Origin: Methanospirillum hungatei
Lineage (GTDB): Archaea > Halobacteriota > Methanomicrobia > Methanomicrobiales > Methanospirillaceae
DNA: 64,000 nt
Direction of reading: 5' to 3'
NCBI RefSeq assembly: GCF_019263745.1
Contig: NZ_CP077107.1
Coordinates: 1,798,001 to 1,862,000 of the forward strand
A model generated the notes under the pieces. The model was not told the origin of the DNA and did no database searches. It was given only the letters and a program-made list of their open reading frames with translations. This document shows, piece after piece, positions 1-64,000 of the stretch (position 1 is its first letter; every line of letters starts with the position of its first letter). The position numbers were made by a program, and so were the translations under genes.

Positions 1-176
1 TCCATCACATGACACCAATGACATGCTGCATATCCAATTGAGAGAAAAACAGGTTTATCCTGCTCCCGAGCGATTTTAAATGCTTCTTCTCCCCAGGGAT
101 ACCAGTCCACCGGATTATATGCATGCTGGCGAAGATACAAGCTGTGTTCATGTACCAGCCGGTTCGGGAGTGACAT
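1..176 (-). CDS. Thioredoxin-domain protein of the YyaL/DUF255 family (N-terminal part only)
   Basis: This is the start of a gene on the minus strand that runs off the left edge, so only about 58 residues are visible. Translation from the ATG at 176-174 gives the family signature [13 protein letters not shown], then [15 protein letters not shown] with the CxxC-like CHWC motif. This matches the N-terminal thioredoxin-like domain of YyaL/spermatogenesis-associated protein 20 relatives, which are usually 600-700 residues with an (alpha/alpha)6 barrel after it. Function is poorly known even in well-studied members. It is divergent from the HTH-PAS gene, and a TATA-like element (ACATATAT, around 200-207) lies upstream on its strand. 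Confidence 0.88.
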
Positions 177-230
177 GATGAAAGATGTCTTTTTTCACTA
201 CATATATCTTGAGTCAAGGGATCGCCACAA

Positions 231-239
231 TTATATAAT
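231..239 (+). promoter_or_regulatory. TATA box for the HTH-PAS gene
   Basis: The sequence TTATATAAT lies 25-33 bases before the ATG at 264. That is the usual archaeal TATA-to-start-site distance, so the transcript is probably leaderless or nearly so. No Shine-Dalgarno sequence is seen before the ATG, which agrees. Confidence 0.6.
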
Positions 240-263
240 GACACCGACAATCTCTTTCCACCG

Positions 264-1535
264 ATGGACAATACCCACTATTACATCTCCCGGATAACAG
301 AGCATTTACGAGAGAATCGAGGTGGTTTAACAATATCAGAGATATCTGCCGGTTTGTCCATGTCACGAAACACCATCAGCAAGTATATTGAGATGATGTT
401 TCTCTCTGGTATAGTTGATGTCCGATCTGTAGGAAAAGCAAAAATATTCTCCCTTTCTAAAAGAATCCCCATAACAACTCTTCTAAACTACATCTCTTCA
501 GCTGTTATCCAGACCGATGACTCCTACGTAATCAGGAATGCAAACCTGAGTGCTGCAGATTTCCTGGAGATGGAACTCAACCAGCTGGCCGGGAGAAATG
601 TTCTTGATCTACTCACGATCCAGGGATTAAAACAGGATATCAGGACGTGGATAATTTCTTCTGATCGACCGATGGTGTTTGCATCTGATGTGGAATTAAT
701 CAGATCAGAACGAAAAAGACTCATCTGGCTTACTGTTGCTGATGTCGTCATGTACGATGGAACAAAAGGCCATTTTCTTGTTATCGAAGATGTAAATGAT
801 TGGAAAGAGGCTGAAGAGAGTAAAAACAGATATTATAAACTGTTTCACGCACTTGCAGATGAGACTGATGAGCGTATCTTTGTCATGACACCAGAACTGA
901 TGTTTACCTATGTCAATCCCCGGTACGGAGTTGCTCATCATCGGGATCCACAGAGCATGATAGGCGAGAACAGACTCAATTTCTGTGACACACATGCAAG
1001 ACATCTTATATCAGATGCTGCTGGGTATGTTCACACAAAAGGGGAACCATACAGGATAATCTTCCCGTTACAAGAGAGGGATACCGTCAGATGGTTTGAT
1101 GAGCGGTTATTTCCAATATCTGATAACGGTGGGGAGATAAGAGAAATTATCGGATTTTCCCGGGATATCACCGGATTCCAGGAAGGCGGATCAGCTCCAG
1201 TCCTGCTGGCATCACTTATGGATATGCTTCATGAAGCGGTAATTACGACAACACCTGCCGGGAAAGTTCTATCCTGGAATCGTGGTGCTGAATTGATGAC
1301 CGGGTACCCACGGGATGAACTCATTGGTAGTACTGCCCTTTCCATTATCACTCCTGAACTGAATGCCGGTCGGGATCTTGTCCAGGAAACCTGTACTGGT
1401 GATGAAATCCGGGATCTGAAAGCAATTATCCGGGCCAGGGGAGGAAGAAAAAAAAGAGTGTTTATTTCAACCTCCCGGGTATCTATTCAGGGAGGGATTG
1501 TGAGTGGAGTATGCATCGTTATCAGGGAACATTAA
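264..1535 (+). CDS. HTH-PAS-PAS-PAS sensory regulator without a kinase domain
   Basis: This is a soluble 423-residue protein. Residues 1-70 form a winged-helix/HTH module (ISEISAGLSMSRNTISKYIE around 25-44), followed by three PAS-like domains at roughly 72-185, 190-305 and 308-423. The third PAS is the clearest (SWNRGAELMTGY). There is no histidine-kinase, REC or GGDEF output, so the HTH is the likely output and the PAS domains the sensors: a one-component regulator. This is an inference from domain order. The gene ends tail to tail with the next gene, with stop codons sharing the TTAA at 1532-1535. The ligand and targets are unknown. Confidence 0.85.
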   Translation: MDNTHYYISRITEHLRENRGGLTISEISAGLSMSRNTISKYIEMMFLSGIVDVRSVGKAKIFSLSKRIPITTLLNYISSAVIQTDDSYVIRNANLSAADFLEMELNQLAGRNVLDLLTIQGLKQDIRTWIISSDRPMVFASDVELIRSERKRLIWLTVADVVMYDGTKGHFLVIEDVNDWKEAEESKNRYYKLFHALADETDERIFVMTPELMFTYVNPRYGVAHHRDPQSMIGENRLNFCDTHARHLISDAAGYVHTKGEPYRIIFPLQERDTVRWFDERLFPISDNGGEIREIIGFSRDITGFQEGGSAPVLLASLMDMLHEAVITTTPAGKVLSWNRGAELMTGYPRDELIGSTALSIITPELNAGRDLVQETCTGDEIRDLKAIIRARGGRKKRVFISTSRVSIQGGIVSGVCIVIREH

Positions 1536-1888
1536 TCCTGCCTGCATATGGTGGGTGTATGACTATCCGGAGTTGTACAGGCAGAACAAACCGAATCTCC
1601 TCCACGAATAAGAACGCAGATTTTGCAAATTCTTTCTCTTGGATCACTAATCTGACCCGAAACGAGATCTGCAGCAAGTGAAGCGATAGCCGATGTAACT
1701 TCATCAGAAAAAACAATACGATACCCACGTTTTCCTGATAAATACTGAGAAACTGCTGATGGTGCCATATTCAGAATCGATGCTACCATTTTCTGGGAAA
1801 GCCCGATCCGTACCATCTCAACCGCAATAGCAGCCCGGATTGCAGGCAGTGAGTCCCACACAATTGTTTCGCACGGAAGTTTTTCCAT
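1532..1888 (-). CDS. Transcriptional regulator, XRE-type HTH with C-terminal Cys cluster
   Basis: This is a 118-residue protein. Residues 15-60 form an XRE/sigma-like HTH (GLSQKMVASILNMAPSAVSQYLSG). The C-terminal part holds CKIC and CSAC pairs separated by about ten residues, which could bind a metal or Fe-S cluster. The layout fits the archaeal predicted-regulator family COG2522. The start is supported by GGAG six bases before the ATG at 1888. A perfect inverted repeat at 1912-1924 lies just upstream, over the expected promoter, and suggests autoregulation. Its regulon is unknown. It is divergent from the PEGA protein gene. Confidence 0.82.
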   Translation of the reverse strand: MEKLPCETIVWDSLPAIRAAIAVEMVRIGLSQKMVASILNMAPSAVSQYLSGKRGYRIVFSDEVTSAIASLAADLVSGQISDPRERICKICVLIRGGDSVCSACTTPDSHTPTICRQD

Positions 1889-1911
1889 GTCTTACTCCAG
1901 TGATTACATAT

Positions 1912-1924
1912 TTCACGCCGTGAA
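1912..1924. promoter_or_regulatory. Perfect inverted repeat, candidate operator
   Basis: TTCACG-C-CGTGAA is a perfect 6+1+6 palindrome 24 bases upstream of the ATG of the minus-strand HTH regulator. It sits beside the TATA-like AAATATGT of that gene. A second short palindrome, ATACGTAT, is at 1933-1940. Position and symmetry suggest a binding site for a dimeric HTH protein, perhaps the adjacent regulator itself. This is inference from position only. Confidence 0.4.
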
Positions 1925-2040
1925 TTATCAATATACGTATGACACTGATTCATTTACACCCCCTTTCAGAGGAAACAAAATCAGAATGATTGAGAAGTCA
2001 ATAGTTCTTTTATAGAGTGTTCTTCAGAATATTGCATCAT

Positions 2041-2050
2041 TAGATATATT
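2041..2050 (+). promoter_or_regulatory. TATA box for the PEGA protein gene
   Basis: TAGATATATT lies 24-33 bases before the ATG at 2074. This is the right distance for transcription to begin at or next to the start codon. No Shine-Dalgarno sequence is present. Confidence 0.5.
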
Positions 2051-2073
2051 GCCCTTTACTCCAACTCATTCAT

Positions 2074-3837
2074 ATGTCACTTTCCAGGGTTTTGATAACA
2101 GTCATCCTGATATTGATTGTTTATTGCAATTCAGTGCCTGCAGAACAGAATGTGAATAATGCGGTACCTATAGGGTTTGATGGACCGCTCATTCCCGAAG
2201 GTGAAGATCCGGATTATCCAACCGTCTATCCTACCGATTTTCCAACAGAATTACCAACCATCACGATTGAACCAACGATAGGAGACCAATATGGGTGGAT
2301 ATCAATAAACACTATTCCATCCGGAGCATGGGTCACCTTTGACGGTGATGCACAAGGACAAAGCCCGGTTATGGTTCAGGTACTATCAACTGCCTCGCCA
2401 TTTCACCAGATTTACATCTCTATGGATGGGTACCAGGATTGGAGTACATCTCTTTCTGAAAATCCTGCACCCGGTCAGACTATTCCGATTAATGCCCACC
2501 TTGTCAGCATGGAACCGACAGTGACTCCTACTTTTACTCCCACCGTTACTCCTACCGAGTCACCAACACCATCCCCTACTCCTACCATCATCGGGCCGGA
2601 TTATGGATGGGTATACATCGAATCAAACCCAACAGCAGCAGAAGTTACCTTTGATGGAGTATACCAGGGATCAGCACCAGCCTTAGTAAAAGTATACTCA
2701 ACCGGAACACCATCTCATCAGATTCTTATCAGAATGAGCGGATATTACGACTGGACCTCTGCCCTTTCTCAAAATCCCGGACCAGACCAAACAATTCCGA
2801 TAACTGCGACTCTTGTTCCAATGGCGCAATATGGGAGTATCCGGGTGCAATCAAATCCTACCAGAAGTGTAGCAATCCTTGATGGCGGTAACCAGGATCT
2901 CACTCCATGTACCTTTGATAATCTGTTGCCAGGAAGTCATACAATCAAGGTTACCAAAGATGGATACCAGCCATATACAACGCAGGTAAGAGTCAATACC
3001 GGAACAGAGGCACAGGTAAGTGCTTCATTATCACCTGTTGACAGATTTGGAACATTATACGTTACAAGTACACCTTCAGGAGCTGACATCTTCCTTGATG
3101 GTGTGTATTATGGACAGACACCATATACATTATCAGCTTCTGCCGGAGCACACACCCTGGTTCTCAAATATGCCGGTTATAATACCTTTAGCTCCGGGGT
3201 CACCCTCTATGCCGGTCAACAAAACCAGATAACCGCTCAGCTTGAGCCACATGGGCCATCATATGGATCTGTCCAGGTAGCAAGCACTCCGGGGTCTTCT
3301 GAGGTGTTCCTGAACAATGATTACAAAGGAAAAACACCATCTACCGGATACCTGGATATTCCGGGTTTAAATCCGGGGATATATACCATTCGGATATCAC
3401 ATCCACAAAATCAGGACTATCAGGGAACCGTATCTGTGAATGGAGGACAAACCAGTACGGTTCAGGTTGCCCTTCAGTCATCCCCAAACCCGGCCACAAA
3501 GAACGGAACCCTTGTAGTAAACTCAAATCCATCAGGAGCCTATGTATTCCTGGATAATCTGTTTAAGGGTATTACACCCCTGACTCTTCCATCAGTCCAG
3601 CCAGGTCAACATATTCTGATAGTTCGGATGAATGACTATTCTGACGCAACCCGGCCGGTAACCATAACCGGAGGAAATACAACCGATATGATAATTGAAA
3701 TGGTGCCAATTGCGCAACCCACAAAAGAACCGACACAAACACCCCTTCCAACACAAACACGGGCACCTGTACCACTTCTCGCCATTATCGGGGGATTATG
3801 TGCAGTAGGGTTCCTGTTCCACCGCCGAAATAATTAG
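2074..3837 (+). CDS. Surface protein with six PEGA repeats and C-terminal membrane anchor
   Basis: This is a 587-residue secreted protein. Residues 1-22 are a signal peptide. A Pro/Thr-rich linker follows, then six PEGA-type beta repeats beginning near residues 74, 177, 253, 325, 396 and 477. Each has the pattern Y/F-G-x-[IVL]-x-[IV]-x-S/T-x-P-x-G followed by FDG or LDG. A second Pro/Thr stalk lies between repeats 1 and 2. The last 25 residues are a hydrophobic anchor (PLLAIIGGLCAVGFLF) ending in HRRNN. PEGA domains are common in surface proteins of Methanomicrobiales, and the function is probably structural or adhesive. A leaderless promoter precedes it and an oligo-T stretch follows. Confidence 0.9.
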   Translation: MSLSRVLITVILILIVYCNSVPAEQNVNNAVPIGFDGPLIPEGEDPDYPTVYPTDFPTELPTITIEPTIGDQYGWISINTIPSGAWVTFDGDAQGQSPVMVQVLSTASPFHQIYISMDGYQDWSTSLSENPAPGQTIPINAHLVSMEPTVTPTFTPTVTPTESPTPSPTPTIIGPDYGWVYIESNPTAAEVTFDGVYQGSAPALVKVYSTGTPSHQILIRMSGYYDWTSALSQNPGPDQTIPITATLVPMAQYGSIRVQSNPTRSVAILDGGNQDLTPCTFDNLLPGSHTIKVTKDGYQPYTTQVRVNTGTEAQVSASLSPVDRFGTLYVTSTPSGADIFLDGVYYGQTPYTLSASAGAHTLVLKYAGYNTFSSGVTLYAGQQNQITAQLEPHGPSYGSVQVASTPGSSEVFLNNDYKGKTPSTGYLDIPGLNPGIYTIRISHPQNQDYQGTVSVNGGQTSTVQVALQSSPNPATKNGTLVVNSNPSGAYVFLDNLFKGITPLTLPSVQPGQHILIVRMNDYSDATRPVTITGGNTTDMIIEMVPIAQPTKEPTQTPLPTQTRAPVPLLAIIGGLCAVGFLFHRRNN

Positions 3838-3854
3838 GTGAGAAAAACTATCTC

Positions 3855-3861
3855 TTTTTTT
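3855..3861 (+). terminator. Oligo-T terminator after the PEGA gene
   Basis: A run of seven T residues lies 18 bases after the stop codon of the PEGA protein, in a form typical of intrinsic archaeal termination. No strong hairpin is seen before it. Confidence 0.4.
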
Positions 3862-3868
3862 CACGAAC

Positions 3869-4180
3869 ATGATGAGCATGGATAGGGTGGCTTGTCTGGG
3901 AATTGGTATTCTAATTATCCTGATTCTAATAGTGACAACATCTGCAGATGACAGAGTGACGAATTCTCTCCCTCAAGCCAACACTTCACCGGTAATTTTT
4001 ACCTTTACTGCTGCAAGCCCGATAACATCTGAAGAAACGAATATTACGGTCAATTCAACTGACCGGTACAAGAAAAATTCATCAGTTGAGGCTTATTACA
4101 ATAATATCAGCCAAGAGACAGATACCAGCCTGCCCCGTCTGATAATTCTTGGAATTCCTATGGAGTGTCATTTCTGCTGA
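3869..4180 (+). CDS. Small secreted protein of unknown function, possibly frameshifted
   Basis: This is a 103-residue ORF with a convincing signal peptide (residues 8-26, IGILIILILIVTTSA) followed by a Ser/Thr/Asn-rich segment with several N-x-S/T sequons. I recognise no domain. The reading frame ends in ...ILGIPMECHFC. A one-base shift near 4158 would continue as YGVSFLLMRFWKIW, a hydrophobic stretch with basic residues ending at 4212. That would look like the C-terminal anchor of other surface proteins here, so the ORF may be a frameshifted remnant or carry a sequencing error. It converges with trm5. Confidence 0.45.
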   Translation: MMSMDRVACLGIGILIILILIVTTSADDRVTNSLPQANTSPVIFTFTAASPITSEETNITVNSTDRYKKNSSVEAYYNNISQETDTSLPRLIILGIPMECHFC

Positions 4181-4201
4181 TGAGATTCTGGAAAATCTGG
4201 T

Positions 4202-5137
4202 TTACTCAATAATTGAAAAATCCTGATCCCCTGCCACTATATCATACACGACATGGAACCGGTCAGGTGAATAGGATCTCACAAACTTATAATCAATTTT
4301 TTGGGTAGGAAAGGATTTGAGCATATCAAGGTACTCATCCTCCCTACTGACCAGAGCATACAGGTGAATCATTCCTCCTGGTCGTATTAGTTTAAACGCT
4401 GCATCAAGAAATGCAACTGCGTGGAGTGGAAGATTCATGATGATCCGATCCGCCAGTCCAGGAATCATATCTGGAAGATGAACGGCATCAGCGAGAATTG
4501 GAACGATGTTAGTTACACGATTACGGGAGCAATTTTTGACCATAAGAATGACCGCTTCGGGATTCATATCACCAGCATATATAACGGATGCTTTTTTTGC
4601 GAGGGTGATTGCAAACGGACCTACTCCTGCAAACATATCGATTACCCGTTCTCCCGGATGCATCTGATGTAGAATGCGCTGCCTTTCTCCGGAAAGTCGG
4701 GCAGAAAAGTATGCAAGAGAGAGATCAATTGAGAAGCGATGGCCATATTCAGTATAATCTGTTGCGGTCGTGTCCATCCCTGCCAATAATTTGTATTTTT
4801 TTGTTCTGAACGGTCCATTAACTGCACTTTCGGCATAGAGAACCGTGTGATATGTTGCTTTTGATGCAAGGATTTCTCCAGCACCGGTAGGATCATCATC
4901 CTGCATGATGGCAATTCCTCCAACCTGTTCAAACCGGGGGAGCTCTTTCTGAATTGGAATAGGGGTAAGTTCCTCACATATTGCCCCATCGATGTTCTGG
5001 ATTACCGGGATAAGGAGAAAATCACCCTCAGATCTGATTTTATAGAGCCGGTCAAGCAGACCTTTCTCGATAAGGTTTTTTCTTACCTGCTCACCTTCTG
5101 ACCGGTGTACTTTCAGACACCAGCGTTTCGTCTGCAT
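4202..5137 (-). CDS. trm5: tRNA (guanine-37-N1)-methyltransferase Trm5
   Basis: This 311-residue, Met-10-type class I methyltransferase uses S-adenosylmethionine to make m1G37 in tRNAs. The modification prevents +1 frameshifting and, in archaea, begins wyosine synthesis. The N-terminal third is the substrate-recognition region. The SAM-binding motif I is VIDMFAGVGPFAI (165-177), the acidic end of beta-2 is YAGDMNPEAV (187-196), and the catalytic-loop NLP motif is IIMNLPLHA (232-240). The length suits the Trm5b-like archaeal form, which lacks the extra D1 domain. It is divergent from hmgA, with 39 bases between start codons. Confidence 0.9.
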   Translation of the reverse strand: MQTKRWCLKVHRSEGEQVRKNLIEKGLLDRLYKIRSEGDFLLIPVIQNIDGAICEELTPIPIQKELPRFEQVGGIAIMQDDDPTGAGEILASKATYHTVLYAESAVNGPFRTKKYKLLAGMDTTATDYTEYGHRFSIDLSLAYFSARLSGERQRILHQMHPGERVIDMFAGVGPFAITLAKKASVIYAGDMNPEAVILMVKNCSRNRVTNIVPILADAVHLPDMIPGLADRIIMNLPLHAVAFLDAAFKLIRPGGMIHLYALVSREDEYLDMLKSFPTQKIDYKFVRSYSPDRFHVVYDIVAGDQDFSIIE

Positions 5138-5176
5138 CCCTCATGTGTTATGGCCGGGCCGGTATAACAGATATGT

Positions 5177-6382
5177 ATGGATGAGTACCTCCGCAGATTG
5201 CGTGATGGATCACTGAAATTATATGCACTTGAAAAGGAATTGCCACCAGATAAGGCCGTTGCAATTCGTCGCCGGTTTATCGAGGAAGAGACCAATACAA
5301 AGCTCGAGCACATTGGTGACCTCTCAATCAGTCTTGATGCAGTTGTAAAGAAAAACTGCGAGAATATGATCGGGACTATCCAGGTTCCTGTTGGAGTTGC
5401 TGGACCGATCACGATTCACGGAGAATATGCAGAAGGATCCTATTACCTCCCGCTGGCAACAACAGAAGGGGCCCTTATTGCATCAGTAAACCGGGGATGC
5501 AGCCTCATATCAGCAGCCGGAGGAACTGAGGTCAGAATTTTAAAAGATGGTATGACTCGTGCCCCTGTCTTTGCAGCAGACAGCATAATCCATGCAAAAA
5601 CAATATGCGACTGGGTCATGAACCACCAGGATGAGATCAGAGCAGAAGCAGAAGCAACCACCAGGTTTGGAAAACTGACCTCCATTGATGTAACAACGGG
5701 TGGGACATCAGTATTTGTCAGGATGGCATTCTTTACCGGCGATGCTATGGGGATGAATATGGTTACCATTGCATCAGCAAAAGCAGCGGATCTTATCAGT
5801 CAGAAGACCGGAGCACGACTGATCGCACTCTCAGGAAACTGGTGCACGGATAAAAAACCCGCATCAATAAACGCTGTGATGGGAAGAGGAAAGACAGTAT
5901 CAGCCGGAATACTGCTGACAAATGAGTTGATAGAACGCGTTCTGAAAACAACCGCTTCATCCCTTCTTGAAGTCAATGCACGAAAAAATCTGGTAGGCTC
6001 TGCACGGGCTGGCTCTCTGGGATTCAATGCTCATGCAGCGAATATCATTGCTGCTATGTTTATTGCGTGTGGGCAGGATCCTGCTCATGTTGTTGAGGGG
6101 TCACTATGTATCACAACAGTTGATTCAGCACCAGATGGTGTATACGTTTCAGTTACTCTTCCCGCTCTCCCGGTTGGGACAGTAGGGGGTGGAACCGGCA
6201 TAGATACACAGGCAGAGAGCCTCAGGATGCTTGATGTTTTAGGAAGTGGAACTCCACCAGGATCCAATGCTAAAAAACTGGCAGAGATCATAGCATCCGG
6301 GGTACTTGCCGGAGAACTGTCATTACTTGGTGCTTTAGCGGCACAGCACCTTGCCCGGGCCCATAGCACCCTTGGAAGATAA
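5177..6382 (+). CDS. hmgA: 3-Hydroxy-3-methylglutaryl-CoA reductase
   Basis: HmgA reduces HMG-CoA to mevalonate with NADPH, the committed step toward the isoprenoid chains of archaeal ether lipids. At 401 residues it is a soluble class I type enzyme without the membrane domain of the eukaryotic protein. Catalytic residues can be assigned: Glu97 in TTEGALIAS, the Lys pair 226-227 in NWCTDKKPAS, Asp301 in CGQDPAHVVEGS, and the C-terminal His396 in ARAHSTLGR. The substrate-binding ENMIGTIQVPVGVAGP (62-77) is intact. It is a single-gene unit divergent from trm5. The only nearby oddity is a 10-bp palindrome (6384-6393) just after its stop codon. Confidence 0.96.
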   Translation: MDEYLRRLRDGSLKLYALEKELPPDKAVAIRRRFIEEETNTKLEHIGDLSISLDAVVKKNCENMIGTIQVPVGVAGPITIHGEYAEGSYYLPLATTEGALIASVNRGCSLISAAGGTEVRILKDGMTRAPVFAADSIIHAKTICDWVMNHQDEIRAEAEATTRFGKLTSIDVTTGGTSVFVRMAFFTGDAMGMNMVTIASAKAADLISQKTGARLIALSGNWCTDKKPASINAVMGRGKTVSAGILLTNELIERVLKTTASSLLEVNARKNLVGSARAGSLGFNAHAANIIAAMFIACGQDPAHVVEGSLCITTVDSAPDGVYVSVTLPALPVGTVGGGTGIDTQAESLRMLDVLGSGTPPGSNAKKLAEIIASGVLAGELSLLGALAAQHLARAHSTLGR

Positions 6383-6418
6383 TACACATGTGTCTTCTCA
6401 GCAACTCTTTCTTTTCAT

Positions 6419-7399
6419 ATGGTACATCCCTATGGTATGAAATCAGATGGGTGTAACAAGCCTGCAATATACAGGATAATTCTGTATGGCATTTTCCTTA
6501 TGGGGCTGGTGCTTAGTATGATCCCAATGGTGTGTGCAGATTTTCCTGAGACACATTACTGGAATCCGTATGAGGGTTGGGATATTGAACTATCATCTGT
6601 TGCTGGAATAGGACTTTTTCCAACAGTCGAAGTAGACTGGACACCAGAACCAACAAGTGAAGTGCCGAAGAAAGTCTCAAGTGATTCCTGGGTAAAACTC
6701 GCATATTACCCACATGGATCCGAAGCTGGACAACCTGCAATTCTCGCCGGATATGTTGGTGGCAGAAACTATAATGCCGATGTGACTATTACGGGAAAAC
6801 TGAAAGTAGATGATCCATTCCACGATATTGTGACAATTAAAGCACAAGAGAACGGAGTCTTTGTATGGGCAGTTCCGGATGATCTGAACACAGTTCCATA
6901 TTTCCAGGCTGTGGCTACAGTAAGTGGAACAACAGCAAAGTCAGAGATCATTCAGACCACCGGGTTGAGCGGATATGTTCCGGCAGAGTCATCAGTACCG
7001 GCATCACAGACCACTCCAGTTTCAAAACCGACAACACAGCCCCAGGATTCATCACTTCCGGTCATCACCAGCCTGACCATTTCTGCTGATAACCTGCGTC
7101 CCACTGTTGGAACGAGTGTCCAGGTATCAGGAAGACTTGTAGATTCATCAGGAAAAGGGGTACCACGAGCGTCGATTACCATCGAAGTACCAGATTATGG
7201 CACTGATTTCCTCCCGCTCCTTGATACGACAACAGATGGTGACGGGCGTTTCTCAGGAACCATTAGCACATGGGAAGGCGGAGTTGTTCCGGTGCGGGCA
7301 GTGTTTGAAGGCGATGAGAAGTACATGGCATCCACCAGTAATACTCTGACATTTTCAGCGACAGACTCAAAAACAGGTAGCACCGTGATGGGGCTATAA
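6419..7399 (+). CDS. Secreted Ig-like domain protein
   Basis: This is a 326-residue exported protein. Residues 18-40 form a signal peptide (YGIFLMGLVLSMIPMVCA). The N-terminal domain (about 45-180) is unrecognised. A Thr/Pro/Ser linker (185-212) follows. Residues 215-320 look like a bacterial Ig-like or carboxypeptidase-regulatory-like beta domain (LRPTVGTSVQVSGRLVDSSGKG, DGDGRFSGTI, FEGDEKYMAS). The C-terminus is short and has no clear anchor. A second in-frame ATG at 6437 (residue 7) is an equally possible start, and neither has a clear ribosome binding site. A T6 stretch follows the stop codon. A surface or extracellular role is likely; more cannot be said. Confidence 0.8.
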   Translation: MVHPYGMKSDGCNKPAIYRIILYGIFLMGLVLSMIPMVCADFPETHYWNPYEGWDIELSSVAGIGLFPTVEVDWTPEPTSEVPKKVSSDSWVKLAYYPHGSEAGQPAILAGYVGGRNYNADVTITGKLKVDDPFHDIVTIKAQENGVFVWAVPDDLNTVPYFQAVATVSGTTAKSEIIQTTGLSGYVPAESSVPASQTTPVSKPTTQPQDSSLPVITSLTISADNLRPTVGTSVQVSGRLVDSSGKGVPRASITIEVPDYGTDFLPLLDTTTDGDGRFSGTISTWEGGVVPVRAVFEGDEKYMASTSNTLTFSATDSKTGSTVMGL

Positions 7400-7410
7400 T
7401 CCTTTTTTCA

Positions 7411-7725
7411 TTATTTCATAAACCAGACATCAGGGAAGGGAATCGTCTGGTCCATAAGCAGATACACAATCTGCGGAACAAAAACAAGAATTATTACCAG
7501 CATCCGGATAGGAGTAGATTCAATCTTCCGGAAGGAATAGATAGTAATTCCAAGCAGAATCAACGTTGCGATAATCCATGGGATGGTTAATGAAGCAGGA
7601 GCACCAGTCCGAATCGAATCAACGATGTAATTGACCAATGAAGTACAGGCTATTGTCCCACAAACTAATGAGATGCCTGCAAAAATGAGATCTACAAGAA
7701 TTATTGCCCGGCCTTGTGATATCAC
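7411..7725 (-). CDS. Small integral membrane protein, three helices
   Basis: This is a 104-residue protein with hydrophobic segments at about 8-31, 44-64 and 73-90. I recognise no family. It begins with GTG at 7725-7723; no in-frame ATG is available. A TATA-like element on the minus strand (TTTTATATTC, around 7748-7757) lies 25-30 bases upstream, so it seems to have its own promoter rather than being only the tail of the xseA operon. It converges with the secreted Ig-like gene. Confidence 0.6.
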   Translation of the reverse strand: MISQGRAIILVDLIFAGISLVCGTIACTSLVNYIVDSIRTGAPASLTIPWIIATLILLGITIYSFRKIESTPIRMLVIILVFVPQIVYLLMDQTIPFPDVWFMK

Positions 7726-7776
7726 GATGAAAGATACAAACTCTATGAATATAAAATGTATGCAAGGATAATCAGA

Positions 7777-8202
7777 TTATCCCATAATGTTTGAACTCAT
7801 ACTGGTAATCTTTGCCTCCACTTCTGCCTTTCGTTCTCCTCTGGACAATAACGAGTAATTATCAGGCGTCATCTGAAGAGCCAGTTGAGTTTTTACAGAC
7901 GTCGACTGTTTTTTTTCTATTGTACCTACCTCAATATTCTCATGGATAAAACGATATTCCGGAAGGTCTGTTGGTGTACTTACAAGGACCATAACGGCAA
8001 CATCATATGCATTATTAGACCCGGTATTTGTAATATCAAGTATCACATCATATGTCAGGGTAAAGGTATCAGGAGATGCATTTACCTGCGTAATTGTAGG
8101 AACAATGTTTATCTCCGGGGTTGTGTAACTGGCACAACCAGCACAGAGGAGAAAGCCAACAATCAGAACAGATATACATATAACACTGGTAACCGGCTTC
8201 AT
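7777..8202 (-). CDS. Lipoprotein translationally coupled to xseB
   Basis: This is a 141-residue predicted lipoprotein. Residues 1-22 are a signal peptide ending in a lipobox-like LLCAGCAS. The rest resembles a CARDB/LEA-like beta sandwich (TFTLTYDVILDITNTGSNNAYDVAV) of the type often found on archaeal surfaces. Its ATG overlaps the stop codon of xseB by four bases (ATGA, 8199-8202), so it is translated from the exonuclease VII message. A link between a surface lipoprotein and exonuclease VII is not obvious and may be chance. Confidence 0.75.
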   Translation of the reverse strand: MKPVTSVICISVLIVGFLLCAGCASYTTPEINIVPTITQVNASPDTFTLTYDVILDITNTGSNNAYDVAVMVLVSTPTDLPEYRFIHENIEVGTIEKKQSTSVKTQLALQMTPDNYSLLSRGERKAEVEAKITSMSSNIMG

Positions 8203-8384
8203 GATTCTCTCCCAAGTTCCGTAATTTTTACTTCAATTTCGGTCAAACGATCCTCACACTGCCTGACAAGGATAGTTCCCTGTTCATACAGAGTGATCAT
8301 TTCATCAAGACTGGTATTGTTATCCTCAATTTTTTTTACTATCTCTCTTAGTTCACTAATAAGTTCTTCATACTTTTTTGTCAT
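8199..8384 (-). CDS. xseB: Exodeoxyribonuclease VII small subunit
   Basis: At 61 residues this matches the usual small helical hairpin subunit. It has the family pattern YEELISELREIVKKIE followed by SLDEMITLYEQGTILVRQCEDRL. Several XseB copies wrap each XseA to form the bidirectional single-strand exonuclease. The gene overlaps the end of xseA by 17 bases and the next lipoprotein gene by four, so the three are co-translated. Exonuclease VII is mainly bacterial, so its presence in a methanogen points to old transfer (inference). Confidence 0.93.
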   Translation of the reverse strand: MTKKYEELISELREIVKKIEDNNTSLDEMITLYEQGTILVRQCEDRLTEIEVKITELGRES

Positions 8385-9786
8385 GATTCACCTGCATAAT
8401 GCTTGCATCCGCTGTTCCATCAACAAATCGCATCCGGACTAAGTCACCAGGAGAGAGATCGGAACATGAACGGACCACCTTTTCTCCAGCCTGGACCAGA
8501 CAGAATCCTTGCCTGAATAGTGCTTCAGGTCCCCGTGCTGAAAGAAGAGCAGACAATAATTCTAATTCTGCTTTTTCTTTTTGAGTCCTTACAGTCACTC
8601 CAGATGAGAGTCGTTCAGATAGCTCAGCCAGAAATGCCCGTTGCTCTGGAAGTTCACGTTTTAGAAATGTGGCTGGGTGTTTGCCATCAAGTCTGCCCCG
8701 AAGTTCAACAAGATGTGTGTATGCATGACTTTTCGATACAAGTGCCCCACGAATCAGTCGATCGGTTATTTCCACAAGGGATTCGCGTTTTAATCCGATT
8801 TCTCTGAAAAGACGGGCTGATGAGATACGATCCCTGACACTATTTATATCATCCTGCGCCGATTCATATCGATTCAGGATTTGCAAAAACATCCTTTTCT
8901 TCAGATGGTGAAGGTTTTCAAGTTCCCCCTGCCTATCCGGTACACATTGTTCTGCTGCATGAGATGGAGTTGATGCGCTTACATCAGCAGCAAGATCAGC
9001 AAGAGTGATGTCTACTTCATGCCCAATGGCTGCGATAACCGGAACAGGACAGGAGACTATCGCTTCAACAACACAGGGATGATTAAAAGGAAAGAGATCC
9101 TCATAACTCCCGCCACCACGACCAACTATCAGAACATCTACCATATTCTGAACTCTTTTTATGGCTTGTGCAATGTCTTCATGGGCAGAGCACCCTTGGA
9201 CCATCGCAGGAGAGAGGATTATTTCTGCAGAAAACCTTCCAGATATAACGTTCCTGATGTCATGGATTACCGCGCCGGTTGATGATGTCACGACACCAAT
9301 TCTAACTGGATATTTTGGAGGTTGTCTTTTCCGTTCCTGACTAAACCACCCTTTCCCTGCCATTTCCCTGCGCCATTGCTCAATTAATAACGCTCGTTCT
9401 CCAGCCCCGGAAGGTCTCATCTGAGATATTTGAAAAGAGTATCTGCCACCAGGTTCATAATGCGTAACTGAGCCATACGCAGAAACTTCCATACCGTCTT
9501 TTGGAGTAAAATCAAGATATCGTGCCGCATTCTTCCAAATAGCACAGGATATTACAGATTCCTTTCCAGATACCTGCTCAGAGAGAGAAAAATACAAATG
9601 ACCAGAACTGTGTTTTTTAAAATTGGTAATCTCTCCAGATATCCAGATATCCTGAAGATCTTTGTGATCCAGGAGTCTGGTGATAATTTTTGACACTTCA
9701 GAGACCCGGAGTGATCGTGGTCCGCTGGATTTGTTCCATTGGTCAAGTGTTACCTGATCCATGATCGCCTGATCGATTATCTTCAT
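8368..9786 (-). CDS. xseA: Exodeoxyribonuclease VII large subunit
   Basis: XseA cleaves single-stranded DNA from both ends to oligonucleotides. This 472-residue protein has an N-terminal OB-fold (about 20-120; ISGEITNFKKHSSGHLYFSL) and the catalytic Exonuc_VII_L domain, with GVVTSSTGAVIHDI, the glycine-rich VGRGGGSYEDLFPFN, and GHEVDITLADLAADVSASTP. A long coiled-coil region follows, where XseB binds. The C-terminal tail (FRQGFCLVQAGEKVVRS) matches the family. It heads the xseA-xseB-lipoprotein operon. An in-frame ATG at residue 9 is another possible start. Only 21 bases separate it from the divergent TIM-barrel gene. Confidence 0.95.
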   Translation of the reverse strand: MKIIDQAIMDQVTLDQWNKSSGPRSLRVSEVSKIITRLLDHKDLQDIWISGEITNFKKHSSGHLYFSLSEQVSGKESVISCAIWKNAARYLDFTPKDGMEVSAYGSVTHYEPGGRYSFQISQMRPSGAGERALLIEQWRREMAGKGWFSQERKRQPPKYPVRIGVVTSSTGAVIHDIRNVISGRFSAEIILSPAMVQGCSAHEDIAQAIKRVQNMVDVLIVGRGGGSYEDLFPFNHPCVVEAIVSCPVPVIAAIGHEVDITLADLAADVSASTPSHAAEQCVPDRQGELENLHHLKKRMFLQILNRYESAQDDINSVRDRISSARLFREIGLKRESLVEITDRLIRGALVSKSHAYTHLVELRGRLDGKHPATFLKRELPEQRAFLAELSERLSSGVTVRTQKEKAELELLSALLSARGPEALFRQGFCLVQAGEKVVRSCSDLSPGDLVRMRFVDGTADASIMQVNHDKKV

Positions 9787-9807
9787 CCGGATAGATAATC
9801 TCTGGTA

Positions 9808-10626
9808 ATGGACATTTCGTTCTCAAGTATGTTCTTCCATGACGCGTCAATGGAAGATATTTTTCAGGCACCCGGACTCTGTGGATCTGACACCCTTGAA
9901 TTCTGGTTAGAAACTCCGGATTTCTGGTTGAATGGGTTAAACATTGAGAGCCTAAAAAAGTGGATTGCCATGTATCCTACAAAGATCCCGCTATCAGTTC
10001 ATGCACCGGTTCTTGACCTGAATCCATGCTCAATAAACCCTGACGTCCGAGAAGTTTCTATTCAATGGATTATCCGGTCAATTTATCTTGCAGAACAAAT
10101 AGGAGCATCTATCTGCACGATTCATCCAGGAAGGAGAACTGCAAAACGACCTCCCAGTATTACTGATTATCAAAGACTAGGGCATATGCTTGATTGTTTG
10201 GAAGAAATTGTTGACGATCTGTCAGTTAAAGTAGCCATAGAAAATATGGAACCAGCGGTAAATGCACTTTTGACTGCTCCGGATGAAATCATGAAGCTCC
10301 TGGACGAACGATCCTGGCTCTGTTTTACATTTGATTTTGCCCATGCTATGGACAGCGGACCTGATATTGTTAGATCATTTGTAGAGATTGGAGAACCTGA
10401 ATTGGTAAATATTCACCTTTCCGGAGGAAAAAATGGAAAATTACACGGACCTGTATCAGGAGATACGAAAGTCAGCACATTTTTGTCGAAAATTAAAGAA
10501 AATGGGTATAACGGCCAGGTAACTCTTGAAATTAATGACCTGGTTTTACCAAGAGAATTATCATATTCAGATAAAATTACATTTATGGCTCAGGAGATTG
10601 CATGGCTGAAAAAATCTATGAGATAA
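9808..10626 (+). CDS. Sugar phosphate isomerase/epimerase-like TIM-barrel protein
   Basis: This 272-residue protein belongs to the AP endonuclease family 2 / xylose isomerase-like TIM barrel superfamily. Metal-binding strand ends can be seen: SVHAPVLDLNP, CTIHPGRR, VAIENMEP, FTFDFAHA, LVNIHLSGG and VTLEIND, carrying the expected His/Glu/Asp ligands for divalent metal. The exact reaction cannot be told from sequence: members include endonuclease IV, sugar epimerases and isomerases. The divergent neighbour is xseA, which makes a DNA-repair role possible, but the sequence does not carry the clear endonuclease IV signatures I would expect. Confidence 0.82.
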   Translation: MDISFSSMFFHDASMEDIFQAPGLCGSDTLEFWLETPDFWLNGLNIESLKKWIAMYPTKIPLSVHAPVLDLNPCSINPDVREVSIQWIIRSIYLAEQIGASICTIHPGRRTAKRPPSITDYQRLGHMLDCLEEIVDDLSVKVAIENMEPAVNALLTAPDEIMKLLDERSWLCFTFDFAHAMDSGPDIVRSFVEIGEPELVNIHLSGGKNGKLHGPVSGDTKVSTFLSKIKENGYNGQVTLEINDLVLPRELSYSDKITFMAQEIAWLKKSMR

Positions 10627-10899
10627 TATCCCTCTCATAAGACACGCACCCATCAAAATCTGGATGAAATGCAATTTTATTAAAAATAGCCCTATATTCA
10701 GAATTTATATTGCGGATGGGCAGACGAGAGAGGACTCAAGTATCTCACTTATGGCGAGGATTTTTCCAACATTGTTTTAGAGGTATCTTTTTCTTTTTGT
10801 TAACAATATCATGTAAGAACAGTAAGACAGAGGTTCATGAATGCCATGGCACCTGTGGAAAATCAATTAGTCTATGCCGTATTCCGGCGTGATTGGTGA
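10627..10899. other. Intergenic region, no supported gene
   Basis: This stretch of 273 bases lies between the TIM-barrel and CNNM genes. A 60-codon open frame (10710-10892) starts with TTG and has no family resemblance; I do not accept it. A TATA-like ATTTATATT at 10701-10709 could start a transcript near 10735. That would leave a leader of about 165 bases for the CNNM gene, or a small RNA. A GGTGA directly abuts the CNNM ATG at 10900. Confidence 0.4.
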
Positions 10900-12189
10900 A
10901 TGATAGAATACTACCTATACTTAATTATTTTCTTGTTTTGCCTCATTCTGTCCGGATTTTTTTCCGGCTCAGAAGTTGCATTATTCTCAATAACCAGGGC
11001 AAAGGTCAGAACCCTTGTCAATGAAAAAGAACAAGGATCAGAAGCCCTAGCAACCCTGAAAAAAAGTCCGGATCGATTTCTGATCACCATTCTTATCGGC
11101 AATAACATTGTAAATATTCTTGCGGCATCTGTTGCAACAGCTGTATCAATTGGATTTTTTGGTGAAACAGGGCTTGCCGTATCAGTAGCTACAATTGTCG
11201 TTGTGATATTACTGCTTATCTTTGGAGAGATATGGCCGAAAATGTATGCGACAAGAAATGCTACCAAGCTGGCTTTACGTCTCTCTCCATTTATTCTTCT
11301 TCTTTCACGATTCTTCTCACCGGTGATTTACATATTTAATGCTCTGGCCGGAAAGATGACCGGGGCAGGAGCTTTTGCTCATCATATGATCACTGAAGAA
11401 GAGATCAAGGAATGGATTGATGTTGGACAGGAAGAAGGAACAATAGAAAAAGACGAGCAGGAGATGTTGCACTCGGTTTTTGAATTTGCTGACACCCGTG
11501 TGCGCGAAGTTATGACACCCAGGATTGATGTTGTCATGATTGAAGATACTGCAAGTTCAGATGAGGCATTGGACATCTTCAAAACAACCGGTTTCTCCCG
11601 CTTGCCGGTTTGGCATGAAAATATCGATACAATCCGGGGAGTGCTCAATGTCAAGGATGCAATTTTTTCAATGCTTGAAAAACAGGAAGGACGATCTATT
11701 GTCGATTTGCTATCTGAACCCCTTTTTGTCCCGGAGACAAAGAATATTGATGACCTGCTGCGGGAATTACGTGTCAAAAAAACCCATATGGCCATCGTTT
11801 TAGATGAGTATGGGAGCTTTGTTGGAATTATTACGGTTGAGGACATACTTGAAGAACTGGTCGGAGACATTCTTGACGAATTTGATACCGAAGAACATGA
11901 ACTAGTCAGAGTTGCAGATGATGTGTATTCGGTCGATGCCAGGATGTGGGTTGAGGATCTCAATAAGGAACTCAACCTTTTCCTGCCGATGAGTGAAACC
12001 TATGAAACGATAGCAGGACTATTTATCGAACGGCTGGGAAATATTCCCCGGATTGGCGATGTATGCGAATTACCTGAAGAAGGAGTCCGACTGGTGGTAA
12101 TACAGATGACCGGAAAAAGAATCAATCGTTTAAAATTAATCCGTATTCCACCTCTTCTCACAAATGAAGAACAGGAGAAAGAGGGATGA
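10900..12189 (+). CDS. CNNM/CorC-type membrane protein with CBS pair (hemolysin-like)
   Basis: This is a 429-residue protein. Residues 1-150 hold the DUF21/CNNM transmembrane domain (three to four helices, starting YLYLIIFLFCLILSGFFSGSE). A basic helical turret and the acidic EEEIKEWIDVGQEEG follow, then two CBS domains (about 195-320; VREVMTPRIDV and AIVLDEYGSFVGIITVEDI) and a C-terminal CorC_HlyC domain. The family includes Mg2+ and Co2+ export or regulation proteins (CorB/CorC, CNNM); the hemolysin name is historical. The CBS pair probably binds ATP-Mg. Its last codons overlap purN by four bases (ATGA). Confidence 0.92.
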   Translation: MIEYYLYLIIFLFCLILSGFFSGSEVALFSITRAKVRTLVNEKEQGSEALATLKKSPDRFLITILIGNNIVNILAASVATAVSIGFFGETGLAVSVATIVVVILLLIFGEIWPKMYATRNATKLALRLSPFILLLSRFFSPVIYIFNALAGKMTGAGAFAHHMITEEEIKEWIDVGQEEGTIEKDEQEMLHSVFEFADTRVREVMTPRIDVVMIEDTASSDEALDIFKTTGFSRLPVWHENIDTIRGVLNVKDAIFSMLEKQEGRSIVDLLSEPLFVPETKNIDDLLRELRVKKTHMAIVLDEYGSFVGIITVEDILEELVGDILDEFDTEEHELVRVADDVYSVDARMWVEDLNKELNLFLPMSETYETIAGLFIERLGNIPRIGDVCELPEEGVRLVVIQMTGKRINRLKLIRIPPLLTNEEQEKEG

Positions 12190-12797
12190 AGCAGGGAACC
12201 TTCGTTGTCCTGGCATCAGGAAGAGGATCAAATTTTCAGGCTATCATTGACCGGGTGAAGGAAGGATCCATTCATGCACGATGTGTCTGTCTCATCACCG
12301 ATAATCCGGATGCGTACGCTATCACACGAGCAAATAAAGCAGGAATTCCACATGAAGTCGTCTCTTATAAATCATTTTCAGATAAAATCCGATATGAAGA
12401 GGCTTTGATGGAAGTAATTGCGCGGTATAATCCGGATCTCATTATCCTGGCCGGTTATATGCGTCTGTTAGGCGACAGGATTGTTGATACATACCACGGA
12501 AAGATGATAAATATCCATCCTTCTCTCCTTCCTGCTTTTGCGGGACTTCATGCACAACAGCAGGCACTTGATTATGGGACAAAAGTAGCCGGATGCACGG
12601 TCCATTTTGTAACCAGGGATATGGACGCAGGGCCGGTAATTATCCAGCGAACAGTCCCGGTCCTGGATGATGATGATGAAGAGAGTCTTTCTTCCCGAAT
12701 CCTGATTGAAGAGCACCAGGCGTACCCAGATGCAGTCAGGCTCTTTTTCGAGCACAGATTGAGAATTGAAGGGCGTAGAGTTAGAATATTGCCTTGA
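12186..12797 (+). CDS. purN: Phosphoribosylglycinamide formyltransferase
   Basis: PurN transfers a formyl group from 10-formyl-tetrahydrofolate (or tetrahydromethanopterin-related donors in methanogens) to GAR, the third step of purine synthesis. At 203 residues the length is normal. The phosphate loop is SGRGSNFQAI (11-20). Catalytic residues Asn109 and His111 lie in INIHPSLLPAF and Asp147 in RDMDAGPVI. It overlaps the CNNM gene by four bases and is followed after three bases by the RNase P subunit, so it sits at the head of the information-processing gene run. purH, purM and purF occur elsewhere in the window. Confidence 0.95.
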   Translation: MKQGTFVVLASGRGSNFQAIIDRVKEGSIHARCVCLITDNPDAYAITRANKAGIPHEVVSYKSFSDKIRYEEALMEVIARYNPDLIILAGYMRLLGDRIVDTYHGKMINIHPSLLPAFAGLHAQQQALDYGTKVAGCTVHFVTRDMDAGPVIIQRTVPVLDDDDEESLSSRILIEEHQAYPDAVRLFFEHRLRIEGRRVRILP

Positions 12798-12800
12798 AAT

Positions 12801-13157
12801 ATGAGTCGAAGATATCCGCGTTCTGATAGAAAGCATATAGCTATGGAACGGATCTTGATCTTGTTTTCCCAGGCTGAATCTTTCTTTCAGTGGGATCCGG
12901 AATATAGTCATCACTGTGTCAGACAAGCCCGTCTGATTGCCATGAAGGAACGGATACGGATTCCTCCTGAACTAAGGAGAAGATATTGCAGAAAGTGCAA
13001 TTCATATCTGGTTCCCGGGAGGACTGGAACAGTTCGAATATATCGGGGGCGGGTCATTATAACCTGCCTCTCCTGTGGATGGCACCGCAGATTTCCAATA
13101 AGCAGGAGCAAAAATATCAATGGAAAAGAAAAAGCAAGCGAATCCCGCATTTCATGA
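12801..13157 (+). CDS. rnp4: RNase P protein component 4 (Rpr2/Rpp21 family)
   Basis: This 118-residue zinc-ribbon protein is a subunit of archaeal RNase P, which matures tRNA 5' ends. The N-terminal half is a pair of basic helices ([29 protein letters not shown]). The zinc site is formed by CRKC and CLSC around 66-96. The C-terminus is basic. Its last 38 bases overlap the next gene in another frame. The position between purN and the CRM-domain gene agrees with archaeal ribosome/RNA-processing superoperons. Confidence 0.9.
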
Positions 13158-13371
13158 TCTGAAACCGACTATATGGGTTGGAAAACAGGGAATAACCGAC
13201 ACAATAATTGATGAGATCAAGGGACAAGTAAAAGTCAGAAAAGTAATCAAGGTAAAGTGGCTTGCATCAGTTGATGTCGATCCAATATCTGTTGCGACAG
13301 AAAGCAAAACAAAACTCCTTCAGGTCCGTGGAAGAACCATGGTCCTTGGAGATCCTCAGATGTTCCGATAA
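13120..13371 (+). CDS. YhbY-like CRM-domain RNA-binding protein
   Basis: This 83-residue protein consists of a single CRM (CRS1-YhbY) domain. It has the GKQGIT loop (family GxxG) after the first strand and the [11 protein letters not shown] start. Bacterial YhbY binds pre-50S particles, and archaeal members are thought to act in ribosome assembly. The ATG lies inside the end of rnp4, with GGAG 11 bases before it. A perfect 17-bp palindrome covers its stop codon (13362-13378) and precedes the S19e promoter. Confidence 0.9.
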
Positions 13372-13378
13372 TCGGAAC
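13362..13378. repeat. Perfect palindrome over the CRM gene stop codon
   Basis: GTTCCGAT-A-ATCGGAAC forms a perfect 8-bp stem around one base. It contains the TAA of the preceding gene and ends four bases before the AT-rich TATA element of the S19e operon. An RNA hairpin that stops upstream transcripts, or an operator next to the BRE/TATA of the ribosomal operon, are both possible. Confidence 0.55.
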
Positions 13379-13382
13379 CTCG

Positions 13383-13393
13383 AAATATATATG
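13383..13393 (+). promoter_or_regulatory. TATA box of the S19e superoperon
   Basis: AAATATATATG would place the start of transcription near 13413-13418, leaving a leader of about 35 bases. A second weaker element (CGTATAAG, 13404-13411) is possible. A small inverted repeat, AGTAG-aga-CTACT (13411-13423), falls at the predicted start. Confidence 0.55.
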
Positions 13394-13449
13394 AATACTA
13401 CACGCGTATAAGTAGAGACTACTATCCGTATTGAGAGTGTGGACTATCG

Positions 13450-13872
13450 ATGACTACTGTATATGATGTTCCGGCTGACAAGCTCATCGCAAAAGCGGCA
13501 ACGGAACTGAAGGAAAAAGCCGAAATAACCGCGCCTGAATGGGCACCATTTGTAAAGACCGGAACACACCGTGAGATGCCTCCGGAAGATCCGGAATGGT
13601 GGTACACCAGAGCAGCAGCTGTTCTCAGGCGTGTATATGTTGATGGACCGGTCGGTGTTGAGAGAATGCGCTCGGTTTATGGCGGTAAGAAAAACCGTGG
13701 ATCAAAACCGGGCAAGTCTGTAAAAGGAAGTGGCTCTATCCTGCGTAAATCACTTCAGCAGCTTGAAGCAGCTGGATTTGTTGCAAAACAGAAGAACGGT
13801 AGAGTCATTACTCCAGCAGGAACTTCATTCCTGGATGGAATAGCCTATACAGTCAGTAAAGAAAACCAGTGA
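13450..13872 (+). CDS. rps19e: 30S ribosomal protein S19e
   Basis: This 140-residue small-subunit protein is found only in archaea and eukaryotes and is needed for 30S head maturation. The N-terminal [19 protein letters not shown], the conserved [14 protein letters not shown] and the basic loop [12 protein letters not shown] are all present, followed by the winged-helix core [17 protein letters not shown]. It begins the ribosomal/translation gene run and has its own promoter. The following gene PDCD5 starts 18 bases after the stop codon. Confidence 0.97.
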
Positions 13873-13890
13873 TTGGTGTTGGTGAAAAAG

Positions 13891-14223
13891 ATGGGAGAAG
13901 ACGAGCTGGCAGAAATCCGTCGAAGAAAAATGGCAGAAATGCAGCAACAGGCTGCAGTACAACAGCAGGAGATTGACCGTCAACAGCAGTATGATGCGCA
14001 GATGCAGATGGCACTCATGCAGATTCTTGAGCCGGAAGCCAGGGAGCGACTCAATACCATCAAACTCACCAAGCCTGATTTTGCACGGGCTGTTGAGCAA
14101 CAACTGGTAATGCTCGCACAAAGCGGCAGAATCAAGGCAAAAATAACAGATGAACAATTGAAGGTCATCCTCCAGCAGGTGACCCCGGCAAAACGGGAAT
14201 TCAATATCAGGCGGAAGGGATGA
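13891..14223 (+). CDS. DNA-binding protein of the PDCD5/TFAR19 family
   Basis: This is a 110-residue, Gln-rich, three-helix-bundle protein. The start MGEDELAEIRRRKMAEMQQQ is the family hallmark. I chose the ATG at 13891 because GGTGA lies five bases before it; the longer TTG frame from 13873 only adds VLVKK-like residues. The C-terminal core has TKPDFARAVEQQLVMLAQ and ITDEQLKVIL. Archaeal members bind DNA non-specifically; eukaryotic PDCD5 assists chaperonin folding. The cellular role here is unknown, but its place behind S19e is conserved in archaea. Its end overlaps the PP-loop gene by four bases. Confidence 0.93.
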   Translation: MGEDELAEIRRRKMAEMQQQAAVQQQEIDRQQQYDAQMQMALMQILEPEARERLNTIKLTKPDFARAVEQQLVMLAQSGRIKAKITDEQLKVILQQVTPAKREFNIRRKG

Positions 14224-14813
14224 AGGCCGGCGTCCTCTTTTCAGGTGGAAAGGACAGCTCTATTGCTGCCATTCTCCTCTCCACCTGGTATGAGGTCGAA
14301 CTGAATACCTTTCTCTTAAGCCAGAATGCCAGTATCACAAACGTAAAGGAGGCTGCTGCGTCACTTGGGTTTCCTCATCATGTGCATACATTTGGAGAAG
14401 ATTTCCTGCATGAAATTGTTGACCTCATTGTACAGGAAGGTTTTCCAAATAATGGAATCCAGAAGGTTCATCGTGAAGCAATCCGGGAACTTTGTGGATT
14501 ATATGATGTGGTAGCTGATGGGACGCGGTTTGGTGATCGGGTACCCCTGCTTTCCGATGATGAAATCCGAAGTATCGGAGATCGATATGGATGTTCCTAT
14601 ATCAGGCCTCTTATCGGATTTCCAAAACGTGAGGTAGAGAGACTTGTTTCCCGGTATCTCACGGTATCATATGGAGAAACAGGAGAGATCAAAAACGGGG
14701 ATTATGAAACTGGGATCCGTGAAGAACTCATAAAAAGAGGTCTTTCTCCCGCTCAATACTTCCCGCCTGCCCATCAGCAATCCCTCATTACCGGCAGAAA
14801 GAACAATTCATAG
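14220..14813 (+). CDS. PP-loop ATPase of the adenine nucleotide alpha-hydrolase superfamily
   Basis: This 197-residue protein has an N-terminal PP-loop LFSGGKDSS (6-14), which marks enzymes that adenylate a substrate before sulfur or ammonia transfer. Residues [21 protein letters not shown] and [17 protein letters not shown] suit the HUP fold. It lacks the cysteine pairs of TtuA-type tRNA thiolases, and it is shorter than diphthine-ammonia ligase. Clustering with ribosomal proteins suggests tRNA or rRNA modification, but the substrate is unknown. Confidence 0.8.
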
Positions 14814-14820
14814 GTGTATC

Positions 14821-14973
14821 ATGAGCAAACTGACAAAGTGCCGAAAGATTCGGTTATCTAAAAAGACCACTCAGAACCGCAGAGTTCCCCAGTGGGTTAT
14901 GGTAAAGACAGCCAGAGCAGTAATGGCCCACCCACAGCGTCACAGCTGGCGGCGGAGCACCCTGAAGGTGTGA
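14821..14973 (+). CDS. rpl39e: 50S ribosomal protein L39e
   Basis: This 50-residue, very basic protein lines the peptide exit tunnel in archaeal and eukaryotic ribosomes. The ATG at 14821 begins [20 protein letters not shown] and the frame ends [10 protein letters not shown]. The conserved PQWVMVKT centre is present. It lies seven bases after the PP-loop gene and six bases before L31e. Confidence 0.97.
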
Positions 14974-14979
14974 TTATCC

Positions 14980-15243
14980 ATGGTTGAGAAACTTCAGGAA
15001 CAGATGTATGTAATTCCCCTTGGGGGAGTAAAGAGAGTGCCACGATGGCGCCGGAGTGCAAAAGCAATGAAAGATATCCGTGCATTCTTGTGCCGCCACA
15101 TGAAAAGTGACGATGTTCGCCTTGGTCAGGATATTAATGAAAAGATCTGGTCAAGGGGAACAGAAAAGCCACCTGCAAAGGTCCGCGTTCGGGCAATGAA
15201 GCTCGAAGACGGGCATGTTCAGGCTGAGCTGGCTGAGGAGTAG
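14980..15243 (+). CDS. rpl31e: 50S ribosomal protein L31e
   Basis: This is an 87-residue large-subunit protein near the tunnel exit. It carries the family sequence [22 protein letters not shown] and the C-terminal [15 protein letters not shown]. The start at 14980 lies six bases after L39e. Its stop codon abuts the aIF6 ATG directly, so the three genes are tightly coupled. Confidence 0.97.
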
Positions 15244-15909
15244 ATGGATCGTTTTGTCTCGATAGCCGGAGATCCCCACATAGGCGTTTTCACCCGCGTA
15301 TTTGACGATATCGCGGTTGTTCCACCAGATGCACCAGAGGAACTCATTCAGCAGTATCAGGAAGCTCTCAAGGTTGATGTTATCCGGACGACGATCCAGA
15401 AAAGTCCGATTATCGGATCTTTGCTGGCTGGTAACAATCATGGTCTGGTCATCACCGGTATGGCATCCGATGAAGAGATCGAGATCCTTTCAGAATACCG
15501 AGATCTGATGCTACTTGAGGAGGGCATGAATGCTGCAGGAAATGTCATTCTAGCAAATGATTCTTTTGCAGCAGTTCACCCGGAAATGGAAGAAGAACTC
15601 ATGGAAGCATTGAGTGAGTTTTTAAAAGTCCCGGTAATCCCCCTTACCCTTGGTGAGATAAAAACCGTAGGAATGGCAGCTGTTGCAACGAATGCGGGTG
15701 TTGTTGTCAGTCCCCGAAGCACTCCAGGTGAGATAAAAATACTGGAAGAAGTCTGTGACCTGCCTGTAGGTAAAGGAACTGTTACCATGGGGAATGCAAT
15801 GGTCGGAACCGGTCTTGTTGCAAACCGCCACGGATACCTGGCCGGAGTCGGGACAAGCGGATATGAACTCGGCAGAATTGAAGATATTTTAGGTTTTGAG
15901 GAGGAATAA
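15244..15909 (+). CDS. eif6: Translation initiation factor aIF6
   Basis: This 221-residue protein is a five-fold pseudo-symmetric pentein that binds the 50S subunit next to L14 and L24e and stops premature joining with the 30S subunit. Conserved segments include IAGDPHIGVF, NNHGLVI, LANDSFAAVHP, ATNAGVVVSPRS, and VGTGLVANRHGYLAGVGTSGYELGRI (in part). It directly follows L31e and is followed after two bases by LX, the usual archaeal order. Confidence 0.96.
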   Translation: MDRFVSIAGDPHIGVFTRVFDDIAVVPPDAPEELIQQYQEALKVDVIRTTIQKSPIIGSLLAGNNHGLVITGMASDEEIEILSEYRDLMLLEEGMNAAGNVILANDSFAAVHPEMEEELMEALSEFLKVPVIPLTLGEIKTVGMAAVATNAGVVVSPRSTPGEIKILEEVCDLPVGKGTVTMGNAMVGTGLVANRHGYLAGVGTSGYELGRIEDILGFEEE

Positions 15910-15911
15910 AG

Positions 15912-16106
15912 ATGGAAGAGAAGAAATTTGAAGTAAAAGGAACCTATCAGGAGAAGCGTGACTTCTGGAAACCATACACAAAGGTTCTTTCTGCACCGAA
16001 TGCCACCCAGGCAGAAGAGCGGATTTATGCAATAATCGGCAGCAAGCACCGCCTTGCCCGCCCTTACATAAAAGTTGAATCTATCTCTGAAGTGAGTGGA
16101 GAGTGA
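15912..16106 (+). CDS. rpl18a: 50S ribosomal protein L18a (LX, L20a)
   Basis: This 64-residue archaeal short form of the eukaryotic eL20 protein begins EEKKFEVKGTYQEKR and contains EERIYAIIGSKHRLARPYIKV. The stop codon overlaps the prefoldin GTG start (GTGA at 16103-16106). Confidence 0.94.
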   Translation: MEEKKFEVKGTYQEKRDFWKPYTKVLSAPNATQAEERIYAIIGSKHRLARPYIKVESISEVSGE

Positions 16107-16561
16107 TACCAGTGGCCCCTGTTGACCCCCGGGAAGTTCAGTCTCTTCAGAATTACCTGAATCAATATACCCAGCAGGCCGAAGTATACTCCCGCCAGCT
16201 TGGAATTATGGAAGAAGGAATCCGTGAGGCAAATGCTTCAATAGAGACACTCAATGCCCTCGCTGAAGCAGGGGAATCACCGGTATTCATGCCAATTGGT
16301 GGCGGACTGAATATCAGGGCAAACATTGTCCAGCCAGATGAAGTTTTTGTCAGTATTGGTTCTGATATCATTGTTCAGAAAACGAACTCAGGTGCAATAT
16401 CATACCTGCAGGATCGCATTAAGGAGATGGAAGCATCTGCCAAAAATCTAACCGAAGTCCTGCAAAAAATTGATGCACAAGTTAAAGATATCCAGAAACG
16501 TCTCGAACAATTATACAGACAGGCGCAGGCTGAACAACAGGGTGCAGGTTCCCTCCAGTAA
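16103..16561 (+). CDS. pfdA: Prefoldin alpha subunit
   Basis: This 152-residue subunit of the hexameric (two alpha, four beta) prefoldin chaperone hands unfolded proteins to the thermosome. Long coiled coils at about 8-45 and 105-145 flank the beta hairpin region (PVFMPIGGGLNIRANI, VFVSIGSDIIVQKT). The start is uncertain: GTG at 16103 overlaps the LX stop codon, while GTG at 16112 is better spaced from GGAG at 16098-16101. The difference is three residues. Confidence 0.93.
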   Translation: MIPVAPVDPREVQSLQNYLNQYTQQAEVYSRQLGIMEEGIREANASIETLNALAEAGESPVFMPIGGGLNIRANIVQPDEVFVSIGSDIIVQKTNSGAISYLQDRIKEMEASAKNLTEVLQKIDAQVKDIQKRLEQLYRQAQAEQQGAGSLQ

Positions 16562-16598
16562 ACTCCTGCTCTTTTGTATTGGCAGCAGGTGACGGAAC

Positions 16599-17660
16599 AT
16601 GTTCAAAGCACTCAAAGAAAAACTCTTTTCTGCCAGAAAAAAACTGGAAAAAACTATTGAAGAAACAGCACCGGAACCTTCGAATACTCCGGAGCCTGTA
16701 TCAAAAGCACTTCCTCATTCAGAACCGGTGCCAGAAAAGAGTCCGGCTCTTGAACCTGAGAAAAAAACTCCGGCAGGATTTACTGAAAAGATCGTCTCCT
16801 TTGTCCGTGACAGGGAATTCATAATCTCAGAAAAAGACATCAGTGACATCCTTGACGAGCTTGAGATGGGATTGCTTGAAAGTGATGTTGCCTTTTCTGT
16901 TACTGAAGAAATCCTCTCGAGAATAAAGAAGGATCTATCTGGATCAAAACGGAAGATCGGAACTTCTGTTGATTCGATTGTTAAAAATGCCCTCGCTGAT
17001 GCCCTATTGGGCGTGTTGGGAGAGGGAGTAGATATCTGTGCATTTATCCGGGAACATGAACGTCCCGTAAAGATTCTCTTCACCGGAGTAAATGGAACAG
17101 GTAAAACAACCTCTATTGCAAAGGTAACCCGATTTTTACAAAATAACGGGTTTTCAGTTGTTCTGGGCGCTGGTGATACCTTCCGTGCAGGAGCGATCGA
17201 ACAGATAGATGTTCATGGAGAACGGCTTGGGGTGAAGGTAATCCAGCATCAGGAAGGATCTGATCCAACAGCCGTCCTGTTTGATACTGTTGAGTATGCC
17301 CGGGCACATAAGATCGATGTTGTTCTCGGAGACACAGCAGGGCGGTTTCATAACCGGGCAAACCTGATGAACCAGCTGGCAAAAATCCGAAGAGTCATCA
17401 AACCAGACCTCATTGTATATGTTGATGAAGCAGTTGCCGGAAATGATGCAGTCATCCGGGCTGAAGAATTTTCAAAATCTGTGGGAATGGATGCCATCAT
17501 GCTCACAAAGGTAGATATGGATCCAAAAGGCGGAGCAGCGATTTCCATAGCCCATGCTGTTGGAAAGCCACTCCTTTTCATCGGTACCGGACAGGGATAT
17601 GATGATGTTATGGCCTTTAATCCGGGCCTTGTCGTAGAAGACCTGCTTGGTGATACATAA
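16599..17660 (+). CDS. ftsY: Signal recognition particle receptor FtsY
   Basis: FtsY is the membrane-associated GTPase that accepts SRP-ribosome complexes. This 353-residue protein has a charged Pro/Glu-rich N-terminal segment (1-60) for membrane contact, the N domain (about 65-150), and the G domain with GVNGTGKT (163-170), DTFRAGA, DTAGR (245-249) and [16 protein letters not shown] lies before the ATG. The stop codon shares one base with the start of srp54, so receptor and SRP54 are made from one message. Confidence 0.96.
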
Positions 17661-18973
17661 TGCTTGATAACCTGGGATCAAACCTGAAGGATGCCCTGCG
17701 TAAACTGGCCGGCAAAACCGTGATTGACCGGACTGCAGTAGAAGAACTGGTAAAAGATCTCCAACGTGCTCTTCTGCAGTCTGATGTCAATGTCAAGCAG
17801 GTCATGCAACTATCGCAGACCATCAAAAAACGGGCTCTTGATGAACAGCCTCCTAAAGGAGTTACTGCACGGGAACATGTTCTTCGTATTGTGTATGAGG
17901 AACTTGTTGCCCTTGTCGGTAAAAAAGTGGAAGTAACTCTGGGGAAACAGGTAATCCTGATGGCTGGTCTTCAGGGATCAGGTAAAACAACAACAACCGC
18001 CAAGCTAGCCAGGTTCTTCAAACGAAAAGGGATGCGGGTTGCCGTTATCTGTGCTGATACCTTCAGACCTGGTGCATATACCCAGGTCAAGACACTTTGT
18101 GACAAAGTCAATGTTCCCTGCTATGGTGATCCAAAAGAGCATGATGCCAGGAAGATTGTCAGAGAGGGACTTGCAAAGCTCAAAGAAGAAGTTATCATTG
18201 TAGATACTCAGGGGCGTCATGCCCTTGAAGATGAACTCATTACAGAGATCATTGATCTAAATGAAATTACAAAAGCAACACACCGATGGCTTGTATTAGA
18301 TGCAGCTCTGGGTCAGCAGGCACGGGAGCAGGCACGTAGATTCCATGAAGCGGTAAACATTGATGGTGTCATCATCACCAAGATGGACGGTACAGCAAAA
18401 GGTGGTGGTGCCATGTCGGCAGTTGCTGAGACTGGCTCGGGTATCGTCTTCATTGGTCAGGGAGAAACCATCGAGGATCTTGAGTGGTTTGATCCAAATA
18501 GTTACATATCCCGGCTGCTTGGTATGGGTGATCTGAAAGCCCTCGCAGAACGTGTTCAGGAGTCTATTGACGAACAGGATATTGACGTCAATGCCATGCT
18601 TTCCGGAAAATTCACTCTTCGGGATATGTATCGCCAGCTTGAGGCAGTAAATAAAATGGGCCCATTAAAACAGGTTCTTTCCATGCTGCCACTTGGAGGA
18701 ATGGATCTTCCGACAGAAGCACTTGATGTAACCGCTTCAAAGATGAGCAAATACCGGGTTATCATGGACTCAATGACATCTGTGGAACTTGATGATCCAA
18801 CAGTTCTGAATGGTTCACGTATCCAACGGATTGCACAAGGGGCAGGTGCGAATCTTGAGGAAGTCCGTGAACTTATCAAATATTACAAGATGATGAAACG
18901 GACATTTAAAGGATTGAAAGGCGGAGAGAAGGGGATGCAGCGGTTGATGAAGAAGTTCGGGAAAATGGGCTGA
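17660..18973 (+). CDS. srp54: Signal recognition particle 54 kDa protein
   Basis: SRP54 binds signal sequences and 7S RNA and is a GTPase that pairs with FtsY. At 437 residues it has the N domain (1-95), the G domain with GLQGSGKT (103-110), DTFRPGA, a DTQGR G3 motif at 182-186 (DTAGR in most homologues and in FtsY here), [11 protein letters not shown], and a Met-rich M domain (about 300-437; [24 protein letters not shown]). It starts on the last base of the ftsY stop codon and ends on the first base of trmY. Confidence 0.97.
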
Positions 18974-19557
18974 TGACATCGTTTACCGTCATTGGCCATA
19001 CCGCAAGTACCGATGCATCATTCTCGTTAAATGACCTGCCTGGGGGAGGAGGGCGAATGGACCTCCTTTGTCGGGCAATCGCATCATCACTTTTTTTGTC
19101 CCACGGCATCCGGGAAGATACCATCTGTGATATCATGCTTCTAGGTCCGCCACATCCAGGTAAAATTATCCGGTTTGATGGATCAGCACTCAGAAGCATG
19201 TCACCAGATGAGCGAAACATTGCCTCGTATATAAAAAAAACGCTGGCGATTCCTACTGGAAAAACATTCCGGGAAGCAGGTCCGGGCCTTTTAATCAGGA
19301 AAGGAGTTCTGGCAGATCAGCTTACAGAGAAAAACTATGCTGTTCTTGATGAATCGGGGACAGATATCCGGAATATAGCCTCTGAAGATATGCCAGATGC
19401 ATTCCTTCTCTCAGACAACCGGAACTTTTCAGAGGAGGAGATGAGTTGCATCAGGGATCTTCCGAAATATTCTCTCGGACCGGCAATTGTCCATGCAGAT
19501 CATGCAATTGTTCTTATCCTCAACGAAATCGACCGAAGGAGATCAGGATGGAACTGA
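18973..19557 (+). CDS. trmY: tRNA (pseudouridine-54-N1)-methyltransferase
   Basis: This 194-residue SPOUT methyltransferase methylates pseudouridine 54 in archaeal tRNA to m1-psi, which takes the place of ribothymidine. The family signature SLNDLPGGGGRMDLLCRAIA lies near 20-39. The C-terminal knot region holds SLGPAIVHADHAIVLILNEIDRR. It overlaps the following gene, pus10, which makes the pseudouridine substrate, by ten bases. That pairing strongly supports the call. Confidence 0.93.
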   Translation: MTSFTVIGHTASTDASFSLNDLPGGGGRMDLLCRAIASSLFLSHGIREDTICDIMLLGPPHPGKIIRFDGSALRSMSPDERNIASYIKKTLAIPTGKTFREAGPGLLIRKGVLADQLTEKNYAVLDESGTDIRNIASEDMPDAFLLSDNRNFSEEEMSCIRDLPKYSLGPAIVHADHAIVLILNEIDRRRSGWN

Positions 19558-20795
19558 CTGAATTATACCAGAAAGTAACAGAATATGGAGATATTTGTGA
19601 CCATTGTCTTGGTCGGATGGTAGCGAAGCGGTCCTTTGGCCTCTCAAATGATATGAGAGGAAAAGGGATTCGGATTTCAGCTGCCTTGTCCCTGAATCAG
19701 CCATACATGGAACAGAAGGAGCCCTGCTGGATTTGTGGGGATTTTTTTAAGACTACCGATTCATGGGCAGAACGTGTAATTGAAGCGTTATCAGGAATTG
19801 AAGGAAAAACCTTTGTAATCGGATCGAAGGTTCCTCCCCTTATGAGTGAATCTGAGGAGATGGTGTGGAGTGATCTCGGACTCTCTGATCCTGAACCGCT
19901 CAAATCAGAAATCAATCGCGAAGTAGGGAAGTGTGTTGCTGCAAAATCCACCCTTGTAGGAGATACAAAAAATCCAGATCTAATTGCAGTCCTCAATATC
20001 AGCGAAGACACCATTGAAGTCCAAATCCGTCCTCTCTTTCTCTACGGAAGATATCTCAAATATGAGCGGGGAATTCCGCAGACACACTGGACATGCAGAT
20101 CATGTAAGGGCGCCGGGTGTGAGGCATGTTCCGGTACTGGAAAACAATACCAGGATTCTGTGGAAGAACTCATAGGAAAACCGCTTCTTCCGATATTTAA
20201 GGCTGAACGAGTTATCCTTCATGGTGCCGGAAGAGAAGATATTGATGCTGTGATGATAGGATCAGGTAGACCTTTTGTGCTTGAGATAGTCAATCCTCAT
20301 ATTAGGGATGCAAACCCGGAAGAACTCCAGAATGCTATAAATACCTACAATGAAGGCAGGGTAGGAGTTGCTGATATCAGATGGAGTGCACGGTCTGAGG
20401 TGGAAACCTTAAAGAGCCACAAGGGGCATAAAAAATACAGGATTCTGGTCGATATAGACGGTTCCGTCCCGGAAACCGCCCTTCAATCAGCAGTACAGCA
20501 ACTATCGGGGGCTATAATACGTCAGCGCACGCCAATACGTGTAGCCCACCGGAGGGCAGATAAAGTACGTGAACGGGGCGTTCTCGATATCAGATATACA
20601 GGAAAAGAGGGTAAAGACTTCGTACTTGAGGTCACCGGTGAATCCGGCCTGTATATTAAAGAGCTGATATCCGGTGACCAGGGACGGACTACGCCTAGTT
20701 TGACAGAGGTCCTGAAAACCCCTGCTCGCGTAGTACAACTCGATGTAATCCACGTGGAAGGGATAGATCAGGTGAAATCTCATGGCACTTCATAA
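19548..20795 (+). CDS. pus10: tRNA pseudouridine synthase Pus10
   Basis: Pus10 makes pseudouridine 54 and 55 in the T arm of archaeal tRNAs. I set the start at the ATG at 19548, six bases after GGAG, giving 415 residues; the frame is open further upstream but that part is only the shadow of trmY. Two zinc sites are visible: Cys17/Cys20 with Cys60/Cys63, and Cys183/Cys186/Cys191/Cys194. The catalytic aspartate lies in GREDID (228-233), followed by GSGRPFVLEIVNP. Its end overlaps rpl21e by 14 bases. Confidence 0.94.
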   Translation: MELTELYQKVTEYGDICDHCLGRMVAKRSFGLSNDMRGKGIRISAALSLNQPYMEQKEPCWICGDFFKTTDSWAERVIEALSGIEGKTFVIGSKVPPLMSESEEMVWSDLGLSDPEPLKSEINREVGKCVAAKSTLVGDTKNPDLIAVLNISEDTIEVQIRPLFLYGRYLKYERGIPQTHWTCRSCKGAGCEACSGTGKQYQDSVEELIGKPLLPIFKAERVILHGAGREDIDAVMIGSGRPFVLEIVNPHIRDANPEELQNAINTYNEGRVGVADIRWSARSEVETLKSHKGHKKYRILVDIDGSVPETALQSAVQQLSGAIIRQRTPIRVAHRRADKVRERGVLDIRYTGKEGKDFVLEVTGESGLYIKELISGDQGRTTPSLTEVLKTPARVVQLDVIHVEGIDQVKSHGTS

Positions 20796-21075
20796 CGGAC
20801 CAAGAAAAAAGACGCGGTATAAATTTAAGAAAGATCTCAGATCACGTGGTGTTCTCCCGGTAACCCTGGTTATCCAGAAGTTTGAGATTGGTCAAAAGGT
20901 TCATATTGTTTGTGAACCGAGCATTCAGAAAGGAATGCCTCACCGCAGATTCCATGGCAAGACCGGCTCAGTTGTCGGTCAGCGTGGTCGTGCCTGGCTT
21001 GTAGAGATCCGTGATGGTAACAAAAACAAAACGGTCATCTCCCGTCCACAGCACCTCCGTGCACAGCAGTACTAA
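20782..21075 (+). CDS. rpl21e: 50S ribosomal protein L21e
   Basis: This 97-residue protein has the family start MALHNGPRKKTRYKFKKDLR, FEIGQKVHIVCEPSIQKGMP and GKTGSVVGQRGRAW. The ATG lies inside the last codons of pus10, with GGTGA six bases before it (20771-20775). rpoF follows 22 bases later, which is the usual archaeal arrangement. Confidence 0.97.
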   Translation: MALHNGPRKKTRYKFKKDLRSRGVLPVTLVIQKFEIGQKVHIVCEPSIQKGMPHRRFHGKTGSVVGQRGRAWLVEIRDGNKNKTVISRPQHLRAQQY

Positions 21076-21097
21076 ACGAAAATAGAGGAAGATTGGC

Positions 21098-21451
21098 ATG
21101 AAGATAAAAGGAATCCTGCAGGAAAAAGCAATTACTCTCCCCGAACTGAAAGAAGAGCTCCTGAATGTGGAAGCGGCACGTCTTGAAAAGGGCAAAGAGA
21201 TGTCATATGAGCTTCGGCGGAGTATTGAACATGCCAATCAGATCTCAAAAACATCTGCAGAAAAGTCAGCAGAACTTGTGCAGGCACTGCTACAGCTTGA
21301 TAAAGTAAAACCTGACGTGGCATACCGTATTGCAAGTGTTATGCCACGTACACGGGATGAAGTGCGGGCAGTATTTGGAAGAGATAAGTTTTCACACACC
21401 CCCGAAGAACTGGATGCTATCATTGATCTGGTGATTTCCCACTTCAGATAG
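21098..21451 (+). CDS. rpo4: DNA-directed RNA polymerase subunit F (Rpo4)
   Basis: Rpo4 pairs with Rpo7 in the polymerase stalk, helping open complexes and binding nascent RNA. The 117-residue length and the C-terminal HRDC-like segment (LLQLDKVKPDVAYRIASVMPRTRDEVRAVFGRD, in part) are typical. AGAGGA is found upstream of the ATG. It lies between rpl21e and the DUF655 gene, a conserved archaeal order. Confidence 0.94.
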   Translation: MKIKGILQEKAITLPELKEELLNVEAARLEKGKEMSYELRRSIEHANQISKTSAEKSAELVQALLQLDKVKPDVAYRIASVMPRTRDEVRAVFGRDKFSHTPEELDAIIDLVISHFR

Positions 21452-21461
21452 GTAGATTCTC

Positions 21462-22022
21462 ATGAAAGAGGAGAAAAAAGAGATCAATGCAGTAGTTTTG
21501 GATATCCTCCCGAAGGGATATCCAGATGATCCAAGGCCCATGTACCGAAGGGAACCAATAGTCCAGGCGGTGGGAGTTGAGCAGTTCAAACTACTTGAAC
21601 TGATTCCAAAAACCCCAAACCTCGACATTGGTGAACTCGTATATATCGGAGGGGGAGAGCGTCCAAAGATTGAGCGGGTAAAACGCCGACTCAGGTTTGA
21701 TGAACTGACACACAGTGCCGTTCAGGAACTGTCTTTTGGTATCGAACGAATAGTAAAAGATCGAGAAAAGGAATTTGTAGATTTTTACAACCGTTCGATC
21801 CCGATTACCCCCAAACTCCATATGCTTCACCTGCTTCCAGGAATTGGAAAGAAGCTGATGTGGGAGATCATCGAAGAGCGGGAGAAAAAGCAGTTTGAAT
21901 CATTTGCTGATATCTCTCAGCGGATTAAAACAATCCCGCATCCTGATCGGATGATACTCAACCGGATTTTGGAAGAAATTCAGGATCCGAATGTCAAATA
22001 CCACCTCTTTACCTCACGATGA
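21462..22022 (+). CDS. DUF655 family protein
   Basis: This 186-residue protein has a basic N-terminal beta-rich half (INAVVLDILPKGYPDD, RREPIVQAVGVEQFKLLEL) and a C-terminal helix-hairpin-helix-like part (LHLLPGIGKKLMWEIIEERE). It belongs to DUF655, thought to bind nucleic acid. The conserved place between rpo4 and ksgA suggests a role in RNA metabolism; that is inference from context. Its stop codon overlaps the ksgA ATG (ATGA). Confidence 0.9.
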   Translation: MKEEKKEINAVVLDILPKGYPDDPRPMYRREPIVQAVGVEQFKLLELIPKTPNLDIGELVYIGGGERPKIERVKRRLRFDELTHSAVQELSFGIERIVKDREKEFVDFYNRSIPITPKLHMLHLLPGIGKKLMWEIIEEREKKQFESFADISQRIKTIPHPDRMILNRILEEIQDPNVKYHLFTSR

Positions 22023-22789
22023 GAGCTTACCGGGATCAGCACTTTTTGACCGATCCTCGGATTGTCGCTCGTATTGCAGACATTCTGGACATTTCAGGAA
22101 GAATCGTTCTTGAAATAGGTCCTGGTGCTGGTATTCTGACTCAGGCACTTCTCGATCGGGGTGCCAGAGTCGTCTCTGTAGAACTTGATGCAAATCTCAT
22201 TGACAAGTTATCTTCCCGATTTGCGTCAGAACTTGCGGATGGATCTCTTACCATAATTCACGGAGATGCTGTCAAGGTTCCCCTCCCGCCATTTGAAATA
22301 GTAATGGCAAATCTTCCTTACTCCATCTCTTCACCGATAACATTCCGGCTTCTTGATATCGGATTTGAAGCAGCAATCCTCATGTACCAAAAAGAGTTTG
22401 CTGATCGGATGATGGCTCACCCGGGAACTCGTGAATGTGGAAGACTTTCTATCATGCTTCAGACATATGCCAGAGCAAACAGGTGTTTTGATCTTCCACC
22501 CGGAGCATTCTCACCTCCCCCTGCAGTCAGATCAACCGTTATGTGGATTGAACCCAGGGAACCACTTTTTGCGATTGAAAACCGGCAGATATATGAAAAC
22601 ATTGTCCGTGAACTGTTTACACGCCGGAGGAAAACGGTTCAGTCCACCCTGAAAGCATTGGCTGGAACATATGGAAATGAAAAGATAGAAACTGTTCTTA
22701 AGGATCTTGATCCTGAGATTTTATCATCACGACCAGAGGCACTCTATCTTGAAGACTTTGCCACCATTTCAAATCGGATCAGTATCTGA
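22019..22789 (+). CDS. ksgA: 16S rRNA adenine dimethyltransferase KsgA/RsmA
   Basis: KsgA dimethylates two adjacent adenosines in the 3' hairpin of 16S rRNA during late 30S assembly. The 256-residue protein begins MRAYRDQHFLTDPRIV. It has the SAM motif VLEIGPGAGILTQALL (about 30-45), VELDANL and the catalytic NLPYSISSP (about 98-106). The C-terminal rRNA-binding helices include LFTRRRKTVQSTL. It is coupled to DUF655 upstream and overlaps the next methyltransferase. Confidence 0.95.
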   Translation: MRAYRDQHFLTDPRIVARIADILDISGRIVLEIGPGAGILTQALLDRGARVVSVELDANLIDKLSSRFASELADGSLTIIHGDAVKVPLPPFEIVMANLPYSISSPITFRLLDIGFEAAILMYQKEFADRMMAHPGTRECGRLSIMLQTYARANRCFDLPPGAFSPPPAVRSTVMWIEPREPLFAIENRQIYENIVRELFTRRRKTVQSTLKALAGTYGNEKIETVLKDLDPEILSSRPEALYLEDFATISNRISI

Positions 22790-23330
22790 TCCGACGCAGG
22801 TATACCCACCAAGAGAAGATACGTTTTTTTTACTGCGTCATGCACAAAAAGAACTGAAACCTGATGATATTGTCCTTGAAGTGGGAACCGGAAGCGGGTA
22901 TATTGCTGCTCACCTGGACGGTTGCTTATACGTCGTTGCAACAGACATCAATCCCCATGCAGCGATTATGGCAAAACTAAATGGGCTGAATGTTGTAAGA
23001 ACAGATATTGCAGCAGGAATTTGCCGGATTTTTACTTTCGTGTTATTCAATCCCCCCTATATCCCGACACACCCAGAGGAGAAATGTGATGACTGGCTCG
23101 AATATGCCCTCGATGGAGGTTTTGACGGGAGGGAGCCATTACGCAGGTTTTTACTACAGATTCCGGAAGTGTTAACACCTGATGGCAGGATATTGGTACT
23201 TATCTCCTCATTACAGGATTTTGAGAAATGTGAAGAGTTATTTATAAAATTCGGATACTTTTTTCAGACTATTGGAAATGAGATCCTGGATGATGGTGAA
23301 GAACTCCGAATATATCATCTTCAAAAATAG
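22758..23330 (+). CDS. HemK2/Mtq2-type protein methyltransferase
   Basis: This is a compact class I methyltransferase with motif I VLEVGTGSGYIAAHL, TDINPHAA and the catalytic NPPY (FNPPYIPTHPEE). In archaea and eukaryotes this family methylates the glutamine of the GGQ motif in the release factor aRF1. VYPPREDTFFLL is the family N-terminal signature. The start is uncertain: only TTG codons exist before this signature (22707, 22749, 22758). I chose 22758 because it gives the usual short N-terminus; any choice overlaps ksgA. It ends the superoperon. Confidence 0.85.
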   Translation: MPPFQIGSVSDPTQVYPPREDTFFLLRHAQKELKPDDIVLEVGTGSGYIAAHLDGCLYVVATDINPHAAIMAKLNGLNVVRTDIAAGICRIFTFVLFNPPYIPTHPEEKCDDWLEYALDGGFDGREPLRRFLLQIPEVLTPDGRILVLISSLQDFEKCEELFIKFGYFFQTIGNEILDDGEELRIYHLQK

Positions 23331-23344
23331 ATCAGGAGAATGGA

Positions 23345-23977
23345 TTACTGCATATTGGTATACCGGTGCATAATTTCTTCAACCGTGCAGTGCTTCATTT
23401 CAATGAGGATACTAACCACAGAATCAGCAAATATCATAGCTGAAGTCTCAAATAACGTACCAAGCGGAGTACAGGTTGCTGCAATCGAACGGTGCTCGCC
23501 ACGAAGCTGCCTAAGGTCAAAATGATCAGATCCAATATGACAACTCTCCTCTTCGGTACTAAGTAGCACCACACAGGAAGCGAGTTCTGTCATCGGTGAT
23601 GTTTTACATCCGGTAATCAGACAGATATTTCCACCAATCTGTTTCGTCGTTTCACATGCTTCAAGGACTGATTTTGTTTTTCCTGATCCTGAAAATGCTA
23701 TCAGAGTATCATTTTTATGAAATGCCGGGGTGACGGTTTCACCAACCACATATGATGTAAATCCCAGATGCATAAGGCGCATGGCAAAGGATTTCGCAAC
23801 AAATCCTGACCTGCCAGCTCCCACCACAAAAATCCGTTCTGCCCGCATCAGTTCAGAGATGAAACAATCAACCTCATCCTGCTGGAGCGTCTGTGCTATC
23901 TCACCTATCCGTGAGATCATCATAAGCATGATATCCTTCAAAGGGATACATGGTTCTGCTGTGGATGGTAAAGCCAT
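23345..23977 (-). CDS. hxlB: 6-Phospho-3-hexuloisomerase
   Basis: This 210-residue SIS-domain isomerase interconverts 3-hexulose-6-phosphate and fructose-6-phosphate. In many archaea the reverse ribulose-monophosphate route supplies ribulose-5-phosphate because the pentose phosphate pathway is missing. Motifs are VVGAGRSGFVAKSFAMRLMHLG and IAFSGSGKTKSV. The partner hexulose-phosphate synthase is not in this window. It converges with the HemK2 gene and lies 48 bases downstream of purH, which makes use of the ribose phosphate that this route feeds. A later in-frame ATG (residue 17) is another possible start. Confidence 0.88.
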   Translation of the reverse strand: MALPSTAEPCIPLKDIMLMMISRIGEIAQTLQQDEVDCFISELMRAERIFVVGAGRSGFVAKSFAMRLMHLGFTSYVVGETVTPAFHKNDTLIAFSGSGKTKSVLEACETTKQIGGNICLITGCKTSPMTELASCVVLLSTEEESCHIGSDHFDLRQLRGEHRSIAATCTPLGTLFETSAMIFADSVVSILIEMKHCTVEEIMHRYTNMQ

Positions 23978-24025
23978 TACTAACTGCCTAATACGTGTAT
24001 GGTTTTGTTGTTCATCTTCCTTTGG

Positions 24026-25513
24026 TCAGTGCCTGAAATACCTGACTCCGGTAAAGACCATAGCCATTTTCCTACGGTTCGCTTCATCAATAACCTCGTT
24101 ATCCCGGATAGAACCACCTGGCTGAATAAGGGCAGTAGCTCCTGCTTCTGCAGCAACCTCAAGAGTATCAGAGAATGGCAAAAATGCATCAGATGCAACA
24201 ACTGAACCGGACAGGGGAAACTGTGCTTTAGATATGGCAATCTTCGCACTATCCACTCTGCTCATCTGTCCGGCACCAATCCCAAGTGCACGGTTCTTAT
24301 CAGCAAAAACTATTGCATTACTTTTTACGTGTTTGCACACTTTCATAGCCAGCATCATGGCAATCTCCTCATCAGCAGTCGGATCGCGGTCTGATACAAC
24401 CTGCCATTCCTCACGCTGCACAGGAGTGACCTGAATAAGAGCACCTCCGTCAATTGTCCGGATCGCTTCTTTGCTGACAGGCTCAGTAATCTGTAGTAAT
24501 CGGAGGTTCTCCTTTGCTTTCAAAATGTCTCTGGCTTCGGGGGAGAAGAAAGGAGCTGCCAGCACTTCAATGAAGGTTGATGCTATCTCCCTGGCAAGAT
24601 CTTCGTGTACTTCACAGTTCACAGCAACGATGCCACCATATGCAGATACCGGATCAACATCACGGGCAGCTTTGTACACTGACAGTACATCCTTTCCTGT
24701 TGCGACACCACAGGGATTATTGTGTTTGACGATAACGGCAGCACACTCGTCAAACTCCCGAAGAAGACCAACAGCTGCATCAACATCCAGGTAATTATTA
24801 TATGACATCGCTTTTCCCTGAAGGGGGATACTTCCACCGATTCCTGCTTCACCGTACACTGCTGCAATCTGGTGGGGATTCTCTCCATACCTAAGCATCC
24901 GGCCATGCCTGAACTGGGCTGAGTAAACCGTCGGGAGTTCCTGATCTAAGCTGTAAAGATAATTGCTGATTGCCCCATCATATGCTGCCATCCTGGCGAA
25001 AACCTTTCTGGCAAAAGTCAGGCGTTCACCTTTCGTAAATTCTTTTCCGGATGATATTGTATCTATAACGATCCGGTAATCTGCCGGATCTATGACAACC
25101 AGCACATCCTGGAAGTTTTTCGCAGCTGCACGAATCATGGCAGGTCCCCCGATATCAATAAATTCAATAAGTTCATCAAGGGGGAGTCCCTGCTTTGTCA
25201 TCTCTTCAAACGGATAGAGGTTTACGACAACGAGATCAATTGGGCCGATTGCATGTTGCTGCATGACGGCATCATCAATGCCTCTACGCCCCAAAATTCC
25301 GCCATGAATTAAAGGGTGAAGAGTTTTGACCCGGCCATCCATCATTTCCGGAAATCCGGTATATTCTGATACTTCAATAAGAGGAATTCCGGCATTTGTG
25401 AGAACTTTTGCTGTACCTCCTGAACTCAGCAGTTCAATCCCGGCTGAATGCAGGCTGCGGGCAAGGTCTGTTATTCCATCCTTATTCCAGACTGAGAGGA
25501 GTGCACGTTTCAT
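24026..25513 (-). CDS. purH: Bifunctional AICAR formyltransferase / IMP cyclohydrolase
   Basis: PurH performs the last two steps of IMP synthesis. The 495-residue protein has the N-terminal MGS-like cyclohydrolase domain (1-140; LLSSGGTAKVLTNAGI, HGGILGRR) and the formyltransferase domain with LRYGENPHQ, VKHNNPCGVATG and the C-terminal ALIQPGGSIRDNEVI. Many archaea instead use PurP and PurO; this bacterial-type fused enzyme shows this lineage uses the folate-type route or a related one. It lies upstream of hxlB on the same strand. Confidence 0.96.
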   Translation of the reverse strand: MKRALLSVWNKDGITDLARSLHSAGIELLSSGGTAKVLTNAGIPLIEVSEYTGFPEMMDGRVKTLHPLIHGGILGRRGIDDAVMQQHAIGPIDLVVVNLYPFEEMTKQGLPLDELIEFIDIGGPAMIRAAAKNFQDVLVVIDPADYRIVIDTISSGKEFTKGERLTFARKVFARMAAYDGAISNYLYSLDQELPTVYSAQFRHGRMLRYGENPHQIAAVYGEAGIGGSIPLQGKAMSYNNYLDVDAAVGLLREFDECAAVIVKHNNPCGVATGKDVLSVYKAARDVDPVSAYGGIVAVNCEVHEDLAREIASTFIEVLAAPFFSPEARDILKAKENLRLLQITEPVSKEAIRTIDGGALIQVTPVQREEWQVVSDRDPTADEEIAMMLAMKVCKHVKSNAIVFADKNRALGIGAGQMSRVDSAKIAISKAQFPLSGSVVASDAFLPFSDTLEVAAEAGATALIQPGGSIRDNEVIDEANRRKMAMVFTGVRYFRH

Positions 25514-25600
25514 GTAGTACTAACGTGGGTCATCAGGGAATATCAGGGTACGGGTAATAGAACCATCAGAATACACGGAGGCACCGTATCTCTAAAAAAG

Positions 25601-26656
25601 TTAATGGAATCTTTTTCCGACAAGAATAAAAACCGCAGATAAGGATAATATGCAAACAAAAAGTCCAAGTGGTTGTTTTGGGGTTTTTTCATCAGATGTC
25701 TTTGGAGGGGAGGGGAGAGGAGGTTTTGTTGGTCGTGCGGTTACTTCTTCAACTGAACTTGTTACAATTGGTGTAATATCAATGGTTAGAACAGGAGTAG
25801 GCTCTTCGGTTGGTTCAGGTGTCGGTGATGGGGTTGGTGTAGGGGTTTCTGACTCCTCCTCCTCATCATCTGAAGATTCATTCGCTCCATTTTCTTCCTT
25901 TTCATCATCAGTTTCATCTTGTTTCTTTTCTTCAGGTTTTACTTTACTCAGGGTTATCGTCGTCTTCAGACTTGTGGTGATACCATCTCCAGGGTTTTTC
26001 TCACCAATATCATTCACCTGTATTGATGCCCACGCAGTATATTCACCTTCCGGATAGATGGTGTCATCCTTCGTTTCCCACGCTGCACCAGTGTCAAAAG
26101 GACTATAGTATACAAAAATATTTTCAAGATTATAAGACCCGGTAGGAGACTGGAGTGTAGTGTAAACGGTTTCATTCGGACCGGTAAGATTTATCCTGAC
26201 AGGAACTCCTGCTGAACCAGGACGCTCACTTAACACATACATATTTGTCGATATTTTAAATGAGACTAGGTTTCCTTTTTTAATCCATTCTGGTTCATGA
26301 TCAATCCCCTGTTCAACTACATCAAACTGAATCCAGGGATCTTCAACCTTAAATACTGGTTTTTTACTAACCAGCCCATACCATGTCCCCGTTTTCCCGG
26401 AAAAGAACGCAGGATCTACAAAAAAATGCCGGGCATCCATGACCTTTGCCCGTGAATCAGGTGTTCCTTCGGGTGAACCGGAACTCCAGAATGCAATTTC
26501 ATCACCTGCACGGACATTACAATCAGAAATGTCAATATCATTCTCTCCAACGAACACAACGCCATCCTTTGGTACTTTTGAATCCAGGGCAAGCACCCCG
26601 GATGAGAGGATAAGCAGAGATATAATAAGAATGAGAAAAACCCTGGGACAATTCAT
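25601..26656 (-). CDS. DUF3821 surface protein with stalk and membrane anchor
   Basis: This is a 351-residue secreted protein. Residues 1-23 are a signal peptide, and about 28-235 form the DUF3821-type domain (VFVGENDIDISDC, GDEIAFWSSG, GTWYGL) also seen in other Methanomicrobiales surface proteins. A Glu/Asp/Ser-rich segment and a Pro/Thr repeat stalk (about 245-320) follow, then a C-terminal helix (LGLFVCILSLSAVFILVG) and KRFH. The VFVGE start recalls archaeal S-layer proteins, but this is only a weak resemblance. It is divergent from the permease gene, with 36 bases between starts. Confidence 0.82.
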   Translation of the reverse strand: MNCPRVFLILIISLLILSSGVLALDSKVPKDGVVFVGENDIDISDCNVRAGDEIAFWSSGSPEGTPDSRAKVMDARHFFVDPAFFSGKTGTWYGLVSKKPVFKVEDPWIQFDVVEQGIDHEPEWIKKGNLVSFKISTNMYVLSERPGSAGVPVRINLTGPNETVYTTLQSPTGSYNLENIFVYYSPFDTGAAWETKDDTIYPEGEYTAWASIQVNDIGEKNPGDGITTSLKTTITLSKVKPEEKKQDETDDEKEENGANESSDDEEEESETPTPTPSPTPEPTEEPTPVLTIDITPIVTSSVEEVTARPTKPPLPSPPKTSDEKTPKQPLGLFVCILSLSAVFILVGKRFH

Positions 26657-26692
26657 ACACTAGATTATTATATCCGGTTTTTTTAGGGTTTT

Positions 26693-27997
26693 GTGTACCT
26701 TGTTATTATCAGAGCAGAAGAAGAATATATTTACCCCCGGAGAGGTGCTATCACGCAGCTTGCTCTTGTTATTCTGGTTCTTGTCTTTATCCTTATTGCT
26801 GTTCGACAGGTTGGCGGGTACTCAATCCGCATATGGCAGATCATGCTTATCGGGGCAGGTGGGGTACTTTTTACTGGTCAGATATCCCTTTCTGATGCAT
26901 TCCATGCAATAAATCCAGGAGTTATGTTTTTTTTACTTGGAATGTTCGTTATTGGAGAGGGGGTGAAATCCAGTGGCATACTTGAGGATTGTATCTCTTG
27001 GATCTGTCACCATGCACATTCTGGTGAAATGTTACTCGCTCTCATCATCGGGACCATGGGACTGTTATCAGCGGTGCTCATGAATGACACGATTGCTATC
27101 ATCGGGGCACCACTCATCCTAACGATCGCAGATCGTTTTTTAATATCAAAACCAGGGGCCATGATCGCCCTTTGTTTTTCAGTCACAACAGGAAGTGTGT
27201 TCAGTCCTATAGGCAATCCACAAAATTATCTCATTGCTTCCTACATACCAGAACTATCACCATATTTGCTCTTTTTCATTGGTCTTTTTATTCCAACTAT
27301 CCTTTCAATGGGTGTAATTTATGCAATTCTTCGTCCTCTTTTTCGAAAGGTAGAACCTGAAAACTTGGATTGTATGTTACTTATAAGTAGGATGGCGATA
27401 GACCGCTGGCCTGTTTATCTTTCATTCATTATCCTTGTGGTGGGAGTTGGTCTCCAGATCCTGGATGGGCTGCAGATATGGAAATGGTCAATTCCAATTG
27501 AGTGGATTGCATTAACTGGTGCAATCCCTGTTGTAGTATTTTCAAAAGACAAAATACGGCTTTTCAAGGATATTGATTGGTATACCCTCATCTTTTTTGC
27601 AGCTATGTTCATACTTATGCAGAGTGTTTATGACACAGGTTTTTTTCAGGATTTACTCCCGGAGACCGGAATTTCTGACGTTTTTTTTGTTATGACTGCA
27701 GGCGTTCTACTCTCACAAGTAATCTCAAATGTTCCCTTTGTAGCTCTTTTTCAGCCACTCCTGCTCTCACCAGGTGTCTCTCCATCTGTCATCCTTGCTC
27801 TTGCTGCAGGAAGTACCATTGCTGGAAATCTCACTATCCTGGGAGCAGCAAGTAATGTGATTATCATTCAGCAGGCAGAGAGGAGAGGAGTACATATTCC
27901 AATGATGCTTTTTTGCCGATATGGCATTCCGGTAACGATATGCCAGATGCTCATTTATACCGTATATATTCATTTCATCTGCCTATTTGGTTTTTAA
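26693..27997 (+). CDS. ArsB/NhaD-type ion transporter (SLC13-like permease)
   Basis: This is a 434-residue membrane protein with about 11-12 helices of the ion-transporter superfamily that includes ArsB, NhaD and citrate or dicarboxylate carriers. Two repeat-like halves carry MNDTIAIIGAPLIL and FSPIGNPQNYLIAS in the first, and VLLSQVISNVPFVALFQPLL and AGSTIAGNLTILGAASNVII in the second. These are the substrate-loop signatures. The substrate is not predictable: arsenite, sodium and organic acids are all possible. The start is GTG at 26693; there is no in-frame ATG before the first helix. Confidence 0.86.
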   Translation: MYLVIIRAEEEYIYPRRGAITQLALVILVLVFILIAVRQVGGYSIRIWQIMLIGAGGVLFTGQISLSDAFHAINPGVMFFLLGMFVIGEGVKSSGILEDCISWICHHAHSGEMLLALIIGTMGLLSAVLMNDTIAIIGAPLILTIADRFLISKPGAMIALCFSVTTGSVFSPIGNPQNYLIASYIPELSPYLLFFIGLFIPTILSMGVIYAILRPLFRKVEPENLDCMLLISRMAIDRWPVYLSFIILVVGVGLQILDGLQIWKWSIPIEWIALTGAIPVVVFSKDKIRLFKDIDWYTLIFFAAMFILMQSVYDTGFFQDLLPETGISDVFFVMTAGVLLSQVISNVPFVALFQPLLLSPGVSPSVILALAAGSTIAGNLTILGAASNVIIIQQAERRGVHIPMMLFCRYGIPVTICQMLIYTVYIHFICLFGF

Positions 27998-28020
27998 AAA
28001 GGATTTCACGTATTGCATGG

Positions 28021-28034
28021 CATATATTTATAAT
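28021..28034 (+). promoter_or_regulatory. TATA box before the first stand-alone receiver
   Basis: CATATATTTATAAT would start transcription near 28053, 20 bases before the ATG at 28075. This separates the receiver from the permease gene, which ends at 27997 after a T-rich stretch. Confidence 0.55.
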
Positions 28035-28074
28035 TAGAAAATCGAAGAAACAAATCCGGACCTTTGAGACATTT

Positions 28075-28455
28075 ATGCCCGGAATATTAGTTGTTGATGG
28101 CAAACCCACACATCGGGACTATTTGGCTGACATATTAACTAATGCCGGATATCAGGTAACCGGAAAAGCATCATCCGGTGCTGAGGCAATATCATTGTTT
28201 CATCAGAATAAGCCTGATCTCGTAACGTTGGATCTGATAATGCCGGATATGAATGGTATGGACCTTCTGAAAGTCATGAAAGGGACCAGTCCGTCAGTCT
28301 CCTTTCTCATCTGTACCTCAATTTATCATGAGATGATCCCTGATCTTGCGAAAAGAACCGGAGCTGAAGCTTTGTTTCAGAAGCCTGTTTCAGCTTCAAA
28401 CCTCCTTGAAACAGTATCTGCGATCATGGGAACACCATCCCTGCAAACACAATAG
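28075..28455 (+). CDS. Stand-alone CheY-like receiver with altered acidic pocket
   Basis: This is a 126-residue single REC domain. The ATG at 28075 matches the starts of the two paralogues at 33259 and 33700; the frame is open further upstream only over non-coding DNA and permease shadow. The phospho-acceptor Asp53 (LVTLDLIMPDMNG), the Thr/Ser of ICTS and the Lys of FQKP are kept. The normally acidic pair at the end of strand 1 reads Asp8-Gly9 instead of Asp-Asp, so Mg2+ binding and phosphorylation may be weak. It has no output domain, so it probably acts by protein contact. It has its own promoter. Confidence 0.9.
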   Translation: MPGILVVDGKPTHRDYLADILTNAGYQVTGKASSGAEAISLFHQNKPDLVTLDLIMPDMNGMDLLKVMKGTSPSVSFLICTSIYHEMIPDLAKRTGAEALFQKPVSASNLLETVSAIMGTPSLQTQ

Positions 28456-28468
28456 AATATATCGGTAA

Positions 28469-28495
28469 TTGATCCGGGAAGGGAACCCGGATCAA
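28469..28495. terminator. Strong hairpin after the first receiver gene
   Basis: TTGATCCGGG and CCCGGATCAA form a perfect 10-bp stem around a seven-base loop, 14 bases after the receiver stop codon. A short A-rich stretch, not a T run, follows on the plus strand. It may end or protect the receiver mRNA, or be the first element of a small RNA. Confidence 0.55.
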
Positions 28496-28521
28496 GAAAA
28501 GTTTATGGGGTGTATCCATTT

Positions 28522-28589
28522 CCGGATTCAGGCAGATTATTGTGCGGGGAGTGCTGGATGGGGGGTTTAAATGTATCTGCCTGAACCGG
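28522..28589. repeat. Long interrupted hairpin, 15-bp stem
   Basis: CCGGATTCAGGCAGAT (28522-28537) pairs with ATCTGCCTGAACCGG (28575-28589), giving 15 base pairs with a single bulged base. The 37-base loop is G-rich (several GGGG runs). Such a stem is unlikely by chance in a non-coding gap and is the best evidence for a structured transcript here. Confidence 0.6.
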
Positions 28590-28696
28590 TCATGTCTCTT
28601 CTGGTTTCATTAATTCCTCTGGTGAGGACGGCATACCGGATGGGTAGGTGTGGGGCTTTACATGGAACAGCTTTGGTATCACCTCCAGTCATTTCC

Positions 28697-28716
28697 GTGC
28701 AGGATTGTTCCTGCGC
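28697..28716. terminator. Short hairpin followed by a T/A-rich stretch
   Basis: GTGCAGGA and TCCTGCGC form an eight-pair stem (one G-U) with a TTGT loop. The plus-strand sequence after it is rich in T and A (TATAGTTATATTTACATT). It could be the 3' end of a small RNA beginning near 28480. Confidence 0.45.
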
Positions 28717-28810
28717 ATGTATAGTTATATTTACATTCTGTTATATCTACTTTCCTCATGGACAAGCATACTCAGCATTTTGTTATCGCTAGCACGCATC
28801 GACCATGAAT

Positions 28811-29014
28811 TTATGAGGAATTCTCTTCAAAAATAAATATCTCTTCAATCGTAACTTGAAACCTACGGGCCATTCTAAACGCTAATTCAAGGGACGGATC
28901 ATATTTTCCCTTTTCAATAGCGAGAATGGTTTGCCTGGTAACACCAACTTCCCTGGCAAGATCTTCTTGCGTTAGATCATACATCGCACGGAAAACCTTG
29001 ATTTTATTCTTCAT
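28811..29014 (-). CDS. XRE-family transcriptional regulator paired with DUF2178 protein
   Basis: This is a 67-residue protein that is almost only an HTH: TQEDLAREVGVTRQTILAIEKGKYDPSL. The start is the ATG at 29014, directly behind GGAGGGGAGG; the longer frame to 29071 is a shadow of the upstream gene. It overlaps the end of the DUF2178 membrane protein gene by 11 bases, so both are translated together. Small XRE regulators of this type commonly sit next to DUF2178-like or similar four-helix membrane proteins, perhaps forming a membrane-linked regulatory pair. Confidence 0.9.
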   Translation of the reverse strand: MKNKIKVFRAMYDLTQEDLAREVGVTRQTILAIEKGKYDPSLELAFRMARRFQVTIEEIFIFEENSS

Positions 29015-29426
29015 CCTCCCCTCCGGCACCAAATTTTCGCTCGTACCAGGAGATGAAGAGGATGTAGACAATTATCATCAGAAAGACAATAAACATGAGA
29101 AGGAATGAAAAACGAGCTATCTGATAAGAAAAAGGACCGAATGTATCTCCCCCGATACTAATAACCACACCTCCAAGAGCATATGAAAAAAGAGTTATTC
29201 CCATAACCTGAAGGGTTCTCAAAGATGCCTTCTCAGTGATAAGATGAGAACGTTCATCAGTAATTACATCATCCACCATCTGCCTTGAAATCCAGGCAGC
29301 AAGTACCCCAATTACTACAGCTCCGGTCATAATCAGGGGTTCAAGGTTCTCTACTGACCAGTAAAATATTCCAACCTCGAGGATTGCGATGATACCTAGG
29401 AGAAGGAAATATGTGTATTGCTTCAT
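29004..29426 (-). CDS. DUF2178 family membrane protein
   Basis: This 140-residue protein has four predicted helices (about 4-24, 30-50, 74-95, 105-128). It has the family motif DDVITDERSHLITEKAS between helices 2 and 3. The start at 29426 (MKQYTYFLLLG) is chosen because the first helix follows at once; the frame upstream to 29516 is non-coding. The function is unknown. Its gene leads a two-gene operon with the XRE regulator and is divergent from the large kinase gene. Confidence 0.85.
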   Translation of the reverse strand: MKQYTYFLLLGIIAILEVGIFYWSVENLEPLIMTGAVVIGVLAAWISRQMVDDVITDERSHLITEKASLRTLQVMGITLFSYALGGVVISIGGDTFGPFSYQIARFSFLLMFIVFLMIIVYILFISWYERKFGAGGEDEE

Positions 29427-29537
29427 AATGCTTTGTAACGGATTAGTGTATCTACCCCGAATAGGATAATGATATTTGTCAATATACCAGATAAAACCCC
29501 GATCAGGCTCTTGCATATGACAAGCAGGTGGATTTGA

Positions 29538-32174
29538 ATGGAGTCAGAACCTCCGATACAAGTATTGTTTGTAGATGATGAACCGGGCCTGCTTTCTGCG
29601 ATCCGGGATTATCTGACGATCGTATATTCAATCGGAGTTGAGGTTTGTAATTCGGGTTCTGATGCCCTGACCAGAGAAGATCTGTTTGCGTTTGACTGCC
29701 TCATTATCGATTATGAAATGCCGGATATCGATGGGATTGTTCTGTTAACTGAAATCCGGTCGATGAATCAGGATATTCCGATTATTTTTTTTACCGGAAA
29801 AGGACATGAAGAAGTTGCGATACAGGCGATCAATGCAGGAGCAGATTATTACATAAAGAAAGGCGGAAATCCAGAAGAACTCTTTACGGAACTCGCGCAT
29901 TATATCCATAAAGGAGTGCGAAGATATCGGGCAGAAAAGTCACTTGTTGAAAAAGAGCGCCAATATCGGGCTGTCGTCGAGGATCTCACAGAATTTGTCT
30001 GCAGATTGGATCCAGACGGTGTCATCATCTTTGTGAATTCGGCATTTCTCAATAACCTTCAGGTTCCTTATGACATTTTAAGTGGAGTAAACTTTCATTC
30101 TCTCTATCCAGATCATCAAGGAAAGATACAGGACATTATCGAGTTTTGTGACCCAGATAATCCGTCAGCAGAGATAGAATTACCATTTACCGGGGTACAC
30201 GGAAAAATAATCTGGCACCAATGGACAATTCGGGTCATCTATGATAATGTATTTAATATACTGGAGATCCAGGCTGTCGGAAGAGATATTTCCAAACAAC
30301 GCGAAACAGAAAGGCAAGAATCTGTTCTACGCAATCTGGGACTCTCTCTTGCAACCAGTTCATCTACTGAAGCGGCATTGAATTCATCCCTTTCTGCTGC
30401 AATTGAGATAAGTGAGTGTCAGACAGGAGCAGTATATCTTCACAACCGCATGAGTGGAAAACTCACACCCTTTCTTGAACAGGGGCCATATCGGGCAGCA
30501 TTATACAGATTTTTAGAGGATTTTTTCAAAAATCAGAATGATATACTCCTTGCCCCAGGTAATCCAGTATATGTCAGCCTGACAGATCTGCACCAATATG
30601 AAACCCGATTCTCTTCATTTGCATTTATTCCGATCCTTCGTTTTGGAGATATCATGGGTTGGATTATTCTTGCATCAGACAACCTGGCAGAAATACCTTT
30701 TGAAATCAGGCATCCACTTGAGGGTGTTACATCACAGATTGGAAATGTAATTTCAAGAATTGAAGCCGAGGAAGCATTACGTGATGCACTCATTGAAAGT
30801 GAAGAGCGGTATATGCAACTCTCTGAAACATCGCCGGATGCAATCGCAATTCTCACCGATGGTACCATTGTATACCTCAATCCCGCGGCAAATGCTTTAT
30901 TTGAAACCGCAAATATGGATGATTTTTTTCGAAAGCCTTTTCATGATTTGTTGGATGCAGATTTACAAAAGTGGTTTGAGGGCATCATTAAAACAAAGAT
31001 TCGAGGTCAGGGTCCTTCGACCGGAGAAGGATTTCTCATGACAAAAAGTGGGAAAAGGATCTATGGGGAATTAATCACCGTGCCAATATCTCATGCAGGT
31101 GAAGATGCAATTCTCCTCCTCATTCGGGATAAAACCAGTCAGAGAATGCAGGAGCAGGCACTCATTGAGAGTGAACGCCGGTTTCGGGAGATGGCAGATC
31201 TCCTACCGGAACCACTTTTTGAGGCTGATATCCAGGGAAATCTTACTTTTTGCAACAGGGGAGTTACCGCATTATTTGGAAGAACAAATCTTCAGGATCC
31301 AAACATATGCAAGATCTACGAACTTGTATCAGAGCAGGAACATCTTCGTTTTTCAACTATTCTCAATAAGGTAGCTGCGGAACTGAAACCAATGACTGGG
31401 GATTTTATCGCCGCCGGTGATACCGATGAACCTCGAATCATTCACCTTTCTCTGGCGCCGGTTATCAAGAATGACCAGTTTTCAGGAACACGAGGTATCC
31501 TGGTAGATATTACAGAAAACAAGCGGTACCAGGAGAAACTCCATCATATGATCGAAGAGAAAGATGTTCTTTTCAGGGAGCTTCATCACCGGGTAAAAAA
31601 CAACATGCAGATAATCTCCAGCATGCTCCAGCTTCAGGAGGAGTACATTTCTGATGATGTAATACTATCAGCGCTTCATGATTGTGAGCAAAGGATAAAT
31701 TCAATGGCCCTTGTTCATGAAACATTATATCGGACCGAGTCACTTGCAGAAATCCCCTTTGATCATTACCTTGAAAATTTGTCCCAGGCAGTCACCGAGG
31801 GATTTGCAACCGTACGGGATATCAGAACTGATATTGATGTCGGAGGGATAAGACTCAGTCTGGACACATCGGTCACGATTGGTCTGATTGTGAATGAACT
31901 CATGGTCAATTCAATGAAATATGCTTTTGTTGATCGGCCATCAGGTGTGATCAGGATCAAACTGGCATGTAATGACGAATCCTGTTTGCTTGAATATTCT
32001 GATGATGGGGTGGGTCTTCCAGCAGGATTTGACATCGAGAAAACATCGAGCCTAGGAATGAGACTGGTACGAATTCTTGCTAGACAGATACGGGGTAAAT
32101 TATTGATAGAGAATGGTGTGGGGGCAGGTATGATATGTTCAGTACAATTCCCAAAACAGGGAGGGAGAAAATGA
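29538..32174 (+). CDS. Multi-domain histidine kinase: REC-PAS-GAF-PAS-PAS-HisKA_2-HATPase
   Basis: This is an 878-residue soluble kinase. The order is a receiver (8-125; phospho-Asp in LIIDYEMPDIDG, Lys in YYIKKGG), PAS (about 142-255), GAF (about 272-415), two PAS (about 430-540 and 548-660), HisKA_2 with phospho-acceptor His683 in RELHHRVKNNMQ, and HATPase with NELMVNSMKYAF and DDGVGLP. No membrane helices are present, so it senses cytoplasmic signals and can itself be controlled through its receiver. AGGTGGAT precedes the ATG. It overlaps the next kinase by four bases (ATGA). Confidence 0.93.
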   Translation: MESEPPIQVLFVDDEPGLLSAIRDYLTIVYSIGVEVCNSGSDALTREDLFAFDCLIIDYEMPDIDGIVLLTEIRSMNQDIPIIFFTGKGHEEVAIQAINAGADYYIKKGGNPEELFTELAHYIHKGVRRYRAEKSLVEKERQYRAVVEDLTEFVCRLDPDGVIIFVNSAFLNNLQVPYDILSGVNFHSLYPDHQGKIQDIIEFCDPDNPSAEIELPFTGVHGKIIWHQWTIRVIYDNVFNILEIQAVGRDISKQRETERQESVLRNLGLSLATSSSTEAALNSSLSAAIEISECQTGAVYLHNRMSGKLTPFLEQGPYRAALYRFLEDFFKNQNDILLAPGNPVYVSLTDLHQYETRFSSFAFIPILRFGDIMGWIILASDNLAEIPFEIRHPLEGVTSQIGNVISRIEAEEALRDALIESEERYMQLSETSPDAIAILTDGTIVYLNPAANALFETANMDDFFRKPFHDLLDADLQKWFEGIIKTKIRGQGPSTGEGFLMTKSGKRIYGELITVPISHAGEDAILLLIRDKTSQRMQEQALIESERRFREMADLLPEPLFEADIQGNLTFCNRGVTALFGRTNLQDPNICKIYELVSEQEHLRFSTILNKVAAELKPMTGDFIAAGDTDEPRIIHLSLAPVIKNDQFSGTRGILVDITENKRYQEKLHHMIEEKDVLFRELHHRVKNNMQIISSMLQLQEEYISDDVILSALHDCEQRINSMALVHETLYRTESLAEIPFDHYLENLSQAVTEGFATVRDIRTDIDVGGIRLSLDTSVTIGLIVNELMVNSMKYAFVDRPSGVIRIKLACNDESCLLEYSDDGVGLPAGFDIEKTSSLGMRLVRILARQIRGKLLIENGVGAGMICSVQFPKQGGRK

Positions 32175-33241
32175 CACAGGTTCTGATCGTAGAAGATGAG
32201 GCGATCGTTGCAGAATCTATTGCATCAAAATTACGCAGATATGGATATGAAGTTGTGGACACTCTCCCGACTGGAGAAGAAGCAATTGAAGAGGCAGGAA
32301 AAAGCAGACCTGATGTAATCCTCATGGACATACACCTTGCAGGAAAAATCGATGGAATACAAGCTGCAAACCTGATATCAACTCAATATCATATTCCGGT
32401 CATTTTTCTCACGGCATATGCAGATGAACAGACAATAGCACGTGCCAAGGATTCAGGACCATTCGGATATCTGGTCAAACCATTCCGGGAACGGGATCTG
32501 CATGTTACCATAGAAATGGCACGTGAGCGATCAAGACTTGAGAATGAACTTGCGGCAGCTAACCGGGAACTTGATTCATTCAGTTACTCAGTCTCACATG
32601 ATCTACGGGCGCCTCTTATTGCCATAGACGGATACTCTCGTATTCTTGAAGAAACATATGCTGGATATCTCCCACCGGATGGGATAGAATGCCTCAGCAG
32701 GATAAGGCAGGCAGCAAACCAGATGGATCATCTCATTGAGGACTTTTTACGGCTGTCACGGGTGACACGGGCGCCTATACAGATGGTTCATCTTGATATT
32801 ACGAAAATGGCTACTGAAATCCTGAACCAACTCGCACTGAATGATCCTGATCGCTCTGTTCAATGGGCTGTTGATGATGGACTTATTGCATTTGGTGATA
32901 AAGGTTTATGTGAGATAGCCTTGAAAAATATCCTTGGTAATGCCTGGAAATATACAATGCGTACACAAAGTGCGCAAATCGAGGTTGGAAGCATGATGCA
33001 GGGGCAGACGAAGGTCTTTTTCGTAAAAGACAACGGAGCAGGGTTCCCACCAGAAAAATCTCATCTTCTCTTCGCCCCTCTTCAGAGACTCCATCCGTAC
33101 CAGGAATTTCCCGGAAATGGGATAGGCCTTGCAACCGTCCAGAGAATTATCCACCGACATGGAGGAAGGATCTGGGCTGAAGGATCTGTAGGAGAAGGAG
33201 CAACATTTTCCTTTACTCTTCCGGAAAAACAGGATAGATAA
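32171..33241 (+). CDS. Hybrid kinase: REC-HisKA-HATPase
   Basis: This is a 356-residue protein. Residues 1-120 form a receiver (Asp53 in LMDIHLAGKIDG, Lys in LVKPF). A short coiled coil follows, then HisKA with His143 in SYSVSHDLRAPL and HATPase (NAWKYT, DNGAGFPP, GNGIGLATVQRIIHRHGG). The start is the ATG at 32171, which overlaps the stop codon of the upstream kinase. The likely flow is phosphotransfer from the first kinase to this receiver, which then sets its own kinase activity (inference). A stand-alone receiver follows after 17 bases. Confidence 0.93.
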   Translation: MTQVLIVEDEAIVAESIASKLRRYGYEVVDTLPTGEEAIEEAGKSRPDVILMDIHLAGKIDGIQAANLISTQYHIPVIFLTAYADEQTIARAKDSGPFGYLVKPFRERDLHVTIEMARERSRLENELAAANRELDSFSYSVSHDLRAPLIAIDGYSRILEETYAGYLPPDGIECLSRIRQAANQMDHLIEDFLRLSRVTRAPIQMVHLDITKMATEILNQLALNDPDRSVQWAVDDGLIAFGDKGLCEIALKNILGNAWKYTMRTQSAQIEVGSMMQGQTKVFFVKDNGAGFPPEKSHLLFAPLQRLHPYQEFPGNGIGLATVQRIIHRHGGRIWAEGSVGEGATFSFTLPEKQDR

Positions 33242-33258
33242 CAACGTGGAGCCAGTGA

Positions 33259-33654
33259 ATGCCTACAATACTCATCATTGACGACGAAGAACTTGACAGA
33301 AAAGTATTACATTCTATCCTCCTTTCTGCAGGGTATGAAGTGATTGGAACAGCCAGAAGTGGTGAAGAGGGCGTTGAACTTTGTAAGACACTCAGGCCAG
33401 ATCTGGTTACTATTGATCTTATGATGCCAAAGATGAACGGAATAGAAGTTCTTATCAGTCTCATGAAAGAGAATAACAAAACAAAAGCCCTGATATGCAC
33501 CTCAGCACATTCTGACCCGGTTGTTGACCTTGCCATGAGACATGGGGCGAAAGGGTTTATCATCAAACCATTCCAAGCAAAATCGCTGTTATCTACAGTG
33601 AAGGAGGTTATTGGAGACCCTGATCCTGCCCGTATGAATATTTGGAATTTTTAA
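33259..33654 (+). CDS. Stand-alone CheY-like receiver
   Basis: This 131-residue single REC domain has a complete pocket: Asp8-Asp9, Asp53 in LVTIDLMMPKMNG, Thr/Ser in ICTS, Lys in IIKPF. It lies 17 bases after the hybrid kinase and is probably its output. It is closely related to the receivers at 33700 and 28075. No DNA-binding or enzymatic output domain is attached. Confidence 0.93.
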   Translation: MPTILIIDDEELDRKVLHSILLSAGYEVIGTARSGEEGVELCKTLRPDLVTIDLMMPKMNGIEVLISLMKENNKTKALICTSAHSDPVVDLAMRHGAKGFIIKPFQAKSLLSTVKEVIGDPDPARMNIWNF

Positions 33655-33699
33655 TTTCCAACCCGGATATTACAATCATCCTCAAACAGGTTACAAAAC

Positions 33700-34074
33700 A
33701 TGGGAATACTGATTATTGATGATACTGATTTTGATCGAAATCTTCTTCGGTCAATTCTTGCTTCTGCCGGTTATGAGATTGCAGGACTTGCGAACTGTGG
33801 TGAAGAGGGAATACGCCAATATGAAGCTCTTGCACCTCAGCTTGTCATGCTGGATCTCATTATGCCGGATTTAAATGGTATTGAAGTACTCAGGCGAATC
33901 AGGGCAGAGCACCCGGATGCAAAAGTGATGATGTGTACCTCTGTTGGCGAGGAGAATATGGTTACACTTGCACGAAAAATGGGAGCCCGAGGGTATGTAG
34001 TCAAACCATATATTGCAGAAAACCTCCTGAGTGCAGTAAAAAAGATAATTGGACCTCCCGGGAAAGAATTTTAG
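33700..34074 (+). CDS. Stand-alone CheY-like receiver
   Basis: This is a 124-residue REC domain with Asp7-Asp8, Asp52 in VMLDLIMPDLNG, Thr/Ser in MCTS and Lys in VVKPY. It is a paralogue of the preceding receiver, and the two probably arose by tandem duplication. A 45-base gap separates them. It ends the signalling island; the next gene converges from the other strand. Confidence 0.92.
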   Translation: MGILIIDDTDFDRNLLRSILASAGYEIAGLANCGEEGIRQYEALAPQLVMLDLIMPDLNGIEVLRRIRAEHPDAKVMMCTSVGEENMVTLARKMGARGYVVKPYIAENLLSAVKKIIGPPGKEF

Positions 34075-34132
34075 GAAGTAATTTTAGAGGATTTTCAAAC
34101 TCAGGAACAGGAAATATGGCTGGTTATCACGG

Positions 34133-35413
34133 TTATGGTATAGTAATGGCCTTTACTGCTGTTCCTTTTCCATGCTCGCCAGATATTGTCAGCCCAACAT
34201 GATAGGTGCCAGGACCGGCATAGATGTGAACAGGATTTCGTTCCCAGGAGGTATACCCGTCACCAAAATCCCAGAAGAATACGGTGGGTGTACCTTCTGA
34301 TGTTTCCCGAAATGTAATCGTTGCCGGATCATCCGGATGAGGAGTCCAGGAATATGATGCACGATATACCCTGATAACTTCAGAATCAGATGCCTGCCCG
34401 CACATATTTGACACAATATACCTGACCTGATACATACCTGGGTTTTCATACCGGTGAGAAAACGCTCCGGTCTGGTTTATCGTTGTGCCATCTCCCAGTA
34501 TCCAAACACCAGACACGGGATTAGTCATTACATTACCACTCGAACGCTGGGAAAACCTGACTTCAAGGGGTGCATATCCGGATTTTGGATCAATATTGAT
34601 TGATGTATCCAGTGCAGGAACAGTACCTGCAGATGCCTGTTTATTCATAAGTGACCACATCTGATTTGTTGCATCAGATGGATAGGTGATAGTTACCGCA
34701 TCACGATGAACTCCGGGTAAGAATATATCCGGCTGACCTCGGTCTGCTTCTCCAGGATAAAACCGGTTCTGCTCACCTATGGGAACTGAAACCGGGTGAT
34801 CATGTCTGGATATATAACCAAATCTTGCAGTATATGTGCCATCTGCATTCTGGCAGACAAATCCGGCCTCGGGTATCAACATCTCGGGATTAGGTGTTCC
34901 TGCCGGTTTTGGAGTGGTTGTTCCTTTCATTGAGGAGATTGTGTCCGGAGATTTGGATGCTGTCAGGCTGTACCTGTTTAAAATTGAGGTAACATCCTCC
35001 TGATCGATGATGTACTGCGCCCCCACCATTCGTTCTGTGTTTCCATCCCAGGAAAGAAACCGTATCATCGCAGGTTTTGAGCCGGTCGGAGACACCCCGG
35101 TGAACGTGTAGGTTTTCGGATCTGGCTTCAATTCAGATGGATAGTCCTGAAATGAATAGGTCCGGTTTGTATCATCAAACCAGAGTATTCTGACTATCCA
35201 TGAGGATGGTTTGTCTGATTCAATACTATTATTTGCATCATAGGGAGAATTCCAGGATTTATCGGTAGAGAAATCCGGACCCTGCCCGGAGGTAAAAAAA
35301 AGAGATATTCCAGCAGCGATAATGAGTGATATAAGAATGATGATAAGGACGAAATGATACTGGTTATCCATTGGATCCATAACAGTTCTTACATCTTTTA
35401 CACCATATGCCAT
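34133..35413 (-). CDS. Membrane-anchored surface protein with two PKD domains
   Basis: This 426-residue protein has one N-terminal helix (about 20-40; HFVLIIILISLIIAAGISLFF) that works as an uncleaved anchor or signal. An unrecognised extracellular part (45-255) follows, then two PKD domains (about 265-345 and 350-426). They end in the typical F-x-H-x-Y strand (GAFSHRYENPGMYQVRYIV) and WDFGDGYTSWERNPVHIY. PKD domains mediate protein or carbohydrate contacts on archaeal surfaces. Start options are the ATG at 35413 or ATGs at 35380 and 35371. The gene is divergent from the M13 peptidase, 43 bases apart. Confidence 0.85.
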   Translation of the reverse strand: MAYGVKDVRTVMDPMDNQYHFVLIIILISLIIAAGISLFFTSGQGPDFSTDKSWNSPYDANNSIESDKPSSWIVRILWFDDTNRTYSFQDYPSELKPDPKTYTFTGVSPTGSKPAMIRFLSWDGNTERMVGAQYIIDQEDVTSILNRYSLTASKSPDTISSMKGTTTPKPAGTPNPEMLIPEAGFVCQNADGTYTARFGYISRHDHPVSVPIGEQNRFYPGEADRGQPDIFLPGVHRDAVTITYPSDATNQMWSLMNKQASAGTVPALDTSINIDPKSGYAPLEVRFSQRSSGNVMTNPVSGVWILGDGTTINQTGAFSHRYENPGMYQVRYIVSNMCGQASDSEVIRVYRASYSWTPHPDDPATITFRETSEGTPTVFFWDFGDGYTSWERNPVHIYAGPGTYHVGLTISGEHGKGTAVKAITIP

Positions 35414-35456
35414 GATGGCTTCCCATCAAATCCATGTTTTGCAGGAATATCACACC

Positions 35457-37580
35457 ATGAATATAAGAAATAACCGATTTCAAAAATTTTCGCGCAAGAT
35501 ACATGCTGAAAAAAAACAAGAATATCTCATACCCGTGAGAATCACAGGTTTTTTTGTCCTGGTTTTCACAGGTATTTTCCTATCAGGATTCGGACATGCT
35601 GACATCGTCTCGACTGCATCACCACCAGGAATGAATCTCTCAATCGATCCTGGTGAAGACTTCTTTTCATATGCAAATTATTACTGGGTACAGGACCATC
35701 CGGTACCACCTGAGAACACCTTCTACACTGCATTTGAAGAAGTGAAAGACACCGTTGATACCCGTGTCAGAGAACTTGTTGAGGATGCTTCCCTAGACTA
35801 TGGAGCTGAAGATGGAACACCCCGGCAACTTCTCGGATCCTTTTACCGGGCGGCCATGAATGACCGGCTAAATGCTGAAGTTGGTCTGACACCTGTACAG
35901 GATGATCTTGAAGAGATTGAACGTGCACAAAATAGAGCTGAGGTGAGGAGAGTTGCATCAAATTTAACTGCACGTGGGCTTGATCCTTTTTTTATTCTCT
36001 ATATAGATGAAAATCCTCAAAAGAGAAAGGAGCTTATCGCAGTTATTGAGACTGGAGATTTCACCATCCGGTTTCCACCATATTATGAACTTGAATTTGA
36101 TGAGGCTAAACGAGTTCAAAATGAGATGAAGAAGTACATCATCTCAACATGTACGAATCAGGGCATGGATTCTAACGCTGCTATTAACGCAGCAGATAAA
36201 ATATTCCGGATTGAGCGTCGTCTTGCACGTGCTGAGATGTTACTTAACACGTCACATTCAAGTTCGCCCCAGAACCTGAGTGAAGGAACATATAATGTAT
36301 CTGATCTGAACACTCTTTTTCCAGGCACCAACTGGGAAGCATTATTTGAGAGATCGGGAAGGCCTGATCTCAAAGAAGTGTACGTGATGAACCCGCACTA
36401 TCTTCAGGAAGTCGGCAGAATTCTATCTACAGAACCAGTTGATGATTTGAAACTATACCTTACCTGGCGGGTATTACAATTCGCAAGCCCATTTGCTTCT
36501 CCTGATATGCAGGAGGCTTATTATCAGTTCTATGACGAAAAACTCTCTAAAAAAGAGATCACTCCACAAAAAGACAGAGTTTTTGACATTCTGAACCTGT
36601 ACCTGGGAAATCCTATTGCCCATCTCTATGTTGATAAATATTTTAGTTCATCTGATAAAGCAAAAGCAGAAGATATTATCAAAAACATCAGGGAGGTAAT
36701 GAGAGAGCGGGTTCTCAATCTCTCCTGGATGAGTCAGGAAACGAAGGATACGGCTCTGCTTAAAATGTCGTACCTCAAAGAACAGGCAGGGTATCCTGAA
36801 GATTGGGGGGAGTACCAGAACCTGACGATCAGAGATCAATCATATCTTGAAAATATGCTCGCGTTAACTGAATATTTCACAAACGGTAGTCTTCAGTTAT
36901 CGGGAGAACCTTCTGATCCTGATGTCTGGTACGTGTCACCACATGGTGTTGAAGCTCATTATGATCTGGTTCATAACAGGATCGTTGTCCCGGCCGGTTT
37001 CTTAAATCCACCATTTTTTGATCCGTTGGTTGACGATGCATGGAATTATGGATCATTTGGTTGGGTCTACGGACACGAACTTACTCATATGATTGACATC
37101 GGAGGGCAGCAGTATAGTCCTGACGGGAAGAAAGAAAACTGGTGGACCGATGATGATGCAAATCAGTACTTCCATGCAGCATGGCCACTCATTGTCCAGG
37201 TGAATTCAACAAAGGTGCTTGACAACCTAACCTTGAACGGGACTCAGATGCTTATTGAAAGTTCAGCGGATCTCGGTGGTCTTACCCTTGCATATGATGC
37301 TTATATTCGTTCCAGACCGAATCCTGATACCCTTGATACTCCCGGATATGACGGGCTTACAGATCGGCAACGTTTTTTTGTCGCTTTTGCACAGGCACAG
37401 AGAGGAAATATTACTGATGATAACCTTCGTAACATTACCCAGACTGAAGACCACCCCTGGAATAAATTCAGAGTCAATATGATTCCATATCATCTCGAAG
37501 CTTTCTATACTGCATTTCCGGATATTAATCAAGGAGACTCGCTTTATTTGAATGAAAGTGAACGGGCACATCTCTGGTGA
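35457..37580 (+). CDS. M13-family zinc metallopeptidase (neprilysin-like)
   Basis: This is a 707-residue enzyme. Residues about 24-46 form a signal anchor (ITGFFVLVFTGIFLSGFG). The M13 N-terminal helical domain extends to about 480, and the catalytic domain holds the zinc motif HELTH (His540, Glu541, His544) and the third ligand Glu601 with Asp605 in ESSADLGG. The conserved C-terminal Cys-x-x-x-Trp of neprilysins is replaced by SERAHLW, so that disulfide is absent. Members cut peptides at the amino side of hydrophobic residues. The ATG at 35457 is preferred over 35412, which would overlap the divergent PKD gene start. It is probably exported or displayed on the cell surface. Confidence 0.93.
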   Translation: MNIRNNRFQKFSRKIHAEKKQEYLIPVRITGFFVLVFTGIFLSGFGHADIVSTASPPGMNLSIDPGEDFFSYANYYWVQDHPVPPENTFYTAFEEVKDTVDTRVRELVEDASLDYGAEDGTPRQLLGSFYRAAMNDRLNAEVGLTPVQDDLEEIERAQNRAEVRRVASNLTARGLDPFFILYIDENPQKRKELIAVIETGDFTIRFPPYYELEFDEAKRVQNEMKKYIISTCTNQGMDSNAAINAADKIFRIERRLARAEMLLNTSHSSSPQNLSEGTYNVSDLNTLFPGTNWEALFERSGRPDLKEVYVMNPHYLQEVGRILSTEPVDDLKLYLTWRVLQFASPFASPDMQEAYYQFYDEKLSKKEITPQKDRVFDILNLYLGNPIAHLYVDKYFSSSDKAKAEDIIKNIREVMRERVLNLSWMSQETKDTALLKMSYLKEQAGYPEDWGEYQNLTIRDQSYLENMLALTEYFTNGSLQLSGEPSDPDVWYVSPHGVEAHYDLVHNRIVVPAGFLNPPFFDPLVDDAWNYGSFGWVYGHELTHMIDIGGQQYSPDGKKENWWTDDDANQYFHAAWPLIVQVNSTKVLDNLTLNGTQMLIESSADLGGLTLAYDAYIRSRPNPDTLDTPGYDGLTDRQRFFVAFAQAQRGNITDDNLRNITQTEDHPWNKFRVNMIPYHLEAFYTAFPDINQGDSLYLNESERAHLW

Positions 37581-37584
37581 TTCG

Positions 37585-38040
37585 ATGAATAAAAATTGTA
37601 TAATCGTTTTGAGTGTTCTTCTCTGTGCTGGTTTAGGTATACTCTGTCCGGTACTGGCTCTAAGTGCACCAGATGTAGGGCAGGAGGGAAATGCTGGCAA
37701 TCTAATCATGAGTGTTCAGACTGATCGTGCATACTACGCACCAGGTGACATCATCCGTATCAAAGGAACGATTGTGGATGGGAATAAACAGCCAGTGATT
37801 GCTGACCTTCTTTTTCAATTCCAGGAGATGAATAAAACAGGTAGTTCAGGTACTGATGGATCTTTTCTTGTAACTGTTCCCATATCCCTTGTAGAACCTG
37901 AAAACATGTACAGATTAGTTATATCTTCGCAAAAAGACGGATTTCCAGGGAGAAATATATCAATACCTATCATCATAATGGGTGAGCCTTCCTCCCTTGC
38001 CCCCGTCCCAACAATTCCAGATGAATTTACCACTACCTGA
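37585..38040 (+). CDS. Small secreted protein with MG2/Ig-like domain
   Basis: This is a 151-residue exported protein. Residues 1-27 are a signal peptide (NKNCIIVLSVLLCAGLG), followed by one beta domain (about 40-135) whose start, TDRAYYAPGDIIRIKGTIVD, resembles alpha-2-macroglobulin MG2 domains. The start at 37585 is set by GGTGAT three bases upstream, which overlaps the stop codon of the M13 peptidase. Coupled translation suggests the two work together, maybe as inhibitor or partner of the peptidase (inference from MG2 likeness and coupling). Its end overlaps the opposing TPR gene by eight bases. Confidence 0.75.
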   Translation: MNKNCIIVLSVLLCAGLGILCPVLALSAPDVGQEGNAGNLIMSVQTDRAYYAPGDIIRIKGTIVDGNKQPVIADLLFQFQEMNKTGSSGTDGSFLVTVPISLVEPENMYRLVISSQKDGFPGRNISIPIIIMGEPSSLAPVPTIPDEFTTT

Positions 38041-39601
38041 CTTTTACCAAGGAAGAATCAATGGTTCTGACCCGGTAAGAATACTCTTTTTCCAGAGCAG
38101 AGCGAATGATGACTTCACTTTTTTCAGCTCGTTCCCACCCGCCATTATATGATTGCCAGATAGGGGATGTTACATAGGAGTTCGTGAGAGGATCATACCC
38201 CATTATGAGAAGAAGAGAGGCATCGGCACCCCGGTCCTTCGCAACGATGTCACCATCCTTATACAACGGTTGTGTTCCAGGTGGAGAGGATTCTTCACCA
38301 ATGCCAACCTGACTTAACGCAATTCTGGTTTCCCGAACTGGATATGAGCGTTCGAATTCACTCCGATCCTTCCATTCAGAGAGAGCATCCGGACGGTACC
38401 CCCATTCACCTGAATGATACTTATACAGGTTATCAAATGCATATTCATCTGTTCCTGAATCAAATCCGAGGACAACAAAAGCCTCTTCAGATGAACTTTT
38501 TGATGAAGAGACAACATCCCCAGGCACATACAAGGGGCCTATCCCTGATGATGAGTCATTTCGGACAGCCTGATAGGGAATGTCTGGACTTAACATTCCT
38601 TCTGCCGGAATCAGGAGCATTGCGGATTTAATAGAAGATTGTTCAGTCTCCTGCATACTCATATTTTGTGCTGAATTCGGTTGAATAAAGAAAAGCCCTT
38701 CATTTCGCCGGTTTAACGATTGAATCCTGTATTGATTGTCAGGTAATAAATCAGAAACTAAGAGATAAGAACCACTTTCATTAATCAGTATGTCACCGGT
38801 TTTGTATTGTGGATCATATGGAATCAGAACTGGAGTTATATTCATGACTGCGGTCTCATTTACCAGTACAGGAAGGATAATTTTCTGATTCAGGACAGGT
38901 CTTTCAGAATCATCCACATAACGTGCAGATAACCGGATGGTGACCGTGTTATCATCAGAAATCGGATATAAGTCCTCATGAGGTATTCCAAGGGTGGATC
39001 CTTTGCTGGTACCCAGATTTCGCGGTAATCCACTTAACGAATGAATCGTCTGATTGTTGCCGGTTAAAAGAAATTCGGCAACCTTTTCCAGCCCGGCGCC
39101 TCCATTATTTCTGACAAGAATCAGATCATCCAGTTGTTCGATTGAAATCTGAATATCACCAGCAGATGTTGCGAGAGGTTCTGGCTGGAAGAAAGGTGGG
39201 ATAATTACTGCAAGGAGTGCAATTAGTATCAATAACAACAGGATTCCACCGAACAGATATGGAGCAGACAGTCCAAAGGGAAGATTGGCAGGAAGTGAGA
39301 AATATCCTGATGAAAGCAACTCCTTCATGTCTTTTTTAACATGTGAAGAGTTTTTGACACGATTTCTTTCATATACTGCATTCCCCTGATCAAGAATGAG
39401 CGCATTTTCAAAACATACATCTGCATCCTGATATTTTCCCATCTTTGTTAATACGACACCAAGGGCGTTCCAGGCACGATGATCATGCTCATCAGTTTCA
39501 ACGACCTGCATCAGATGATGAGACGCCTGACTGAGATCTCCCCTCCGATATGCTTCAATTCCTTTTTTATAAATATCCTGTATCTCTTCGTCACCCACCA
39601 T
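38033..39601 (-). CDS. TPR membrane protein with internally repeated extracellular module
   Basis: This is a 522-residue protein. Residues 1-85 hold two TPR-like helix pairs (cytoplasmic). One membrane helix lies at 113-136, and the rest is predicted to be outside. Residues 150-255 resemble a beta sandwich. Then a module of about 70 residues seems to occur three times (from about 265, 357 and 446). Each begins Y-x-x/P-GD-I/V-[LV] followed by a hydrophobic strand, and copies 2 and 3 share LGFDSGTDEY / MGYDPLTNSY. I do not recognise this module. The gene lies tail to tail with the MG2-like gene. Confidence 0.75.
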   Translation of the reverse strand: MVGDEEIQDIYKKGIEAYRRGDLSQASHHLMQVVETDEHDHRAWNALGVVLTKMGKYQDADVCFENALILDQGNAVYERNRVKNSSHVKKDMKELLSSGYFSLPANLPFGLSAPYLFGGILLLLILIALLAVIIPPFFQPEPLATSAGDIQISIEQLDDLILVRNNGGAGLEKVAEFLLTGNNQTIHSLSGLPRNLGTSKGSTLGIPHEDLYPISDDNTVTIRLSARYVDDSERPVLNQKIILPVLVNETAVMNITPVLIPYDPQYKTGDILINESGSYLLVSDLLPDNQYRIQSLNRRNEGLFFIQPNSAQNMSMQETEQSSIKSAMLLIPAEGMLSPDIPYQAVRNDSSSGIGPLYVPGDVVSSSKSSSEEAFVVLGFDSGTDEYAFDNLYKYHSGEWGYRPDALSEWKDRSEFERSYPVRETRIALSQVGIGEESSPPGTQPLYKDGDIVAKDRGADASLLLIMGYDPLTNSYVTSPIWQSYNGGWERAEKSEVIIRSALEKEYSYRVRTIDSSLVKVR

Positions 39602-39766
39602 TACAAATCCCCCTTAACCTGAAATTATCCTCTCATATTTATTTCAGAATACCAAGAAGAGTTCTCTTCTCACCCAATACCGGGTATAAGGAGAGGAGAC
39701 TATTTAATATTTTATCGGTTCTATGCTACATCAGATAAAAAATGATTCATATATTCAGTGAAGAAC

Positions 39767-39776
39767 CTTTATATTC
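39767..39776 (+). promoter_or_regulatory. TATA box of the dockerin-cohesin operon
   Basis: CTTTATATTC predicts a start of transcription near 39797-39800, just ahead of the GGGGGAG ribosome binding site (39800-39806) of the dockerin gene. An inverted repeat overlaps its downstream side. Confidence 0.5.
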
Positions 39777-39791
39777 GCTATTCCCGAATAT
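39771..39791. promoter_or_regulatory. Inverted repeat overlapping the dockerin promoter
   Basis: ATATTCG (39771-39777) and CGAATAT (39785-39791) form a perfect 7-bp inverted repeat with a seven-base spacer. It covers the space from the TATA box toward the start site, where a bound repressor would block the polymerase. Confidence 0.4.
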
Positions 39792-39815
39792 TTCTAAATG
39801 GGGGAGTGTACCGCG

Positions 39816-41396
39816 ATGAGACATTACTTTTTAATTCTATGTATCCTGGCATGTATTCCGGTGATGGTATGTGGAGCATCACCAGGAGATATCCTGAAAA
39901 ATCAGGTGTTGGGTCTTCCGAATATACCTGAATGGGGTTATGGGCTTGATACTTCACCTGATGGGAACACAACTGTCTGTGGAGTTGCATATCCGGATGA
40001 TTCAGTTGATCTCGGTGAACTTGGAAACGGAGATGCCTGGGTAATCAGGTTTGATTCAAACGGAACTATACTCTGGGAAAAATTATTCGGAGGGAATGAA
40101 ACTGATTATGCCCTTTCAGTCAGAAATCTCCCAGACGGAGGAGCGGCAGTCATCGGAACCACTGGATCATACAACGGGGATGTCAGCGGGTATCATGGAA
40201 ACGGAGATCTGTGGTTCATCAATCTTGGGCCAGATGGTAATATCCGATGGGATCAGGCACTTGGTGGTGACCTGATCGATGAGGGATCTGATATTGCGGT
40301 GCTACCAGATGGCGGATATATATTATGTGGCTACTCCATGTCCTCAAATGGAAATCTTCGAAGACATCTTGGGGGTGGCGATCTGTGGCTTGTCAGACTG
40401 GATAAAGATGGGAACCTTCTTTGGCAACAGACATATGGTGGAAGCAGACGGGATAGTGGAACCAGCGTAACAATAACTGGTGACAATGCCATTGTTGCAT
40501 GTGGTAACACCAACTCCACTGATGGTATGGTATCAGGTAACCGGACCAGCAGTGATGTCTGGATAATTAAGACAGATATGAATGGAACCTTGTTATGGGA
40601 GCAGTCTTTTGGTGGATCAGCACTTGACTGGGGGCATTCAGTTATTGAACTGGCCTCTGGTGACCTGATGGTTGCGGCAGTCACAGCATCTGATGATGGA
40701 GATATTGTAAAAAACAACGGAGCAGGGGACATCTGGCTTATGCGTCTCGCCCCTGATGGAACAATTATCTGGAACCAGACATACGGGGGCAGTTTTAGTG
40801 ATAATGTCTGGAAACTGGAGCCGTCTCCTGGAGGTGGAGCATATCTGGTGGGTGACAGTTATTCTGTTGACGGACACTTTGCCGGAAATCATGGAGAATC
40901 AGATCTCCTGATAGGTGAGGTTGATGGAGATGGAAAATTGATCTGGCACCGACAGATTGGAGGATCTTCTGTTGACCGGGGATCATGGGTCAAAAGAACC
41001 AATGCAGATACCCTTGTAGTAACCGGGATGACTGCTTCTTCAGATGGCGATGTCTCTGGTGATCACGCTCTGGGTGATCTCTGGATTCTTGAAGTGGAAG
41101 GCAGTAGATATGAGAACACCAATAAATCAGAGCAGGTTCAGACCTCTACGCCCATTACTCGTTCACCGATTGGTCCACTCAACGGAGACGGACCAGTACC
41201 AACCGACCCTGACGGAGATGGCAAGTATGAAGATCTCAATGGGAATAAAGAGATGGATTTACAGGATCCTACAGTTTTCTTCAAATATTTTGCCTGGCTT
41301 CAGACTCAGGAATATGCCGATGCGTTTGATTTTAATGAGAATGGGGCACTGGATTTGAGTGATGTTCAGGCCCTGTTTGCGGAGATTCAATCATGA
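39816..41396 (+). CDS. Secreted beta-propeller protein with C-terminal dockerin
   Basis: This is a 526-residue exported protein. Residues 1-21 are a signal peptide (RHYFLILCILACIPVMVCG). About 30-435 hold six to seven propeller blades, each with D-[LVI]-W...G-x-[IL]-x-W...GG. After a Thr/Pro linker comes a dockerin: two calcium loops, DLNGNKEMDLQD (473-484) and DFNENGALDLSD (505-516), with Asp/Asn at positions 1, 3, 5 and 12. Dockerins bind cohesins. The next gene, overlapping by four bases (ATGA), encodes a cohesin-like protein. The ATG at 39816 is chosen for its strong GGGGAG site rather than the upstream in-frame codon at 39798. Confidence 0.88.
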   Translation: MRHYFLILCILACIPVMVCGASPGDILKNQVLGLPNIPEWGYGLDTSPDGNTTVCGVAYPDDSVDLGELGNGDAWVIRFDSNGTILWEKLFGGNETDYALSVRNLPDGGAAVIGTTGSYNGDVSGYHGNGDLWFINLGPDGNIRWDQALGGDLIDEGSDIAVLPDGGYILCGYSMSSNGNLRRHLGGGDLWLVRLDKDGNLLWQQTYGGSRRDSGTSVTITGDNAIVACGNTNSTDGMVSGNRTSSDVWIIKTDMNGTLLWEQSFGGSALDWGHSVIELASGDLMVAAVTASDDGDIVKNNGAGDIWLMRLAPDGTIIWNQTYGGSFSDNVWKLEPSPGGGAYLVGDSYSVDGHFAGNHGESDLLIGEVDGDGKLIWHRQIGGSSVDRGSWVKRTNADTLVVTGMTASSDGDVSGDHALGDLWILEVEGSRYENTNKSEQVQTSTPITRSPIGPLNGDGPVPTDPDGDGKYEDLNGNKEMDLQDPTVFFKYFAWLQTQEYADAFDFNENGALDLSDVQALFAEIQS

Positions 41397-42385
41397 AATA
41401 TCGTATAATCTGTATTGTACTGCTTTTTGCAGCAGTTTTTATGATCACGCTTACGAGTGGAGCAGTCATATCAATGGCTCCGGTTACTTTAAATCCTGGA
41501 AGTTCGGGTACCACAAGTCTCATTCTTGACACTGCCCCGACAGGGATTTCCGGATATCAGATGAAAGTTTCTTCAGATAATCCGACAGTTGTATCAATAA
41601 CTAATGTTACATTTCCACAATGGGCATCCCTTTCCGAAGCAGTTCCGGGAGAAGCAGGTGTGTATGCTCTTCGCGCTATCGATCTGAATAGTGGTGTGGA
41701 AGCCGGAGCTTCATCCATTACCCTGGCTACATTATCTCTTCAGGCATCAGGGGAAGGAAATGCCAAAATAACTATTCAAAATCTGATTATTGATGATGAT
41801 GCCGGGAGTCAGGTTCAGGCAGAGAGTACACAGGGATCCATTACCGTAGGAAGTGGAGATACAACACCCACACCAGCACCTACATCTGGACCTGCACCCC
41901 GGGATATTCAAATCAATCTGAAACCCGGGTGGAATCTCATTAACATTCCTGTGCTGCCATCTCCGGGATTTGAGACTGCAGAGATATTTAAAAATGTTCA
42001 AAGCGGCGGGCATTCTATGCTGACCTATGATAAGACAGGTTGGGTGACAATTGGAAAGGAGCATATCCTGAGCCCAATGACAGGATACTGGGTTTATACA
42101 ACAACCCCGGTTATGATCCCCCTGAAGATTCAGGAAGGTGTCATTGAATCAAAATTCCTCGCTCCTGGCTGGAACCTTGCAGGCATTACCGGAACAACAG
42201 AAAGAGCGCCTGAATCGGCACTTTCAGGTCTATCAACCTGGACATATCTCGTTACATTTGACAGTTCATCACAACAATATCGGGACGCAACAATGAAAGA
42301 TGCACAGAGCCAGTCAGTGCTCAATCCGTTCGAAGGATTCTGGATATATGTGGATTCACCAGGAACGATCAGCCCGGTCGCCTGA
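41393..42385 (+). CDS. Secreted protein with cohesin-like domain and two GWNL repeats
   Basis: This is a 330-residue exported protein. Residues 1-23 are a signal peptide. Residues 24-152 form a cohesin-like beta sandwich (VTLNPGSSGTTSLILDTAP, ISGYQMKVSSDNPTVVSI, ASSITLATLSLQASGEGNAKIT). A Thr/Pro linker follows (155-168). The C-terminal half has two related modules, each starting PGWNL (178, 258) and ending GYWVY or GFWIY (231, 315). No anchor is seen. It is translationally coupled to the dockerin protein, and a Ca-dependent cohesin-dockerin complex is the simplest reading. The cohesin call rests on pattern, not a search. Confidence 0.75.
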   Translation: MKYRIICIVLLFAAVFMITLTSGAVISMAPVTLNPGSSGTTSLILDTAPTGISGYQMKVSSDNPTVVSITNVTFPQWASLSEAVPGEAGVYALRAIDLNSGVEAGASSITLATLSLQASGEGNAKITIQNLIIDDDAGSQVQAESTQGSITVGSGDTTPTPAPTSGPAPRDIQINLKPGWNLINIPVLPSPGFETAEIFKNVQSGGHSMLTYDKTGWVTIGKEHILSPMTGYWVYTTTPVMIPLKIQEGVIESKFLAPGWNLAGITGTTERAPESALSGLSTWTYLVTFDSSSQQYRDATMKDAQSQSVLNPFEGFWIYVDSPGTISPVA

Positions 42386-42394
42386 AACAAACCC

Positions 42395-42409
42395 CTATAT
42401 TTTTATAAG
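42395..42409 (+). promoter_or_regulatory. TATA box of the small anchored surface protein
   Basis: CTATATTTTTATAAG places the start of transcription near 42429-42433, directly before the ATG at 42434. This supports a leaderless start at 42434, although a second ATG at 42449 has GGAG nine bases before it. Confidence 0.5.
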
Positions 42410-42433
42410 TCCTTTTCATAAGACATATTCAGA

Positions 42434-42970
42434 ATGGAGATCCGTACCATGTACTACAAAATTGGAGTAATACTCCTGTTCTTTACAGTTCTTGTGGCCG
42501 GTGTTTCTGCAATCCCCCCGCTGCCATATGAGTTCTATGGAAACGCTACCATGAATGATACCCCTGTCGATGCAGGCACAGTCATTCTTGCCAAAATCAA
42601 TGGCACTGAAGTAGGGAATGTGACTACAACAAAAGCAGGATCCTATGGGGGACCAGACACATTTGACCGCCGGCTGGTTGTCAATGGAGCAGAGGATCAG
42701 ATTGGGCAGTATATTACCTTCTGGATCGGTGATAAGCAGGCAGCTGAAAAAGTAAAACTGTACGCAGGAGAATCACAGCGGCTTGATCTTACCTTTATTC
42801 CAGGAAAAGAAGGGAGTATTGATAAATCAGTTACGCCATCACAATCAGGGACAATAGCGGATGTTCCTACAGATGTTGATACCCCAGTTGCAACTGAGAC
42901 AAAAGCACCCCTGTTCATTGCACCATTTGCTGCAGGACTTGCTCTGCTGCTTCTGAGACGCAGGGAATAA
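42434..42970 (+). CDS. Small secreted protein with C-terminal anchor
   Basis: This is a 178-residue protein. Residues 5-27 are a signal peptide (KIGVILLFFTVLVAGVSA). A beta domain (30-125) resembles carboxypeptidase-regulatory or DUF11-like folds (YGNATMNDTPVDAGTVILAKINGTEVG). A Ser/Thr/Asp-rich stalk follows, then a C-terminal helix (APLFIAPFAAGLALLLL) ending RRRE. The helix plus Arg tail is the pattern of archaeal sorted or membrane-anchored surface proteins. It follows the cohesin gene but has its own promoter. Confidence 0.8.
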   Translation: MEIRTMYYKIGVILLFFTVLVAGVSAIPPLPYEFYGNATMNDTPVDAGTVILAKINGTEVGNVTTTKAGSYGGPDTFDRRLVVNGAEDQIGQYITFWIGDKQAAEKVKLYAGESQRLDLTFIPGKEGSIDKSVTPSQSGTIADVPTDVDTPVATETKAPLFIAPFAAGLALLLLRRRE

Positions 42971-42995
42971 TCCTGCGTTTTCACTCCCGCTTCTC

Positions 42996-43004
42996 TTTTA
43001 TATA
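42996..43004 (+). promoter_or_regulatory. TATA box of the glutaredoxin-TrxR fusion
   Basis: TTTTATATA lies 22-30 bases before the ATG at 43026, so the transcript is probably leaderless. No ribosome binding site is visible. Confidence 0.55.
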
Positions 43005-43025
43005 CCAGATACATATCTATCCCAT

Positions 43026-44177
43026 ATGCCCGAGGTCACAGTATATTCCACCCAGAACTGTCCCTATTGCAGACTGGCAAAAGCCTTTCTTGATAGAAAT
43101 AATGTCCCATACCGGTCAATAGATGTCGGAATAGACCGGAAAGCAGCCAAAGAAATGGTTGAGCTTTCCGGGCAATATGGTGTGCCGGTTATCGTTTCCG
43201 GTGATGAGGTTATTGTAGGATTTGACACAGACAGACTGAGGGAACTGTTCACATCTGAAAAGAAAACAGATCTTTTTGACGTTATCATTGCCGGAGCAGG
43301 TCCTGCAGGCCTTACTGCTGCCCTTTATTGTGTCAGGAAAAATTTAAAAACACTCATCATATCTCCAGATATCGGGGGTCAGGCACTCGAGAGTTGGAAC
43401 ATTGAAAATTACATGGGATACCGGATGATTACCGGTGATGATCTGATGGCAAAATTTGAGGAACAGATCAGAGAACTTGACATCAGAGTTGAGCTGGATC
43501 AGATCCAGTCTCTCCTTCCCACGTCCGGGGGATTTGCTATCAAAACTGTTTCAGACCAGGAATTCAAAGGAAAAACAGTCATTCTTGCTCAGGGTAAAAA
43601 ACCGAGAAAACTAGGGGTCCCAAAAGAAGACCAGTTCATCGGAAGAGGACTTTCAGTCTGTGCCACCTGTGACGGACCGCTCTTTCGGGACAAGGTTGTC
43701 GGTGTTGTCGGAGGAGGCAACTCTGCTCTCACAACCGCCCTTGAGATGAGTGGTATTGCTAAAGAAGTGCATCTTATTGTCAGAAGTTCAATCAGGGCTG
43801 ATGCTGTATATACTTCGCAATACGCGCAGAGACAGAATATTATAACCTATACCGGATATGAAATTACCGAACTCTCCGGAGAAGACCGGTTGTCAGAAGT
43901 TGTAATCAAGAACCGTGAAACCGGCGAAGAGAAAAAATTAAAATTAGACGGATTGTTCACAGAAATCGGATGGATACCAAATACTTCATTTGTTGATGGA
44001 CTACTCAAACTCAATGAACAAAAAGAGATTGAGATTGATATAAATTGTCGAACCAGTGCACCAGGAATATTCGCTGCAGGTGATGTTACTGCAATATCCG
44101 GAAAACAGATCATTATTGCATGTGGCGAAGGTGCAAAAGCAGCTCTGTCTGCATTTGATTACCTAATGACACGATAA
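43026..44177 (+). CDS. Glutaredoxin-thioredoxin reductase fusion flavoprotein
   Basis: This is a 383-residue protein. Residues 1-75 form a glutaredoxin/NrdH-like domain with CPYC (Cys12, Cys15). Residues 84-383 form a thioredoxin reductase-type flavoprotein with the FAD loop GAGPAG (90-95), the redox-active CATC (212-215), GGGNSA (229-234) and GIFAAGDVTA at the end. The HRRxxxR-type residues that hold the NADPH 2'-phosphate are absent (IVRSSIRA at 251-258), so the electron donor may be NADH, F420H2 or ferredoxin-linked. The fusion makes a self-contained disulfide reductase. It stands alone, and a T6 run (44196-44201) follows. Confidence 0.9.
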   Translation: MPEVTVYSTQNCPYCRLAKAFLDRNNVPYRSIDVGIDRKAAKEMVELSGQYGVPVIVSGDEVIVGFDTDRLRELFTSEKKTDLFDVIIAGAGPAGLTAALYCVRKNLKTLIISPDIGGQALESWNIENYMGYRMITGDDLMAKFEEQIRELDIRVELDQIQSLLPTSGGFAIKTVSDQEFKGKTVILAQGKKPRKLGVPKEDQFIGRGLSVCATCDGPLFRDKVVGVVGGGNSALTTALEMSGIAKEVHLIVRSSIRADAVYTSQYAQRQNIITYTGYEITELSGEDRLSEVVIKNRETGEEKKLKLDGLFTEIGWIPNTSFVDGLLKLNEQKEIEIDINCRTSAPGIFAAGDVTAISGKQIIIACGEGAKAALSAFDYLMTR

Positions 44178-44195
44178 CCAGGAAATACGTACTCA

Positions 44196-44201
44196 TTTTT
44201 T
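44196..44201 (+). terminator. Oligo-T terminator after the TrxR fusion
   Basis: A run of six T residues lies 19 bases after the stop codon. No hairpin accompanies it. Confidence 0.35.
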
Positions 44202-44319
44202 CCGATAAACCATTCCCATGCAGGAATAACCCGGATTCTCCTCTCTGTTTTTATCCAATCATCAGGAATTATTTAACATAATTCTTTTTTAAAAAACGGA
44301 ATGGAGATATAAACTATAA

Positions 44320-45594
44320 CTAACCATTACCAGCCAAAGGCTTATAGAATAATACAATCCGGTTTGTATTCGTTCCAACAGACATATTGTTTACTCCCCA
44401 GATATTTGCCGTCTTTGTAAAGTCCTGCTTATTAATAAGAACCCCGCAACACGAGAAACCTGCATGTATTCCAAGTGGGATAACATGTTCATCAAGTCTG
44501 ATCTTACCATTCCTGACTTCTCCTACCTCAAATGCTACATATCCACCTGGTTTTGTGATTCGGAATAACTCCCTGAATACATCCTGCATGATTGTTTCCC
44601 AGTCGGAGGTTTTTCTTGCAGTGGATATTTTTTTGCCAATAACTGCTGCATCAAGGCCGTTAAACCAGCACCGAAGCCAATTATCTGCTGCATACTGCAC
44701 AATATCCAGGAATGGAGGTGACGTTACTGTCAGTGATACACAGTTATCTTCGATCTCCGGGGTATATCTTGCATCACCGGTGAGAAAGAGGGAATTTTCT
44801 GCAGTCTTGACGAAATTCTCTTTTTGTTTCGGATCAATACCCTGCAGGAGTGATCTGGTTTTTTTGAGAATTATCTCCCTGACATCCCGGAATGGGGGAG
44901 TCTGATTTCTATCACGGTTGATTACAATCTGCCTTTCAGGTGAGACGGCCTGATTTGGAGGGAGTGTATAGACTGAAAAAAATCCTGATGAGTGCCCGGA
45001 AAGCCGGTTTGTAGCAACCATTCTGATCCACTGATCAACTGGATCACATTCTCCCCTGTTTGATCTGGATATGAGATATTCCCGTAGACTGCAAAGAGAT
45101 CTGAGCGTGTCAGGGTGGTAGAACATTGAAAGATCGAGATCACATCCGGGTGATGCAAGATCTGGGATTTCATATAGTCTGACACGTACTTGTTCCAGTG
45201 TTGGTGGGCTCAGTCGTGGTTCAGTCAGAATCCGGGACAGGGGATTTATGTCATTTGCTATAATTGATCGGCCAAGTAATGCTGCTTCAATTGAGGTAGT
45301 TCCCCGCCCGGAGAAGGGATCATAGACAACATTGCCAGGATCTGTTAAGAGAGTAATGAAAAACCGGGGGAGTTGGGGTTTAAAACAGGCACGATAAGAT
45401 ATCTCCTGAATTTTTGCTGCCTGTCGCTGACGGGCTGTCCAGAACTCATTCGTAAACCGGTGGTAGTTTATCCCCTGAATGGAAACGACATCACACACGG
45501 TGGCTTGTACTGGCTGCAATGTCGTCTGACCATCCTGGCCTGGCAACCTAAAATTTTGCAGATACTCATGGACGAAGGATGGTTCCCGTTTCAT
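44320..45594 (-). CDS. Orphan DNA methylase-like protein (N4/N6 amino-MTase fold)
   Basis: This is a 424-residue protein. The SAM-binding motif I, DPFSGRGTT (92-100), lies near the N-terminus, and the catalytic motif IV, TSPPF (291-295), is far downstream. Both have the sequence style of beta-class N4-cytosine/N6-adenine methylases, but in the reverse order, which suggests a circularly permuted enzyme. The middle (120-275) would be the target recognition region. No restriction enzyme is near. The ATG at 45594 is one base after the tfrB stop codon, so it is likely co-transcribed with tfrA-tfrB. An RNA rather than DNA substrate cannot be excluded. Confidence 0.78.
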   Translation of the reverse strand: MKREPSFVHEYLQNFRLPGQDGQTTLQPVQATVCDVVSIQGINYHRFTNEFWTARQRQAAKIQEISYRACFKPQLPRFFITLLTDPGNVVYDPFSGRGTTSIEAALLGRSIIANDINPLSRILTEPRLSPPTLEQVRVRLYEIPDLASPGCDLDLSMFYHPDTLRSLCSLREYLISRSNRGECDPVDQWIRMVATNRLSGHSSGFFSVYTLPPNQAVSPERQIVINRDRNQTPPFRDVREIILKKTRSLLQGIDPKQKENFVKTAENSLFLTGDARYTPEIEDNCVSLTVTSPPFLDIVQYAADNWLRCWFNGLDAAVIGKKISTARKTSDWETIMQDVFRELFRITKPGGYVAFEVGEVRNGKIRLDEHVIPLGIHAGFSCCGVLINKQDFTKTANIWGVNNMSVGTNTNRIVLFYKPLAGNG

Positions 45595-45595
45595 A

Positions 45596-47041
45596 TCAGA
45601 GTTCTGCTGGTTTTTTTCCAAGTGCTTCAACGAGAACGGTCATAAGATTTTTAACCGGCCGATCACTGTGTTCCTGAATATGGTATTCGCAGAATGGACA
45701 GATGGTCACAACAATATCAGCACCGGTTTTATTAATCGCTGTTCGTCGTAACTCGCCAAGCGCTGCTGCTTCATCCGGGAGTCCGGATCTTACTCCACCA
45801 CCAGAACCACAACACTGGGCAGGCATCTCTACAAACCGTTCTACTGCATCTTTTAGGATCTCACGCGGCTGCTCTGTTATCTGCTGACCGTTCATCAGGT
45901 GACAGGGATCATGATATGTAGCAGTGACCGGAACTTTTGTAAGTGGGGGCAGTCCTGTTTCTGTCAGAATCTCAGAGACATCTTTTACTTCAAACGGAGT
46001 CTCGTAATCATGCTTGAGGGTTGCCCCGCAACCGGCACACATCGTCATGACTGTTTTAATTCCTCGATCCTGAAATGCCTTGATATTCCGTTCTTTAATC
46101 TCATCGAGAAAAGAAGTCTGACCAGTTCTTATCAGTGGAGAACCACAACAAACCTGCTCTTTTGGAATGATCACCCTGATTCCGGCATGTCGCATGACCT
46201 CGATCATATCCAGTGCACGTTCAGGGAGTCTTGCATTAAACATGCATCCAGAGAAGAAACCGACTTCCCGTTTGACTTCTCCATATGGCTCTATGACTTC
46301 ATCAACAAGATCGAGGAAAACATGTTTTCCGGACTCAACACTTCTCCCGGTTGTCCGGACCAGTTCTGCAACCTCCTGGTGGCGAGGAAGAGTGAGACCT
46401 TCGCGGTTTGCTATCTCCCGAAGTTTTTCAATGGCTTTTCCAGGAGTTTCAATATCTTTCGGGCATACACGCCAGCACCGGTTGCAACTCGTACAGGTGA
46501 AAAGACCCTGGGAAATTGCTTCACGAATCCTGTTTCCTGGTTCTCGTGGATCAAGAGCAATCCGCATCTGTGAACGCATCGAGGTAGGTCCAAGAAAGTC
46601 AGTAACCTTCATCGCAGGACAGACAGATACACAGGAGAGACATTCTATGCAATCACGAAGAGGTTTCATTTTTGCTACTTCATCCTGTGAGGGAAGTGTG
46701 CCACATGTGCAGGTATGAATACGGGGAATAGATGAAATTCCGGAGATAAGATCTACCATTAAATCCTGGATAACCGGGAGATCCAGCGGCTCAATCACCA
46801 TTCCCTCCTTCGCTTCTTCAGTGCAGGCAAGAACTGGCTCACCATTCACTTTTACAGCACAACTTCCACACTGACCAGCCCGGCAACTGGACCGGTATGC
46901 AAGAGTCGGATCCAGAGCATGGATAGCATCAAGGACATTTAAAACCCGGGCCCCTTCTTCAACATTTACCTGCCAGGGTTCCATTCGGGGTACAGAATCA
47001 GTCTCAGGATTAAATCTGGAAATCGTCACATTCATCTGCAT
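45596..47041 (-). CDS. tfrB: Thiol:fumarate reductase subunit B
   Basis: TfrB carries the thiol-oxidising half of methanogen thiol:fumarate reductase, which reduces fumarate while oxidising CoM-SH and CoB-SH to the heterodisulfide. The 481-residue protein has an N-terminal [2Fe-2S] ferredoxin domain (CRAGQCGSC), two [4Fe-4S] motifs (CIECLSCVSVCP, CTSCNRCWRVCP), and C-terminal CCG domains as in HdrB (GFFSGCMFN...CCGSP and CAGCG...CCGSGGG). Its ATG overlaps the tfrA stop codon by one base with GGAG upstream, so both subunits are coupled. Confidence 0.94.
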   Translation of the reverse strand: MQMNVTISRFNPETDSVPRMEPWQVNVEEGARVLNVLDAIHALDPTLAYRSSCRAGQCGSCAVKVNGEPVLACTEEAKEGMVIEPLDLPVIQDLMVDLISGISSIPRIHTCTCGTLPSQDEVAKMKPLRDCIECLSCVSVCPAMKVTDFLGPTSMRSQMRIALDPREPGNRIREAISQGLFTCTSCNRCWRVCPKDIETPGKAIEKLREIANREGLTLPRHQEVAELVRTTGRSVESGKHVFLDLVDEVIEPYGEVKREVGFFSGCMFNARLPERALDMIEVMRHAGIRVIIPKEQVCCGSPLIRTGQTSFLDEIKERNIKAFQDRGIKTVMTMCAGCGATLKHDYETPFEVKDVSEILTETGLPPLTKVPVTATYHDPCHLMNGQQITEQPREILKDAVERFVEMPAQCCGSGGGVRSGLPDEAAALGELRRTAINKTGADIVVTICPFCEYHIQEHSDRPVKNLMTVLVEALGKKPAEL

Positions 47042-48663
47042 CAGGATCTCCTCCGCTCGATGGTAGCTCCAGTCCTGGTGAGTATTGTATGCCCAAATGG
47101 TGAATTCTTACTATCCCAATCCTGTATTATGTCGGTTCTGACATGGGCACCTCGTGATTCATCCCGAAGTATTGCTGCCGTTACAATCAATCGTGCTGTG
47201 TCAATCATATTCCTGGTTATGCAACAATCAATAAGCCCGGAAGGGTCAACTGCTTTGAGTTTTTTTCTGGATAAATGATCCAGACCCACTTTCGTCTCTT
47301 CAAGAACAACTTTACTTCGAAAAATTCCCGCCCCTCTCCACATGATCGTCTGCAGTTCGTGTTTGACAACATCAGGAAGAACATCACCAGACAGATACCC
47401 ATCCATCATTGATAATGCGGCACCTACCTGATCCTGTGGTGCGGAGATATTCTGGACACTGGCTTTTGATGCAGATCCTCCAGCACGAGCACCAAATACC
47501 TGTGTTTCTGCAAGTGCATTTCCTCCAAGACGGTTTGCTCCATGCACACCACCGGCAGCTTCTCCACAAGCATAAAGACCAGGCAATGTGGTCTGGCAGA
47601 AGGGATCTATCCGGAGTCCTCCCATGATATGATGTGCAGTTGGTGCAACTTCCATCGGTTCTGTCCGTATATCAACACCATATTTCAGGAACTGCTCAAG
47701 CATCACCGGCAGGCGCTCTTCAATCTGCCTGGCAGGGAGATGGGAAACATCAAGCCATACTCCGCCATGTGGTGTGCCTCTTCCCTCCATGATCTCAGTT
47801 GCACAGGCCCTTGCCACAACATCCCGGGTAGAGAGTTCCATTTTTACCGGGTCATACCGTGCCATAAAACGTTCACCAAGAGAGTTTTTGAGAACACCTC
47901 CTTCTCCCCTGACTGCTTCAGTTACAAGTCTTCCCCGGGCATCCCATGGATAGACAGCTCCGGTTGGATGAAACTGAATCTGCTCCATATCGATCAGCTC
48001 AGCTCCTGCGCGCCACCCCATGGCGTACCCGTCTCCAGTCCCGCTGGTGGAGTTTGTGGAGATGTCAAAGACACGTGTCCCTCCACCAGTTGCAAGGACT
48101 GTGGCATCCGCAAGAAACGTGTACAATCGTCCTTTCCGGTCAAGACCCAGTGCACCAATTACCCTGCCTTCAGATACCAGGAGATCAAAAGCAGCAATCT
48201 CATGACAAATTCGAACATTGGTTCCAGAAAGACGTTCCATCAGCGTGATCATCATCTCATGTCCGGTCCGATCACCAGCATAACAAGTCCGGGGAAAACA
48301 TTGCCCGCCAAAGGGACGTTGACAGATAGTGCAGGAATCGGTAACATCAAACACTGCTCCCCAGGAGATGAGATCATTCATTCGCAGGGGGGCCTCTTCT
48401 GTCAGAACGCGAACGAGATCCTGATCATTCAGGTACGCGCCGCCTTTCATCGTATCAGCAAAATGATCCGAGATATTATCCTCCTCGTTCATCACGGCAT
48501 TATATCCGCCCTCAGCCATGATGGTGCACCCACCTTTTCCAACAATAGTCCGTGAAATTAGAACACAGGTTCCGGCTGCAGAGGCTTCAATAGCAGCCCG
48601 GACTCCCGCACCCCCGCTCCCGATAACCAGGACATGGGACCTGATGATCTCCTGAATCTGCAT
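47041..48663 (-). CDS. tfrA: Thiol:fumarate reductase subunit A (fumarate-reducing flavoprotein)
   Basis: TfrA is the FAD-bearing subunit, homologous to succinate dehydrogenase/fumarate reductase SdhA. The start at 48663 (MQIQEIIRSHVLVIGSGGAG) gives 540 residues; the frame extends upstream to 48726 without support. FAD and catalytic motifs include IGSGGAGVRAA, GGYNAVMN, IQFHPTG, RGEGGVLKN, TAHHIMGGLRID and HGANRLGGNALAE. Fumarate made into succinate probably supplies 2-oxoglutarate synthesis. A TATA-like element lies about 30 bases upstream. It is divergent from aspartate kinase. Confidence 0.94.
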   Translation of the reverse strand: MQIQEIIRSHVLVIGSGGAGVRAAIEASAAGTCVLISRTIVGKGGCTIMAEGGYNAVMNEEDNISDHFADTMKGGAYLNDQDLVRVLTEEAPLRMNDLISWGAVFDVTDSCTICQRPFGGQCFPRTCYAGDRTGHEMMITLMERLSGTNVRICHEIAAFDLLVSEGRVIGALGLDRKGRLYTFLADATVLATGGGTRVFDISTNSTSGTGDGYAMGWRAGAELIDMEQIQFHPTGAVYPWDARGRLVTEAVRGEGGVLKNSLGERFMARYDPVKMELSTRDVVARACATEIMEGRGTPHGGVWLDVSHLPARQIEERLPVMLEQFLKYGVDIRTEPMEVAPTAHHIMGGLRIDPFCQTTLPGLYACGEAAGGVHGANRLGGNALAETQVFGARAGGSASKASVQNISAPQDQVGAALSMMDGYLSGDVLPDVVKHELQTIMWRGAGIFRSKVVLEETKVGLDHLSRKKLKAVDPSGLIDCCITRNMIDTARLIVTAAILRDESRGAHVRTDIIQDWDSKNSPFGHTILTRTGATIERRRS

Positions 48664-48782
48664 TACATACAGGTCATAACCAGACCATCTTTGTATTTTT
48701 GGTAATACATCACCAGGAGAGATCATCTTTCAGCATCCCTTTTGAGAAAAAACAACACATAGTAACGGAGAGTTGCACCTGC

Positions 48783-50180
48783 ATGAAACTCATCATGAAG
48801 TTTGGGGGCACTTCTGTCCAGAACGCAGAGTCAGTCAGAAGGGCTATAGATATTGTATATGACCGATTTTCCAGGCATGATCATCTGGCAGTTGTAGTTT
48901 CTGCAAAAAGAGGGGTCACTGACCGGTTGATTTCCTGTGCAGAAGCGATGGTTACTTCACGGGATGCAGAAGAGATATCTGATCTCATCTCATTTCTCAT
49001 CGAGAATCATCTGACTACCTTACAAGAAGTCGCTCCTGATTTTTTCCAGGAAACCAGTGAGATAATCACCCGGCGCATAGAAAACCTGCGTGATTTTCTT
49101 TATGCAGTCTATCATCTCAGAGAACTTACTGTCAGATCCCGTGATTACATCATCTCATTTGGTGAACGCCTCAATGCACCGATCATAAGTGCTGCACTTC
49201 GTCAGCGCGGAATACCATCAATGGTACTTGACGGATGTGAAGCAGGGATTCTCACCACAGAAAACCATGGAGATGCTATCGCTCTGCCTGCCGGGGAAAC
49301 ACGTATTAAAACCCGTCTTGAACCGATCATTGAACATTCAGTCCCGGTCATCACCGGTTTTATGGGATGTACAGAAAAAGGGGTAGTTACCACACTTGGC
49401 AGATCAGGATCAGATTATTCAGCCACAATCATTGGTGCTGCCCTGGACGCTGATGAGATCTGGATATGGACCGATGTGGATGGCATCATGACAACCGATC
49501 CCAGGATGGTCCCAGAAGCGCGGGTTATTTCCCGTATCTCCTACATCGAGGTAATGGAGCTCTCATACTTTGGGGCAAAGGTCATGCATTCACGGTCCAT
49601 TGAACCAGCCATGCAAAAGGGAATTCCAGTCTGGGTCAAGAATACCTTTAATCCGGACTATCCGGGAACGGTTATCGAAGGCGGGGAACTCAAAGACTCA
49701 CGCGTCGTAAAAGCCATCACCTATATCGACAAAGTTGCAGCGATTACTATCACCGGAGCACAGATGGTAGGAAGACCAGGAGTAGCCAGGCACATATTCA
49801 CCCTGCTTGCTGAGCATCAGATTAACGTGATGATGATATCACAGGGCTCATCTGAAGCAAATATTACCCTGATCATCGAAGCACAACAGGTGAAAACTGC
49901 CATGGAGGCATTACTGCCATTAAAAGAGCGGTGTGTATTCAGGGACATTACTGCTAATGAAGATGTCTGTGCTGTCGCAGTAGTAGGTTCAGGAATGGCG
50001 GGCATGGCAGGCACTGCTGGACGGACATTTTCTGCACTGGGAAAAGCCGGAATTAACGTGATGATGATTTCACAAGGTTCATCTGAAGTAAATATTTCTT
50101 TTGTCGTCCGACAACAGGATGGCCCATTAGCAGTCCGGATATTGCATGATGAATTTAATCTCATGAATGAAGAGGTATGA
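48783..50180 (+). CDS. lysC: Aspartate kinase
   Basis: Aspartate kinase phosphorylates aspartate, the first step to lysine, threonine and methionine. The 465-residue protein starts at the ATG 48783 (MKLIMKFGGTSVQ); upstream frame is non-coding. It has the kinase domain (KFGGTS, TLGRSGSDYSATIIGAAL, WTDVDGIMTTDPR) and two C-terminal ACT domains for feedback control. Each ACT has INVMMISQGSSE, and the coding DNA for these segments is nearly identical (49821-49865 and 50052-50096). It is coupled to purM. Confidence 0.95.
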   Translation: MKLIMKFGGTSVQNAESVRRAIDIVYDRFSRHDHLAVVVSAKRGVTDRLISCAEAMVTSRDAEEISDLISFLIENHLTTLQEVAPDFFQETSEIITRRIENLRDFLYAVYHLRELTVRSRDYIISFGERLNAPIISAALRQRGIPSMVLDGCEAGILTTENHGDAIALPAGETRIKTRLEPIIEHSVPVITGFMGCTEKGVVTTLGRSGSDYSATIIGAALDADEIWIWTDVDGIMTTDPRMVPEARVISRISYIEVMELSYFGAKVMHSRSIEPAMQKGIPVWVKNTFNPDYPGTVIEGGELKDSRVVKAITYIDKVAAITITGAQMVGRPGVARHIFTLLAEHQINVMMISQGSSEANITLIIEAQQVKTAMEALLPLKERCVFRDITANEDVCAVAVVGSGMAGMAGTAGRTFSALGKAGINVMMISQGSSEVNISFVVRQQDGPLAVRILHDEFNLMNEEV

Positions 50181-51175
50181 GCATGGAGCAGGACGCATAT
50201 CGGGAAGCAGGAGTAGATATTGATCTTGAAGCTGCGGCAGTCAAAAGTCTCATCTCCGAATTGACCTACCGAAGGAAGGGCGAATTCAGTATGGCATCAG
50301 AGATAGGTCATTTCGCAGGATTTGTCTCTTTTGGAAAATATGTCCTTGCCATGGCAGTTGATGGAGTTGGCACAAAAATGCTGGTCGCTGATGCATTGCA
50401 GAACTGGTCTACGGTGGGTATTGACTGTATTGCAATGAATGTCAATGACCTGTATGTTATGAATCTTGAGCCAATTGCATTTGTAGACTATATTGCCACA
50501 TCTGAACTGTCTCATGATCAGATGAAGCAGATCGGTAAAGGTCTCAATGAAGGAGCAAAACTTGCGAACCTCTCAATACTGGGAGGTGAGACAGCAACGC
50601 TAAAGGGGTTGGTGACAGGTCTTGACCTTGCCGGAGCATGCCTTGGTATTCAGGAAAAAGAAAAGGTCATCACAGGTTCAGCCATTGTTCCAGGCGATAT
50701 TATGGTTGGCATTCCTTCATCCGGTATTCACAGCAATGGGTTGACACTTGCCCGCCGGATGGTAGAACAGCATGGATCATATGATGAACGCCTGCAATCA
50801 GGAGAAACACTCGGGGAAAGTCTTCTAAAACCAACCCGTATCTATGCAGATGTCCTGCGGATTTGTGAAGAAACAGACGTACATGGAATGTGCCACATCA
50901 CTGGTGGCGGCCTTTTAAATCTGAACCGTCTCGGAGAATTCGGGTATATATTCGACTCACCCCTTCCACCCCAGGAGATTTACACCTGGATTGTACAGAC
51001 CGGCGGGATATCTGAACAGGAGATGTACCGGACGTTTAACATGGGTATGGGATATGTTATCATCATGCCACAAGAAGGCGTGAACACTGTCAAAAAATAT
51101 TATCCTGATGCTCAGGTTGTTGGAAAAATTGAGAGAAGTCCGGGGATATCACTCAACGGGAAAAAACTATTTTAA
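50177..51175 (+). CDS. purM: Phosphoribosylformylglycinamidine cyclo-ligase (AIR synthetase)
   Basis: PurM closes the imidazole ring of AIR with ATP in purine synthesis. The protein has 332 residues with VDGVGTKMLVADAL, NVNDLYVMNLEPIAFVDYI, GGETATLKG and GIPSSGIHSNGLTLAR. Two starts are possible: the ATG at 50177 overlapping the lysC stop codon, or the ATG at 50183, which is seven bases after GAGGT and so slightly better. The end overlaps the convergent ZPR1 gene by four bases. Confidence 0.95.
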   Translation: MSMEQDAYREAGVDIDLEAAAVKSLISELTYRRKGEFSMASEIGHFAGFVSFGKYVLAMAVDGVGTKMLVADALQNWSTVGIDCIAMNVNDLYVMNLEPIAFVDYIATSELSHDQMKQIGKGLNEGAKLANLSILGGETATLKGLVTGLDLAGACLGIQEKEKVITGSAIVPGDIMVGIPSSGIHSNGLTLARRMVEQHGSYDERLQSGETLGESLLKPTRIYADVLRICEETDVHGMCHITGGGLLNLNRLGEFGYIFDSPLPPQEIYTWIVQTGGISEQEMYRTFNMGMGYVIIMPQEGVNTVKKYYPDAQVVGKIERSPGISLNGKKLF

Positions 51176-51696
51176 GAGTTATCTGGACAATAAGTCCCCT
51201 TTTCAGCTTTTTCTGAATCAATCAACGAATTTCCATGTGGATCTTCAATGATAAGAGTGATGCTTCCTTTCCCATTTTGAAGATTTACAATTTTCTCTTT
51301 TAAAGAAAGAGCATTCCTTCGCTGTATATCATCACCATCAATCAGGACACCATCAAGAACCTTGTCAATTCGGAGCAGAACGCCCTCAACATTTGACACA
51401 AATCCTTCACATGCCGGACCAGGATCAATCTCAACACCAAGTTCAGGTATGATTATTTTTCCTGCGCTACTTCTGACCACACGGACCGAGAGGTCATCCT
51501 CACAGCACGCACAAAAGGTATACCGGACTGGTTCATTTGTGGTGATATTCTGCACATCAGAAAACCGGTAGCCGCAGTCAGGACAGGAACAGGTAATTAT
51601 GAGAATATCTGAAAAATAGGGTATATTCTCGGTCTTATAGAGCCAGTCAACCTCCTCTCCACAGGACGGACACGTTCCTCTGACTTCCTGTTCCAA
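51172..51696 (-). CDS. ZPR1 zinc-finger domain protein
   Basis: This 174-residue protein is the single-module archaeal form of ZPR1. It has a zinc finger with CPSC and, after about 24 residues, CSCPDC, and a beta-rich domain (VRYTFCACCEDDLSVRVVRSS, GVEIDPGPACEGFVSNVEGVL in part). Eukaryotic ZPR1 has two such modules and binds eEF1A; the archaeal function is unknown. It lies two bases after the SepF gene, forming an operon. Confidence 0.9.
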   Translation of the reverse strand: MEQEVRGTCPSCGEEVDWLYKTENIPYFSDILIITCSCPDCGYRFSDVQNITTNEPVRYTFCACCEDDLSVRVVRSSAGKIIIPELGVEIDPGPACEGFVSNVEGVLLRIDKVLDGVLIDGDDIQRRNALSLKEKIVNLQNGKGSITLIIEDPHGNSLIDSEKAEKGTYCPDNS

Positions 51697-51698
51697 GC

Positions 51699-52061
51699 TC
51701 AGGCACCGCCACCGATGCGGTCACGGGATATTTTTACATTTTTCGGGGTGATTATTACATATTGTTGATCCCCAAGACCAACAATATCCCCGTCTACATC
51801 CCGTGCAACCTGATAGAAGTCTTTCATAACCCGTTCATAATTGATTTTGTCCATTTTCAGACGAGTAATATCAACAATTACAATATTCCCGTCATATACC
51901 TGATCTTTTACGATCTGACTTTCCCGCAGACCTGTAACCGTGGCGACCTTAACAAGAAGGGCTGGGTTCTCACTGAGTTCATACTCCTTCAGGGTGAGAT
52001 CTTTATATTCGTCCGGGGAAGAGGTATCCTTGCTTCCGAAGAGAAGGTCGCGAAGTCCCAT
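51699..52061 (-). CDS. sepF: SepF-like cell division protein
   Basis: This is a 120-residue protein. The N-terminal MGLRDLLFG is an amphipathic membrane-binding helix. The SepF core (about 30-115) has KVATVTGLRESQIVKDQVYDG, GNIVIVDI and VARDVDGDIVGLGDQQYVIITP. In archaea with FtsZ, SepF is the membrane anchor of the FtsZ ring. A TATA-like CTTTATTAC about 25-30 bases upstream suggests a leaderless mRNA shared with the ZPR1 gene. Confidence 0.92.
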   Translation of the reverse strand: MGLRDLLFGSKDTSSPDEYKDLTLKEYELSENPALLVKVATVTGLRESQIVKDQVYDGNIVIVDITRLKMDKINYERVMKDFYQVARDVDGDIVGLGDQQYVIITPKNVKISRDRIGGGA

Positions 52062-52131
52062 ATAAGAACCTTTTCTGTCAGTTGTAATAAAGATACTGGT
52101 TTTTCAGGCCTGATGGGCGTCCTTTCTCATT

Positions 52132-52629
52132 TCAGAACTCAAGATTCCAGATATCATCACCGACGTAATGCCATGTTCTGGATATCTTTCCTTTCTCCTG
52201 CGCGAGGAGATCCGCCGCATCAAATAATGCAATACCAAGTGCCAGTGGTTTTCCATGACGCTCATCAACAATCTGAACCGGTTTTCCTGCAGTAACATCC
52301 GGAGATACGTCAACAACGCCCGGCCGCATGATATCAGCCCCGTTGACCACGAATGATACTGCACCCATATCCACCACAATCCGTTTTTGTGGAAACGGAC
52401 GTGATAATGCACCACGCAGGCTGGGAAACAGTATCCCATCCTTTTCAAGGATCAACGGCTCTTTGTCAACCAGATAGAGGTGAACATCCTGGTTTGTCTC
52501 GATTATTTCAATCATCTTTCCGGAAAACTGCTCTGCTCCGTCCCCTATCTCCTCTCGAAGCCGTTCCAGTATTCCGCTAACCTGGGACTTTCGTATTGAA
52601 TGTCTTCTTTTTGAAGTCAGCTTACCCAT
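52132..52629 (-). CDS. PUA-domain RNA-binding protein
   Basis: This 165-residue protein belongs to the archaeal MCT-1/PUA family. A basic N-terminal domain (MGKLTSKRRHSIRKSQVSGI, ...VDKEPLILEKDGILFPSL) precedes a C-terminal PUA domain (IVVDMGAVSFVVNGADIMRPGVVDV, GKPLALGIALF). Eukaryotic MCT-1 works with DENR in ribosome recycling and reinitiation. The ATG at 52629 is chosen; the frame upstream to 52695 has no matching family sequence. It is divergent from the LSm gene, with 132 bases between. Confidence 0.9.
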   Translation of the reverse strand: MGKLTSKRRHSIRKSQVSGILERLREEIGDGAEQFSGKMIEIIETNQDVHLYLVDKEPLILEKDGILFPSLRGALSRPFPQKRIVVDMGAVSFVVNGADIMRPGVVDVSPDVTAGKPVQIVDERHGKPLALGIALFDAADLLAQEKGKISRTWHYVGDDIWNLEF

Positions 52630-52761
52630 ATGTTGTATAGTACGGGAACCTGAATTCCCATAAACAAAACGGAGCAGTACATATGCATGACACAACAGGT
52701 ATGTTTATGAGTCATCCCGGCGCAAATTATTCACTCATTTCGAGTAGTGCAGGGTATTGAT

Positions 52762-52989
52762 ATGACTAAAAGACCTATGGATATTTTAGATCAGGTCCTG
52801 AATCGCCAACCAGTCCTGATATCCCTTAAAGGGGGCAGGGAAATCAAGGGAGTTCTCCAGGGATATGATGTCCACATGAACCTTGTTCTTGACAAAGCCG
52901 AGGAAATTGTGGAGGGGCAGGCTCACAGTATTGGTACCCTGATTATTCGCGGCGATAATGTAATCTACATCTCCCCGAATCCCCAATAA
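52762..52989 (+). CDS. Sm-like archaeal protein (LSm)
   Basis: This is a 75-residue Sm fold protein. It has Sm1 ([32 protein letters not shown], in part) and Sm2 ([14 protein letters not shown]) motifs. It forms heptameric rings that bind U-rich RNA, including RNase P RNA and tRNA-related RNAs. The start is the ATG at 52762 ([14 protein letters not shown]). A TATA-like TATGTTTATG lies around 52702-52711. L37e follows 12 bases later, a conserved archaeal pair. Confidence 0.95.
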
Positions 52990-53001
52990 AGAGGTAACAT
53001 A

Positions 53002-53184
53002 ATGTCAAAAGGAACACCATCACGAGGAAAGAGACAGACACAGACTCATCTGACCTGCAGACGATGCGGCCGGATGTCCTACCACAAGCGACATAAAATC
53101 TGTTCATCATGTGGATTTGGTCGCTCTACCCGCATGCGCTCTTACGGCTGGATAACCAAGCGGCCAAAAGTTGCAACTCATTAA
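53002..53184 (+). CDS. rpl37e: 50S ribosomal protein L37e
   Basis: This is a 60-residue zinc-ribbon ribosomal protein. It starts [16 protein letters not shown], has C-x2-C and C-x2-C pairs (CRRC, CSSC), and a basic end ([15 protein letters not shown]). It lies between LSm and purF; the purF ATG is two bases after its stop codon, so purine synthesis is tied to the ribosomal message. Confidence 0.96.
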
Positions 53185-53186
53185 TC

Positions 53187-54602
53187 ATGTGCGGGATCGT
53201 TGGCATCAGGAATTCTGCCGACGTCTCTTTTTCTCTTTATTATGCGTTATATGCTCTCCAGCATCGCGGCCAGGAGAGTGCCGGTATAGCTACATTTAAC
53301 GGTTCAGGTCTGTGCAAACACAAGGGCAACGGACTTGTCTCCGAAGTCTTCAGTGAACAGATCCTACAATCTCTTGTAGGGTCAGCAGGAATCGGGCATG
53401 TCAGGTATCCGACCACCGGAGAAAACAGGCCTGAAAACATACAACCGTTTTTATTCACCTTTCGCGGGCATGTTATTGCTATTGCGCATAATGGAAACCT
53501 GGTGAATTATCGGGAACTTCGGACACAGTTTGAGGACCGGGGACAGATATTCTGGTCTACTTCTGATACTGAGATCATTTCCAAGATAATCACCGAGTCC
53601 ATAAGAAAAGGAGGGACGATTGAAGACGCGGTGAAAAAATGCATGGCCTGTCTGAAGGGTTCATACTCGGTTGTGATGCTCTTTGACGGGGATCTCTATG
53701 CATTTCGTGATCCTCATGGGATTCGCCCGCTCTGTTTTGGCAGAACAGAATCCGGATATATAGTAGCATCAGAGAGCGTTGCTATTGATGCACTGAACGG
53801 GAAGTATGAACGGGATGTCCATCCAGGTGAGATGCTCCATATTTCTGAAGATGGCATCAAATTTAAGCAGATTGCGGTAGCCTCCCGGAAAGGCCATTGT
53901 GTGTTTGAGTACATCTATTTTGCAAGAGCTGATTCATTCATTGATGGTTCATTAGTTTATGATGTCAGACGAAAAATCGGAGCTCAAATCTACGAAGAAA
54001 ATCCATTAAAGGCAGATGCAGTATGTACCGTTCCTGATTCGGGAACTGCTTATGCTGTTGGCTTTTCAGAACGATCATCTATTCCGTTCATGGAGTGCCT
54101 GATTAAAAACAGGTACATGGGTCGCACGTTTATCATGCCGACACAGGAAAAGCGTGAACGGGCAGTCAGGATAAAGTTAAATCCAATTCCGGATCATCTT
54201 CGTGATCGATCAATCATTCTCGTTGATGATTCCATCGTCAGAGGAACTACATCACGGCGGATAATTGAAACTATGCGGGAAGCGGGTGCTAGAGAGATAC
54301 ATATGAGAATTGGATCTCCGATCATCAAAGCACCCTGTTACCTTGGTGTTGACATGCCTACCAGAGCTGAATTAATTGGAAGTGATAAAGATGTTGAAGA
54401 GGTCAGGAAAAGTATTACCGCGACAAGTCTTCATTATCTCTCAATTGATTCGCTGGTGGACAGTATCGGACTTCCCCGTCATGACCTGTGTCTTGGGTGC
54501 CTGACCGGGTGTTATCCGGTTGAGATCAGGGATGAGTTATCTGATGACCGGTGTGTGACCATGGTTGACCGGGATGTACAAACATCCTTGTTTGATAGAT
54601 AA
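53187..54602 (+). CDS. purF: Amidophosphoribosyltransferase
   Basis: PurF converts PRPP and glutamine to phosphoribosylamine, the first committed step of purine synthesis. The start is fixed by the MCGIVGI sequence: after removal of Met, Cys2 is the Ntn glutaminase nucleophile. The protein has 471 residues with LQHRGQESAGIA, the GNLVNY loop, CVFEYIYFARADS, and the PRPP motif SIILVDDSIVRGTTSR. The C-terminal Cys residues (DLCLGCLTGCYP) could bind an Fe-S cluster, as in the Bacillus-type enzyme. A T7 run follows the stop codon. Confidence 0.96.
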   Translation: MCGIVGIRNSADVSFSLYYALYALQHRGQESAGIATFNGSGLCKHKGNGLVSEVFSEQILQSLVGSAGIGHVRYPTTGENRPENIQPFLFTFRGHVIAIAHNGNLVNYRELRTQFEDRGQIFWSTSDTEIISKIITESIRKGGTIEDAVKKCMACLKGSYSVVMLFDGDLYAFRDPHGIRPLCFGRTESGYIVASESVAIDALNGKYERDVHPGEMLHISEDGIKFKQIAVASRKGHCVFEYIYFARADSFIDGSLVYDVRRKIGAQIYEENPLKADAVCTVPDSGTAYAVGFSERSSIPFMECLIKNRYMGRTFIMPTQEKRERAVRIKLNPIPDHLRDRSIILVDDSIVRGTTSRRIIETMREAGAREIHMRIGSPIIKAPCYLGVDMPTRAELIGSDKDVEEVRKSITATSLHYLSIDSLVDSIGLPRHDLCLGCLTGCYPVEIRDELSDDRCVTMVDRDVQTSLFDR

Positions 54603-54615
54603 ATTTAATTTTTTT

Positions 54616-55005
54616 ATGCCCGAACGAAGCCATGATTGGATAGTGCAGGCAAAATATGATCTAAAAGCCGCAGTTGATAATTGCATGGCAGGAAATTATG
54701 AGTGGGCTTGTTTTATCTCACAACAAGCTGCAGAAAAGTCTATAAAATCTCTGTATCAGTATTTCGGAGGAGATGCCTGGGGTCATTCTGCAGAGAAATT
54801 ATTAATTGGATTAATTGATTCAATTGATATCGATGGCGGCCTGCTTTCTCATGCAAAACGACTTGACCGACTTTACATAATAAGCCGATATCCGGACGGA
54901 TTGACATATGGCACACCCCATGAACACTTTACCAGAGAGGATGCACATGCAGCAATCAGTAGTGCAGGAAATATCATTAGATTCTGTCAGGATATTCTGG
55001 CTTAA
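54616..55005 (+). CDS. HEPN domain protein of a HEPN-MNT pair
   Basis: This is a 129-residue helical protein of the HEPN family (SHDWIVQAKYDLKAAVDNC, WACFISQQAAEKSIKSLYQ, LYIISRYPDGLTYG). In HEPN-MNT toxin-antitoxin pairs the HEPN protein can be an RNase toxin. The Rx4-6H active-site motif is not obvious here, so activity is uncertain. Its last 59 bases overlap the nucleotidyltransferase gene. The start at 54616 gives the usual N-terminus; no ribosome binding site is seen. The pair lies between purF and serA, where it looks inserted. Confidence 0.88.
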   Translation: MPERSHDWIVQAKYDLKAAVDNCMAGNYEWACFISQQAAEKSIKSLYQYFGGDAWGHSAEKLLIGLIDSIDIDGGLLSHAKRLDRLYIISRYPDGLTYGTPHEHFTREDAHAAISSAGNIIRFCQDILA

Positions 55006-55384
55006 TTATCCTCTTATTATTGAGAGATTAATTAGAGTATCAGAAAGGTTTCAGAATTATCCTAATATCCTTGAAGTATGGCTTTTTGGTTCTTTTGCAC
55101 ATTTTAAAGCAGTTCCAGGAAGTGATATTGATCTGCTTTTAGTGATTCGGGAAAGTGAAAAACGGCTGATGGATAGGATCGAAGAATTCCAGGATTTATT
55201 CTCGGACATTGGAATCAGTGTAGATATTTTCCCGTATACAATTAATGAGTCAGATACAAATTTTGTTCAAAATGCAAAGAAAACAGGAGTATGTATCTAC
55301 AATATTGCAGACACAAAGACCAGTGATGCAGCACTTTTTAGCCTTCATCAATCTGCAAAAAATAAAAGAAAACGAATTGTATGA
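54947..55384 (+). CDS. MNT-type minimal nucleotidyltransferase of a HEPN-MNT pair
   Basis: This is a 145-residue nucleotidyltransferase with the hallmark LFGSFAHFKAVPGSDIDLLL, that is GS-x10-DxD. In type VII (HepT-MntA) systems this antitoxin AMPylates the HEPN toxin. The ATG at 54947 is preferred because GAGAGG lies six bases before it; it overlaps the HEPN gene by 59 bases. The C-terminal tail is basic (SAKNKRKRIV). No phage or mobile sequence is visible on either side. Confidence 0.88.
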   Translation: MQQSVVQEISLDSVRIFWLNYPLIIERLIRVSERFQNYPNILEVWLFGSFAHFKAVPGSDIDLLLVIRESEKRLMDRIEEFQDLFSDIGISVDIFPYTINESDTNFVQNAKKTGVCIYNIADTKTSDAALFSLHQSAKNKRKRIV

Positions 55385-55492
55385 TTTTTGTTTGAACTGA
55401 TCTGATAGTAACAATCAGACCTTCACATAAAAAAAGATCAGTCATTTCTGCGAACTATCAAGTAATCTCACTCTAATTTCTAAGAGAGTACT

Positions 55493-57079
55493 GTGACATA
55501 TACCATCCTTGTAAGTGACGAACTCGCGGAAGAAGGAATAGAAATTCTCCGCGAACATGCCATGGTGGACGTGAACACCGGGCTTTCTGAAGATGAACTG
55601 GTTGCAACAATTGAGAATTATGATGCGCTGCTTGTCCGATCTGGTACCCAGGTAACCGAGCGGGTGATTGAAGCAGGCAAAAAACTTCGGTTTATTGGTC
55701 GAGCGGGTGCCGGAGTTGACAATATCGATATGAATGCTGCTACCCGTCATGGGGTAATTGTGGCGAATGCTCCAGAGGGAAATACCCTTGCAGCAACTGA
55801 ACATACCATGGCCATGATGCAGTCTCTTTGCCGGAATATTCCCCAGGCAAATGCATCCATGCAGGCAGGAGAGTGGAAACGATCCAAGTTCATGGGAGTG
55901 GAACTCAATGAGAAGACTCTAGGAATTGTCGGACTTGGGCGTATTGGTCGTGAAGTCGCTAAACGCGCATCATCGTTTAACATGCATATCATCGGGTATG
56001 ATCCGTTCATCTCTCCAGATAAAGCAGCGGAGATGGGCATTGATTCCATGAGCCTTGATACCCTTTTCACAAAAGCAGATATCATCACCGTCCATACACC
56101 TCTTATCAAAGAAACCAGGCATATCATCAATGAAAAAACAATAGCCACCATGAAAGATGGTGTCCGGATCATCAATTGTGCCCGTGGAGGGATCATCGAT
56201 GAGGCAGCACTTGCTGTCGCGGTGAAATCAGGAAAGGTTGCGGGTGCCGCTATAGATGTGTTTGAAGAGGAGCCACCAAAAGACTCTCCACTCATCGGGA
56301 TTCCAAACATCATTGTAACACCACATCTGGGAGCAAGCACCGTTGAAGCACAGAAGAATGTGGCCATCTCAATTGCGAGGCAGTGTCTTGAGGTGCTCGG
56401 AGGCGGGGATGCAAAATATGTTGTAAATGCACCAATTATCCCATCCGAGCAGCATGAAATGATTGAGCCTTTTGCAACCCTTGGTGAGCGCATTGGAAGA
56501 CTAATGATCCAGATCGTTGATGGCCGTGTTCAGAAACTGGAGATGGTGTATGGGGGAGACCTCGCAACACTAGGGCAGTCAACAAAACTCATCACCCATA
56601 TGGCTATTAAGGGGCTTTTGGATCCCATCCTCAGATTTCCAGTAAACATGGTGAATGCTGCCTACATTGCCAAGGATCGGGGCATTGCAGTATCTGAGAC
56701 AACCACCGAAGAATCCGCCGGGTACAAAAATCTTCTCACGATGAAGGTGACAACAGATAGCACAGAACTGGTAATCTCCGGATCAGTGTTCTATAAAGGT
56801 GGGGCACGAATTGTTTCTATCGCCGGATATACCATGGACATGGTGCCAGAAGGAGCAGTAATCATTTCACGGCACCTTGACCGTCCGGGAGTTATTGGTC
56901 GCGCCTCTACTATTCTTGGAGAGCATCAGATCAATATTGCCGGTATGCAGGTTGGACGGTTCCAACCCGGAGAAGAGGCAATCATGGTCCTCAATGTGGA
57001 TGGAGATGTCCCGGAAGGTGTGATGGAAGCGATCCGTGGTATGCCAGGTATCTACTCGGCAAAATTTGCCAGGATCTAA
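55493..57079 (+). CDS. serA: D-3-phosphoglycerate dehydrogenase
   Basis: SerA oxidises 3-phosphoglycerate to 3-phosphohydroxypyruvate, starting serine synthesis. This is the long type with 528 residues: substrate and NAD domains (GRAGAGVDNIDMNAAT, GIVGLGRIGREVAKRA, NCARGGIIDEAAL with catalytic Arg, DVFEEEPP with Glu, TPHLGAST with His), an allosteric substrate-binding (ASB) domain (about 315-450), and a C-terminal ACT domain (DRPGVIGRASTILGEHQINI). The start is GTG at 55493. A T6 run (57083-57088) follows the stop codon. Confidence 0.96.
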   Translation: MTYTILVSDELAEEGIEILREHAMVDVNTGLSEDELVATIENYDALLVRSGTQVTERVIEAGKKLRFIGRAGAGVDNIDMNAATRHGVIVANAPEGNTLAATEHTMAMMQSLCRNIPQANASMQAGEWKRSKFMGVELNEKTLGIVGLGRIGREVAKRASSFNMHIIGYDPFISPDKAAEMGIDSMSLDTLFTKADIITVHTPLIKETRHIINEKTIATMKDGVRIINCARGGIIDEAALAVAVKSGKVAGAAIDVFEEEPPKDSPLIGIPNIIVTPHLGASTVEAQKNVAISIARQCLEVLGGGDAKYVVNAPIIPSEQHEMIEPFATLGERIGRLMIQIVDGRVQKLEMVYGGDLATLGQSTKLITHMAIKGLLDPILRFPVNMVNAAYIAKDRGIAVSETTTEESAGYKNLLTMKVTTDSTELVISGSVFYKGGARIVSIAGYTMDMVPEGAVIISRHLDRPGVIGRASTILGEHQINIAGMQVGRFQPGEEAIMVLNVDGDVPEGVMEAIRGMPGIYSAKFARI

Positions 57080-57082
57080 TCA

Positions 57083-57088
57083 TTTTTT
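57083..57088 (+). terminator. Oligo-T terminator after serA
   Basis: Six T residues begin four bases after the stop codon, and they also separate serA from the tRNA promoter. Confidence 0.4.
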
Positions 57089-57105
57089 CAAGATCAGATC
57101 AAAAC

Positions 57106-57114
57106 ACATATATG
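57106..57114 (+). promoter_or_regulatory. TATA box of the tRNA-Val gene
   Basis: ACATATATG lies 33-41 bases before the mature tRNA 5' end. Transcription would begin near 57135, leaving a leader of about 12 bases for RNase P to remove. Confidence 0.6.
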
Positions 57115-57146
57115 TACAGGAAGGCTACATTGTAAGGCACAATCGG

Positions 57147-57220
57147 GGGCTCGTGGTCTAGCTGGTTATGACGTCGCCTTGACATGGCGGAGATCCTGAG
57201 TTCGAATCTCAGCGAGCCCA
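57147..57220 (+). tRNA. tRNA-Val (anticodon GAC)
   Basis: The 74 bases fold into a full cloverleaf: acceptor stem GGGCTCG with CGAGCCC, a D arm closed by GTC/GAC, anticodon stem TCGCC/GGCGG around TTGACAT with anticodon GAC (57181-57183), a variable loop of five bases, and T arm CTGAG-TTCGAAT-CTCAG. The discriminator is A. CCA is not encoded. No intron is present. Confidence 0.96.
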
Positions 57221-57423
57221 TCTATTCTTTTCAGATACAATTCAAAAATTCATACCGTAAACAATTGTATGAAAATTATCTAACGTTACAAATCGAATCT
57301 CTTCTCTCCGGTACACTCCAGGTAACAAAACAGCCCCAGATTAAATGTTCACATAAATCCCGTGAGAACCTGGAAGGAGAATTTCAGAAAAGCGGAGAAA
57401 ATGACAATTCGCCACCACTCTGA

Positions 57424-58587
57424 TCACATAAAAACAGGGATTCTGCTGAAAGCAAGGTTACCAAACTCCTTATTTACTTCTTCAAAGATGGGTTCTCCAT
57501 ACAGATAGATGAAGATATAATCTGCCATTGTTTTTGGATCAACGTCCATGAATTTATTCGGATACAGGAATTTTCCAATACCATATGCATTCATGAGTAC
57601 GACTTCATGACTTTCTCCATACATGCGAGTTGGAAGTATACCATATACCTCACCGTTTTTTATTGCCCCAATCTTTGAAAAATCCTGATTTCGTTCTAAA
57701 TCATCCATGGCAGTCTCTTTCTTTTCGAGGGTTGAGAGATCAATGAATAGCGCATCAGGATTCATCTTGCGAATCTGTTCTGATGAAAACTGAATCACTT
57801 CATTATTCCCATTTATTGTCTGTTCTGCTGCATTTTCAACTTTAATAAGGTCAAATGGGTGGTAATGTGATGCGGTTGAATCTGCACCAGTACTAAACCC
57901 TGTCGAAAAACCAGCAATATATGCTACCTTATGTTGAAATTCAGGAATTGTCGAGACTCTGCTCTTCAGATTATCGATAATTTTATCAAAAAATCGAATC
58001 ACATCGGATGCACGTTCACCTTTTCCGGTAATAAGCCCAAGTACCCGGATCGAGTAATTCATATCTTCCCTTGCATTGATTAGATCACCTTCTTTTAGAA
58101 CCAGAATAGGGGTATTTGTCATCCTGGAGAGATCATCCGGACTATATGGTCCTGAACTATTCATGAGCACTATCAGGTCAGGCTTTGGTGACAGGGACTG
58201 GATCTGTGCCGGATATAGCGGAGCCTGGATGGAAGGGAGATCCCGGAGACCTGGATTAGCTACAAGGTACGGAAGCCATGCCAATCTGGTGACATATCGT
58301 TCTTCAGGATTGTTTGTAAGGGTTATTTCTGACGCCTGAAGATAAGCAAGATATCGTAAACACCCAGGGCCCGAACACAGAATATGGGTTATATTCTTAG
58401 GAATTTCAACCTCCCTCCCTGTTGCATCACTGACAGTAAAAACCGAACCAGAACTTGCAATATCTTCAATTTCTATAATAGAAGGCCCGGGAATTGATTC
58501 AGGCGGTGGAGCCTGCTCAGATATACATCCAGCCAGGAATGAGAAGATCAGAAGCATGAGTATAATCAGAAATTTATGAATGTGCAT
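57424..58587 (-). CDS. ABC-type iron/cobalamin substrate-binding lipoprotein, orphan
   Basis: This 387-residue protein has a lipoprotein signal peptide (LLIFSFLAGC, Cys21). A periplasmic-binding domain of the FepB/BtuF/TroA type follows: FTVSDATGREVEIPKNITHIL, LSPKPDLIVLMN and SSEQIRKMNPDALFIDL, with the long connecting helix between lobes. Ligands of this class are ferric siderophores, haem, cobalamin or molybdate; the sequence does not tell which. No permease or ATPase gene is next to it, so it must work with a transporter encoded elsewhere. It converges with nothing nearby except the tRNA region. Confidence 0.87.
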   Translation of the reverse strand: MHIHKFLIILMLLIFSFLAGCISEQAPPPESIPGPSIIEIEDIASSGSVFTVSDATGREVEIPKNITHILCSGPGCLRYLAYLQASEITLTNNPEERYVTRLAWLPYLVANPGLRDLPSIQAPLYPAQIQSLSPKPDLIVLMNSSGPYSPDDLSRMTNTPILVLKEGDLINAREDMNYSIRVLGLITGKGERASDVIRFFDKIIDNLKSRVSTIPEFQHKVAYIAGFSTGFSTGADSTASHYHPFDLIKVENAAEQTINGNNEVIQFSSEQIRKMNPDALFIDLSTLEKKETAMDDLERNQDFSKIGAIKNGEVYGILPTRMYGESHEVVLMNAYGIGKFLYPNKFMDVDPKTMADYIFIYLYGEPIFEEVNKEFGNLAFSRIPVFM

Positions 58588-58667
58588 ATTCGTTCATACT
58601 ATATGTTTTCGGGCATTCATCATTTTTGATACCAGGGTTCATTGTTCTTGAAGGTGATGTAATAGGG

Positions 58668-60020
58668 ATGAAGGGTGTTTATACAATTATTCTGGCTGGA
58701 GGAGTTGGAACCCGGCTCTGGCCACTTTCCAGGACATATTATCCAAAACAATTTCTTCAGGTAAATGGCCATTCACTCTTTCAAAAAACATATCTCCGTG
58801 CGCTTGAAAACAGCGAAGCCGGTTCCGTTTTTGTTGTAACAAATATGCTCCACCATTTCCTGGTGAAAAATCAGATTACTGAGTTAGGATATCAGATATC
58901 TGATGACCAGGTTTTACTTGAACCCTCGGGAAAAAACACACTTCCTGCAATAACATGGGGTGTTAAAAAAATCGCAGAAAAAGACAAGGACGCGTCAATC
59001 TTTGTTTTTCCCAGTGATCATCAGCTTGGTGCCTCAGCTGGGGAAGAATTGATAAAAGCGTTGCCTTTGGCTGATAATTATATCGTAACCTTCGGAATTG
59101 TTCCAGATAGTCCACATACAGGTTACGGATATATTGCTCCTGGAACTCAATTAGGGGGAGGATATCTCGTCAGGGAATTTAAAGAGAAACCTGATGTTAA
59201 AACAGCAGAACGGTATGTTCAGGATGGTTATTACTGGAATAGTGGGATGTTTCTCTTCTCTGCTCCGGTATTTTTGAGTGAACTTCGAACATATCAGCAG
59301 GAAATAGCAGATGCTTTTGAAAAAGAGTTAATCTGGGATGAGTTGCCTTCAATTTCAATCGATTATGGTATCCTTGAACATTCTGATAAGGTTGCGGTCG
59401 TGCCATTAACATCTAGCTGGTCTGATTTAGGGAATTTTAATGCATGGTATGAAATCTCCGGGAAAGATGCCTGTGAGAATACCGGAAATTGTGTTGCGAT
59501 TGAATCATGTGGGAATTTTGTTACCACAAAAGATAGATTAACGGCACTCATCGGTATCCAGGATACAGTAGTCGTTGATACACCAGATGCCCTTTTAATT
59601 TGTCGGCGGGATATGGCTGAGAAAGTCGGAGATATGGTAAAAGATCTCAAAAAACAAGGTAATCCAATAACAGAAATACACCGGTTGGTTTACCGGCCAT
59701 GGGGATCATATCTCGGCCTAGAAACCGGACCAGGCTTTCAGATAAAGCGACTCACGGTAAACCCAGGTAATCGATTATCTTTGCAACGACATCATCATCG
59801 AAGTGAACACTGGGTCGTTGTTCATGGAACTGCGGATGTTGAACTTGATGGTACTCATTCCTTTATCCGACCAGGTGAGAGCACCTTTGTTCCCGCAGGA
59901 GTAATGCACCGTCTTGGAAACTCAGGAAAAATTCCCCTTGAAGTAATAGAAGTTCAGATCGGAGAATACCTTGAAGAGGACGATATCGAACGATCTGAAG
60001 ATGATTTTAAAAGAGTATGA
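58668..60020 (+). CDS. Mannose-1-phosphate guanylyltransferase / mannose-6-phosphate isomerase
   Basis: This 450-residue bifunctional enzyme makes GDP-mannose for glycans. The N-terminal nucleotidyltransferase domain starts MKGVYTIILAGGVGTRLWPLSR and has FPSDHQ and FKEKPDVKTAERY. The C-terminal cupin (about 340-450) is the type II isomerase, with RPWGSYLGLETG, HHHRSEHWVVV and the ESTFVPAGVMHRLGN end. The ATG at 58668 is chosen because GGTGAT lies eight to nine bases upstream. It faces the STT3 gene tail to tail with four bases between. Confidence 0.93.
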   Translation: MKGVYTIILAGGVGTRLWPLSRTYYPKQFLQVNGHSLFQKTYLRALENSEAGSVFVVTNMLHHFLVKNQITELGYQISDDQVLLEPSGKNTLPAITWGVKKIAEKDKDASIFVFPSDHQLGASAGEELIKALPLADNYIVTFGIVPDSPHTGYGYIAPGTQLGGGYLVREFKEKPDVKTAERYVQDGYYWNSGMFLFSAPVFLSELRTYQQEIADAFEKELIWDELPSISIDYGILEHSDKVAVVPLTSSWSDLGNFNAWYEISGKDACENTGNCVAIESCGNFVTTKDRLTALIGIQDTVVVDTPDALLICRRDMAEKVGDMVKDLKKQGNPITEIHRLVYRPWGSYLGLETGPGFQIKRLTVNPGNRLSLQRHHHRSEHWVVVHGTADVELDGTHSFIRPGESTFVPAGVMHRLGNSGKIPLEVIEVQIGEYLEEDDIERSEDDFKRV

Positions 60021-60023
60021 GGA

Positions 60024-62468
60024 TCAGGTTATCTGATCTTCTGAAACTTCCACTGTTTTTCCAGTTTCAATTATCCGATATGGTCCGGTTGCACGAACTT
60101 CGTACGGATTGTTCTGTGTGCTATAGGGAAGTGTGAAAGAGCCGTTTGAACTCTTTTGTTGCCAGGTATAATTGCGTCCCTGGTTTGAAGTGAGAGGAAG
60201 CTCAATCGTTCCGGTGCCAGGCAGAGTATAGCCATTGACCCGCTCAAAAATCTTTACTTCTTTAATCTGGCGTACATCATCTGATGCAACCGTTGTGGGT
60301 GATTCATAAATCAGTCGGTAATGGCCAAGTGCTGGGACATCAGTTATGGGTTTTGTGAACTGAATTGATCCTGCCAGACGCTGGGATGAGGGGGCCAAAT
60401 TTTGAGCATCATGTGCAGATATCTCGCCAGCACTTGTGATTACCGGGATTCCATCATTCAATGGGCTTTGATCGATTGTTAAAAGAGTGCCTCCTGATCC
60501 GGAAGTGTATGAACCATCAAAAAGGTGCAACCGCGATGCGGTGCTCATAAAGTATGGTTGTTTTAATACGAGGATTGGATCATACCTTCCTGATTCGGGT
60601 GATTGCTGGTAATATGTTTCCTGGTATGATGATATGCTGTCTTTCCCATATGCCCAAAGGGGGAGTGCTGCAAATTTTAACGTAACGGTTGCATAATCAG
60701 TTATGACGTACCTTGCTCCTACTTCTGCGGCATGAGTATTCGCATCTTCTTCAGATTGTGCAGACAGGAATTTTGCAACCGGGGGGACATTATCCTGGAA
60801 AGGTGAAGTTATTGGTATTCTTTTACTCAGGAATGTAATCCAGTGCCCGTAATCCCACCAAGAGAGGATCCCATATGACTCCACCGGATAAGTAAAGTTT
60901 GCTTTTTCATAGATTTTGTCATACATAATACCAGGCTCCGGGGAGTTGTCAGAAAGCCAGAGAAGAGAGTCAGCCCAGTCATTACTAATGGAGATCTGGC
61001 CGATCTGGGTGTCAGTGATAATAAATATCGTCTGTGCGGATAAAACTCCAATCAGGATAATCAGAATGGAAACAACACTCATCGCCCGGATGGATAATGG
61101 ATGCTTTTTCTCAGTATCTTTTTTTGATCTGGATAAGGGCTGTTCATACTCGGTGATTTTTGTATAAAGCGTGCTCAGGGTAATCGCTGCAAACAAAACA
61201 ATGACGACGCTGGCATAATACTCATACCGGAGATGCATGATGGTTGCAAAGAGAATAATCAGACCCCAGACGAGGACTCCCATACGTACCGGATGATACG
61301 AACGGAACAGTTGAATGAGGCAGATTAAAATTCCCAGAAACGCAAGGATTAACGCGATATTATATGAGTACCATGCACGAACCGGTTCCCACATCTGCAT
61401 TTCATTAATGAATGAATCTGCATACGGGAATAAGAAAAATGTTTTTAAATAATTAACAAATTGATCGTGAATGGATGGGAATCCCATTACAAATACAGCA
61501 TACCCTCCAATAATCGTCCCAATTACTCCGCCATAGAAGTATTTAACTGGTTTTTGGTCACAGACATATGAAATAAGACCGAAAATCCCAACAAGTACAG
61601 GGAGCACCATTGCAATAAAAATATGAACAATAGTATAACGATGCACAGATAATCCATCAAAATTTATTCCCAGAAAGAGGAAAAATAAAGAAAAAACGAG
61701 CCAGAATAGACACAAATGAATGAAAAGAGATGACAGTTCTTTATAATTCCGGACGTAAATCGCATGAATAAAAAGGATTATGGCACCAATGCCCAGAAAG
61801 AGGACCATGGTTGGAATGTTCATAATTCCTAGGAAATACGCAAATCCTGCAGATCCCGCAAGAATCAGGCTTTTTGTTGAATAAATTATCGTTTTTTCTT
61901 TTTGGATCGTGAGAATAAGGGCAAGGAGGAGTGTTATGAACAGGGTTGAGAACAACGTTTCAGTCAGATGATGATCAAGGTACCCAAAAAATGAACGGTA
62001 CAGAAGCTCTCCTGTAATGATTGGAACGATTATTGCTGCGATCCACCCTGTTCTTTCTCCACCGGTCAATTTTCCAAGATACCACATGACCGGGACGAGT
62101 ATAAGAAATAGTAATGGGGGAACATATGATGCCATAACCATATTTTCAGGTCGAGTCACTGCCCCCAAAAGAACACAGAGAGTTGCACACAGGAAGGGGA
62201 ACAAGGGACCCCAGTCAACATCTTTTCCTGTTGGATATGCAGTCATTGGATCAAACCATGCATATTCAGGGTAATTAGCTGTAATCTGCTCAATCTGCCT
62301 CATCGAATACCAGGTATCCATAAAAATGAGCTTTTGAACAGGACCGTCGCCAAGATACTCCATTGGCAGAAACCGAAACCACAACCCAGTGAACGATGAT
62401 AATAATACAAGAAGGATGAGAAGATAGGTGGAATGAGCTCGCACCCAGGACAAGTCCAACGTCATCAC
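60024..62468 (-). CDS. aglB: Oligosaccharyltransferase STT3/AglB
   Basis: AglB transfers a dolichol-linked glycan to Asn in N-x-S/T sequons of exported proteins. The 814-residue protein has about 13 membrane helices (1-495) and an extracellular C-terminal domain. Catalytic motifs are Asp51 in IFMDTWYSM, the DHH motif at 165-167 (GYLDHHLTE) and the WWDYG motif near 537-541, which reads the sequon. The C-terminal globular part ends with beta-rich sequence (YRLIYESP, TWQQKSSNGSFTLPYS). The gene adjoins GDP-mannose synthesis and faces a flippase and a glycosyltransferase, so it belongs to a glycosylation region. Confidence 0.95.
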   Translation of the reverse strand: MMTLDLSWVRAHSTYLLILLVLLSSFTGLWFRFLPMEYLGDGPVQKLIFMDTWYSMRQIEQITANYPEYAWFDPMTAYPTGKDVDWGPLFPFLCATLCVLLGAVTRPENMVMASYVPPLLFLILVPVMWYLGKLTGGERTGWIAAIIVPIITGELLYRSFFGYLDHHLTETLFSTLFITLLLALILTIQKEKTIIYSTKSLILAGSAGFAYFLGIMNIPTMVLFLGIGAIILFIHAIYVRNYKELSSLFIHLCLFWLVFSLFFLFLGINFDGLSVHRYTIVHIFIAMVLPVLVGIFGLISYVCDQKPVKYFYGGVIGTIIGGYAVFVMGFPSIHDQFVNYLKTFFLFPYADSFINEMQMWEPVRAWYSYNIALILAFLGILICLIQLFRSYHPVRMGVLVWGLIILFATIMHLRYEYYASVVIVLFAAITLSTLYTKITEYEQPLSRSKKDTEKKHPLSIRAMSVVSILIILIGVLSAQTIFIITDTQIGQISISNDWADSLLWLSDNSPEPGIMYDKIYEKANFTYPVESYGILSWWDYGHWITFLSKRIPITSPFQDNVPPVAKFLSAQSEEDANTHAAEVGARYVITDYATVTLKFAALPLWAYGKDSISSYQETYYQQSPESGRYDPILVLKQPYFMSTASRLHLFDGSYTSGSGGTLLTIDQSPLNDGIPVITSAGEISAHDAQNLAPSSQRLAGSIQFTKPITDVPALGHYRLIYESPTTVASDDVRQIKEVKIFERVNGYTLPGTGTIELPLTSNQGRNYTWQQKSSNGSFTLPYSTQNNPYEVRATGPYRIIETGKTVEVSEDQIT

Positions 62469-62773
62469 AGACTATTTTGAGCTTTTTGTTTATAGTTGAT
62501 AGCATTCCTTTTTGCATTATGTGTCCAAAAAAAGAAATACATTTCTTATGCGACCATTTTTAACCTTTACAAATACCGGACATTTATTTTTGAGAGATAA
62601 TATATCTTCACTGAGTTGATAATGGATGACAATCCATATAATAAGTCATTCGGAGAAAATTTTTACATTTTAACATGTGCACCAATATCCTTTATTCACA
62701 TACAGGATTCAGATAATCATTGAAAAAAGGCATTTACATCACCAGGCTCTCTATAATATCTTAAACACGGACC
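62469..62773. other. Divergent promoter region between aglB and the flippase-like gene
   Basis: This stretch of 305 AT-rich bases holds the promoters of both genes; CTATAATATC (62751-62760) is a TATA-like element close to the plus-strand gene. A 33-codon frame, 62622-62723 (MDDNPYNKSFGENF...), has a TATA-like GATAATATATC (62595-62605) at leaderless distance and could be a tiny gene; evidence is weak. No RNA gene or repeat was seen. Confidence 0.4.
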
Positions 62774-63724
62774 ATGAAATTTGAATCTCTTTTTCAAATC
62801 TTCAAAGAGAGAAAAAACGAATTATTCATCATTAAAGTAATCATCAGTTTAACTCTCATTGCATTTTTGGTATGGTCTTGTAACCTTCAATCAATAATAT
62901 CCGAACTCCACTCCGTATCCCTGATATCACTTATTCCAGTTTTTTTTCTTTATGTTTTGACACTTTTTCTTTTATCTCTTCGCTGGCGTTATCTCCTCTG
63001 TTCGATGAATTACAAAATCTCCATAAATGAATCATTTTTAGCATTTTCAGCAGGAATATTACTTTCGGATATCTCTCCCGGAAGAATTGGCGATATGACA
63101 AGACCTTATTTTGTCAGGGATCACATCCCAATAAGCGTGGGTCTTGCATCGGTCATCCTGGACAGATATTGTGACTTTATTGGTAAAATTATATTTTGCG
63201 GATTGGCCGTCCTTCTTTTTTCTTCTTTATTTCCTCAGGAAATGACTATAATTTTTATCATAATCTCAATTATACCGGTATTCCTTTTAAGTATGTCCTG
63301 GATTTACATGGAAAAAGGGCTGACCTTTTTAAACCGGCCATCTTTACAAAGGATCCATCAATTTGGATCTGAAATACATTCGAGTTTAAAAAGACTTACA
63401 AACCCGAAACTCATTCTTCCAGTCGCAACCATGTGGACTATTTTTATAGCATTCATGCATGGTTTTCGGCTCATACTACTTGCTGAAATTCTGGGTTACT
63501 CACTACCCATAGTAGATATTACCATCCTGCAATCACTGGTTAGTTCTCTGGCTCTTGTTCCAATTACACTCTCGGGAATTGGTCTGGTTGAAGGAGGACT
63601 CACCGCTGTTTTTTCATCATATGGAATCCCCCTTGCTACCGGGGTGACTATTGCGGTTCTTGACAGAATAATAACAGTATGTGTTCATATCATATGCGGG
63701 GCAAGGTATGTTATTAAAAAATGA
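62774..63724 (+). CDS. Flippase-like/lysylphosphatidylglycerol synthase-type membrane protein
   Basis: This 316-residue protein has about seven to eight helices and belongs to the UPF0104/AglD-like transmembrane family. Motifs include FLAFSAGILLSDISPGRIGDMTRPYFVRD (in part), ASVILDRYCDFIG and GIGLVEGGLTAVFSSYG. In archaea related proteins act in glycan assembly or lipid-linked sugar flipping; the exact step is unknown. GC content seems lower than in neighbouring genes. The GT2 gene follows 75 bases later. Confidence 0.85.
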   Translation: MKFESLFQIFKERKNELFIIKVIISLTLIAFLVWSCNLQSIISELHSVSLISLIPVFFLYVLTLFLLSLRWRYLLCSMNYKISINESFLAFSAGILLSDISPGRIGDMTRPYFVRDHIPISVGLASVILDRYCDFIGKIIFCGLAVLLFSSLFPQEMTIIFIIISIIPVFLLSMSWIYMEKGLTFLNRPSLQRIHQFGSEIHSSLKRLTNPKLILPVATMWTIFIAFMHGFRLILLAEILGYSLPIVDITILQSLVSSLALVPITLSGIGLVEGGLTAVFSSYGIPLATGVTIAVLDRIITVCVHIICGARYVIKK

Positions 63725-63799
63725 ATTGGTCTTCTTAAACGAAGATTAGAATGGTTTATCATAGATATGACAGAAAATGAATGTATAGGTTTTAGATAA

Positions 63800-64000
63800 A
63801 TGACTCCACTTGTCTCGATTATCATCCCGGCTCTGAATGAAGAAGATACGATTGGTTCCTGTCTGGAAAAAGTGAAAGCAGGATGTCTGAAAAAAAATAT
63901 TTCATATGAGATTATTGTAGCCGATTCGTCAACCGATGCCACCCCGGAGATTGCTCGTGAACATGGGGCACGGGTCATCAAACCAAAGAAACGGGGATAC
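63800..64000 (+). CDS. Family 2 glycosyltransferase (N-terminal part, cut by window edge)
   Basis: The ATG at 63800 opens a frame that runs to the window end (67 residues seen). The start TPLVSIIIPALNEEDTIGSCL and VADSSTDATPEIAREHGARVI are typical of GT-A fold GT2 enzymes (DPM synthase-like), with the first Asp of the nucleotide-sugar site in IIVADSS. It is probably a dolichol-phosphate sugar synthase or glycan-extending enzyme; it agrees with the neighbouring glycosylation genes. Confidence 0.9.
   Translation, partial: MTPLVSIIIPALNEEDTIGSCLEKVKAGCLKKNISYEIIVADSSTDATPEIAREHGARVIKPKKRGY

Follow-up and report, generated by a model that had tools for sequence, protein, structure and literature searches.

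Three small RNAs of Methanosarcina mazei are the closest described systems. According to the account cited, sRNA162 acts in trans by covering a ribosome-binding site with a single-stranded linker, and its 5′ end additionally targets a cis-encoded mRNA (PMC3510493). In a second account sRNA154 is described as having two loops, loop 2 being anti-ribosome-binding-site, and sRNA41 as masking ribosome-binding sites, at several sites (PMC5867862). In open-access PubMed Central we found studies of archaeal sRNAs for Methanosarcina, haloarchaea and Sulfolobus and none on an sRNA of Methanospirillum. The open-access literature there on Methanospirillum sRNA and RNA-seq and on structured RNA of the Methanomicrobiales leaves the RNA reported here undescribed.

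We analyzed a stretch of 64,000 nucleotides (the window) from the genome of Methanospirillum hungatei GP1, a single contig of 3,393,136 bases, and conclude that its gap at 28456–28810 very likely holds an unannotated minus-strand gene for a structured RNA of ~250 nt (Table 1). The cited account of the published GP1 genome counts two ncRNAs (PMC8359780). Rfam models place a single RNase P RNA and a single SRP RNA (C1:140338–140636 and C1:2299921–2300233) in this genome, both outside the window, and therefore the RNA of the gap is very probably absent from the published annotation. With Rfam 15 no match at the gathering threshold was obtained in 28300–28900, the best sub-threshold matches at the locus (E 0.73–2.7) being far below gathering scores. 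RNase P RNA (RF00373) and SRP RNA (RF01857) were rejected as candidates, neither model matching at the locus and the genome having both elsewhere.

An earlier note on the window had described this gap as the longest one free of genes, carrying three inverted repeats and more structured than any other. All three repeats were found where it had placed them. The stem 28469–28478/28486–28495 has 10 of 10 positions paired; the large stem has a perfect 11-bp core (28527–28537/28575–28585), which CCGG/CCGG beyond one bulged base lengthens to 28522–28589; and the repeat at 28697–28716 comprises eight pairs, one of them G-T. The gap is indeed the longest (355 nt vs 305 nt for the next). When the gap was folded, none of 100 shuffles was equally stable on the minus strand (z = −5.58) and six of 100 were on the plus strand (z = −1.61); the inverted repeats are clearly beyond chance on one strand only, the minus strand. 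A window-wide survey covered eight gaps of more than 150 nt, and in no other of them does z drop below −1.5 on either strand (here −6.7 on the minus and −2.6 on the plus strand, for a gap of 548 nt into which the rough ORF calling of the survey had fused the small HTH gene; the true gap is 355 nt). The second-longest gap under this calling (62469–62773, 30% G+C) has an ordinary fold on both strands.

Table 1. Features of the RNA locus and its neighbors (window coordinates)
Feature	Position	Strand	Basis or remark
Structured RNA gene	28466–28718	−	5′ end ~28718 and 3′ end ~28466, both inferred (promoter layout; terminal hairpin)
Promoter	28719–28757	−	GAGGAAAG (28750–28757), GATATAA TATA box (28741–28747), then TGTAAATATAACTATAC
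P1, 5′ hairpin GCAGG-N6-CCTGC	28697–28716	−	Core pairs constant in 9/9
Possible leaderless mini-ORF	28689–28718	−	9 codons in window, 12 in 8 other homologs; translation putative
Invariant GGAGGTGATACC	28675–28686	−	9-nt match to complement of 16S 3′ end
Conserved C-rich segment A, CCCCACACCTACCCATCC	28638–28655	−	Alignment
P3 hairpin TCCTC-ACCA-GAGGA	28615–28628	−	Retained in clade 2 mostly via one-sided changes to G-U; not formed in G003
P5, large stem–loop	28522–28589	−	Arm pairing, covariance model, compensatory changes
Conserved C-rich loop B within P5, CCCCCCATCCAGCACTCCCCGCAYAATA	28538–28565	−	Alignment; one base shorter in G005
Invariant segment C, ATACACCCCAT	28505–28515	−	Identical in 9/9
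3′ terminal hairpin, probable terminator or end stabilizer	28469–28495	−	6/6 clade-1 sequences; weaker, different fold in clade 2 (3 sequences)
Receiver-domain response regulator, convergent neighbor	28075–28455	+	PF00072, E 1.3e-21
HTH_3 regulator, upstream of RNA, same strand	28811–29014	−	PF01381, E 4.4e-16

The orientation that the earlier note implied has to be reversed in strand, in promoter position and in 5′–3′ order, as the RNA is predicted on the minus strand. The TATA-like element noted there at 28456–28464 sits where the RNA has its 3′ end, and the A/T-rich sequence adjoining 28697–28716 is the putative minus-strand promoter rather than a terminator tail. We take this block next to P1 to be an archaeal promoter of textbook layout for the minus strand. 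The center of its TATA box lies 26 nt upstream of the A of an ATG, and the TATA block is identical in all eight homologs whose sequence extends that far. P5 has eight G-U pairs on the minus strand compared with one A-C mismatch, the counterpart of a plus-strand G-U pair. The raw minimum free energy is lower for the antisense strand in 9/9 homologs, and in four of the nine the P5 duplex is also stronger on that strand, as is expected of a G-rich strand. No long T-run follows the 3′ terminal hairpin. We propose a noncoding RNA gene that stands by itself, is specific to the genus and has its own TATA promoter on the minus strand; its transcript, about 250 nt long, would start at or beside the A of the ATG (28718) and end after the hairpin 28469–28495. 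We infer transcription, the exact ends and, further below, every targeting step.

Relatives of the gap were detected by BLAST in eight of 60 related genomes, each of them one of the 11 Methanospirillum genomes besides GP1. With a sequence-only model nine of the 12 genus genomes match (E 1.7e-65 to 4.7e-52, scores that are high by construction since the model was built from those nine sequences), and nothing above chance was found in G001, G006 and G011 (64, 75 and 88% complete as a set). In G001 and G006 the best relatives of the HTH protein are 55–62% identical, comparable to the paralogs within GP1 (48–55%), and in G011 no HTH relative passed E 1e-8. With relatives that are only paralog-like or absent, these three genomes may either have lost the locus or lack it in their assemblies. 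The nine sequences form two clades, clade 1 with the window, G008, G002, G005, G010 and G009 and clade 2 with G003, G007 and G004. Invariant blocks are common to both clades, the P5 arms differ widely between them, and single-stranded blocks are conserved as well as stems.

The sequence-only model was also run over 232 genomes of the order, including 220 from outside the genus, and gave some match at E ≤ 0.1 in 35 genomes. The best matches outside the genus (5.1e-4 and 9.1e-4, about 19 bits) were taken as chance, and no convincing relative was found by this model in the 220 genomes. As judged by this sequence-only search of the order, the RNA is restricted to the genus. An exact 19-mer of loop B occurs in nine records among the GTDB species genomes, and five of the nine have the RNA (MAGs of Methanospirillum or Methanomicrobiales, and M. 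stamsii). The other four (a cyanobacterium, a Firmicutes MAG and two Methanoregula MAGs) were rejected, their flanks being unrelated. The 19-mer had no matches in viral contigs.

The proposal of a candidate small RNA holds up in these homologous loci, which keep the main stem by compensatory change. Using only the flanks of the conserved loop and no structural alignment, we obtained pairing energies of −21.5 to −29.2 kcal/mol for the P5 arms of all nine sequences (z −3.5 to −6.3), a pairing reached by none or one of 1000 mononucleotide shuffles per sequence. A covariance model made from three clade-1 sequences finds P5 in 9/9 (E 2.3e-32 to 4.4e-8), the clade-2 scores coming partly from the loop sequence; in a 464-kb sample including the window it rises above chance only at the RNA site. 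In the resulting alignment 94.1% of 152 cells pair, and 17 of 18 pairs are changed on both sides, so that P5 passes the check for compensatory change suggested by the earlier note. The covariation score is 0.616 compared with 0.014–0.074 with slid partners (0/500 shuffles). This alignment was fitted to the structure and its numbers lean towards it; the unfitted arm test is free of that bias. RNAalifold on a plain alignment did not recover P5, because the arms do not align between the clades, and P1 is silent on covariation since its core pairs never vary in the nine sequences. Taken computationally, these results support RNA-level selection on the P5 stem.

The P5 compensatory changes, together with the single copy and the conservation of single-stranded blocks like that of stems, also speak against the view that there is no RNA, and that conservation here reflects an element of the DNA itself, a mobile repeat or hairpins clustered by chance. 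This view can point out that the RNA is predicted here from DNA sequence; we regard it as very improbable. A MITE-like mobile repeat was considered and rejected, as there is one full copy in the GP1 genome, the next match being 19 nt long (E 0.56).

A protein-coding gene across the RNA was rejected, since the distances between blocks 2 and 3, 3 and 4, and 4 and 5 vary modulo 3 among the nine homologs; on neither strand is the frame of a conserved protein kept. The exception is the first 31 nt, with 12 codons in eight of nine homologs and nine in the window. The transcript could be a leaderless mini-mRNA, beginning with AUG and encoding an Arg-rich peptide of 12 residues (nine in the window), with a mini-ORF stop overlapping GGAGGUGA and a structured 3′ part, that is, a dual-function RNA. 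The ATG stands at the predicted start site in 9/9, the 12 codons are found in eight of them, and the same promoter block and an ATG in the same register precede a gene for a 46-aa protein. Twelve stop-free codons are, however, to be expected by chance, there is free variation at codons 4, 5, 9 and 10, the frame is shortened in the window copy by a 1-nt insertion, and the Arg codons that are conserved coincide in part with hairpin P1 and the GGAGG motif. We consider a mini-mRNA improbable.

The second promoter site is known from several genomes. A 43-nt promoter stretch also matches it in G002, G008 and G009 by BLAST. When five genomes were scanned with the start-proximal 21 nt, allowing up to three mismatches, the RNA locus was found in all five and the second site in G002 and G009, with a single additional match (three mismatches) in G009. 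The block before the 46-aa gene is also present in G010 and recognizable in G006. This site (L024, L025, L026; L089–L093) precedes the ATG of the gene for the 46-aa, membrane-type protein, and the RNA's own ATG, kept in 9/9, occupies the same position relative to the promoter. The 46-aa genes apparently are leaderless, their ATG being at the expected transcript start. No Pfam match was found for the protein, and GP1 itself has no match to this protein at E ≤ 0.1. The gene that follows reads, by its translation, like subunit H of an A-type ATP synthase.

The RNA lies in a constant gene neighborhood. The order purH, DUF3821 protein, CitMHS transporter, response regulator, RNA, HTH, DUF2178 protein and PAS/histidine kinase is identical in five 9-kb stretches (L027–L031), and the visible part of two shorter loci (L010, L017) agrees; families were assigned by Pfam for the window copies and from translations for purH and the genes of the relatives. 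This constancy of the site in most relatives examined, and the position of the hairpin 28469–28495, 14 nt past the stop codon of the response-regulator gene, would fit a cis regulator, either the RNA itself or a plus-strand 3′ UTR of the response-regulator gene, which controls that gene or the HTH gene. But in G005 (L012, 278–1845) no response-regulator ORF of at least 80 aa lies between transporter and RNA and the RNA is intact, the minus strand is favored by G-U counts, fold z and promoter, and the predicted end of the RNA stops short of the response-regulator coding sequence. Control in cis appears distinctly improbable. No link of the RNA's function to two-component signaling, genes for which the earlier note had pointed out nearby, came to light. 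In the window, receiver-domain and histidine-kinase genes form a run from 28075 to 34074, whose small receiver proteins at 33259–33654 and 33700–34074 resemble the one at 28075–28455.

The predicted fold, with 5′ hairpin, large P5 and 3′ hairpin, appears to leave three invariant C-rich segments largely unpaired: CCCCACACCWACCCAUCC (A), CCCCCCAUCCAGCACUCCCCGCAYAAUA (loop B) and AUACACCCCAU (C). We therefore propose a trans-acting sRNA masking G-rich ribosome-binding sites. The C-rich segments, loop B above all, would pair with such sites in mRNAs, and the pairing would block or alter translation of the targets. The segments were compared with 235 start regions, which a simple rule had picked out in 400 kb, or 12%, of one genome. 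Loop B pairs better than every one of 80 shuffles that preserve runs, and in its preference over coding controls it surpasses 78 of the 80; 67 of 80 shuffles were as good as segment A or better, and 37 of 80 as good as segment C or better. With plain shuffles the numbers were 0 for B, 36 for A and 16 for C of 60. One weak positive in three segment tests is a lead only.

In seven genomes no convincing target was found among long complements of segments A and B. G002, G008 and G000 share a complement of segment A with two to three mismatches, which lies within the same conserved coding sequence some 68–70 codons from its start (L149, L150, L166); it is probably a protein motif, a target inside the gene being less probable. 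A guide for rRNA was rejected, as against 23S and the 3′ part of 16S rRNA A, B and C were no better than shuffles (25, 33 and 58 of 60 as good); box motifs of C/D and H/ACA modification guides were judged through Rfam only. At the 3′ end of 16S rRNA the GGAGGUGAUACC segment does pair, in the manner of a ribosome-binding sequence (4/60 shuffles as good).

The missing conserved long complement for A and B would also be expected if the C-rich segments were protein sites and the RNA a scaffold or sponge that acts by no mRNA pairing. The segments are letter-for-letter constant over 15–28 nt in both clades, which is longer than a pairing seed needs. The start-region preference of loop B, on the other hand, is not predicted by protein binding, and we know of no candidate protein; we hold a protein-binding RNA to be unlikely, though worth keeping in mind. 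For trans masking of ribosome-binding sites as the best explanation we count the conservation in nine of 12 genomes, the P5 compensation, the loss of frame, the strand-specific fold z, the G-U counts, the promoter, loop B and the precedent of the three M. mazei sRNAs, and against it the shuffle results of A and C, the missing long complement, the antisense energies and the 3′ hairpin lost in clade 2. Given a real structured minus-strand RNA, pairing with ribosome sites is a tentative reading which falls somewhat short of an even chance.

A more far-reaching idea is a new class of archaeal translation-associated RNA, in which a leaderless AUG mini-ORF leads into a perfect 9-nt ribosome-binding sequence and three invariant C-rich segments are presented to ribosome-binding sites. 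We think this a long shot. If true, the RNA would act on both the 30S subunit and a large number of mRNAs, regulating translation throughout the genus, and because the start-proximal promoter block also stands before ATP synthase genes, it could follow energy status.

Methanospirillum is a model for syntrophic methane formation, and an RNA of 250 nt with invariant loops and a covarying stem can be targeted precisely by probes in strains that grow in culture. Found in a narrow lineage, it is also an example for studying the origin of lineage-specific regulatory RNAs. Should the leaderless AUG and the exposed C-rich segments prove important, the RNA would in addition give a handle on translation control in methanogens.

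In comparison with known systems, this would be a new RNA of a general kind already known, the archaeal intergenic sRNA, for which we propose a plausible mechanism. Archaeal RNase P and SRP RNA resemble it in length, structure and single copy and differ in that no family model matches here. Unlike sRNA162 as described in the account cited above, the Methanospirillum RNA has no predicted overlap with a coding sequence; the two would share the masking of a ribosome-binding site in trans by an unpaired segment, which is here a proposal only. From sRNA154 and sRNA41 it differs in belonging to another archaeal order, in its length of ~250 nt and in the large P5 loop, and Rfam gave no match that would point to a sequence relation. 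With these two, as far as the cited account describes them, it has in common that it is an intergenic RNA of a methanogen, found in a narrow lineage, whose exposed segments could lie opposite ribosome-binding sites.

Follow-up and report, generated by a model that had tools for sequence, protein, structure and literature searches.

Two genes on the forward strand of Methanospirillum hungatei, which overlap by four nucleotides, encode secreted proteins that carry, respectively, a dockerin and a cohesin. The features of this gene pair and its immediate neighbour are listed here by their positions in the window, by which we mean the whole stretch of 64,000 nucleotides that was analysed.

39816..41396, + strand: gene 1, 526 aa, secreted beta-propeller of seven blades that ends in a dockerin (ORF and translation, CylK similarity, AlphaFold2 model)
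39816..39875, + strand: approximate extent of the gene 1 signal peptide (N-terminus MRHYFLILCILACIPVMVCGA is hydrophobic; the model has a helix at 2-12)
39891..41099, + strand: seven-bladed propeller, residues 26-428, 28 strands (AlphaFold2 model; nearest fold CylK 7fh6)
41193..41390, + strand: dockerin, residues 460-525 (own-genome dockerin profile, 110.3 bits; PF00404, 17.4 bits)
41232..41267, + strand: calcium loop 1, DLNGNKEMDLQD, residues 473-484 (translation, orthologue comparison)
41328..41363, + strand: calcium loop 2, DFNENGALDLSD, residues 505-516 (translation, orthologue comparison)
41381..41384, + strand: GGAG motif resembling a ribosome-binding site, within gene 1 and 8 nt 5' of the gene 2 ATG
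41393..41396, + strand: ATGA stop/start overlap, 4 nt
41393..42385, + strand: gene 2, secreted cohesin and GWNL protein, 330 aa (ORF and translation)
41393..41461, + strand: signal peptide of gene 2, approximate (hydrophobic N-terminus; helix 2-15 in the model)
41459..41851, + strand: cohesin, residues 23-153 (AlphaFold2, Foldseek, family profile)
41912..42382, + strand: pair of GWNL repeats at the C-terminus, inferred to attach the protein to the envelope (14 own-genome copies; 71/119 Methanomicrobiales genomes)
42434..42970, + strand: third gene, encoding a secreted protein of 178 aa that ends in a hydrophobic anchor (its place next to the pair is conserved)

An earlier note on this DNA had given the span of the gene pair and its ATGA overlap, and on each point it was right. 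The start codon of gene 1 is backed by GGGGGAG upstream. We compared six orthologous pairs, namely that of the window, those of G112, M. stamsii and G116, and those on two Methanospirillum MAG contigs (L135 and L136); the exact ATGA overlap and the GGAG-type motif before it are kept in all six. The third gene also lies directly 3' of the pair at L102, L103 and L104. Further downstream (window 43026-44177), a glutaredoxin-like domain is fused to a thioredoxin-reductase-like enzyme, and this gene is conserved downstream of the pair in other Methanospirillum species. Upstream, a secreted protein of 722 aa with an HELTH motif (window 35412-37580) appears to resemble the M13 (neprilysin-type) metallopeptidases, which are unusual for an archaeon.

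The AlphaFold2 model of protein 1 (mean pLDDT 78.1) has 28 strands arranged as seven four-strand blades. CylK (7fh6) is by far the nearest solved fold to this propeller (Foldseek, E 1.8e-24), and the similarity is also detected by sequence (phmmer, E 1.8e-22); as a seven-bladed propeller with sequence similarity to CylK, protein 1 belongs with the SBBP/CylK-like proteins. At its C-terminus both 12-residue F-hand loops, DLNGNKEMDLQD and DFNENGALDLSD, are intact, as had been claimed earlier, with Asp or Asn at positions 1, 3, 5, 9 and 12; helices follow the two loops (483-496 and 514-525), and the dockerin is modelled with a pLDDT of 91-95. The C-terminus of protein 1 thus has the two loops plus helices of a type I dockerin. 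The suggested check with PF00404 gave 17.4 bits, which is under the curated cut-off of 22.9, while a paralogous dockerin on an S8 protease of the same genome (L022), 46% identical to that of protein 1, reaches it with 23.0 bits; the assignment of protein 1 to the dockerins therefore rests on homology and structure. One residue counts against the reading of the pair as passenger and anchor, as position 6 of loop 1 is Lys in the window dockerin and Gly in its orthologues.

Protein 2 consists of a signal peptide, a cohesin-like domain, a Pro/Thr linker and two GWNL repeats. The earlier note had read a cohesin-like beta sandwich after the signal peptide, a reading to be given up if residues 24-152 took a non-cohesin fold. 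The fold that the model gives is that of a cohesin: residues 23-153 are modelled mostly with a block pLDDT of 88-97, and in a Foldseek search of the PDB the top 36 matches are all cohesin entries (E about 1e-9 to 1e-6), including 3kcp, 6kgf and 4ums as well as 2xdh from Archaeoglobus fulgidus (target TM 0.80); 1ohz also has a TM of 0.80. By sequence the domain is far less conspicuous. The PF00963 profile, the other suggested check, found no match over its curated cut-off in protein 2, Pfam and NCBIfam scans of the protein returned nothing useful, and PDB sequence searches with cohesin profiles gave weak matches only, the best being in each case a scaffoldin cohesin. A family profile built from the four cohesins of the M. 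hungatei genome has relatives in 49 of 119 Methanomicrobiales genomes. One of its members, G105:C17:3285-3671, forms a bridge to Pfam, scoring 106 bits with the family profile and 24.7 bits, which is over the cut-off, with PF00963. Judged by its modelled fold, the domain of protein 2 is a cohesin of a subfamily mostly missed by Pfam.

The two GWNL...GYWVY modules that had been noticed in protein 2 follow the cohesin as repeats at about 174-247 and 254-326. No informative sequence match to them was found in Pfam, NCBIfam or the PDB, and their modelling confidence is moderate (pLDDT blocks mostly 55-87). The GWNL pair recurs in 13 further proteins of the genome (also L177-L185), in 13/13 of them at the extreme C-terminus, and all have a secretion-type N-terminus. 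Four S8 subtilases of the genome end in GWNL and two end in a dockerin; likewise, one of two NosD-type beta-helix proteins has GWNL and the other a dockerin. Argued purely from position, GWNL is probably an attachment module, since it stands at the C-terminus of proteases that have paralogues with a dockerin in its place. Read most simply, GWNL would attach a protein directly and a dockerin would do so via a cohesin-GWNL adaptor; we infer that what GWNL binds is the envelope or the sheath. Seven other downstream cohesin proteins (L111, L112, L114, L120, L142, L152 and L167) have a C-terminal hydrophobic anchor, but for some cohesin partners elsewhere no anchor is apparent, which counts against an anchoring role. 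GWNL is a candidate for the attachment of proteins to the envelope in an order of archaea whose anchoring is poorly understood.

The M. hungatei genome encodes six dockerins and four strong cohesins, and three of the dockerins have no neighbouring cohesin. Each of the four cohesins is encoded 3' of a dockerin, on its strand and within 1.6 kb of it; for three the distance is less than 100 nt, and the fourth is encoded by the gene that comes next in the same cluster. Given this arrangement and the conservation of the pair across Methanospirillum, the pairing is not due to chance. Across 119 Methanomicrobiales genomes, which are not independent of one another, the cohesin family occurs in 42/42 with a clear dockerin of this type and in 7/77 of the others (Fisher p 3e-25); within a single genus (g4), four genomes have both modules, 12 have neither and none is discordant. 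Among the 140 cohesins listed, 78 have a listed dockerin less than 3 kb away, in every case on their own strand, where uniform placement would give 0.76. At least 24 of these 78 are cohesin/dockerin combinations within one protein, and 54 are counted, by ORF length, as separate ORFs, with the dockerin upstream in 41. A wider contig scan was baited with the dockerin, the broad cohesin alignment being too divergent for that scan, and returned loci from ANME-1, ANME-2, Archaeoglobaceae, haloarchaea, Thermoproteaceae and Aenigmatarchaeota, many of them with the dockerin gene followed by the cohesin gene. The ratio of the two modules varies: genomes G060 and G098 have 43 and 45 dockerins, respectively, and only a handful of cohesins, and operon-like clusters at L115 and L118 contain three dockerin genes and then one cohesin gene. 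The cohesin protein of L115 also has 13 PKD domains.

Two further pair families are found in Methanospirillum, both in the same four species. In one, an S8 or papain-like protease with a dockerin is followed by a short cohesin-only protein; in the other, a large SBBP propeller with a dockerin is followed by two cohesin proteins. At positions 10-11 of loop 1 each family largely keeps its own residues, and the three families differ there (LQ; Y/N then D/E/G; T/S then A/N/K). In bacterial dockerins these are specificity positions, and the differences are in line with separate binding specificities.

The closest known design is that of A. fulgidus, where, among the combinations cross-compared, the ORF2375 dockerin (432-506) and the ORF2376 cohesin (29-162) are reported to bind each other most strongly and most specifically (PMC9705933). 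In our data (genome G120) the upstream ORF (506 aa) encodes a propeller-type repeat, then a cohesin, and ends in a dockerin; the protein of the next ORF has its cohesin at the N-terminus and PGF-CTERM as its anchor. As in the window, propeller repeats with a C-terminal dockerin are encoded upstream, a protein with an N-terminal cohesin and a C-terminal anchor is encoded directly adjacent, and 2xdh, the structure of an A. fulgidus cohesin, closely matches the modelled cohesin of protein 2 in fold. In contrast to the window pair, ORF2375 has an additional cohesin, the anchor is PGF-CTERM instead of GWNL, and the cohesins are of the PF00963 type. We rejected membership of the window cohesin in the A. 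fulgidus subfamily, as the A. fulgidus cohesin scores 6 bits with our family profile; the match is therefore one of design and fold, not of close homology.

The ANME cohesin and dockerin proteins (Chadwick et al., 2022, PMC9012536) are likewise non-cellulolytic archaeal surface proteins, and the ANME-1 and ANME-2 loci L138 and L145 share the dockerin-then-cohesin gene order, but the ANME repertoires are far larger and include scaffoldin-like proteins and different passengers. With the bacterial cellulosome, represented by Clostridium thermocellum CipA and its dockerin enzymes, the window pair shares the two-loop calcium dockerin and the cohesin beta sandwich. The resemblance ends there: the six dockerin proteins of the genome are two propellers, two S8 proteases, one beta-helix protein and one other, with no glycoside hydrolase found among them, and no multi-cohesin scaffoldin was found in the M. 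hungatei genome. For these reasons a cellulosome was rejected. Non-cellulosomal archaeal dockerins and cohesins are already known (Bayer 1999, Peer 2009 and Voronov-Goldman 2011, as represented in papers citing them), and a domain count for M. hungatei JF-1 lists nine dockerin matches and one cohesin match (PMC5244752). Our literature search found no description of the window pair, of its cohesin subfamily or of the GWNL module, and absence from that search is not proof. The pair is of a known type, with a mostly Pfam-missed cohesin subfamily and an undescribed C-terminal GWNL module.

The earlier note had proposed a calcium-dependent way to mount a propeller on the cell surface or sheath. Gene order, genome-wide co-occurrence, the conserved overlap and the A. 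fulgidus precedent support this idea, which is less surprising than it first seemed given the non-cellulosomal proteins of A. fulgidus and ANME and the nine dockerins tabulated for M. hungatei. We consider it likely that the two genes form a non-cellulosomal surface-display pair in which gene 1 encodes the passenger and gene 2 the anchor. The secreted propeller would carry a C-terminal dockerin that folds on two calcium ions; the N-terminal cohesin of the secreted gene 2 product would bind this dockerin; and the C-terminal GWNL pair would hold the complex at the envelope or the sheath of the cell. The propeller may have a ligand of its own. The ATGA overlap and the ribosome-binding site inside gene 1 may lead to near-equal synthesis of both proteins.

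As the genome encodes three more strong cohesins and five more dockerins, the modules could be real and the partners crossed, such that a mixed surface network forms instead of dedicated pairs. The window cohesin would then mainly take orphan dockerins (the S8 protease of L022 and the proteins of L023 and L024) and the window dockerin would sit mainly on another cohesin. We regard this as unlikely. The excess of six dockerins over four strong cohesins, the three dockerins without a cohesin neighbour, the 43-45 dockerins per genome in some relatives and the operons with three dockerins and one cohesin would all suit such a network, but the overlap is conserved, each pair is co-inherited across species, and loop 1 positions 10-11 are largely kept within pair families and differ between them.

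Two other explanations seem less probable still. The low sequence similarity to classical dockerins and cohesins might mean that the dockerin is a mere calcium-stabilised C-terminal cap, that the cohesin domain is an ordinary adhesion-type beta sandwich and that the two do not bind each other; we consider this very unlikely, as the structure matches cohesins specifically and the complete co-occurrence in genomes, together with adjacency, is hard to explain without an interaction. Methanospirillum forms chains of cells inside a sheath, which would favour an adhesion device with the propeller on one cell and the cohesin on the next cell or on a syntrophic partner. A role in cell contact has indeed been proposed for ANME cohesins and dockerins (PMC5244752, PMC9012536). 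Synthesis from the same operon nevertheless suits assembly on the same cell, and gene 1 encodes no second anchor besides the dockerin, so that we hold adhesion between cells to be highly improbable compared with a same-cell mount.

We lean slightly towards extending this reading to a display system found throughout the archaeal domain, in which the gene of a secreted passenger with a C-terminal dockerin is followed by that of a cohesin whose anchor can be exchanged (transmembrane, PGF-CTERM or GWNL) and in which the Pfam-missed subfamily would supply the partners of the many orphan dockerins in methanogens. Methanogen dockerins have been listed without clear partners, as in the nine against one cohesin of M. 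hungatei (PMC5244752), and the subfamily provides candidates. Conserved gene order can serve as a rule by which to predict partners in archaea at large, and the function of non-cellulosomal cohesins and dockerins is now directly testable with small, soluble domains that are encoded side by side in a cultured genus.

Some loci from the scans depart from the simple pair. In genome G031, a methanogen relative, an ORF at L111 (8036-10285) has three consecutive cohesins; its neighbours encode two proteins with both cohesin and dockerin and one protein with a single cohesin and a hydrophobic C-terminus, and together they form a scaffoldin-like set. At L025 (4107-5360 and 6759-8009) and L026 (4667-5956), in duplicated ABC transporter loci, transport proteins that resemble periplasmic binding proteins start with a dockerin-like pair of EF-hands. 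Finally, at L144 (3764-8276), from an Archaeoglobaceae MAG, a long identical stretch is common to two cohesins, one in the upstream protein, which also has a dockerin, and one in the downstream protein; this suggests a recent duplication or gene conversion.
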